From positions 14,403 through 46,570 of the forward strand of contig NZ_MAXA01000219.1 of the NCBI RefSeq assembly GCF_001854695.1: a DNA stretch of 32,168 bases. Direction: 5' to 3'. Positions 1 to 32,168 of this stretch are shown here, one piece after another (the stretch's first letter is position 1; the number at the start of each line of letters is the position of its first letter). The notes beneath the pieces were generated by a model. The model searched no databases. It was not told the origin of the DNA and was given only the letters and a program-made list of their open reading frames with translations. The DNA is from Parafrankia soli (lineage in GTDB: Bacteria > Actinomycetota > Actinomycetes > Frankiales > Frankiaceae). Both the position numbers and the translations under genes were made by a program.

Positions 1-1
1 C

Positions 2-466
2 CACCTGCGCCTGCTGCGCCGCATCCAGGAGGAGACAGGCGGGTTCACCGAGTTCGTCGCGCTGCCCTTCGTGCACCACAGTTCCCCGATCTATCTAGCC
101 GGGGTTGCCCGACCGGGCCCCACCGTTCAGGAGAACCGGGCGGTGCACGCCATGGCCCGGATCCTGTTGCACGGAGCGATCGACAACATCCAGTGCTCGT
201 GGGTGAAGCTCGGTACGGAGGGCTGCGTCCAGGTGCTCGCCGGTGGGGTCAACGACCTCGGAGGCACACTGATGGAGGAGACGATCAGCCGGATGGCGGG
301 CTCGCAACACGGCTCACGGCGCTCCATAGCCGAGCTGGAGGAGGTCGCGCAGGCCGCGGGCCGTCCCGCTCGGCAACGGACCACTACATATGGCGTGGTC
401 TCCGCGGAGCGTCTTGGTACCGCACGTGGTGACGCTGCGCGCACCATGCTGACTGTCGTGACCTGA
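2..466 (+). CDS. fbiC: FO synthase FbiC, C-terminal part (5' truncated by window)
   Basis: This is the end of the radical-SAM enzyme that makes FO (7,8-didemethyl-8-hydroxy-5-deazariboflavin), the chromophore of coenzyme F420. The frame is open from base 2 and ends with TGA at 464-466. It shows the CofH-half C-terminal signatures: [16 protein letters not shown], then [34 protein letters not shown] and RQRTTTYG. These closely match what I remember of mycobacterial FbiC. The N-terminal CofG half and both radical-SAM cysteine motifs lie outside the window, so I cannot confirm that it is a CofG-CofH fusion rather than a separate CofH. The C-terminal tail after RQRTTTYG is about 22 residues. whiB follows on the same strand after a 448-bp leader, so the two are probably transcribed separately. 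Confidence 0.9.
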
Positions 467-482
467 GAGCTCGTCACAGCTC
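467..482 (+). terminator. Weak hairpin right after fbiC stop
   Basis: GAGCT (467-471) and AGCTC (478-482) form a 5-bp stem with a 6-nt loop, followed by GTTTAT. It begins at the base after the stop codon. The stem is short and there is no real U-tract, so it is only a possible terminator. Confidence 0.2.
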
Positions 483-657
483 GTTTATGTGGTGACGGTC
501 TGTGACCGGGGTCTCGGTGGCCTGCTGTCGGCGCTGGTGATCGGTGTAGGTTCGGGTGAGATGTCCGAGAATCTCGGCGTCCGGTATGGGGTGTTCGTTC
601 GGTCCTGTGTGACCGGAGGGCCTCCGGCGCGTCCGCCCGATCGTCACTCTCCGTGTT

Positions 658-683
658 GGAGGGTGCGACCACGGGGACCCTCC
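658..683. repeat. 7-bp inverted repeat upstream of whiB promoter
   Basis: GGAGGGT (658-664) and ACCCTCC (677-683) are perfect reverse complements around a 12-nt spacer. It lies about 70 bp upstream of the predicted -35 box of whiB, so it could be an operator or an end-of-transcript hairpin for fbiC. No U-tract follows. Confidence 0.35.
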
Positions 684-751
684 GTGACGAGTCCCAGTGA
701 CTGTGAGCTATGGTCTCATCGCTGGTTGTAGAAGATGTTGCGTCGGTGGGG

Positions 752-780
752 TTGACGCGGCCAAGTCTGGCGCGTGTAAT
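752..780 (+). promoter_or_regulatory. Predicted housekeeping promoter of whiB
   Basis: A TTGACG -35 box (752-757) and a TGTAAT -10 box (775-780) are separated by exactly 17 bp, each one base from the consensus for an RpoD/HrdB-type sigma factor. The expected transcription start is near 787. That would give a leader of about 130 nt before the whiB start at 915. The call rests on pattern only. Confidence 0.5.
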
Positions 781-914
781 TACCGGCGTGTCATTCCCCC
801 CGTCGACGGGACTCGTGCGGTAGGCGACGTCCGGTCGGAATGGATCCCAGGCGCCGTGCGCCGGCGTCCGGGGGGGGTGGCCGACCGCACCGCGACGGGT
901 CTGGAGGAGTCCAT

Positions 915-1556
915 ATGGAGCACACCGACGCGGGCGTCCACACCGTCCTGGCGGACGTCGAGCGTCCCGCTGAGCACGACACGGGTCCGGTCGGGGAGTC
1001 GGGGCCCGTGGCACGTCCGCTGCCCGTTCCCGTTCCCGGGCCGCCGGCACTCGCGGCCGGAGCGGTGCACCCGCGCCCGGCCGCGGCGTCCGCCATGGCG
1101 GTCGCGCCGCCGGTCATGCCCGGGCGGGGCCGGCCCGAGCTCGTCGAGACCGGATACGACTCCGCGACCGACGACCTCGACGACGATGTGGACGACGAGG
1201 GCGACGAGGACGAGGACGAGGTGCGGGACGGCGCGTTGGTCGGCCCCGGGGGCGTCACCCTGCCCCGAGGCGACGGCTCGCTGTCCGACTCCCTCGCCCA
1301 GGTGATCGACATCGGCTTCGGCGACCTGCTCGGCGAGGCGATGGAATGGCAGGAACGGGCGCTGTGCGCGCAGACCGACCCGGAGGCGTTCTTCCCTGAG
1401 AAGGGCGGGTCGACCCGGGAGGCGAAGCGCATCTGTTCGGGCTGCGAGGTGCGGGTCGAGTGCCTCGAGTACGCGCTGGAGAACGACGAGCGGTTCGGGA
1501 TCTGGGGCGGCATGTCCGAGCGGGAACGGCGCAAGCAGCGCCGCCGGGCAGTCTGA
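915..1556 (+). CDS. whiB: WhiB-family iron-sulfur transcriptional regulator (WhiB/WhiB2 type)
   Basis: This is a redox-sensitive [4Fe-4S] DNA-associated regulator; WhiB/WhiB2 orthologues control septation and sporulation with WhiA and the sigma factor. The start at 915 is chosen because GGAGGAG (903-909) precedes it by 5 nt; an in-frame ATG at 840 lacks this. The product has 213 residues. The cluster cysteines are C151, C174, C177 and C183 (C-x22-C-x2-C-x5-C), followed by the FGIWGG turn and a basic tail ERERRKQRRRAV. The last ~70 residues match the size of a whole typical WhiB (about 85-90 residues). The first ~140 residues are an extra low-complexity region with a very acidic stretch at about 81-103. 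Position next to a mannose-phosphate block and an F420 gene agrees with the whiB2 locus. Confidence 0.95.
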   Translation: MEHTDAGVHTVLADVERPAEHDTGPVGESGPVARPLPVPVPGPPALAAGAVHPRPAAASAMAVAPPVMPGRGRPELVETGYDSATDDLDDDVDDEGDEDEDEVRDGALVGPGGVTLPRGDGSLSDSLAQVIDIGFGDLLGEAMEWQERALCAQTDPEAFFPEKGGSTREAKRICSGCEVRVECLEYALENDERFGIWGGMSERERRKQRRRAV

Positions 1557-1583
1557 CGGCGGATCCACCAGGCGGCGCCCGCG

Positions 1584-4500
1584 ATGACGAGACCAACGCG
1601 GGACGCCGACCACCACCGGTGGGCGGTTCGTTCCCGAGGAGCCGTTCGTCCCGGTCAGCGGGTCGTAGCGGTCGTCGTGACGCGGCGGGATCAGCCCGCG
1701 GCGCCCGGCGGCCACGACCCGCGACAAAACGGTCTCGGCAGTACTGGTACCGCTGCGGCGCCTGCGACGGTCGCTGCGGGTCCGGTGGGCCCGGTGGGTC
1801 CGGTGGGCCCGGTGGTCGCGCTGACCGCGTCGACCCGCCCGCCCGAGCGGATCGTGGTCGTCCGTCTCGGCGGCCCCGCGATCCCGGCGCAGCGAATCCC
1901 GGCGCAGTGGGTTCCGGCGGCAGACGGCCCCACGCAGCCGAGCCCGGACCCTGACGTCCCGAGCCTTCCCGCCCGAGACGTCCCGGGCCTGCCCGCTGGG
2001 GACGTCCTGAGCCTGCCTGCCGGGACGTCCTTCGGTGTCGCGGTCGCGGCCGGTATCCGGCACGGCGGGCTGGGCGGCGCGCCCGACACCTTCTACTGGC
2101 TGATCCACGACGGCGTCCTGCCACGGCCCGACGCCCTGGAACGGCTGCTCACCTACGCCCGCGTCGACCCGGGCGCGGCGGTCCTCGGTCCCAAGGTGCT
2201 CGACGCCGCCCGACCGGAATTCCTGCTCGAGGCGGGTGTGACGGTCGACCGGGCCGGCCGGCGGATCACCGGTGTCGTCCCGGGCGTGCCCGACCACGGT
2301 CAGCATGACGCCGTGCGGGACGTGCTGGCCGTCTCCTGCACGGGGATGCTCGTGCGAGCCTCGGCCTGGGAGCGGCTCGGCGGCCTGGCCGCGGACATGA
2401 CCGCCGGCCTCGATCTGGATCTCGGCGCCCGCGCGGCGCGGGCGGGCCTGCGGGTCGTCGTCGTGCCCCCGGCGGCGGTGCTGCTCGCGCCGCCCGCACG
2501 CACCGACGCGCCTCTCGCTGACAGGCCTCTCGCGTCCGGCGCGTCTCGCGCGGGCGACCGTGTCGGGAGGGTCGCGGGAGCGCGGGTGCGGCTCGCGCTG
2601 ACGGCGGCGCCCTTCCTCGTACCGGCCGTGCTCGCGTTGGTGGTCGCGGGCGCGGCGCGGGCCGGTGCCCGCCTGCTCCTCCCGCCCCGGGACAGCGGTG
2701 ATCCGAGCGGCCCGCGTTCCCGCGGCCGGTGGCGTGACGCGTTGACCGAGCTGTGGATCGCCGGTGCCGTCCTCGCCAGCCCGCGGCCCCTGTTCCGGAT
2801 GCGCGTGCGGTTCGGCCGGTGCGTGGCGGTGCCGCGGCGTGCCGTGCGCGAGCTGCTGTCGGCCCGACCCCGCGCGGTCGCCGACCGGGCGCCGAGTGGT
2901 CCCCGCGCGGCCGCCCCGCCGCGGGCGCTCGCGGCGGTGATGGCCCTGTTCCTCGGGGCGGCTGGCCTGGCCGTCCGCCGGTTGCCACCGGACGCCGTCG
3001 GCGGCGGCGTGCCAATGCCCGAGTACGCCGGTGACCTGTGGTCCATGGTGTGGTCCGGTTGGCAGGGCTCCGTGGGCGGCGTGCTCGGCTGGCCGGGCTC
3101 CGCACCGCCCTGGACGGCTCTGCTCGCCGCGCTGTCGTCCGTTGCCGCCCCGGTCGGTCTCAGCGTGGCCGCGACCTGCTCGGTCGTGCTCGCCGTCGCT
3201 CCGGCCGGGGCGACCTACCTCTCGTACCGGGCCTCGGGACGGCTCGTCGGCTCGCGCGGCCCGAGGCTCGGCCTGGCGGCCCTGTACGGCGTGTCCCCGC
3301 CGGTCACGGGATCAGTGCTGGCCGGCCGGATCGAGACCGCCGTCGCCCTGGCGGTGCTGCCCGCCGTTCTCGCGGCGGGGGACGAGTTCCTCCGTGGCCG
3401 GACGGTCCGGGCCGGAGCGAGCGGTTCCGGTTCCGGTTCCGGAACCGGCCTCGGCGCCGGCGCCGACGCCGGTGGGCGCGGGCGCGCGGGCTGGCGGTTC
3501 GCCGTCTCCCTGGCCCTCGTCGTCGCGTGCGCGCCGGTGCTGGCACCGATCGCGCTGGTCGGCCTGCCCACGGCGGCCTGGGCCGTCCGGAGATCACGGC
3601 CGCCGGGCACGCAACCGCCGCCGGTCGGGCCGGTGCCGGTACTTGGTGTGCTGATCGCGGGAGCCGTCCCCCTGCTGCCCGGCCTCGTCACGGGGGGCGT
3701 CGGGTGGTGGCCCGCCGCTGTGTCGTCCCTGTCGGGCTCGGAGCTGACCGGCCTGGTGGCCGGCGCTCCCGGTGACGAGGGGCGGGCCGCGGTGCCCTGC
3801 CTCTTCGTGGCACTGTGCCTCTTCGCGGCGCTGTGCCTGCTGCTCACCGCCTGCCCCCGCCTGCTCGGCCGTCGGGCGTCATCCGGGGTCGGTGGTGTGG
3901 CCACCGGCTGGGCGCCGGCCACGGCCCGGGTCGGGGCGGTCCTGCTCGGCGGATGTGTGCTGGCGTTCGCCGCCGGCCTGGCCACCGCGACGCCGATCCC
4001 GGGTCCCGCGCAGGAGGAGAGCCCGGCCCGCGCGGTCGCCGCGCTGAGCCGGACGGGCGGAACAGGCGCGCGCGTCCTGGTGCTGCGCCGGTCCGGCCCG
4101 TCGGGGCCGGTCGCGTACAGCCTGGCCGCCCAGGGCGGGCCGAGGTTCCCCGCCGCCGCCCCACACCGGCCGCCCTCCGCTGCAGACCGGGCGCTCGCGA
4201 CGCTCGTGGCGGACATCTCCGCCGGTCTCCCGGACGCCGCCGACGCGCTGCCGGCGTTCGGTGTGGCCGCGGTCGTCGTCCCGGCGGGTTCGGCCGACCC
4301 GGCGCTGATGGCCGCGCTCGACGCGGTGGACGGCCTCTCCCGGGAGAGGCGCGGTCCTGACGTACTGCTGTGGCGCCCGGTCGCCGCCGCCCCCGGTGCC
4401 GGGGAAGGCACGACCCCGCTCCGGCTCGGCTCGCCCGGTCCGGCCGGATCGACCCGGCTGCCCGGCGGCGCCGCGGGGCGCCGGGTGGTGCTCGCCGAAC

Positions 4501-4757
4501 CCGCCGATTCCGGCTGGCGGGCGACCCTGGACGGCGCGCCGCTGCCCGCGGCGGTCGCGGACGGCTGGGCGCAGGCGTTCGTCCTGCCGGCCGAGGGCGG
4601 CCTGCTCGAGGTCTCCTACGATCACCACCGCCACCGCGCCGCCGTGCTGGCGACCGCCGCAGCTGGGGCGCTCCTGCTGGCCGCGGGCCCCTTGGCCGCC
4701 GTCCCGCGCCGGCGCCGCGGCCGCCGCGCGGCGGCCACGCGGGCGGAGACCACGTGA
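1584..4757 (+). CDS. Large GT2-like integral membrane protein (glycosyltransferase family 2)
   Basis: A 1057-residue protein. The N-terminal third resembles a GT-A glycosyltransferase domain: VVAVVVTRR near residue 27, RPPERIVVV, FYWLIHDG at about 170-177, DVLAVSCTGMLVRASAWERLGG. The rest is a series of hydrophobic segments (roughly residues 330-930) and a C-terminal domain with GWRATLDGAPL and a final membrane segment with a basic tail. The family acts on lipid-linked or envelope sugars. Two features suggest decay or divergence: the usual HDD-type motif reads HDG, and about 50 residues of tandem repeat interrupt the core between RIVVVRL and GTSFGVAVAAG. The start at 1584 has CAGGCGG 8 nt upstream and lies 27 bp after whiB; a later start is possible. 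Its stop overlaps the next gene. Confidence 0.75.
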   Translation: MTRPTRDADHHRWAVRSRGAVRPGQRVVAVVVTRRDQPAAPGGHDPRQNGLGSTGTAAAPATVAAGPVGPVGPVGPVVALTASTRPPERIVVVRLGGPAIPAQRIPAQWVPAADGPTQPSPDPDVPSLPARDVPGLPAGDVLSLPAGTSFGVAVAAGIRHGGLGGAPDTFYWLIHDGVLPRPDALERLLTYARVDPGAAVLGPKVLDAARPEFLLEAGVTVDRAGRRITGVVPGVPDHGQHDAVRDVLAVSCTGMLVRASAWERLGGLAADMTAGLDLDLGARAARAGLRVVVVPPAAVLLAPPARTDAPLADRPLASGASRAGDRVGRVAGARVRLALTAAPFLVPAVLALVVAGAARAGARLLLPPRDSGDPSGPRSRGRWRDALTELWIAGAVLASPRPLFRMRVRFGRCVAVPRRAVRELLSARPRAVADRAPSGPRAAAPPRALAAVMALFLGAAGLAVRRLPPDAVGGGVPMPEYAGDLWSMVWSGWQGSVGGVLGWPGSAPPWTALLAALSSVAAPVGLSVAATCSVVLAVAPAGATYLSYRASGRLVGSRGPRLGLAALYGVSPPVTGSVLAGRIETAVALAVLPAVLAAGDEFLRGRTVRAGASGSGSGSGTGLGAGADAGGRGRAGWRFAVSLALVVACAPVLAPIALVGLPTAAWAVRRSRPPGTQPPPVGPVPVLGVLIAGAVPLLPGLVTGGVGWWPAAVSSLSGSELTGLVAGAPGDEGRAAVPCLFVALCLFAALCLLLTACPRLLGRRASSGVGGVATGWAPATARVGAVLLGGCVLAFAAGLATATPIPGPAQEESPARAVAALSRTGGTGARVLVLRRSGPSGPVAYSLAAQGGPRFPAAAPHRPPSAADRALATLVADISAGLPDAADALPAFGVAAVVVPAGSADPALMAALDAVDGLSRERRGPDVLLWRPVAAAPGAGEGTTPLRLGSPGPAGSTRLPGGAAGRRVVLAEPADSGWRATLDGAPLPAAVADGWAQAFVLPAEGGLLEVSYDHHRHRAAVLATAAAGALLLAAGPLAAVPRRRRGRRAAATRAETT
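1778..1813 (+). repeat. 9-bp tandem repeat coding for Gly-Pro-Val
   Basis: Four copies alternate GGGTCCGGT and GGGCCCGGT, so the true period is 18 bp. They encode GPVGPVGPVGPV inside the N-terminal part of the GT2-like protein. Confidence 0.85.
1953..2024 (+). repeat. 24-bp in-frame tandem repeat (x3)
   Basis: Three 24-bp units start at 1953, 1977 and 2001, each opening with GACGTCC, and a fourth GACGTCC follows at 2025. They encode DVPSLPAR, DVPGLPAG and DVLSLPAG inside the glycosyltransferase-like core. The unit keeps frame, so copy-number change would lengthen or shorten a loop without breaking the gene. Confidence 0.85.
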
Positions 4758-6325
4758 AGCGGATCGTCGTGCCGGCCGGGGTGGCGGGCCTGGTCGGGGT
4801 GGTCGCGGCCCTGCTCGCCACGGCGGGGCCTCGTCCGCCCGCAGCCGTCCCCAGACCGGTCACCGCGGTCACCGCGGTCACCCTGGACTGCCCGGATCTC
4901 GGTCTGAGGGGGCGGGTGCCCCAGCTGCTGGACGTCGTGCGCGGCTCGGGGCCCGACGGGGTGGTCCGGCCATCCGGTGGCGGCGCGCTGCTCGGTGGCG
5001 ACCGCCAGCACGACGAGCTGCTCTACCTGCCGCGTCCGGACTCGGGTGGCCCAACTCCGGGCGGCCCGGACAGCGGCCAGTCGGTGGCGCGGGGGCCTGC
5101 CGGCGGTCCGTTGCGGCTTGTCGCGACCGGGTCCGCCGCGGCCGGCCTCACCGCGACCGTGACCTCCCCCGGGTCGGGAGCGGGACCGTTGCGAGCCCGC
5201 TGCGAGCAGTCCCGCGCGCGGACGTGGTTCGCCGGCCCGGCCACCGTCGCCGGCCGCGATCCCGTCCTGTACTGGACGAACACCGGTCCGCGGCCGGCCC
5301 GGGTCAGTGTGGGCGCCGCGTCGTCGGGCCAGACGGCGCCCCGGGTGGAGGTGACCGTTCCGGTCGGGCGCACGGTCAGCCGGCGCCTGGCCGAGCTCGC
5401 CCCCGAGGCGACCGTGACCACCGTCGACGTCGATGTGCACACCGGCCGGGTTCTGAGCTGGCTGGTCGACCGCGCGAGCGGCTCCGGGCCGGCGGCGGCC
5501 ACGCCCGTGCCGCCGACCGCCGGTCCGGCCACCCGGGTCCTGCTCGGCGGGTTCCTCACCCCTGCCGGGTCCGGCGGTGCGGGGGCACCGGCCGCCGGCC
5601 CGCCAACGGCCGATCTCGTGCTCTCCGCTCCCGGAGCGGCGGCGACCGTACGCGTCAGTGTGATCACGGCCTCGGGTCGCCACACCCCGGTCGGCCTGGA
5701 GGCCGTGCGGATCCCGGCCGGCGCGGCGCTGCGCCGCCCGGTCACGCTGACTCCGGCGGGTCCGTCCGCCCTGCTGGTCGAGTCGACGGACGGGGGCGGG
5801 ATCGTCGCGGCGCTCGGCCTGCCCACCGGCGTGGCCACGGCGGCTCCCGCGGCGCCGGGCGGCGGTCCGCCGAACGGGCGTACCTGGGTCGCCGGGGTCG
5901 TTCCGGAGCGGCCCCGCTGGGCGGGCGTCGTCGTCGGCGAGCCGGGCGCGGCCGGGCCGACGCCGCCAGGTCTGGTCGTCGCGGCGGCGCCGGTACCGGC
6001 CTGGACGGCCGGCGCGCTCGTCCTGGTCGCGCCCGGGCGGGCCGCCACCGTCTGGGTCGACGGCCGCCGGTTCGAGGTCGGCGCGGGCCGCGCGGTGCTG
6101 GCGCCGCTGCTGGCGGGCCGCGTCGGCGCGCGTGTCGTCGGCACCGGCGGCCCGCTCGTCGCGAGCCAGGTCCTCGGCACCGCGCCGCCGACCGCGGGAG
6201 CGCCGTCCGCGGGAGTGGCGACCGCGCTGGTGCCGCGGACCGTCTCGGCCGTCGTGCCGCTTACCGGCGCGTGGCGCCTCCGGTACGGTCCGGCGTCGCT
6301 GGCCGATCCGCGCGTTGCCTGGTGA
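4754..6325 (+). CDS. DUF5719-family secreted or membrane-anchored protein
   Basis: The GTG start at 4754 overlaps the stop of the upstream gene (GTGA), so the two are translationally coupled. The 523-residue product opens with KR and one hydrophobic segment (residues about 4-22), a signal peptide or anchor, then a long extracytoplasmic region rich in Ala, Gly, Pro, Val and Thr with beta-type composition and repeated short motifs such as LLGGFLTPAGS and RTWVAGVVPERPRW. No catalytic motif is visible. From memory, DUF5719 proteins sit directly downstream of this GT2-like gene in many actinomycetes, which suggests a joint envelope function. The role is unknown. It is followed by a 63-bp convergent gap to manA. 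Confidence 0.75.
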   Translation: MKRIVVPAGVAGLVGVVAALLATAGPRPPAAVPRPVTAVTAVTLDCPDLGLRGRVPQLLDVVRGSGPDGVVRPSGGGALLGGDRQHDELLYLPRPDSGGPTPGGPDSGQSVARGPAGGPLRLVATGSAAAGLTATVTSPGSGAGPLRARCEQSRARTWFAGPATVAGRDPVLYWTNTGPRPARVSVGAASSGQTAPRVEVTVPVGRTVSRRLAELAPEATVTTVDVDVHTGRVLSWLVDRASGSGPAAATPVPPTAGPATRVLLGGFLTPAGSGGAGAPAAGPPTADLVLSAPGAAATVRVSVITASGRHTPVGLEAVRIPAGAALRRPVTLTPAGPSALLVESTDGGGIVAALGLPTGVATAAPAAPGGGPPNGRTWVAGVVPERPRWAGVVVGEPGAAGPTPPGLVVAAAPVPAWTAGALVLVAPGRAATVWVDGRRFEVGAGRAVLAPLLAGRVGARVVGTGGPLVASQVLGTAPPTAGAPSAGVATALVPRTVSAVVPLTGAWRLRYGPASLADPRVAW

Positions 6326-6388
6326 GCGGCACTGGCCCCGCCCGGACGAAGGTGTAGTGGTCTGCGTGTGCTCTCTGTCTGGCCGGGC

Positions 6389-7678
6389 TCAGACGCGGGA
6401 GCCCGCGGCGAAGACCCGTCCCGTGCCGGTGAGTGTCAGGGCTGCCGGGCCGGTCACCAGGGCCGAGTCGCCGCGGCGCAGGGTCAGCGGCGCCAGCGGC
6501 GAGCCCGCCAGGTCCGTGCCCGCGACCTCGACGCTGCCCTCCACCGCCAGCAGCACGGACGTGTCGGGCACCGCCACGCTGCCACCGGCGCAGACAGCCT
6601 CGCGCAGGACGAAGTCGTCCACCGGCACATCCCAGGCCCGCAGCTGGCCGCCGGGGCCGGTCGCCAGCGGGCGCGGGGTGAGTACCGGCGCGCTGGTGGG
6701 GCGCGGGTCGAGGATCCGCAGCAGCTCGTCGACGTCGATGTGCTTCGGGGTGAGCCCGCCGCGCAGGACGTTGTCCGACGTGGCCATGATCTCGATCCCG
6801 ACGCCCTGGACGTAGGCGTGCAGCAGCCGCGCCGGCTGGAACAGGCCCTCGCCGGGGCGCAGCGTGACGTCGTTGAGCAGCAGCGCCGCGGCGATGCCGA
6901 CGTCCCCGGGGTGGGTCTCGGCGAGCAGCAGGACGAGCTCGGCCGCGCGACGCAACTGCTCGTCCGCGTCGGGGGAGACCCGCTCGGCGGCGGCGACCGC
7001 CCCGGCGGCCAGCTCCTCGCCGGCCTGAGGGGGGAGTGTCAGCAGGCTGCGCAGCACCTGGGTGGCGCCGCCGGCCGGATCGGTCGCCAGGGGCGCGAAC
7101 GCGGCGATCAGGCCGGGATGGCCGAGCCCGCGCGCGATCGCGAGGGTGGCGCCGGGCGCCCGGATGCCGGCGAGGGCCCGGAACGGCGTCAGGGCCACGA
7201 TCAGCTCGGGCTTGTGGTTGCGGTCCCGGTAGCGGCGGCGCGGGTCGTCGGGAGCGATCCCGGCGGCCTGCTCGGCGTCGAAGCCGGCGCGTGCCTGCTC
7301 GACGTTCGGGTGGACCTGTAGCGACAGGGCCTTGTCGGCGGCCAGCACCTTCAGCAGGAAGGGCAACTCGCCGACGAGGTCGGCGGCCGCCCGCCGGCCT
7401 GAGGTTCCGGTGTCCACGACCTCGGCCGGGGCCTGGGGGTGGGTGCCCAGCCACAGCTCGGCGACGGGCTCCCCGTCGGACGGGACGTCCAGGAGGTCGG
7501 GTATCGCGGTCGGCGAGCCCCAGGCGTAGCGCTGTGCCCGGCCGTGCAGCTCCAGGATGCGGACCGGGGCACGCGGCGGCGGTGCCCCGCGTGGCGCGCC
7601 CGCCGGTCGACCGGTCCGTGCGTCCCACCTCCGAACGGACGTCCCGGTGTTGGCTGGTGTGGTCTCCCCGATGGTCAC
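6389..7678 (-). CDS. manA: Mannose-6-phosphate isomerase, type I
   Basis: Interconverts fructose 6-phosphate and mannose 6-phosphate, the entry to GDP-mannose and mannosylated glycans. The 429-residue product has the zinc-site motif LSLQVHPN (Q121, H123), the YRDRNHKPEL motif with E158, a later LLHAY histidine, and NVLRGGLTPKHID, all typical of cupin-type phosphomannose isomerases. The GTG start at 7678 is supported by GGAG 6 nt upstream; the first ~38 residues are a low-complexity extension before the conserved RAQRYAWGS opening. It is convergent with the DUF5719 gene. The mutase that uses its product, manB, is encoded 1.5 kb away on the other strand. Confidence 0.95.
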   Translation of the reverse strand: MTIGETTPANTGTSVRRWDARTGRPAGAPRGAPPPRAPVRILELHGRAQRYAWGSPTAIPDLLDVPSDGEPVAELWLGTHPQAPAEVVDTGTSGRRAAADLVGELPFLLKVLAADKALSLQVHPNVEQARAGFDAEQAAGIAPDDPRRRYRDRNHKPELIVALTPFRALAGIRAPGATLAIARGLGHPGLIAAFAPLATDPAGGATQVLRSLLTLPPQAGEELAAGAVAAAERVSPDADEQLRRAAELVLLLAETHPGDVGIAAALLLNDVTLRPGEGLFQPARLLHAYVQGVGIEIMATSDNVLRGGLTPKHIDVDELLRILDPRPTSAPVLTPRPLATGPGGQLRAWDVPVDDFVLREAVCAGGSVAVPDTSVLLAVEGSVEVAGTDLAGSPLAPLTLRRGDSALVTGPAALTLTGTGRVFAAGSRV

Positions 7679-7748
7679 ACGTGTCTCCGTCCCCGCGTCG
7701 GCGGTCGTGAGCGGCTCTGAGCCCGTCGGGTGGCTCTAGTGGTGGGCC

Positions 7749-8237
7749 CTACTCCTCGTCGTCGCCCCAGCCATGACCTTCGGGGTCGATCACGGCCGGG
7801 TCGACGTCCATCATCTCGGCGACCTCGTGGATGATCGCGTCGAGGACCAGCTCGGCGAGGTCCTCGTTGTCGACGGCGCGCGCTTCGAGCGGGCGCCGGT
7901 AGATGACGATCCGCCGCGGCGTGGCCGAGCGGCCCTTTCCGGTGGCCGGCTGGTAATGCGCCAGCGGGATGCTGTCGTCGGTCACCGTGATCGGCGGTAC
8001 GTCCTCGACGGCGAACTCGACGTCGGCGAGCTCGGCGGACCACCGGTGGTCCAGGTGCTCGACCGCGTCCAGGACGAGGTCGTCGAAACGCTCACCGCGG
8101 GTGGCGTAGGCGGGCACGTCCGGGGGTAGGAGCGTGCCACGCATGCCGCGGCCCCGTCTGTCCCGCCGCCGACGGGCGGGGATCGGGCGTCCGGCCGCGG
8201 GGAAGCGCACCCTGGGCGTGCTGGCTGGTTCGGCCAT
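7749..8237 (-). CDS. Metallopeptidase-family (zincin-like) protein with degenerate active site
   Basis: A 162-residue protein of the short zincin-like family found beside whiB2 and manB in actinomycetes (Rv3259-like, from memory). A basic N-terminal tail (RRRRDRRGRG) precedes the family-like start MRGTLLPPDVPAY and a conserved core RFDDLVLDAVEHL. The metal motif HExxH reads HEVAE (H137, E138, E141 in place of the second His), and the tail ends in acidic residues. This suggests it cannot bind zinc in the normal way and may be a non-enzymatic scaffold. No clear ribosome site precedes the ATG at 8237; an alternative ATG at 8144 would give 131 residues and matches the remembered length of relatives better. 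Confidence 0.8.
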   Translation of the reverse strand: MAEPASTPRVRFPAAGRPIPARRRRDRRGRGMRGTLLPPDVPAYATRGERFDDLVLDAVEHLDHRWSAELADVEFAVEDVPPITVTDDSIPLAHYQPATGKGRSATPRRIVIYRRPLEARAVDNEDLAELVLDAIIHEVAEMMDVDPAVIDPEGHGWGDDEE

Positions 8238-8309
8238 CGTGCCAGGGTAACGCCGGGTCCGTCCGGCGATCACCGCGGCGCGTGGCGAACCGGGCAAGTC
8301 GGCCCCGGA

Positions 8310-8353
8310 CCCCCACCCACACCCCCACCCACACCCCCACCCACACCCCCACC
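8310..8353. repeat. 12-bp tandem repeat, G-quadruplex prone on minus strand
   Basis: The unit CCCCCACCCACA is repeated 3.6 times without error. The minus strand, which is the coding strand of the metallopeptidase gene, therefore carries a regular series of G5 and G3 runs, meeting the usual rule for intramolecular G-quadruplex formation. It ends about 73 bp upstream of that gene's ATG at 8237 and could lie in its leader or promoter. Confidence 0.9.
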
Positions 8354-8419
8354 TAGGGGGCCCGACCAGGATCGACACGGCGTCAGAAGGCGGTTTTGGT
8401 CGAAGCGTGTGCGACGTTC

Positions 8420-8428
8420 TGGTGTAAT
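8420..8428 (+). promoter_or_regulatory. Extended -10 promoter candidate for DUF3499 gene
   Basis: TGG followed by TGTAAT forms an extended -10 element. No convincing -35 lies 17 bp upstream, which is acceptable for an extended -10 promoter. The gene start at 8541 would leave a leader of about 105 nt. Confidence 0.35.
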
Positions 8429-8540
8429 TGTGTGCGTGGAGCAACCGAGCGATAACCACTGCGTCACAGTGACCTCTGTCGGTGCGCGACACGGCGGGCG
8501 GTGGTGGCCGTCGCCCGTTCCGGGGTCTACCGTCCGGAAC

Positions 8541-8951
8541 GTGAAGCCTCGGCGCTGCTCCCGCTCGGCCTGTTCCGCGGCCGCGATCGCCACGCTCACC
8601 TACGCCTACGCGGAGTCCACCGCCGTACTCGGTCCGCTGTCGCCGTTCGTCGAGCCGCACTCGTATGACCTGTGTGGGGTCCACGCCGACCGGCTGACCG
8701 TGCCGCTCGGCTGGGCCGTGGTCCGGATCGAGGCCGAGCAGGCCGAACACCAACAGGCCGGCCAGGAGCCGACGTCCGACGACATCGAGGCGCTCGCCGA
8801 CGCCGTGCGTGACTCCGCCCCGCGCCGTGGGTCGGAGCCGCCCACCGGTCCGGCCGGTCCCGCTGGTCCCGGTGCGGTGCCGCCCGGCGGTCCCGGCGGT
8901 CCCGGCGGCCGTGGCCGCGGCCACCTGCGTGCAGTGCCGAGCCCGTCGTGA
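8541..8951 (+). CDS. DUF3499 family protein (small cysteine protein)
   Basis: A 136-residue protein of unknown function that is conserved upstream of manB in actinomycetes (Rv3258c-like, from memory). The start GTG at 8541 gives the family-typical opening KPRRCSRSACSAAAIATLTYAYA, with two cysteines four residues apart, then the conserved EPHSYDLCGVHADRLTVPLGWAVVR. The paired CSRSAC and LCGVH motifs look like a four-ligand metal site. After residue ~75 the sequence turns to charged and then Gly-Pro-rich low complexity, and the stop codon lies inside the first copy of an 18-bp tandem repeat. An upstream GTG or ATG would add residues not seen in the family. Confidence 0.85.
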   Translation: MKPRRCSRSACSAAAIATLTYAYAESTAVLGPLSPFVEPHSYDLCGVHADRLTVPLGWAVVRIEAEQAEHQQAGQEPTSDDIEALADAVRDSAPRRGSEPPTGPAGPAGPGAVPPGGPGGPGGRGRGHLRAVPSPS

Positions 8952-8994
8952 CGTCCGCGCCCGTCGTGACGTCCGCGCCCGTCGTGACGTCCGC
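8941..8994 (+). repeat. 18-bp tandem repeat x3 spanning DUF3499 stop
   Basis: Three exact copies of GCCCGTCGTGACGTCCGC start at 8941, 8959 and 8977. The DUF3499 stop codon TGA (8949-8951) is inside the first copy. Confidence 0.95.
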
Positions 8995-9053
8995 CTGACC
9001 CGCCCGCGTCTGACCCGCCCGCGTCTGACCCGCCCGCGTCTGACCCGCCCGCC
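8995..9053 (+). repeat. 15-bp tandem repeat x3.8 abutting the 18-bp repeat
   Basis: CTGACCCGCCCGCGT is repeated at 8995, 9010 and 9025, with a partial copy at 9040. It begins at the base after the last 18-bp unit and is unrelated to it in sequence, so two different tandem arrays are joined with no spacer in the space ahead of manB. Confidence 0.95.
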
Positions 9054-9134
9054 GCCGCGGTACCTCGCACCGGCGCCGGCCTGCCATGCCTCGTGACGCC
9101 GTCCCGCGCCGAACCCGTCCCGCGCGGCAAGGCG

Positions 9135-9166
9135 CTGACGGAGATGTCACCCCGGCCGGATAAGGT
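9135..9166 (+). promoter_or_regulatory. Possible manB promoter
   Basis: CTGACG (9135-9140) and GATAAG (9159-9164, spacer 18) or TAAGGT (9161-9166, spacer 20) are the best promoter-like boxes ahead of manB. Both matches are imperfect. The leader would be about 35-40 nt and would contain the AGGGAAGG ribosome site. Confidence 0.3.
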
Positions 9167-9208
9167 CAACCCGGTCGATCGACGCCGGTCAGGGAAGGTG
9201 GTTACGGG

Positions 9209-10570
9209 GTGCACGACCTCTCACGGATCTTCAAGGCATACGACGTGCGAGGTGTGGTGCCGTCCGAGTTCGACGTGGAGGTGGCTCGGGCCACCGGCGC
9301 GGCGTTCGTCCGCCTGCTCGGAGCCGGCCGGATCGTCACCGCCCACGACATGCGCGAGTCCTCCGTCCCGCTGGCGGCCGCCTTCGCGGACGGCGCCACC
9401 AGCCAGGGCGCGGACGTCATCGCCGCCGGTCTCGGGTCGACCGACCTGCTCTACTTCGCGGCCGGCTCGCTGGACCTGCCCGGCGCCATGTTCACCGCCT
9501 CGCACAACCCGGCGAAGTACAACGGCATGAAGCTGTGCCGGGCCGGCGCGGCGCCGATCGGGCAGCAGACCGGCCTGGCGGAGATCCGGGCGCTGATCGA
9601 GGCCGGCGTGCCGGAGTACACCGGCCGGCCGGGCACCGTCACCACCCGCGACCTGCGTGACGACTACGCGCGTCACCTGCGCTCGCTGGTCGACCTGAGC
9701 CGGATCCGCCCGCTGAAGGTCGTCGTGGACGCCGGCAACGGCATGGCGGGTCTGACCGTCCCGGCGGTGTTCGACGGGCTGCCGCTGACCGTCACCCCGA
9801 TGTACTTCGAGCTCGACGGCTCCTTCCCGAACCACGAGGCCAACCCGATCGAGCCGGAGAACCTGCGCGACCTGCAGGCCGCCGTGCGCTCCTCGGGCGC
9901 GGACATCGGGCTCGCCTTCGACGGCGACGCCGACCGCTGCTTCGTCGTCGACGAGCGCGGCGAGATCGTCTCCCCGTCGGTCATCACCGCCCTGGTCGCC
10001 GAGCGCGAGCTGCGCCGCGAGCCGGGCGCGACCATCATCCACAACGTGATCGTCAGCCGGGCCGTCCCCGAGCTGGTGACCGAGCGCGGCGGCGCGCCGG
10101 TGCGCACCCGCGTCGGCCACTCGTTCATCAAGGCCGAGATGGCCCGCACCGGCGCGGTGTTCGGCGGCGAGCACTCCGGTCACTTCTACTTCCGGGACTT
10201 CTGGCGCGCGGACTCCGGCATGCTCGCGGCCCTGCACGTGCTGGCCGCGCTGGGCGGGCAGGGCGGCCCGCTGTCCGGCCTGCTCGGCGGCTACGCCCGC
10301 TACGCGGCCTCCGGGGAGATCAACTCAGAGGTCGCGGACGCCGACGTGGCGATGAACGAGGTCGAGAAGGCCTACGCCGCCCAGGCGGTCGACATCGACC
10401 ACATGGACGGGCTGACCGTGTCGCTGGCCGACGGGTCGTGGTTCAACCTCCGGCCGTCCAATACCGAGCCACTGCTGCGCCTGAACGTCGAAGGGCGCGA
10501 TGATGCCACGATGTGCCGGCTGCGCGACGACATCCTCGTCTGCATCCGCGGTGGAAGGGAGAACTCCTGA
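9209..10570 (+). CDS. manB: Phosphomannomutase / phosphoglucomutase
   Basis: Converts mannose 6-phosphate to mannose 1-phosphate, the precursor of GDP-mannose. The 453-residue alpha-D-phosphohexomutase has all four family signatures: the phosphoserine loop FTASHNPAKYNG (Ser98), the magnesium loop DGDADRC (D238, D240, D242), the sugar loop GGEHSGH (around E321) and the phosphate-binding loop RPSNTEPLLRLNVEG (from R415). The GTG start at 9209 follows AGGGAAGG by about 10 nt. The last base of its stop is the first base of the next ATG, so it is coupled to the Trm112-like gene and probably shares an operon with it and the SIS gene. Confidence 0.96.
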   Translation: MHDLSRIFKAYDVRGVVPSEFDVEVARATGAAFVRLLGAGRIVTAHDMRESSVPLAAAFADGATSQGADVIAAGLGSTDLLYFAAGSLDLPGAMFTASHNPAKYNGMKLCRAGAAPIGQQTGLAEIRALIEAGVPEYTGRPGTVTTRDLRDDYARHLRSLVDLSRIRPLKVVVDAGNGMAGLTVPAVFDGLPLTVTPMYFELDGSFPNHEANPIEPENLRDLQAAVRSSGADIGLAFDGDADRCFVVDERGEIVSPSVITALVAERELRREPGATIIHNVIVSRAVPELVTERGGAPVRTRVGHSFIKAEMARTGAVFGGEHSGHFYFRDFWRADSGMLAALHVLAALGGQGGPLSGLLGGYARYAASGEINSEVADADVAMNEVEKAYAAQAVDIDHMDGLTVSLADGSWFNLRPSNTEPLLRLNVEGRDDATMCRLRDDILVCIRGGRENS

Positions 10571-10770
10571 TGAGCCTCGACCCCCTGTTGCTGGAGATCC
10601 TCGCCTGCCCGTGCCCGGAGCATGCTCCGCTGCGGCAGGAGACGCTGGACGGCGCTCCCGTGCTGGTCTGCGAGTCGTGCGGTCTGGCCTTCCCGGTCCG
10701 CGACGACATCCCGGTGATGCTGCTCGACGAGGCGAAGCCGTTCCCGGCCGCGGCCGGATCCTCGTCCTGA
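10570..10770 (+). CDS. Trm112-like zinc-ribbon protein
   Basis: A 66-residue protein. It has the family pattern LLLEILACP near the N-terminus and the C-terminal CxxC plus FPVRDDIPVMLLDEA. The cysteines are C13, C15, C34 and C37, with H18 close by, so the first knuckle is CPC rather than the usual CPxC. Bacterial Trm112 homologues are thought to act as small activators or partners of methyltransferases. The start is fixed by the overlap with the manB stop and a GGAAGGGAG site upstream. The location between manB and the SIS gene is conserved in actinomycetes. Confidence 0.85.
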   Translation: MSLDPLLLEILACPCPEHAPLRQETLDGAPVLVCESCGLAFPVRDDIPVMLLDEAKPFPAAAGSSS

Positions 10771-10789
10771 CCGGCGCCGCGCGGCCCGC

Positions 10790-11968
10790 GTGAACGTCGA
10801 CGAGCCCATCCTGGACGACGCGCGCAGGCTCGAGGCCGCGGACACGCTCAACCTGCTCCCGAACACGGCCTCGGCGGCGCGCCAGGTCCGGGAGAGCTGG
10901 CGCCTGGCGCAGGAGGCCGGTGTCGGGTCGCTCGCGGCCGACGGCCGGCCCCGCGCGATCGTGGTCGTCGGGGTGGGCGCCTCGGCGCTCGCCGGGGACG
11001 TGCTCGACGCCGTCGCCGGGCAGGCCGCACCGGTGCCGGTGATCGCGCACCATCGGCACGGGCTTCCCGGCTGGGCCGGGGTGGCCGACGTGATCCTCGC
11101 CGTGTCCGTGTCCGGTACCTCCGCGGAGACCCTCTCGGCCGTCGAGGAGGCGCACCGGCGGGGCTGCCGGCTGGCCGTCGTCGGCCCCGCGGACTCTCCG
11201 TTGTCCCACCTCGCGGAGCTGGCCAGGGCGCCGTTCGTGGCGCTGCCCGAAGCCCGGCCGGCGTACACCGGACTGTGGTCGCTGGCCGTCCCGCTGCTCG
11301 CGGCCGCGGCGGCGCTCGGGGTGCACCGTGAGGGCGAGGCCGCGATCGAGGCCGCCGCCGTGCGCCTGGAGGCGATGGCGACCAGGTGCCGGCCGACGAG
11401 CGAGTCGTTCGTCAACCCGGCGAAGACGCTGGCCCTCGAGCTGGCCGGCGCCCTGCCACTGTGGTGGGGGACGACCCGGCTGACCGAGGTCGCCGCCACC
11501 CGGGCCGCGGGTGTGCTCGCGGTGAGCGCGGGCTACCCCGCGCTGGTCGGGGCGCTGCCGCATCCGGCTGAGGAACAGGTCGCGCTGTTCCGCGGAGCTT
11601 TCGGGTCCGGCAACGGCGGGGCCGGGTCGGCCGGCGGCGACGGTGACGGCGACGCCGCAGACGACGATCTGGCCGGCTTCTTCCGCGACCGGGTCGATGA
11701 CGAGGCCGTCGTGCGGCTTCGGCTGATCCTGCTGCGTGATCCCGCCGGCGAGCATCCCGAGATCGCCCGCGCGGCGGAGCGGGCTGTCGTCCTCGCGGGT
11801 GAGCACGGCGTCGGCGTCACCGAGCTGCGGGCGGAGGGCACGGCGCCGCTGGAGCGCCTGGCCTCCCTGATCGGCCTGATCGACTTCGCGGGCAGCTACG
11901 TAGGACTCGCACTCGGGGTCGACCCCGGCGCCGCGCTGCGGCTGCGGGAGCTCGGCACCCCCCGCTGA
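10790..11968 (+). CDS. SIS-domain sugar isomerase, bifunctional PGI/PMI-type
   Basis: A 392-residue protein of the phosphoglucose/phosphomannose isomerase-like family. It has a first SIS domain with IVVVGVGASALAGD (about 57-70) and the phosphosugar loop VSVSGTSAETLSAVEEA (about 105-121), where SGTSAET replaces the usual SGNTEET. A second SIS-like half follows, with a C-terminal PLERLASLIGLIDFAGSYVGLALGVDP that is typical of the family. An Asp/Gly-rich loop (GSGNGG..DGDGD) lies near 280. The GTG start at 10790 is 19 bp after the Trm112 stop and has no good ribosome site. The context with manA and manB supports a hexose-phosphate isomerase role, but activity cannot be read from the sequence. 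Confidence 0.85.
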   Translation: MNVDEPILDDARRLEAADTLNLLPNTASAARQVRESWRLAQEAGVGSLAADGRPRAIVVVGVGASALAGDVLDAVAGQAAPVPVIAHHRHGLPGWAGVADVILAVSVSGTSAETLSAVEEAHRRGCRLAVVGPADSPLSHLAELARAPFVALPEARPAYTGLWSLAVPLLAAAAALGVHREGEAAIEAAAVRLEAMATRCRPTSESFVNPAKTLALELAGALPLWWGTTRLTEVAATRAAGVLAVSAGYPALVGALPHPAEEQVALFRGAFGSGNGGAGSAGGDGDGDAADDDLAGFFRDRVDDEAVVRLRLILLRDPAGEHPEIARAAERAVVLAGEHGVGVTELRAEGTAPLERLASLIGLIDFAGSYVGLALGVDPGAALRLRELGTPR

Positions 11969-12000
11969 ACCGCTGGCTGCTGGACGGCTGACTGCCGCTG

Positions 12001-13443
12001 TTATTCCCGACGGCCCGGTTGGGGTCGGTGTTCGAGGAGTGCCGCCAGCGCGCGCAGCTGGAGCTCCCACCGGTCACCGGCCGCCTGCGCGGACATCGCC
12101 CGGACGAGGGCCGGCGCCCGCGGGGCGGCCTCGGCGAGTGGTCGGTGCAACAGGCGTAGCACCGCGCTGTCCCAGACGGTGGTCTGCACCCGCCCCCGCT
12201 CGCCGAGGGCCACGACCCTGTCCCCGGCGGGCGAGACGGTCAGCGTGATCAGGAACTCCGGCCCGCTGAGAAAGCCGACCAGTGCGCGGTCCGGCCAGGT
12301 GTGGACCTCGATCGACCCGCTCGCGTGCGCGACCAGCACATGCTCGCCATCCGGGAGGAAGAGCACGCGCTGGGCGGGCCCGACGGGCCAGTCCGCGACC
12401 GGCGCGCTCCCGCCGAAGAACGACACGGTGCTCCCCGCGCGGGACGCGGCCGTCTCGCCGTCGGGGAGGAAGGAGACCTCCGCCACGGCGGACTCGAGCG
12501 TGGCGGCGGCGAGCTCCTTTCCCGTCCGCCGATCGGCGACAGTGACCTGGCGCGCCGTCCCGGGGCGCCGTCGGGTGACAAGGCAGATCCGTTCGCCGTC
12601 CGCGGAGACGGCCAGGTTGGCGTCGGGGCGCAGTCCGACGTCCAGCTCGTGGCCGGCCGGTATGGGCAGGCGGACGGACGGCGGCCGCGGGTGGCCAGGC
12701 GCGCCGTCCGGCACCGCCGGCCACACCGTCATTTCACCGTCCGCGTGCACGGCGCAGACCGCCTCGTCCGGTCCGGCGGGCATGGGTGCCAGCGCGTAGA
12801 AGCCCGAAGGGGCGGAGTCCAGCTCGCGGACGACCAACGAGCCGGCGTCGTAGCCGAACACGAGCAGGCGCTCGGGCTCGCGCGGGAACCGGTCCGGCCG
12901 GTGGCAGGCGAAGATCTGGCCGTCGGCGGCGAACAGCAGCCGGGTGAACCGGCCGCCACCGAGCCCACGGGGCAGCGGATGCCACCACACCCGCCGGCAG
13001 CTCCACGGATCCCAGATCGTCAGGTGGTCGACCCGGAACGACCCGTCCCGGTGGACGAGGGCGATCAGGCCTGTATCGGGCGCCAGTGACGGTTGTGCCG
13101 CGGTGGCGATCCCGAGCCCGGTCAGCCCGCGGGCGACGGGTGGGAACCTGAGGGCGGAGGCCGCATCTCGGCCGCTCCGGCCCAGGCCCACCTGCTGGTT
13201 CGTGCGCACCAGCAGGTCGAACAGCGCCGCGCTCCGCCTCGGGTGGGCGTCACCGTGCCCGTTGCCCCGGCCGCCGGGGCGCCAGCCGGTTCGGTGCAGA
13301 AGCGAGGCCACCCGCAGCGCGTCACCGAAGGTCAGGCTCGGAAGCAGCTCCCACACCCGCTCCGGGTGGCCGGCCGCGAGTAGCGACGCGACCGGCTCGG
13401 GTGGTAGATCCTCGGTCACGTCACCGCCCCGCGCCGTGTTCAT
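12001..13443 (-). CDS. Beta-propeller-like (WD40-type) hypothetical protein
   Basis: A 480-residue cytosolic protein with no signal peptide or membrane segment. The first ~100 residues look helical (PVASLLAAGHPERVWELL, FGDALRVASLLHRTGW). The remainder shows repeated blocks typical of propeller blades: LIALVHRDGSFRVDHLTIWDP, ANLAVSADGERICLVTRR, VSFLPDGETAASRAGST, VLFLPDGEHVLVAHASGS and LTVSPAGDRVVALGERG. Each holds an F/L-x-PDG or S-A/P-x-GD turn and a hydrophobic strand, so seven or so blades are likely, though GH-WD pairs are mostly absent. The start may instead be the GTG eight codons on (13419). The gene is convergent with the SIS gene. I do not recognise a named family. Confidence 0.65.
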   Translation of the reverse strand: MNTARGGDVTEDLPPEPVASLLAAGHPERVWELLPSLTFGDALRVASLLHRTGWRPGGRGNGHGDAHPRRSAALFDLLVRTNQQVGLGRSGRDAASALRFPPVARGLTGLGIATAAQPSLAPDTGLIALVHRDGSFRVDHLTIWDPWSCRRVWWHPLPRGLGGGRFTRLLFAADGQIFACHRPDRFPREPERLLVFGYDAGSLVVRELDSAPSGFYALAPMPAGPDEAVCAVHADGEMTVWPAVPDGAPGHPRPPSVRLPIPAGHELDVGLRPDANLAVSADGERICLVTRRRPGTARQVTVADRRTGKELAAATLESAVAEVSFLPDGETAASRAGSTVSFFGGSAPVADWPVGPAQRVLFLPDGEHVLVAHASGSIEVHTWPDRALVGFLSGPEFLITLTVSPAGDRVVALGERGRVQTTVWDSAVLRLLHRPLAEAAPRAPALVRAMSAQAAGDRWELQLRALAALLEHRPQPGRRE

Positions 13444-13623
13444 CTACCCGGGTTACGCCAGTGCCGGCCGAAACCCGCCAGCGCCCAGCCAACGCCGCCA
13501 GTGGGTCCACTGTCCCGGTCCGGCCCGCCCGCTGCCACCGGTTTTCCCGGACGGGCCACCTGGGGGTCACCCAGCCCGGGACCTGTCGGCGGGATTCCGC
13601 TCGGGCCCCGGGCCGTGGGACGC

Positions 13624-16191
13624 CTAGCGGCCCTGGTTGTTGCGGTCGGGTTGGCCCTGCTGTTGTTGCCCCTGGCCGGCGCCCTGGTTGGTCTGCGGCA
13701 CGACGACCTGCCCCTGACCACCGCCGCCCTGCCCGAACCCCGGCAGCCCCGGGGTCTGGCCGGTGCCCGCGCCCGGCAGCAGATCTTCCAGGCTCGGCAG
13801 CGTCGGGGTCGGCGCGGGTGGCGCGGTGTTCATCATCCGGCCGCCCTTGGTTCCCCGGGCCACGGCCGGGTCCGCGCCGGGCAGGGCCTGCACGGGCTGC
13901 CCGGCCAGCGCGCCCCGCATCGAGGCGCCCCAGATCATCGCCGGCAGGTCGCCGCCGAACACACGGGGCCAGGGGCGGCCGTTCACGACGACGTTGCGCA
14001 GGGGGTGCCCGGGGCCGTTCGGGTCGGCAACCGCCACCGCCGCCGCGATCTGCGGGGTGTAGCCGACGAACCAGGCGCTGGAGAAGCCGTCGTTGGTGCC
14101 GGTCTTGCCCGCCGCGGGGTGGTCGAACCGGGCGTTCCCGCCGGTCCCCTTGGTGAGCACACCGGCTAGGATGCTGGTCGTGGTGTCCGCGACGCCCTGG
14201 GACAGCACCCGCTCGCACTTCGGCGTGTTGCCCACGTCGATCTGCTGTCCGCCGGAGTCGACCACCGAGGTGGCGAAGCGCGCCTCGCACCGGATGCCGC
14301 CGGAGGCCAGCGTGGAGTAGGCGAGCGCCATGTCCATCGGACTGACGGGCTCGCCGCCGATGGTCACGTCACCCTCGGTCGGCGGGATGTCCTTGAGGTT
14401 GTCGGGGGAGACACCGAGCCGGGTCGCCATCTCGACGACCGCCGGTACCCCGATCTCCTCCTCGAGCTGGATGAAGTAGGTGTTGACCGAGTCCCAGGTC
14501 GCGTCGTCCATCCGGTAGACGCCGACTTCGGCGGGGTCGGCGTTCTGGAAGCCTTTGGGGCAGTCGCCCTCGCCGCGGTCGAGCGGGAACGCGGGGGTCG
14601 AGTAGCAGGCGGGGGAGTGCCAAGCCGTCCCCACGCCGTACCCCTGTTCGAGCGCGGCCGCCACGGTGAACGTCTTGAAGGTCGACCCGGGCTGGAGCGG
14701 TCGGGTCGGCAGCTCGAGCTTCGTCTGGTTCGCCGCCTCGTTGGTCCCGAAGACGCGGTTGACCGCCATCCCGAGGATCGCGCCGGTGCCCGGCTGGATG
14801 ACGACCTCGGTCGCGGCCACCCGGTTGTCCGGCGGGATGATCGAGTTGACGGCCATCTGCGCCGCCTGCTGCACCTGCGGGTTCAGCGTGGTCCTGATGA
14901 CGAGGCCACCCTCGTAGATCCGCCGGTCACGCTCCTCCTTGGTGGCGCCCAGCGCGGGGTTGGCGCTCAGCTGGGTCCGGATGTAGTCGCAGAAGAACGG
15001 CGCGCTCGACATCTCGCAGGAGTCCTGCGTGGTCGGCTGGTCGGTGATGACGTCGATCGGCATCTGCCGGGCGGCGTCCGCCTGGGTGCGGCTGACGTAG
15101 TTCTCGTCGGCCATCCGGGTGAGCACCATGTTCCGGCGCTCGAGCGCGGCCTGCGGGTGGTTCACCGGGTCGTAGCGCGACGGGCTCTGGACGAGCCCGG
15201 CGAGCAGGGCGGCCTGCTCGAGGCTGACCTCGGAGATCGGAATGCCGAAGTAGTGCTCGGCCGCCGTCCCCACGCCGTACACGCCGTCGCCGAAGTAGGC
15301 GATGTTCAGGTACCGGGTGAGGATCTCGTCCTTGCTGAACCGCTGCTCGATCGCGACGGCGTAGCGCAGCTCGCGCAGCTTGCGGTCCAGCGAGTCGCCG
15401 GCGACCGCGTCACGCTCCTCGGGCGTGGTGGCGTCCTGAAGCAGCACGTTCTTCACGTACTGCTGGGTCAGCGTGGAGCCGCCCTGGGTGGTGGAGCCGG
15501 CCTCGCTGTTGCGGGCCGCGGCCCGCAGCACTCCCTGGGGGTCCACGCCGTTGTGGGAGTAGAAGCGGGCGTCCTCGATCGCGACGATCGCCTCGCGCAT
15601 GATCTTCGGGATCTCGTCGCCGGTGACGACCCGCCGGTCCTCCGCCCCGGTCAGCGTGGCGATCACGGATCCGTCCGCTGCCAGGATCGTGGATCTCTGT
15701 GGCAGAGGCGGGGTCACGAGGTCCGAGGGAAGCTCGAGGAAGTGGTCGGCGGACGCCTTCGCGAACAGCCCCGCGGCGCTCAGGAACGGCAGCGCCATGA
15801 GCCCGACCGCGACACCCATGGCGGTGGCGACGAGCCCCATCCGGGTGAGGTGCCGCCGCCGGTCGACCGGACGGCGGATTCCGCCGGTCGGTGGCCCGAA
15901 CGGCAGGTCGTCGGTGCTGCCGAGCGGCGCCGACGTGCCGCGTGAACGGCTTCCCGAAGGACGCGGCACCGACCTCCCGAGCCGCCCGGGCCCGTCAGGC
16001 CCACCGCGGGACCGCCGGGCGGGCCCACTCGTCTCGCCCGCGGGACCACCCGTCTCGTCCGGATGGGTGATGCCTCCCCGCGGCCTGCCCGCCATACGGA
16101 CCTGCGGGCCTCTTTTGCGTCCGGCCCGACCGGACGCGGCGTCACCGCGGACCGGGGATGCCGACTCCTGTCCCTGTACCGTCGCTGTCAC
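13624..16191 (-). CDS. Bifunctional penicillin-binding protein (GT51 transglycosylase / transpeptidase, class A)
   Basis: Polymerises and cross-links peptidoglycan. The GTG start at 16191 is chosen for GAGGG with a 6-nt spacer; a longer ATG start at 16347 and a shorter one at 16095 exist. The product has 855 residues: a basic, Pro/Gly-rich cytosolic tail (~115), one membrane segment (MGLVATAMGVAVGLMALPF), a GT51 domain with AIEDARFYSHNGVDPQGV (Glu206) and QGGSTLTQQYVKN, and a transpeptidase domain with STFK (Ser503, Lys506), SVN (Ser568, Asn570) and KTGT (Lys696). The C-terminus is a Gln/Gly/Pro-rich tail ending QGQPDRNNQGR. All catalytic motifs are intact. It resembles the PonA class of actinomycetes. 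The RDD gene lies 505 bp upstream on the same strand. Confidence 0.95.
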   Translation of the reverse strand: MTATVQGQESASPVRGDAASGRAGRKRGPQVRMAGRPRGGITHPDETGGPAGETSGPARRSRGGPDGPGRLGRSVPRPSGSRSRGTSAPLGSTDDLPFGPPTGGIRRPVDRRRHLTRMGLVATAMGVAVGLMALPFLSAAGLFAKASADHFLELPSDLVTPPLPQRSTILAADGSVIATLTGAEDRRVVTGDEIPKIMREAIVAIEDARFYSHNGVDPQGVLRAAARNSEAGSTTQGGSTLTQQYVKNVLLQDATTPEERDAVAGDSLDRKLRELRYAVAIEQRFSKDEILTRYLNIAYFGDGVYGVGTAAEHYFGIPISEVSLEQAALLAGLVQSPSRYDPVNHPQAALERRNMVLTRMADENYVSRTQADAARQMPIDVITDQPTTQDSCEMSSAPFFCDYIRTQLSANPALGATKEERDRRIYEGGLVIRTTLNPQVQQAAQMAVNSIIPPDNRVAATEVVIQPGTGAILGMAVNRVFGTNEAANQTKLELPTRPLQPGSTFKTFTVAAALEQGYGVGTAWHSPACYSTPAFPLDRGEGDCPKGFQNADPAEVGVYRMDDATWDSVNTYFIQLEEEIGVPAVVEMATRLGVSPDNLKDIPPTEGDVTIGGEPVSPMDMALAYSTLASGGIRCEARFATSVVDSGGQQIDVGNTPKCERVLSQGVADTTTSILAGVLTKGTGGNARFDHPAAGKTGTNDGFSSAWFVGYTPQIAAAVAVADPNGPGHPLRNVVVNGRPWPRVFGGDLPAMIWGASMRGALAGQPVQALPGADPAVARGTKGGRMMNTAPPAPTPTLPSLEDLLPGAGTGQTPGLPGFGQGGGGQGQVVVPQTNQGAGQGQQQQGQPDRNNQGR

Positions 16192-16696
16192 CCCCAACCC
16201 TCGCGGGCCCGGCTGTGCGTGCCGGAGCCCTGCCCTGCCGGACCCGTCAAGCATGCGTGACGCCGCGCAAGGTCGCTCATCCGACCCGAGAAGGTCATCG
16301 GATGCGCACCGCCACGCGGCCCAGGGGTAACGGATCCGGTTCGTCACGGTCCACCCCGGTGGATCCCACTCCCAGGAACGCTAGACGAGCGAGTGGGGCC
16401 GCGCCCATCCGGCCCGCGCTGCCCCACACCGCCGCTGCGCTCACCCACCCCGGTCACCCTGCGCGCCCACCGGTGTCACCCGTCCGCCCCACCGAGTTCC
16501 CGGAACGCTCGGCCGGCCTGGCCCATCCGCCTCCTCCCTGGCTCGAGTTGCCCGAGTTGGCACCAAAGTGGGATGGGCTGGATGTGCGGCGGCTGACGGG
16601 GTCCAGGGACTCATTGAGCCGCCACACTTCAGCGCCCCGCCCCAGTTCAGCGAGCCGCCGCACTCAGCCGCAGCCCGGGCCGCGGCCTCGTTCGCG
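16192..16696. other. Long gap between RDD gene and PBP gene
   Basis: This 505-bp stretch lies between two minus-strand genes. No recognised gene is present. A 69-codon minus-strand frame (16454-16663) has weak third-position GC and no family match. GC-rich but no clear promoter was found; TTGACG occurs on the minus strand near 16250, about 60 bp upstream of the PBP start, without a matching -10. Confidence 0.5.
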
Positions 16697-17881
16697 TCAC
16701 CGAGGGTGTGTGGGGGGTGGCGGTGGGGTGTTGGGGGGCTGGGGAGTAGCTGGGACGGGTGCCTCCGGGTAGGGCGCGGTCGGGGACGCCGCGTCCGGCT
16801 GGGGCCCGGCAGGGACCTGTGCTCCCGGCGCGCCCGGGTAGTGCGCGGCTGGGAAAGATGCGCCTGGGTGTCGCGTCGCCGGGAACGGGGAACCCGGGTA
16901 GGCCGCCGCTGGGAACGGGGCGCTGCCTGAGTGCTGCGCCGCCGGGAACGGTGCGTCTGGGTGCTGCGCTGGGAACGGCGCGCCTGGGTGCTGCGCCGCC
17001 GGGAACGGGGCGCTCGGGTAGGGCACGGCGTGGAAGGGCGGGTATTCCGCCGGTCCTGGATTCGGACCGCCGGGGGACCAGCCCGCCGGTCCGCCGGGTG
17101 GATATCCCGTGACCCCGGCATGGGGCTGGCGGCCTGCCGTCAGCCGTACGTACGCGCGGCGAGTTCGTTCGGCGAGCACGGCGGACACGACGGCCCAGCC
17201 GGGCGCGTCCGAAGGGGGTTGCGGTGCTACCGCCGCGCGGATCTCGTACAGCAGGGCACCGCCGATCCGCTCCCGGGAATCGTCCGAGAGCTCGTGTGCC
17301 CGGGCCAGGAAGCGGCGGGCGCGCACGGCGAGCTCGTCGTCCACACCGGTCAGGTCGAGGGTGCTGACCCAGCCGACCAGCGGCGGCGGGACGGTCGGGA
17401 GCGCGCCGATGGTACGCGGCACGTTCGCCTGCAGGACGACGGTGCCGGCGAAGACGTCACCGAGGCGCTTGGAGCGGCTCGAGCAGAGCATGCAGATCAC
17501 GGCGGGCAGGCCGAGCAACAGCCCTGGCCGCTCGGCGACCGTGCCGATCAGCCCCCTGGTGAGCGCGTGCCGGAAGCGGATCGGACCACCGTCGTCACGG
17601 ACGACCCGCAGGCCCAGCACCATCTTCCCGACCGTGCGGCCCCGCATGAAGGTCTCGCACGCGACGGGATACCCGAGGACGACACCCACATAGATGACGA
17701 GGAAGAGGGCGGCCGTCAGGGCCTCGTCGCCCGGCTGGACCACGAGGAAGCCCGCGATGGCGATCGTGTACAGGGCGTAGCTCTGGATGGCGAGGTCGAT
17801 GAGCCCGGCGATCATGCGGGAGCCCAGCCGGGCGACCCGCAGGTCGATGGCGACGGCCTCACCCGTGACCACCTGGTTCAT
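16697..17881 (-). CDS. RDD-family membrane protein with Pro-rich C-terminal repeats
   Basis: A 394-residue protein. The N-terminal ~165 residues form an RDD domain: LGSRMIAGLIDLAIQ opening, several membrane segments, and the conserved RGRTVGKMVLGLRVVR and RSKRLGDVFAGTVVL motifs. A middle cytosolic part (about 170-260) carries RRFLARAHELSDDSRERIG, a feature also seen in Rv3695-type proteins. The C-terminus has six to seven degenerate copies of an HPxAPFPAAQ-like unit. The ATG at 17881 has GGGGAG with a 6-nt spacer. It is divergent from the SpoIIM gene with 94 bp between the starts, and that pairing matches the known RDD/SpoIIM block near moxR. Function is unknown; RDD proteins are proposed transporters or scaffolds. 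Confidence 0.85.
   Translation of the reverse strand: MNQVVTGEAVAIDLRVARLGSRMIAGLIDLAIQSYALYTIAIAGFLVVQPGDEALTAALFLVIYVGVVLGYPVACETFMRGRTVGKMVLGLRVVRDDGGPIRFRHALTRGLIGTVAERPGLLLGLPAVICMLCSSRSKRLGDVFAGTVVLQANVPRTIGALPTVPPPLVGWVSTLDLTGVDDELAVRARRFLARAHELSDDSRERIGGALLYEIRAAVAPQPPSDAPGWAVVSAVLAERTRRAYVRLTAGRQPHAGVTGYPPGGPAGWSPGGPNPGPAEYPPFHAVPYPSAPFPAAQHPGAPFPAQHPDAPFPAAQHSGSAPFPAAAYPGSPFPATRHPGASFPAAHYPGAPGAQVPAGPQPDAASPTAPYPEAPVPATPQPPNTPPPPPTHPR
16850..17060 (-). repeat. Degenerate repeat encoding (Y/H)PxAPFPAAQ units
   Basis: About six or seven imperfect units of roughly 27-33 bp encode YPSAPFPAAQ, HPGAPFPAQ, HPDAPFPAAQ, HSGSAPFPAAA, YPGSPFPATR and HPGASFPAAH in the C-terminal tail of the RDD protein. 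Boundaries are approximate. Confidence 0.7.
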
Positions 17882-17975
17882 CCGCCGCTCCCCGCGCGCC
17901 TGCAGCCGTTCCGGTCACGACCGATCATGCCCGGCACGCGCGGGGCGCGGACCGGTCTGGAAGAGTAAGCCTCCC

Positions 17976-18983
17976 ATGGACCTCGATGCGTACGTCGCCG
18001 TCCACCGTCCGGAATGGATTCGGCTGGGCCAGCTGGTCGACCGGGCCGGCCGGCCGCGGCGGATGTCCGCCGACGAGCTCGACGAGATGGTCGAGCTGTA
18101 CCAGCGCGCCGCCACCCACCTGTCGGTGATCCGCGGCCGGTCCCACGACCCCAACCTGGTCGACGATCTGGCGAGTCTGGTCACCCGGGGCCGGGCCGCG
18201 GTCGTCGGTGCGCCGGACCAGGGCTGGCATGTCGTGGGCAGGTTCTTCGCCGTCACGTTCCCCGCCGCGGTCTACGTGCGCCGTTACTGGGTGATCGCGA
18301 CCACGGTGATGTCGCTGCTGGTCGCGCTCGCGTTCGCGCTCTGGATCATGAACAATGGGGACGCCCGGGCGAACCTCGTCCCGCCCGACGAGGTGGCCGA
18401 CCTGTGCCGGTCGGATTTCGCCAGCTACTACACCGAGAACCCGGCCTCGTCGTTCGCCAGCCAGGTCTGGACCAACAACGCCTGGGTGGCGGCACAGGCG
18501 GTGGCCTTCGGTGTCCTGTTCGGCATCCCGACGCTTCTCGTCCTGCTGCTGAACTCGGTGAACCTGGGCATCGTCGGCGGCTACATGGGCAGCTGCGGGG
18601 AGGGCGGGCAGTTCTTCTCCCTCATCCTGCCGCACGGGATGCTGGAGCTCACCGTGGTCTTCGTGGCCGGCGCGGTCGGCCTGCGGCTGGGATGGTCGAT
18701 CATCGCCCCGGGGCCTCGGCGCCGGGTGGAGGCGCTGGCGGCCGAGGGGAGGGCCGCGATCGGGATTGTCCTGGGGATGGCGGTCGTGCTCGCCATCTCC
18801 GGGGTCATCGAGGCGTTCGTGACACCGTCGTCCCTGCCCACCGCGATCCGGATCGGGATCGGTGCGCTGGCCTGGGCGGGTTTCGTCGCCTACGTGTGGA
18901 TCTACGGGAGTCGCGCGGTCGCCGCCGGAGAACGGGGCGATCTCGAAGAGTCCCTGGCCGCGGATCTCGTGCCCGTGGCTTAG
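17976..18983 (+). CDS. Stage II sporulation protein M (SpoIIM) family membrane protein
   Basis: A 335-residue multi-pass membrane protein. A cytosolic N-terminal ~100 residues (WIRLGQLVDRAG, DELDEMVELYQRAATHLSVIR) precede membrane segments including YWVIATTVMSLLVALAFALW, VAFGVLFGIPTLLVLLLNSVNL, MLELTVVFVAGAVGLRLGWSI and GIVLGMAVVLAISGVIEAF. The family motif LPHGMLEL is present. In Bacillus, SpoIIM acts in the DMP complex for engulfment; actinobacterial relatives are of unknown role and sit next to MoxR/DUF58 genes. The start ATG at 17976 follows GGAAGAG by 10 nt. It is divergent from RDD, so a shared promoter region is likely. Confidence 0.9.
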   Translation: MDLDAYVAVHRPEWIRLGQLVDRAGRPRRMSADELDEMVELYQRAATHLSVIRGRSHDPNLVDDLASLVTRGRAAVVGAPDQGWHVVGRFFAVTFPAAVYVRRYWVIATTVMSLLVALAFALWIMNNGDARANLVPPDEVADLCRSDFASYYTENPASSFASQVWTNNAWVAAQAVAFGVLFGIPTLLVLLLNSVNLGIVGGYMGSCGEGGQFFSLILPHGMLELTVVFVAGAVGLRLGWSIIAPGPRRRVEALAAEGRAAIGIVLGMAVVLAISGVIEAFVTPSSLPTAIRIGIGALAWAGFVAYVWIYGSRAVAAGERGDLEESLAADLVPVA

Positions 18984-19097
18984 TGCCGCCGTGACGTCGT
19001 GAGCGTAGTGACGCCCCAGACGCCCTGGCGCTGTGACGCCGCGCGGCGGCGGCCGTCCAGCTCGGGCTCGGGTCGGCCGCCGGTTCGGTCGGCCGTC

Positions 19098-19673
19098 CTA
19101 GCCGATCAGGAGTTCCTCGCCCCGGTACATCTCGGAGAGGAAATAGTCCGGACGGCGGAGCAGCTCGAGCGCCAGCGCCAGCCGGCGGCCGAGGGCCAGC
19201 AGCTTGATGAGGTCCGCGGTCGCGCCGTGGGGCGGCAGGGACCCGTCCGCGCGGGCCGTGCCCTGGTCCAGGCCGTGGTTGAGATCGAGGGCGACGGCGA
19301 GCGCGGCGCACTGGGCGTCCGAAAGCGCGGGGAGCCCGGCGAGCGAGGGCACCGCGCCGCGTGGCGGGGCGGCGGGCGCCCGAGCCGGGAGCGTGCCGGC
19401 GGCGGGCGGCTCGTCCGGAAGCGTCGGGCTGGGGATCATCGCGCCGGATCGCGCGCTGCCCGCACCGTTCGCGAGAGCGTGCATGATCTGGGTGCTGGAG
19501 CAGACCAGTGGATTGCCGCGCAGCAGCCAGTGCAGGGCTCGGGCGAGGTCGCGCGCGTCGCGCCGCCCGTATCCGGCGGCGAACAGCGCGCACGCCTCGC
19601 GCCCTACGCCGTCGGCATCCGCGGCGCCGAGCGCGCCGATGCGTGCCGCAAGATCCGGATCAAGGATGTCCAC
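19098..19673 (-). CDS. Hypothetical protein, partner of divergent LysR-like gene
   Basis: A 191-residue protein that I do not recognise. The frame ends at 19098 and starts at GTG 19673 (AGG just upstream); an earlier GTG at 19733 would add 20 residues. Visible features are an acidic helical N-terminal part (DILDPDLAARIGALG), YGRRDARDLARALHWLLRG, a cysteine CSSTQIMHALANG, a Pro/Ala linker, a second helical block (GLPALSDAQCAALAVALDLNHGL) and a conserved-looking end ADLIKLLALGRRLALALELL..RRPDYFLSEMYRGEELLIG. No membrane segment, signal peptide or catalytic motif. It is divergently placed with the LysR-like regulator and lies inside a block that is otherwise conserved. Confidence 0.55.
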   Translation of the reverse strand: MDILDPDLAARIGALGAADADGVGREACALFAAGYGRRDARDLARALHWLLRGNPLVCSSTQIMHALANGAGSARSGAMIPSPTLPDEPPAAGTLPARAPAAPPRGAVPSLAGLPALSDAQCAALAVALDLNHGLDQGTARADGSLPPHGATADLIKLLALGRRLALALELLRRPDYFLSEMYRGEELLIG

Positions 19674-19790
19674 CCGCCTATCGTGCCGGCCGTCCTCGAC
19701 CGTGAGCAAGAGCAGCTTTATTTCCGTACCCACAGAACTTACGCTGCTCTGAGGCACACAAAATCTTCTGAGCTGTGCCAAGCTCGGCTT
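19674..19790. promoter_or_regulatory. AT-richer divergent intergenic region
   Basis: This 117-bp gap is noticeably lower in GC than its surroundings, with TTTATTT and ACAAAATCTTC tracts. It separates the hypothetical gene from the LysR-like gene, where such pairs usually share an operator. I could not identify a consensus -35/-10 pair with acceptable spacing on either strand. The LysR-like GTG has no ribosome site, so a leaderless start is possible. Confidence 0.4.
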
Positions 19791-20936
19791 GTGCTTCAGC
19801 ACGAGCGCGGACGCGGTCCCGACCCCCGGATCACCCTTGCCAGGTTGCGGGTCTTCGTCTCGGTCGCGGAGCTCGACTGCTCGGTCAGCCGGGCCGCGGA
19901 CGAGCTCCGCCAGACCCCGAATGCCGTCCGGCAGAACCTCGACCTGCTCCAGTCGGCCTTCGCCGGCCGCAGCCTCTTCGCCCAGGACCGGCGTGGCCTT
20001 TCGGTGTTCGGGACGGAGGTGTACCGCCAGGCGCGGGAGATGATGGACCGCTGGGGTGCGTTGTCGGACGCCGGCTCGTCGACGCTGCGCATCACGTTCC
20101 TCCCGCAGCACGCGCACCTGGTCTCCGCGGTGATGCGCCGGCTGCGCGTGACGGTCGCCGACGAACGTCCCGGCGGTGACGCCGGCGGGCGTGACGGCCG
20201 GTCGGATGACCACATCGAGTGCACCACCAACGTGCTGGGCGAGCAGGACCGGTCGATGGTCGTGTTCGAGGAGAACGTCATCGGGTCGCTCCTGCACGGC
20301 GCGACGGACCTCGTCATCGGCCCGCCGCCCAGGCGGGTGGGCGATCCGCCCGCCCTCGACCGGCACCGGCTCTACACATCCCGGCTCGAGGCGATGATCG
20401 ACTCCGCCGAGGCCGAGGCCGAGGCCGAGGCCGAGCACGGCATCGAGCTTCGGGATCTGGTCCGGCGCCGGCTGCTGGTGCCGCCGTTGCCCGCACGCTC
20501 CCGTCAGATGCTCGAGCGGGAGATCGCCGAGCACATTGCGGACGATCCGGGGATCGCGGCCCGGGTCGCGCACGAGGCGTATGGCACCAAGGTGCTTGTC
20601 GCGTTCGGCCAGGACGGTCACGGCACCGTCGTCGTCCCGTCCGACATCGCGTTGCCGTTCAAGAGCGGCAGCTCGTTCGCGGGCACGCGGGCGGGCTCGT
20701 TCCGCTGGGTCCCGGTCCGCCGCGACGGTGTCGACCTGACCCAGGAGGTCTACGCCACCACGCGCGTCGATCCGGGGGAGCGGGCGCTGCGCGTCGTCCG
20801 GGAGCTGCGTGCCGTCGTGCGCGAGACGGGCCTGGACGCCGCCGCGGAGCCCCGGGAGCGTCCGGGCACCCCGGATCTCGCGCGGGGGGCCGCCGCGCGG
20901 GCCGCGGTCACAGGCGCCCGCGGGCCTTCAGCGTGA
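19791..20936 (+). CDS. LysR-like transcriptional regulator with atypical effector domain
   Basis: A 381-residue protein. The N-terminal winged-helix fits LysR: RITLARLRVFVSVAELDCSVSRAADELRQTPNAVRQNLDLLQSAF, then FAQDRRGLSVFGTEVYRQAREMMDRW. The effector part is unusual: LRITFLPQHAHLVSAVMRRL, ATDLVIGPPPR, a long acidic (AE)5 hinge and TKVLVAFGQDGHGTVVVPSDIALPF. The last ~35 residues are Ala/Gly/Arg low complexity. The only usable start ahead of the helix-turn-helix is GTG 19791. The gene overlaps the DUF58 gene tail to tail by 29 bp. By analogy it should control the divergent gene at 19098-19673. Which ligand it senses is not readable. Confidence 0.75.
   Translation: MLQHERGRGPDPRITLARLRVFVSVAELDCSVSRAADELRQTPNAVRQNLDLLQSAFAGRSLFAQDRRGLSVFGTEVYRQAREMMDRWGALSDAGSSTLRITFLPQHAHLVSAVMRRLRVTVADERPGGDAGGRDGRSDDHIECTTNVLGEQDRSMVVFEENVIGSLLHGATDLVIGPPPRRVGDPPALDRHRLYTSRLEAMIDSAEAEAEAEAEHGIELRDLVRRRLLVPPLPARSRQMLEREIAEHIADDPGIAARVAHEAYGTKVLVAFGQDGHGTVVVPSDIALPFKSGSSFAGTRAGSFRWVPVRRDGVDLTQEVYATTRVDPGERALRVVRELRAVVRETGLDAAAEPRERPGTPDLARGAAARAAVTGARGPSA
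20406..20435 (+). repeat. GCCGAG hexamer repeat x5
   Basis: Five exact GCCGAG units encode alternating Ala-Glu in the effector domain of the LysR-like protein. Length change would keep frame. Confidence 0.95.
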
Positions 20937-22206
20937 GGTAGGTGTCGGTGACCAGCGCCGCGTAGTGCGCCGGTGCCACGTCCACCACCTCGACGCCGCG
21001 GCGGCGCAGCGCCTCGGTCAGCTCGCGCCGCCGCAGCAGCGTCTGCTCCGCCGCCGCCGCCGCGTACACCTGGTGGACGTCGCCGTGCCCGGCTGTGAGC
21101 TCGTCAAGCCGGGGGTCGCGCAGCGCGGCCACGAGCACCGTGTGCCGGGAGGTCAGCGTGGGCAGCGCCGGCAGCAGGCCGTCCTCGATCACCGCCGGGA
21201 CAAGCTCGGTGAAGATGACGACGAGGGCACGCCGGGAGGCGTTGCGCAGCACCGCCGAGGCCATCCCGGCGTGGTCGGCCTCGACGAGGGCCGGTTCCAG
21301 GGTGGCCATCGCATCGCTCATCCGGGCCAGCAGGCCGTTGTCCCGTGAGGTCGGCAGGGAGATCCGGCTGGTGCTGTCGTGGGCGACCAGCCCGACCCGG
21401 TCCCCGGCCCGCAGGGCGACGGCGGTGAGCAGCAGTGCGGCGTCCAACGCATGGTCCAGCCGGGGGACGTCGCCGACCCGGCCGGCTGACGTCCGGCCGG
21501 TGTCGAGGACGCAGATGACCCGGCGGTCCCGTTCGGGCCGGAAGGTGCGGACGACCACCGAGCCGTGGTGGCGGGCGGTGGCCCGCCAGTCGATCGTCCG
21601 CACGTCGTCGCCGACGACGTACTCCCGCAGGCTGTCGAACTCCGAGCCGGCGCCGCCGCCGCGGATCGCGACCTCGCCCTCCACCTCGCGCAACCGGGCC
21701 AGCGCGGCCGGCAGGTGCCGGCGGGACGAGAACGGCGGCAGCACCCGCACCCGCCACGGGCAGTGGTGCCGGCCCTGCCGCCCGGCCAGGCCCAGCGGGC
21801 CCAGCGAGCGCACGGTGATGCGGACGGGCATCCGGTCACCGCGTCGGGTCGGGTTCAGCGTGGTCTCCAGGAACCGGCGCTCGCCCGCCGGCACCGTCAC
21901 CCGGTGCACCCGTGGTCGGGCGCCGGCGGACGGCGGCCAGCCGTCGCGGATGCGGGCCCGCACGGTGCGGGTTCCGTTGTTGGCGACGGTCAGCACGAGC
22001 GGAACCGGCTGACCCAGCCGGGCCGCGGTCGGTCCGGAGCGGGCGAACGTGCACGCGCGCACCTGCCCCGCCAGCCACACGTCGACGCAGATCAGCGCGA
22101 CGACCAGCAGGTTCACCAGCACGAAGGTCGCGCCCGGCGCCGGGGAGAGAACCACCACGACGATGCCGAGCGCGACCAGCGCCACGGCGCGGCCGGTGAT
22201 CGCCAC
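20908..22206 (-). CDS. DUF58 domain protein (MoxR-associated)
   Basis: A 432-residue protein. Two N-terminal membrane segments (AVALVALGIVVVVLS and FVLVNLLVVALICVDVW) are followed by a beta-rich region and the DUF58 hallmark REYVVGDDVRTIDWRATARH at about residues 210-230. A von Willebrand factor A-like region follows (RRVICVLDTGRTS, metal-site-like, then ALRAGDRVGLVAHD). DUF58 proteins are the usual partners of MoxR ATPases, probably substrate adaptors in membrane protein maturation. The GTG start lies 9 bp after the moxR stop, in the same operon. The stop overlaps the convergent LysR-like gene by 29 bp. Confidence 0.9.
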   Translation of the reverse strand: MAITGRAVALVALGIVVVVLSPAPGATFVLVNLLVVALICVDVWLAGQVRACTFARSGPTAARLGQPVPLVLTVANNGTRTVRARIRDGWPPSAGARPRVHRVTVPAGERRFLETTLNPTRRGDRMPVRITVRSLGPLGLAGRQGRHHCPWRVRVLPPFSSRRHLPAALARLREVEGEVAIRGGGAGSEFDSLREYVVGDDVRTIDWRATARHHGSVVVRTFRPERDRRVICVLDTGRTSAGRVGDVPRLDHALDAALLLTAVALRAGDRVGLVAHDSTSRISLPTSRDNGLLARMSDAMATLEPALVEADHAGMASAVLRNASRRALVVIFTELVPAVIEDGLLPALPTLTSRHTVLVAALRDPRLDELTAGHGDVHQVYAAAAAEQTLLRRRELTEALRRRGVEVVDVAPAHYAALVTDTYLTLKARGRL

Positions 22207-22215
22207 AGCTGCCCG

Positions 22216-23256
22216 TTACCGGGGGACGGGCACGACGGCGAGCACCTGGTCGAGCACGGTGTCGGCGGTGACGCCGTCCTGCTCGGCCTCCGGCCGCAGG
22301 CTGATCCGGTGGCGCAGGGTCGCCCGGGCCAGCGCCTTGACGTCGTCCGGCGTGGCGTATGTGCGCCCGGACAGCCAGGCCCACGCGCGGGTGGTCGCCA
22401 GCAGCGCGGTCGCCCCGCGCGGCGACACCCCGAGCTGCACCGACGGAGCCGCCCGGGTGGCCCGCGCCAGGTCCACGATGTACGCGAGCACCTCGGGGTG
22501 GATCTGCACCCGGGACACGGCTGCCCGCGCGGCCGCCAGATCGGCCGGGCCGGCCACCGGCGACACCCCGGCGGCGGCCAGGTTGCCCGGGTCGAACCCG
22601 CCGGCATGGTGGGCGAGGATCCGCACCTCGTCGTCGCGGGGCGGCAGCGGCAGCGTCACCTTGATCAGGAAACGGTCCAGCTGCGCCTCGGGAAGGGGGT
22701 AGGTCCCCTCGTGTTCGATGGGGTTCTGGGTCGCCAGGACGGCGAAGGGCGCCGGGAGCGGGCGTGGCACGCCCTCGACGGTGACCTGTCGTTCCTCCAT
22801 GACCTCGAGCAGCGCCGCCTGGGTCTTCGGTGGCGTCCGATTGATCTCGTCCGCGAGCAGCAGGTTGGTGAAGACCGGCCCCTCACGGAACGTGAACTCG
22901 CTGGTCCGGCTGTCGTAGACGAGCGAACCCGTGACGTCACCCGGCATCAGGTCCGGGGTGAACTGCAGCCGCTTGGTGTCGAGCGACAACGCGGCCGCCA
23001 GCGTTCGTACGAGCAGGGTCTTCGCGACCCCGGGGACGCCTTCGAGCAGCGCGTGGCCGCGGCACAGCAGCGCCACGACGAGGCCGCTGACGGCGGCGTC
23101 CTGGCCCACGACGGCCTTCGCGACCTCGTCGCGCAGCGTCACCAGCGCCCGGCGGGCGGCCTCGGCGTCGGCGGGGGGAGGCGCCTGCGGAGCGGCCAGC
23201 GGCTTGCGCAGCGTCTCCGATCCGGGCGGGGGAGCGCCGAGGTTCGGGGATGTCAC
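22216..23256 (-). CDS. moxR: MoxR-family AAA+ ATPase
   Basis: A 346-residue AAA+ chaperone-type ATPase. After a 35-residue Pro/Ala tail it shows the Walker A loop EGVPGVAKT (residues 72-80), Walker B LLLADE (132-137) with the MoxR signature NRTPPKTQAALLEVMEERQ, then a sensor-1 region FAVLATQNPIEHEGTYPLPEAQLDRF and the C-terminal lid with SPRGATALLATTRAWAWLSGRTYATPDDV. All catalytic motifs are intact. MoxR ATPases assemble or activate protein complexes together with DUF58/vWA partners. Its GTG start overlaps the DUF4350 stop by 4 nt (GTGA), so it is translationally coupled. Corresponds to moxR2-type (Rv3692) by synteny, from memory. Confidence 0.95.
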   Translation of the reverse strand: MTSPNLGAPPPGSETLRKPLAAPQAPPPADAEAARRALVTLRDEVAKAVVGQDAAVSGLVVALLCRGHALLEGVPGVAKTLLVRTLAAALSLDTKRLQFTPDLMPGDVTGSLVYDSRTSEFTFREGPVFTNLLLADEINRTPPKTQAALLEVMEERQVTVEGVPRPLPAPFAVLATQNPIEHEGTYPLPEAQLDRFLIKVTLPLPPRDDEVRILAHHAGGFDPGNLAAAGVSPVAGPADLAAARAAVSRVQIHPEVLAYIVDLARATRAAPSVQLGVSPRGATALLATTRAWAWLSGRTYATPDDVKALARATLRHRISLRPEAEQDGVTADTVLDQVLAVVPVPR

Positions 23257-24776
23257 CTTCTGCCCACCTGTCGATCGAGTTCGTGCAGGGCGCGGGCCAG
23301 CCGGACGAGCGCGACGTCACCCTCGGCATCCCGCCTCGTCCTGGCAGCCTGGATGTCGACCGGGCTCGGCGGGATCGGTGATGCCCATGAGGCGGGCGGG
23401 CCCTGGTGGGCCGGCCAGGGTGGTTCGGAATAGCCCGTGGGCGCCATGTCCGAACCGTACAGGAGTGGCCCGATCTCCATGGGTGACCGTCCGGTCTGTT
23501 CGGCGACGGAGGCCACGAGGACGGTCGGATCCGGGCCACGGGTGTGCCACGGCGAGCCGGCCGCGGCGGTATCGATGCCGAGCCGGTCGGCGAGCCGGGC
23601 CCGCAGCCCCGCCCGCAGCGCCGCGGCGGCCCGTTCGCGGGCGTGCGCCGCGGCGTAGAGCCGGCCCCGGCCCTCGACGGTCTCGGTGGAGCGCACCACG
23701 ACGGGCAGCGGCTCCTCGATCGGTGGCCCGAGCCGCCGTCCCTGCCACAGGGCGAGGAACACCAGGACGAGCAGGAGCTGCAGGGAGCCGAACCAGAAAC
23801 CGTCGGGGAGCAGCTCCGACAGGCCTTTCGTGCCCACGGCGTCCTCGGCCGCGACGACCGGGGTCACCCACTCCAGCCGGGGGGTGCGGGCGAGCAGCCC
23901 GAGGGCCAGCGCCGCGTTCCCGGTCTCGTCTAGGCGTTCGTTGGTGAGGAAGCCGCCGCCGCCCAGGAGCACCAGGCGCCCGGTCGGCCCGCTGCCGACG
24001 TCCGACCGGGTGGGGGTGAGCACCGCCAGCCGGGCCGCGCCGGGGTCGCCGTAGCAGAGCTCGACGCGGGTGGCGCCGCTCCGGCCGCCCGGGGTGCCCT
24101 GGCCGTTCTGGCTGTCCTGGCTGTCCTGGCCGTTGGTGCGGGCGAACGTCACCGAGTCGCCGACCGTGGTCGACCCGGCCGCGCCTGCCTCGGGGAGCGT
24201 GCACCCCGGGGGGGATTCGTCACCGTAGTCACCTACGCCCGGCTGCCCGGTCGTGACCGGCAGGCCCAGCGCGACCACCACGCTGGGATCCGGGGCGACG
24301 AGAACGACGTCCGAGCCGGCGCGGGTGCTGGTCACCAGCGCGTCGAGCTCGGCCTGGGACAGCAGGTCGGGGTTGGTGACGACCACCGTCCGCCCTGCGG
24401 ACGCCCCCGCGGGGCCGGGTGCCGGGGCTGCCGTCGGCACCTGCTCGCCGGCCGTCACCGTCACCCCGCGGGCGCGCAGGATCTCCGCGACCGCCCGGGT
24501 GCCGTATCCGTCCGCGGAGGTGATGTCCAGGTAGCCGTGGCCGGCCGGGCGGCTGACCACAGCGGTGATCACCGCGTACGCGATCACCAGTGCGCCGAGG
24601 ACGGCGCCGAGCCGCACCGCGCGCCGGACGGCCGGCGGCCGGGGACCGCTGCGGACGTGGGTCGAGCCACCCCCGCCTCGGCCCACGCCTGCGCCCGGGC
24701 GCGGTCCCGCTGGAGTGCCGAAGGGCCCGGAGGCCGGTGTCGCCGGGCGCGGGCGGTCAGTCGGCGGAGCGGTCAT
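23253..24776 (-). CDS. DUF4350 membrane protein
   Basis: A 507-residue protein. The start ATG at 24776 overlaps the DUF4129 stop (ATGA). A Pro/Gly-rich N-terminal tail (about 45 residues) precedes a membrane helix (AVRLGAVLGALVIAYAVITAVV), then the DUF4350 domain with DGYGTRAVAEILRARGVTVTA, RTVVVTNPDLLSQAELDAL and GRLVLLGGGGFLTNERLDETGNAALALGLL. A second helix (LQLLLVLVFLALW) is followed by a cytosolic tail with LPVVVRSTETVEGRGRLYAAAHARERAAAALR, a feature repeated in this family. The low-complexity QDSQDSQNGQ linker around 285 is a local repeat. Family function is unknown, but it accompanies MoxR and DUF4129 in many actinomycetes. Confidence 0.85.
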   Translation of the reverse strand: MTAPPTDRPRPATPASGPFGTPAGPRPGAGVGRGGGGSTHVRSGPRPPAVRRAVRLGAVLGALVIAYAVITAVVSRPAGHGYLDITSADGYGTRAVAEILRARGVTVTAGEQVPTAAPAPGPAGASAGRTVVVTNPDLLSQAELDALVTSTRAGSDVVLVAPDPSVVVALGLPVTTGQPGVGDYGDESPPGCTLPEAGAAGSTTVGDSVTFARTNGQDSQDSQNGQGTPGGRSGATRVELCYGDPGAARLAVLTPTRSDVGSGPTGRLVLLGGGGFLTNERLDETGNAALALGLLARTPRLEWVTPVVAAEDAVGTKGLSELLPDGFWFGSLQLLLVLVFLALWQGRRLGPPIEEPLPVVVRSTETVEGRGRLYAAAHARERAAAALRAGLRARLADRLGIDTAAAGSPWHTRGPDPTVLVASVAEQTGRSPMEIGPLLYGSDMAPTGYSEPPWPAHQGPPASWASPIPPSPVDIQAARTRRDAEGDVALVRLARALHELDRQVGRR

Positions 24777-25552
24777 GCCGGGACCGGGCGGGATCCGTCG
24801 TCGGACCGGTCGTCGGACCGGCCATGGCCCGGGCGGCGTCGCACGCCCGTGAGCTGCTCGTCCGCCCGCACCAGAACCTCGTAGGCCCGCTCGGTGGCCG
24901 GCCCACCGCCGTACCAGATCTCGCTGAACACCTCGACGGCCGCGACCAGCGCACCGATCGCATCGCTGTCGCGGTCGATGGCCGCGCGGACGGCGTCGAC
25001 GAGCTCGCCGGCGGTGCGTCCAGGTCTCGGGTCCAGCACTCCACGCTCCTCCAGCATCCGCACGATCGCCCGCAGCCGGGACCGCACCGCCTCGGCGTAC
25101 GCGCCCTGGCCGGCCTGGTCCCGGGCCAGCACGCGGAGCTGGTCGGCGGTGAGAGGACTGGACAGGTCGGTCTCCTCCACCTGGTCCCGCGCGGTCCGCC
25201 GCACGGGGCCCAGCCACAGCCGGATCACAACGGCGAGCGCGACGAGCACGAGGAGCACGGCGAGGACACCGAGTCCGTTGAAACCGCCCACGCCGGCATC
25301 GGTGTCCGGGGTCAGCCAGTTCCACAGATCGGCGAGGCGGTCGTTGATCCAGGTGATGGCCCGGGTGAACCAGTCGGGCTGGGCGTCCTGGTAGACGCTC
25401 TTGGACAGTTCGCGCCGAGCCTCGTCCTGCGCCCCCTCGCGTGTCACCGGCCCCCCGAGCGGGCCGCCGGCCGCCGCCGGGGCGACGGCCGGAGCGACGA
25501 GGGAGGGGAGGAACGAGGGCAGGAAGGGGGCGGACAGGTGGCCGGTGATCAC
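24773..25552 (-). CDS. DUF4129 domain membrane protein
   Basis: A 259-residue protein. The GTG at 25552 overlaps the preceding stop (GTGA). The N-terminus (HLSAPFLPSFLPSLVAPAVAPAA) looks like a signal peptide or first helix, followed by the extracellular family motif ARRELSKSVYQDAQPDWFTRAITWINDRLADLW, a membrane helix (GLGVLAVLLVLVALAVVIRLWL) and the cytosolic DUF4129 domain: TADQLRVLARDQAGQGAYAEAVRSRLRAIVRMLEERGVLDPRPGRTAGEL. In other bacteria DUF4129 is also found fused to transglutaminase-like proteins next to MoxR and DUF58, which fits this operon. Ends four bases into the DUF4350 start. Confidence 0.85.
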   Translation of the reverse strand: MITGHLSAPFLPSFLPSLVAPAVAPAAAGGPLGGPVTREGAQDEARRELSKSVYQDAQPDWFTRAITWINDRLADLWNWLTPDTDAGVGGFNGLGVLAVLLVLVALAVVIRLWLGPVRRTARDQVEETDLSSPLTADQLRVLARDQAGQGAYAEAVRSRLRAIVRMLEERGVLDPRPGRTAGELVDAVRAAIDRDSDAIGALVAAVEVFSEIWYGGGPATERAYEVLVRADEQLTGVRRRPGHGRSDDRSDDGSRPVPA

Positions 25553-26733
25553 GGAGTGGCCGCGCGCTGGCGGGCCGCCTCGGTGAGGGTGACGTCCAGC
25601 CCCTCGCGGCGGATGCGCCGATCGATGTAGAGGAGGACGACGGCCCCGGAGATCACCGGAGTCGCGACCGTCGTGGCGAGCAGGCTGCCGATCGCGTTGA
25701 CGATGTGCCCGGCCATGGTCAGGTCTCCCTCGACCAGGCTGCCGAACGTCTGCTCGGACGACATGAGGATCACGCTGGTCGGGATCGCGAAGATCAACAT
25801 CAGGACCCCGCCGACCGCCGCGGAGAGGAGGAGAACGCCGAGCGTCCGCCACCACGATCCCTTGACCAGCCGCCACGAGCGCCGAAGCGCGTCGCCGGTC
25901 GACTGCGCCTCGAGCACGTAGGCCGGTGTGGCCAGACTCAGGTAGACGGCGACCACGACCGCCCCCACGATCAGCGCGACCAGGCCGAGCGCGCTCAACA
26001 GCGTGACCGCCAGGGTCAGCATCAGCAGACCGCCCAGCCGGGGGGTGACCCGGCGGACGGCGTCGCCCGCGGTGATCCGCCCGCCGAGTGTCGCCTCGCT
26101 CACCACCACCGCGAGCACCCCGGAGAGGAAGATCCCGAGCGCCGCGTTCAGGCCGAAGAGCAGCAGCGTCAGTACCGTTGCCGCCGTATTGGACATCTCC
26201 TCGGCGGCGATCGCGGCGACCGTGCTGATCGTCTCGACCACGGCGGTGGCGCCGAGGGTGAGGCCGAGGGTGGCGCCGGGGTTCGACCGGATCGTCGCGA
26301 AGGTCCCGTCGAGGATCTCGCCGACCGCCAGCGGGCGCAGCGGGATCACACCGGGCTTGGGTGCGATCGGCGGACCGCCCCACCCGTTCGGGCCCCACGC
26401 GCCGTAGCCCCGGGCCGGGCCGGGCTGCTGGCCGTAGCCACCGTGCGGCCCGTACCCGCCCGGCCCGTACCCGCTGTTCGGGCTGTTCGGGATGTAGCCG
26501 GGGGGAGCGCCCTGCCCGGGGACCGGCGCCGCGGCGGGGTCGCTGCCGGGGGCCTGCCAGCCGCCGGGCGCAGGCCATTCGCCGGGCGCGGGCGCGCCGC
26601 CTCCGGGGCCGGGTGGTGGCTGATCCCACGAACCGGGGGGTGGGTGCTGCGGGCCCGGGGAGGGCGCACCCCACGAGCCGGGCTGTTCCGGTCCGGGCGT
26701 GCCGGGAGGGGTCTGACCGGCTCCGTCCGTCAT
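25549..26733 (-). CDS. Poly-membrane protein with glycerophosphodiester-phosphodiesterase-type membrane domain, Pro/Gly-rich N-terminus
   Basis: A 394-residue protein. The first ~125 residues are Pro/Gly/Gln-rich (cytosolic, disordered). The rest opens with IPLRPLAVGEILDGTFATIRSNPGATLGLTLG, the start of the membrane domain found in some GDPD and related proteins, and contains about six hydrophobic helices. No phosphodiesterase catalytic residues are present, so it is not an enzyme. The ATG at 26733 has AGGGAG 6 nt upstream. It is the first gene of the tightly coupled MoxR operon, whose stop/start overlaps then run through DUF4129, DUF4350 and MoxR. Confidence 0.75.
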   Translation of the reverse strand: MTDGAGQTPPGTPGPEQPGSWGAPSPGPQHPPPGSWDQPPPGPGGGAPAPGEWPAPGGWQAPGSDPAAAPVPGQGAPPGYIPNSPNSGYGPGGYGPHGGYGQQPGPARGYGAWGPNGWGGPPIAPKPGVIPLRPLAVGEILDGTFATIRSNPGATLGLTLGATAVVETISTVAAIAAEEMSNTAATVLTLLLFGLNAALGIFLSGVLAVVVSEATLGGRITAGDAVRRVTPRLGGLLMLTLAVTLLSALGLVALIVGAVVVAVYLSLATPAYVLEAQSTGDALRRSWRLVKGSWWRTLGVLLLSAAVGGVLMLIFAIPTSVILMSSEQTFGSLVEGDLTMAGHIVNAIGSLLATTVATPVISGAVVLLYIDRRIRREGLDVTLTEAARQRAATP

Positions 26734-27158
26734 CGTGGTCTCCCTGTACTAGTTGCCGTCCCGTGTCGACCAACGTTCCTGGCGACCGCATCGTTGCAGA
26801 CCGAGTACGGACACCTCCCGACCGGGCGCCCTGTCGACGCGGGGCGATCGCCCGCCGCCGGCCCGGCGACGGGCCACCGCCGTGCCGGGCGGACGCGCAG
26901 GTCTGGCAGACGGGCCGGTCCGGATGCGCCGGGCGTCGTCGATGTGCGCCGGGTGCCGCTGATGCCGGCGTGGCCGGTGCGGCGCAGCAGGCAGTTCATG
27001 GCCCCGTGCCCCGTGCCCCGTGCCCCGTGCCGGGTGCCGGGTGCCGGTCTGGCCGGGGTCCGGCCCGCGTCGTCCACAGCCGCCGCGTGCGGTGCTGTCT
27101 GTCCACAACTCGGGTCCGGCGATGGCGAAGCCGGTCGATCACCGGTCATTCTCGTCCG
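26734..27158. other. Divergent gap upstream of the MoxR operon and of comF
   Basis: This 425-bp gap carries a heptamer repeat (27002-27043) and no clear gene. Promoter-like boxes near 26746-26773 were considered and rejected because the ribosome site of the operon overlaps the -10. No other solid regulatory signal was seen. Confidence 0.5.
27002..27043 (+). repeat. Heptamer tandem repeat (CCCCGTG x4, CCGGGTG x2)
   Basis: Four exact CCCCGTG units (27002-27029) are followed by two CCGGGTG units (27030-27043). It lies 116 bp upstream of the comF start. Unit length is not a multiple of three and no gene contains it. Confidence 0.9.
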
Positions 27159-28061
27159 GTGACCCGCTTCCGCCACCTCGCCGAGGCCCTGACGATCCTC
27201 GCGGATCTCGTGCTGCCGCGCGCCTGCGCGGGCTGCGGCCGGCTCGGCGAGGCCGCCTGTGCGCGTTGCGCGGCGGCCCTGGCGGGTCCCCCAGTTCTCG
27301 CCGCCCCGGGTCCCACGGCCAGCCCGGGGCGGCGAGGCCACCATCCGGCCAGCCACTCCCAGCGGCCCGGCCGGCCACGTGGTCCCTCGTTACAGCCGGC
27401 GCTCCGGCCGGCGATGCCCCCAGCCTTCGCGGCGGCCTCGTACACCGGTGCCGCCCGGGTCCTTCTGCTTTCCTACAAGGAGCGTGGGCGGGTCGACCTC
27501 GCTGCCGTGCTGGGCCAGGCGCTCGCGCGGGCGGTGGCGGCCGCGCTGGTGGCGGCCGCGCCCGGCGGTCGCCGGCCCCCACCGGTACTTCTCGTCCCGG
27601 TCCCGACGACGGCCGCGGCGCGGCGGCGCCGAGGGGTCGACCACGTCGCCCGGCTCGCGGCGGTCGCCGCCCGGTCCCTCGCCCACCGCGGGCTCCGGGC
27701 GCGGGTTAGCGCGGCGCTACGGGTGTCGCGGTCCGGAGCCGACCAGGCCGGCCTCGGGGCGGCGGCACGGTCACGCAACCGTTCGGGGGCGTTCGCGCTG
27801 CGCACCGGCGTGCCTTCGCCGCGTCCCGGGGAGATCACGGTCGTCGTGGACGACATCGTCACCACCGGTGCGACTGTCCGGGAGGCGGTGCGCGCGCTGC
27901 GCGCGGGCGGCTGGGCGCCGGCGGCCGGCGCGGCGGTGGCCGCCACACCGCTCCAGCACGGGCGCGACGCGCCATCCTTCGGGATTGCCCGCCGTCCGGG
28001 CGGTGGAAGGGGGACACTGGGCGCGAGCGCTCCGCCCCCGGAGCCGACGGCGACAAGCTGA
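27159..28061 (+). CDS. ComF-family phosphoribosyltransferase-like protein
   Basis: A 300-residue protein. The N-terminus has a cysteine zinc-finger-like pair C23-x2-C26 and C34-x2-C37 (PRACAGCGRLGEAACARC). A ComF core follows: LLLSYKERGRVDLAAVLGQAL, VLLVPVPTTAAARRRRGVDHV and the PRPP-binding loop VVVDDIVTTGATVREAVRAL (about 228-245). In Bacillus ComF supports DNA uptake; in others it is an orphan phosphoribosyltransferase. The GTG at 27159 is the first usable start and lacks a ribosome site. A roughly 40-residue Pro/Ser loop after the zinc region and a Gly/Arg-rich tail are extra. The next gene, hpf, follows after 553 bp. Confidence 0.85.
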   Translation: MTRFRHLAEALTILADLVLPRACAGCGRLGEAACARCAAALAGPPVLAAPGPTASPGRRGHHPASHSQRPGRPRGPSLQPALRPAMPPAFAAASYTGAARVLLLSYKERGRVDLAAVLGQALARAVAAALVAAAPGGRRPPPVLLVPVPTTAAARRRRGVDHVARLAAVAARSLAHRGLRARVSAALRVSRSGADQAGLGAAARSRNRSGAFALRTGVPSPRPGEITVVVDDIVTTGATVREAVRALRAGGWAPAAGAAVAATPLQHGRDAPSFGIARRPGGGRGTLGASAPPPEPTATS

Positions 28062-28474
28062 TGCCGGCAATGACCGTCACTGCTCGGCGCGGTGCCGTCG
28101 TCCTGGACGAGGTCGGCGTGCGGCCCACCGTCGCGACGCGACGGATGCGGCGCACGGCCCCCCGTCCCGGGCCGCCGTCCCGGGGCTGCCGACCCGGTCG
28201 AGGAGCGCGCGAGGCGGGGCCTTCGGAACGTGCCGACCGGCTTCACGGCGCGGCCGGCCGCTCCCAGGATGCCGGTCCGGAATCTCCCGATATTGGTAGG
28301 GCCGTTCCGGCATAGACCCGACCGGCGCGGGGAAGGAGCCGAGCGAGGCGGGTCGGTGGAAACACCGCCGATGCCGTGGTCACCGGACAGCGAGGCGCGC
28401 CCATGGAAGGAGCCATTCGGCAGCGCCAGAAACCAGCACCAGCTGATTTGCAACCAGGTACTGCACCAGGAACG

Positions 28475-28480
28475 TTGACA
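28475..28480 (+). promoter_or_regulatory. Consensus -35 box ahead of hpf
   Basis: TTGACA lies 135 bp before the hpf start. At the expected -10 distance (17-18 bp) the sequence is AGGTGA/GGTGAC, a poor -10, overlapping the inverted repeat. Hence the promoter may need an activator or use a different -10. Confidence 0.35.
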
Positions 28481-28500
28481 ACCTACGGCGGCACACGAGG

Positions 28501-28522
28501 TGACCTCGGCACGCCGAGGTCA
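28501..28522. promoter_or_regulatory. 22-bp perfect inverted repeat, operator candidate
   Basis: TGACCTCGGC and GCCGAGGTCA are perfect 10-bp arms around AC. A nested element GAGGT-G-ACCTC (28497-28507) overlaps the left arm. It begins 20 bp after a TTGACA box and lies 92 bp upstream of the hpf start. It could bind a dimeric regulator at the -10 region or fold as a leader hairpin. No U-tract follows. Confidence 0.5.
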
Positions 28523-28614
28523 GCCATCGACGGCCGCCCGAGGTACCGACTCGCCGGTCGCGTCGATCCCGCACGGATCGGCCGGCCGGGCCAGGTGAAC
28601 GGGAGGTGGATCGC

Positions 28615-29388
28615 GTGGACATCGTGGTCAAGGGCAGGCACACCGCGGTTCCGGAACGGTTCCGCAGGCATGTCCAGGCCAAACTCGCGAAGCTCGAGCG
28701 GCTCGACTCCAAGGTCATGCTGGTCGACGTCGAACTCTCCAAGGAACACAACCCTCGGCTGTCGGACACCTGCGACCGTGTCGAGCTCACCGTGTATTCG
28801 CGGGGCCCGGTGATCCGTGCGGAGGCCGCCGCGGCCGACGCCTACGCCGCGCTCGACCGCGCTACCGCCAAGCTGGCGGAGCGCCTGCGCCGCGCTTCGG
28901 ACCGGCGGGTCCGCCACCACGCCAACCACGCGGGTGCGAACCACCCGGTTCCCGGCTGGGCGGGTGCCGTCCCGGACATCCCCGCCGTCCCGACCGGCCG
29001 CCAGCCGGAGACGGACACCGCCGGCCCGCCGGTCCCGGGCGCCGAGGACGGCGCGGCGGGCCTCGCCGCCGTCGGATCCGAGACCCGCGCGAAGCGGCCG
29101 AGCTGGTCGACGGCCGACGATGGCGACGGCGACGATTCCGACTACTCGCCGATGGTGGTACGCGAGAAGACCCACGAGGCCGCGCCCATGACGCTCGACG
29201 ACGCCCTGTCGAACATGGAGCTCGTGGGGCACGACTTCTACCTTTTCCTCGATGCCGCTAGCGGCCTGCCCAGCGTCGTGTACCGCCGATGCGGCTACGA
29301 CTACGGCGTCATCCGGCTCGAGGGAGCGGCCGGAGACAGCATGATCGGCGCCCGGGAACGAACGGCGGCGGTCATTTCCGCCGTGTGA
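28615..29388 (+). CDS. hpf: Long-form ribosome hibernation promoting factor (HPF)
   Basis: Binds 70S ribosomes and drives their inactive dimerisation or protection in stationary phase and stress. The 257-residue product has an N-terminal HPF domain (MDIVVKGRHTAVPERFRRHVQAKLAKLE, VELSKEHNPRL, about residues 1-100), a ~80-residue acidic/Pro linker, and the C-terminal dimerisation domain (SPMVVREKTHEAAPMTLDDALSNMELVGHDFYLFLDA, VVYRRCGYDYGVIRLE). The GTG at 28615 is chosen because GGGAGG (28601-28606) precedes it at a good distance; the upstream GTG at 28606 overlaps that ribosome site. Near secA in actinomycetes, as here. Confidence 0.93.
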   Translation: MDIVVKGRHTAVPERFRRHVQAKLAKLERLDSKVMLVDVELSKEHNPRLSDTCDRVELTVYSRGPVIRAEAAAADAYAALDRATAKLAERLRRASDRRVRHHANHAGANHPVPGWAGAVPDIPAVPTGRQPETDTAGPPVPGAEDGAAGLAAVGSETRAKRPSWSTADDGDGDDSDYSPMVVREKTHEAAPMTLDDALSNMELVGHDFYLFLDAASGLPSVVYRRCGYDYGVIRLEGAAGDSMIGARERTAAVISAV

Positions 29389-29468
29389 CGGTCGATCCCC
29401 CCTGCCGGCGTGGGACCATTTGCCTTGGGTGTCGGACTCCCGGCATCGGTGCACACGGCACGTTCCAC

Positions 29469-29508
29469 GGGTTGTGCCCCCGGCGTCGCGACGCCGGGGG
29501 CACAACCC
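29469..29508. repeat. 40-bp perfect palindrome between hpf and response regulator
   Basis: Arms of 19 bases (29469-29487 and 29490-29508) are exact reverse complements around a GC centre, so the whole 40 bp is self-complementary. It contains a GTTGTGCCCCC half and its mirror image. It lies 80 bp after the hpf stop and 29 bp before the response regulator start. There is no U-tract. It could be a strong hairpin terminator of the GC-rich kind, a protein-binding site, or a copy of a dispersed palindromic repeat. Confidence 0.95.
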
Positions 29509-29537
29509 CGCGGGAGCGGTTCCAGGGGAGGTCGGAG

Positions 29538-30251
29538 ATGACGGTGGACGAGCAGCGTTCCGAGGAGGCGCTGCGTACGCCATCGGAGGCGAATCCCATC
29601 CGGGTGCTCATCGTTGACGATCATGCCCTGTTCCGGCGCGGCCTGGAGATGGTCCTGGCGCAGGAGGTCGACATCGAGGTCGTCGGTGAGGCCGCCGACG
29701 GGGCGGAGGCGGTCACGATGGCCGCCGAGATGGCGCCGGACATCGTCCTGATGGATGTCCGCATGCCCAGGCGCGGTGGGATCGACGCCACGAGCGCCAT
29801 CAAGGAGAAGGTGCCCAGTGCGAAGATCGTGATGCTCACGATAAGTGACGAGGAAGCCGACCTCTTTGACGCCATCAAGGCCGGCGCCATGGGCTACCTC
29901 CTCAAGGAGATCTCGATCGACGAGGTCGCCGCGGACATTCGGGCGGTCTACAACGGCCAGAGCCTCATCAGCCCGTCCATGGCCTCCAAGCTGCTCAGCG
30001 AGTTCGCGGCCATGATCAAGACGAAGGACGACCGCCCGCAGCTCCCGACACCGCGGCTGACCGACCGGGAGATGGAGGTCCTCCGCCTGGTCGCCAAGGG
30101 GCTGAACAACCGGGACATCGCCAAGCAGCTCTACATCAGCGAGAACACGGTGAAGAACCACATCCGGAACATCCTGGAGAAGCTCCAGCTCCACTCCCGG
30201 ATGGAGGCGGTGGTGTACGCGGTGCGGGAGAAGTTGCTCGAGATCACCTGA
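29538..30251 (+). CDS. Orphan NarL/LuxR-type response regulator
   Basis: A 237-residue two-component regulator. The receiver domain holds the acidic pair D27-D28, the phosphoacceptor D73 (in IVLMDVRMP), T101 and K123. The C-terminal LuxR-type helix-turn-helix is LTDREMEVLRLVAKGLNNRDIAKQLYISENTVKNHIRNILEKL. The ATG start has GGGGAGG (29525-29531) with a 6-nt spacer. No histidine kinase gene is adjacent, so its partner is unknown. The gene sits between hpf and secA and could be cotranscribed with hpf unless the palindrome upstream stops transcription. A LuxR-type regulator in this position recurs in actinomycetes. Confidence 0.93.
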   Translation: MTVDEQRSEEALRTPSEANPIRVLIVDDHALFRRGLEMVLAQEVDIEVVGEAADGAEAVTMAAEMAPDIVLMDVRMPRRGGIDATSAIKEKVPSAKIVMLTISDEEADLFDAIKAGAMGYLLKEISIDEVAADIRAVYNGQSLISPSMASKLLSEFAAMIKTKDDRPQLPTPRLTDREMEVLRLVAKGLNNRDIAKQLYISENTVKNHIRNILEKLQLHSRMEAVVYAVREKLLEIT

Positions 30252-30341
30252 CGGCCTCGCGCCCGGCGGGCCCGCGGTCGGTGTCCGTCGAGCCGCGCGG
30301 CGGCGGTCAGCCGGGTCCGTTGGCGAGCCGCAGTGCGGCGG

Positions 30342-30992
30342 TCAGACGGGCGGGTCCGTGGCGAGCCGGGTGCCGATCCAGCAGTCGTGGCGGACGCCGT
30401 CCCCCAGGACGATCGCGCTGCGCAGCGTGCCGTCGAGGGTGAACCCGAGCTTCTCCGCCACCCGGCGGGAGGCGTGGTTTCCGACCGCCGCGCGCCACTC
30501 GACGCGTTCCAGCCCAAGGGCGCCGAACCCCCAACGCAGCAGCGCCGCCGCCGCCCGGGTGGCCACGCCCTGGCCGCGGGCGTCGGCGGCGCACCAGTAG
30601 GAGATCTCCGCGTCCCCCTCGTCGGTCAGGTCCTGCAGGGCCACCGATGCCAGGAGCGCTTCGGTGGTGGCGTCGACGACGGCCAGCGGCGTGCCCGTCG
30701 CCGTCGCCCACGCCTCCGGCGCCTGCCGGCAGACGAAGTCCTCCGCGTGGTCTCTCGTGTAGGGAACGGGGACCCGCGTCCATCGCGGAATCTCGGGATC
30801 CTGACAGGCCCCGCACACGGCGTCGACGTCCGAGGCCTTCCAGGGACGTAGGTGCAGCGCACCCGCGGTGATCTCGACGGGCTCGAGCGGAATCCGCTGG
30901 ACGGCGCGCTCTGCGCCCGGCCCAGGCCGGCGCGCGGGGGGCAGCCAGGGGCCGGGGACGGGGCCGGGACCGGATCCGGTGTCGGAACGCAT
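30342..30992 (-). CDS. GNAT-family acetyltransferase (RimJ/RimL-like)
   Basis: A 216-residue N-acetyltransferase. A Pro/Gly-rich N-terminal tail of about 40 residues precedes [19 protein letters not shown], then the acetyl-CoA loop region [63 protein letters not shown], typical of RimJ/RimL-type enzymes that modify protein or small-molecule amines. The substrate cannot be read. The ATG at 30992 has GGCGG upstream. It is divergent from secA and separated from it by 321 bp. Confidence 0.85.
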
Positions 30993-31313
30993 ACCGCCAC
31001 GATGCCAGCACCCCGGGCCGCGGCGGCGTGCTCGCGGTCCGCCGTCGCCACCCGATTCGGTGGTGGGCGCGAGACGTTTCCGACGATGGCCGGCGGGCCA
31101 CGGCGCGCGTTGCCAGGCCGGGCACGGGCGCCGCCGCTCGGTCGTTGTGTACTCGCGGGGGAGGGAGACGCCGCGGCGACCTGGGCGCGGTGCGCGGCTC
31201 CCGATCCCGGCGCGCCGCCGCCGGTCCGAGGACGGGCCGTGGGTGGCGATCGAGGGGCTAGCATCTTGGTTGTCGGTGAGCCTCGCCGACATGCCTGCCG
31301 GAGGAGTTTCGCC
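30993..31313. other. Divergent intergenic region, acetyltransferase / secA
   Basis: This 321-bp gap is GC-rich with no gene seen. A TANNNT-type -10 candidate TAGCAT occurs at 31259-31264 ahead of secA. No -35 match lies 17 bp upstream. GGAGGAG at 31300-31306 is the secA ribosome site. Confidence 0.5.
31259..31264 (+). promoter_or_regulatory. Possible -10 box of secA
   Basis: TAGCAT fits the actinobacterial TANNNT -10 pattern and would place the start site near 31271, giving a leader of about 43 nt that includes the ribosome site. The -35 region is not recognisable, so the call is tentative. Confidence 0.3.
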
Positions 31314-32168
31314 GTGGTTCTAGACAAGATCTTGCGTGCCGGTGAGGGCCGGATTCTGCGCAAGCTCAAGGCGATCGCCGAGCAGGTGAACCTCATCGAG
31401 GACGACTTCACCGGTCTGACCGACGCCGAGCTGCGCGGGATGACCGACGAGTTCCGCCAGCGCCTGGCCAGCGAAGAGGAAACCCTCGACTCGTTGCTGC
31501 CCGAGGCGTTCGCGACGGTGCGCGAGGCGGCGCGGCGCACGCTCGGCCAGCGCCATTTCGACGTCCAGATCATGGGTGGCGCGGCGCTGCACCTGGGCAA
31601 CATCGCCGAGATGAAGACCGGTGAGGGCAAGACCCTGGTCTCCACGCTGCCGTCCTACCTGAACGCCCTGAGCGGCAACGGCGTCCACATCGTCACGGTG
31701 AACGACTACCTGGCCCAGCGCGACGCCGAGAACATGGGCCGTGTCCACCGCTTCCTCGGCCTCACGGTCGGTGTCATCCATCCCCAGATGCCGCCGTCGG
31801 TGCGCCGCCAGCAGTACCGGTGCGACATCACCTACGGCACGAACAACGAGTTCGGGTTCGACTACCTGCGCGACAACATGTCCTGGAGCGCCGAGGAACT
31901 GGTCCAGCGCGGCCATCACTTCGCCGTTGTGGACGAGGTCGACTCCATCCTCATCGACGAGGCACGTACGCCCCTGATCATCAGCGGCCCGGCCGACAAC
32001 CCGACCCGCTGGTACACCGAGTTCTCGCGGATCGCCCCCCTGCTCGAGCGGGACGTCGACTACGAGGTCGAGGAGGGCAAGCGGACGGTCTCGATCAGCG
32101 AGGTCGGCGTGGAGAAGGTCGAGGACCAGCTCGGCATCGAGAACCTGTACGAGTCGGTGAACACCCCC
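31314..32168 (+). CDS. secA: Preprotein translocase ATPase SecA (3' truncated by window)
   Basis: Motor ATPase of the Sec secretion pathway. The first 285 codons are in the window. The GTG at 31314 follows GGAGGAG by 7 nt. The protein opens [20 protein letters not shown], followed by the Walker A loop MKTGEGKT (about 100-107), [20 protein letters not shown], the Q/R region [18 protein letters not shown] and the DEAD-type Walker B DEVD (207-210) with [15 protein letters not shown]. All match full-length SecA1-like proteins. The frame runs off the end without a stop, so the C-terminal half is missing from the window. Confidence 0.97.

Follow-up and report, generated by a model that had tools for sequence, protein, structure and literature searches.

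A structurally conserved hairpin without a U-tract in the predicted leader of an OrrA-like response regulator gene of Frankiaceae

The hpf-regulator locus

The window, that is, the whole 32,168-nt stretch of Parafrankia soli DNA that was analysed, contains a perfect palindrome between two codirectional genes of the plus strand. The upstream gene (28606-29388) is hpf, encoding the long form of the ribosome hibernation promoting factor (Pfam domains PF02482 (S30AE) and PF16321 above cut-off), and the downstream gene (29538-30251) encodes a response regulator of the NarL/LuxR family (PF00072 and PF00196); secA is located further downstream, at 31314. Judged by its position, the regulator counts as an orphan, and it is OrrA/SCO3008-like in its family, its orphan status and its neighbourhood near hpf. 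SCO3008 itself also adjoins hpf. In Streptomyces, SCO3008, an orphan of the NarL type, has been named OrrA; its partner is OhkA, and wblA, development and antibiotics are under its control (PMC9739842).

The reading frame of the regulator remains open upstream, through the intergenic palindrome and into hpf, giving 320 codons if read from the ATG at 29289 (29289-30251). The lengths of the corresponding gaps in related genomes do not keep this frame, and the extension is therefore probably a chance feature of GC-rich DNA.

The palindrome and its predicted fold

The palindrome occupies positions 29469-29508 (GGGTTGTGCCCCCGGCGTCG CGACGCCGGGGGCACAACCC), 80 nt 3' of the hpf stop codon and 29 nt 5' of the start codon of the regulator. 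In the inverted-repeat listing of the window, its arms (29469-29488 and 29489-29508) are 100% complementary with a 0-nt spacer. A preliminary description of this DNA had reported a perfect 40-bp palindrome between hpf and an orphan response regulator gene, with exactly matching arms; the palindrome is real and its coordinates are right, but the arms measure 20 bases rather than the 19 given there. As RNA of the plus strand, the palindrome folds into an 18-bp stem (29469-29486 paired with 29491-29508) capped by a CGCG loop, and the entire 149-nt gap between the two genes folds better than all 200 of 200 shuffled versions (z -4.2).

The sequence that follows the palindrome, CGCGGGAGCGGT, holds no U-tract, and a scan for terminator patterns found no match, so that the hairpin does not fit the pattern of a canonical intrinsic terminator. 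A search against Rfam returned 11 weak matches, all far below the gathering score, and accordingly no known cis-regulatory RNA. The genome search that the preliminary description had proposed found the palindrome in a single copy in the 8.03-Mb host genome, with up to 3 mismatches allowed, which contradicts the suggestion that it is a copy of a genome-wide palindromic element.

Long perfect hairpins in the host genome

A simple model of base composition predicts 2e-6 loopless 20-bp arms per window, and against this model the earlier statement that the match is far beyond chance holds. It softens against the real genome: 1.10 Mb of host stretches, with genes assigned by a home-made codon-usage gene caller whose gene starts are approximate, contain 7 intergenic perfect hairpins with arms of at least 20 bp, or about one per 157 kb. 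The palindrome is thus non-random, yet it is one member of a hairpin class.

The same 1.10-Mb sample includes 62 perfect hairpins of at least 13 bp with loops of up to 8 nt, nearly all of them without a T-run. Their density is 0.73 per kb in convergent gaps, 0.21 per kb in codirectional gaps and 0.039 per kb in divergent gaps; in other words, long perfect hairpins lacking a U-tract are about 19 times denser between convergent than between divergent genes (L134:3871-3910 and the 1.10 Mb of G000 stretches). This excess is a mark of gene 3' ends and points to I-shaped gene ends across the Parafrankia genome. In a control for stem turnover, three convergent gene-end gaps were tried, of which one could not be aligned; at both alignable gaps the letters of the hairpin differ between species of the genus. 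The first of these gaps has a perfect or near-perfect hairpin, with different letters, in every genome, and the second has one only in some. The rapid turnover of stem letters in the gene-end hairpins of the genus supports the placement of the hairpin at 29469 in that class.

Conservation of structure and turnover of sequence

A strong hairpin is present at the same place in 24 genomes (24 distinct gaps measured) from four genera of Frankiaceae, including 6 of 6 genomes of the host genus, 13 of 13 of Frankia in the narrow sense, and members of two further groups (g4, and g2, which comprises Protofrankia and relatives). The stems of some relatives are weaker or internally mismatched, and several have only 13-16 clean pairs; most have loops of 3-11 nt and some wobble pairs, and hence are not perfect palindromes. 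Alignment of the host gap with that of G003, its nearest relative, shows 5 differences in 149 positions, four of which make up two fully compensated pairs (T-A to C-G and C-G to T-A). Across the five Parafrankia gaps that were aligned, mismatch amounts to 33% in the hairpin columns compared with 5-6% in the flanks, so that stem letters change about 6 times faster than their surroundings. Among the 13 Frankia gaps, 9 of the 17 stem pairs show double-sided compensation, and the paired fraction of cells is 96%. Covariation scores 0.46, compared with 0.23 after shuffling and no more than 0.14 when the partners are slid. The strand count of wobble pairs in the stems is 12 G.U to 7 A.C, where selection at the RNA level would tolerate G.U but not A.C.

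Structure is conserved here and sequence is not. Because the letters of the arms are free while their pairing is kept, the element is unlikely to be a site read by a sequence-specific protein or a member of a repeat family; nor, given the loops of most relatives, does palindromy itself seem to be what is conserved. The alignment of the gap in related strains, also proposed in the preliminary description, speaks in particular against the dimer binding site suggested there: almost every species has an arm sequence of its own, complementarity stays, and no half-site is conserved. The same description held that a unique sequence in a freely varying gap would make a repeat-family or conserved-site role unlikely; the sequence is indeed unique, yet variation in the gap is not free but confined to the letters of the stem, between flanks that hardly change.

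In most of the Frankia loci (L007-L016 and L021), the hairpin stands between the two halves of an inverted repeat, with GGACCAT within the -10 region on one side and (A/G)TGGTCC immediately before the Shine-Dalgarno sequence on the other. This bracketing repeat was dropped as a candidate part of the element, being absent in Parafrankia.

The promoter element and the predicted leader

Upstream of the hairpin, the plus-strand motif GTGGGACCAT at 29410-29419 (TG followed by GACCAT; class consensus GTGnnAYSAT) is the predicted extended -10 element of the regulator gene. The consensus, a pattern chosen after inspection of the sequences, occurs in 53 of 94 distinct upstream gaps compared with 0.5 expected in shuffled gaps. 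More independent support than this count comes from four loci of distant Actinomycetes MAGs (L084, L086, L105 and L109), in which TGYCATCAT stands six bases before a GTG start that has no Shine-Dalgarno sequence, a -10 spacing typical of leaderless actinobacterial mRNAs; in these loci the regulator gene appears to be leaderless. A 15-base form of the -10 element matches 25 Frankiaceae genomes, almost all of them once; the exceptions are G006, with a second match elsewhere, and G010, which matches only elsewhere. A sigma-70 scan found no promoter, as expected for an extended -10 element without a good -35, and no promoter-like element was seen in the 29 nt between the hairpin and the start codon.

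With transcription starting about 7 nt after the -10 element, near 29426, the predicted 5' leader of the regulator mRNA would extend over 29426-29537 on the plus strand and include the hairpin at approximately +44 to +83. RNA folding of the Parafrankia leaders also places a small 8-bp hairpin at 29428-29447 (plus strand) in 4 of 5, and this one is confined to that genus. The Shine-Dalgarno sequence, GGGGAGG at 29525-29531 (plus strand), begins 16 nt after the large hairpin, and GGAGG before the start codon is conserved in the aligned Parafrankia and Frankia gaps. A search of the literature found no papers on Frankia transcription starts or on leader structure of SCO3008.

In the 24 genomes, the hairpin ends 24-34 nt (mean 29.4, sd 2.5) short of the start codon and begins either 21-27 or 47-49 nt after the -10 element, whereas the distance from the hpf stop codon to the -10 element ranges from 25 to 125 nt. 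The constancy of the former spacing and the variability of the latter indicate that the hairpin travels with the leader of the regulator and not with the end of hpf. Four loci outside this group (L056, L057, L059 and L062) show the ordinary arrangement, with the hairpin just after the hpf stop codon and before the -10 element.

A possible role in partial termination

The covariation of the stem and its position suggest that the hairpin functions at the RNA level. The explanation that we tentatively prefer, while giving it somewhat less than an even chance, is that a terminator-class hairpin without a U-tract partly stops RNA polymerase in the leader, trims read-through from hpf and throttles the regulator. 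Under this scheme, polymerase coming from hpf, or from the regulator promoter about 50 nt upstream, would make the 18-bp stem, and the stem would pause or partly terminate it, alone or with NusG or Rho; read-through from hpf would be reduced and the regulator would be expressed at a throttled level. The hairpin would accordingly lie within the regulator mRNA and partial termination would take place there. This is the best-supported reading, in that it joins two facts, the anatomy of the terminator class and the position in the leader. Insulation of hpf from the regulator gene, a role considered in the preliminary description, is compatible with it and may be regarded as a relative of the same predicted function.

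The preliminary description was correct that a U-tract is absent, but its conclusion that the hairpin is therefore not a standard terminator is weak in a GC-rich phylum. In Streptomyces clavuligerus, 353 of 535 structured 3' ends lack U (HS-U-lack), and 150 premature transcription units have been reported, premature leader ends being common in Streptomyces (PMC8269248). Considering such ends together with the gene-end hairpins of the host, the missing U-tract does not exclude a terminator-like role. Mycobacterial hairpins of this kind have been reviewed as I-shaped terminators, situated within about 50 bp of the stop codon (PMC12288462). The hairpin at 29469 shares with the I-shaped and HS-U-lack classes a long, GC-rich, near-perfect and sequence-neutral stem (18 bp, with the stability noted above), the lack of a U-tract, the sense orientation relative to the upstream gene and the occurrence of its kind at gene ends in the same genome. 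It differs in that a predicted promoter precedes it and the next start codon follows at a constant spacing, which would put it inside a leader, and in that termination at it is only predicted; moreover, it starts 80 nt from the hpf stop codon in the host and about 150 nt in Protofrankia coriariae, against about 50 bp for the mycobacterial I-shaped terminators.

The nearest tested precedent is TtsaD of the alr-groEL1 operon of Mycobacterium tuberculosis, a partial, I-shaped hairpin without a U-tract that, in a reporter, reduces expression downstream of it (PMC5335608). TtsaD likewise lies between codirectional genes, but after tsaD inside an operon, whereas the present hairpin is placed between the regulator's own putative promoter element and its ribosome site. 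Another parallel is with riboswitch terminators and leader attenuators, in which, too, a hairpin downstream of the promoter and upstream of the start codon could cut transcription short. Here, unlike in those systems, no Rfam family came up to its gathering score, and neither a conserved sensor domain nor a conserved alternative (antiterminator) pairing was seen; for the latter two reasons a riboswitch is not proposed.

Several considerations run against partial termination. A terminator immediately after a gene's own promoter would lower the expression of that gene, and a role in translation or mRNA stability would account at least equally well for the constant spacing to the start codon. Furthermore, mycobacterial RNA polymerase reportedly does not terminate in vitro at hairpins that lack a U-tract (Czyz, 2014, cited in PMC5335608). 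Termination by such hairpins in actinobacteria is disputed, and nature has provided a clean test at this locus, where stems of differing sequence occupy one fixed position in 24 genomes, with conserved flanks and promoter.

Terminator-class hairpins without a U-tract are known; what is unusual here is the well-conserved position in a leader. The more specific proposition that this is an undescribed leader element particular to Frankiaceae, selected only as a hairpin, that sets the level of an OrrA-type regulator by partial termination, is one that we hold as possible but rather doubtful. Were it true, the dosage of a developmental regulator would be tuned by stem stability alone, before a gene whose Streptomyces homologue governs development and antibiotics.

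Alternative explanations

The main rival to partial termination is a hairpin that does not stop polymerase but stabilises the leader against 5'-to-3' decay and shields the ribosome binding site from pairing with upstream leader or hpf sequence, and so would yield a longer-lived and evenly translated regulator mRNA. The narrow range of distances to the start codon despite unrelated stems, which puts the hairpin just outside the ribosome footprint, and the location of the Shine-Dalgarno sequence outside the stem both favour this role. However, such hairpins concentrate at gene ends and not in leaders in the host genome, and 15-43 nt from the predicted 5' end is not an ideal position for 5'-end protection; on balance we judge this role unlikely, though to be taken seriously.

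A hairpin that only terminates hpf or stabilises its 3' end, with the regulator transcribed from elsewhere or the hairpin passed without effect, would be of the same class as the gene-end hairpins and would correspond to the arrangement in L056, L057, L059 and L062, where it directly follows the hpf stop codon. We regard this as improbable, given that in loci of the Protofrankia type the hpf stop codon lies some 70-100 nt further upstream and the spacing of promoter, hairpin and start codon is nevertheless kept, and that the 29 nt downstream of the hairpin hold nothing promoter-like.

Cleavage by RNase III, separating the hpf and regulator mRNAs at a perfect stem of 18-21 bp, is distinctly less probable: the length and near-perfect pairing of the stem might suit a nuclease specific for double strands, but several relatives have the reduced number of clean pairs given above, and hairpins of this class are frequent in convergent gaps, in which no separation of mRNAs would be called for. 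It is hard to credit, too, that the palindrome is a by-product of mutation that template switching keeps perfecting, without any function. Template-switch correction would give the observed fast, paired change of stem letters relative to the flanks, and the wobble count may be entered in its favour; still, a hairpin of unrelated sequence recurs at the same spacing in four genera, and divergent gaps are almost devoid of such hairpins, which is unexpected of a purely mutational process. Finally, an element acting as DNA, either a cruciform or the target of a dimeric regulator, has the perfect two-fold symmetry of the host palindrome for it but is largely contradicted by arms that are unique in the genome and not conserved, and by the loops and wobble pairs of most relatives, and is the least credible of all.

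Related loci

Loci of the Pseudofrankia type (g6: L017-L020, L022-L024 and L027) have a longer hpf-regulator gap, of 290-570 nt. The perfect leader hairpin is missing from them; the 135-210 nt of leader after the -10 element are strongly folded, and several (L020, L024 and L027) have separate hairpins near the hpf stop codon.

Elsewhere in the host genome, L203 carries a perfect palindrome that is longer than the one at 29469, with 58 bp and 29-base arms (TGTCGACCGCCGCGCCTCGTAATCCCCCAT...; L203:5764-5821, corresponding to G000:C1:125764-125821). A 38-bp palindrome precedes it by 550 nt, and the 58-bp palindrome could be the end of a mobile element or a feature of the assembly.
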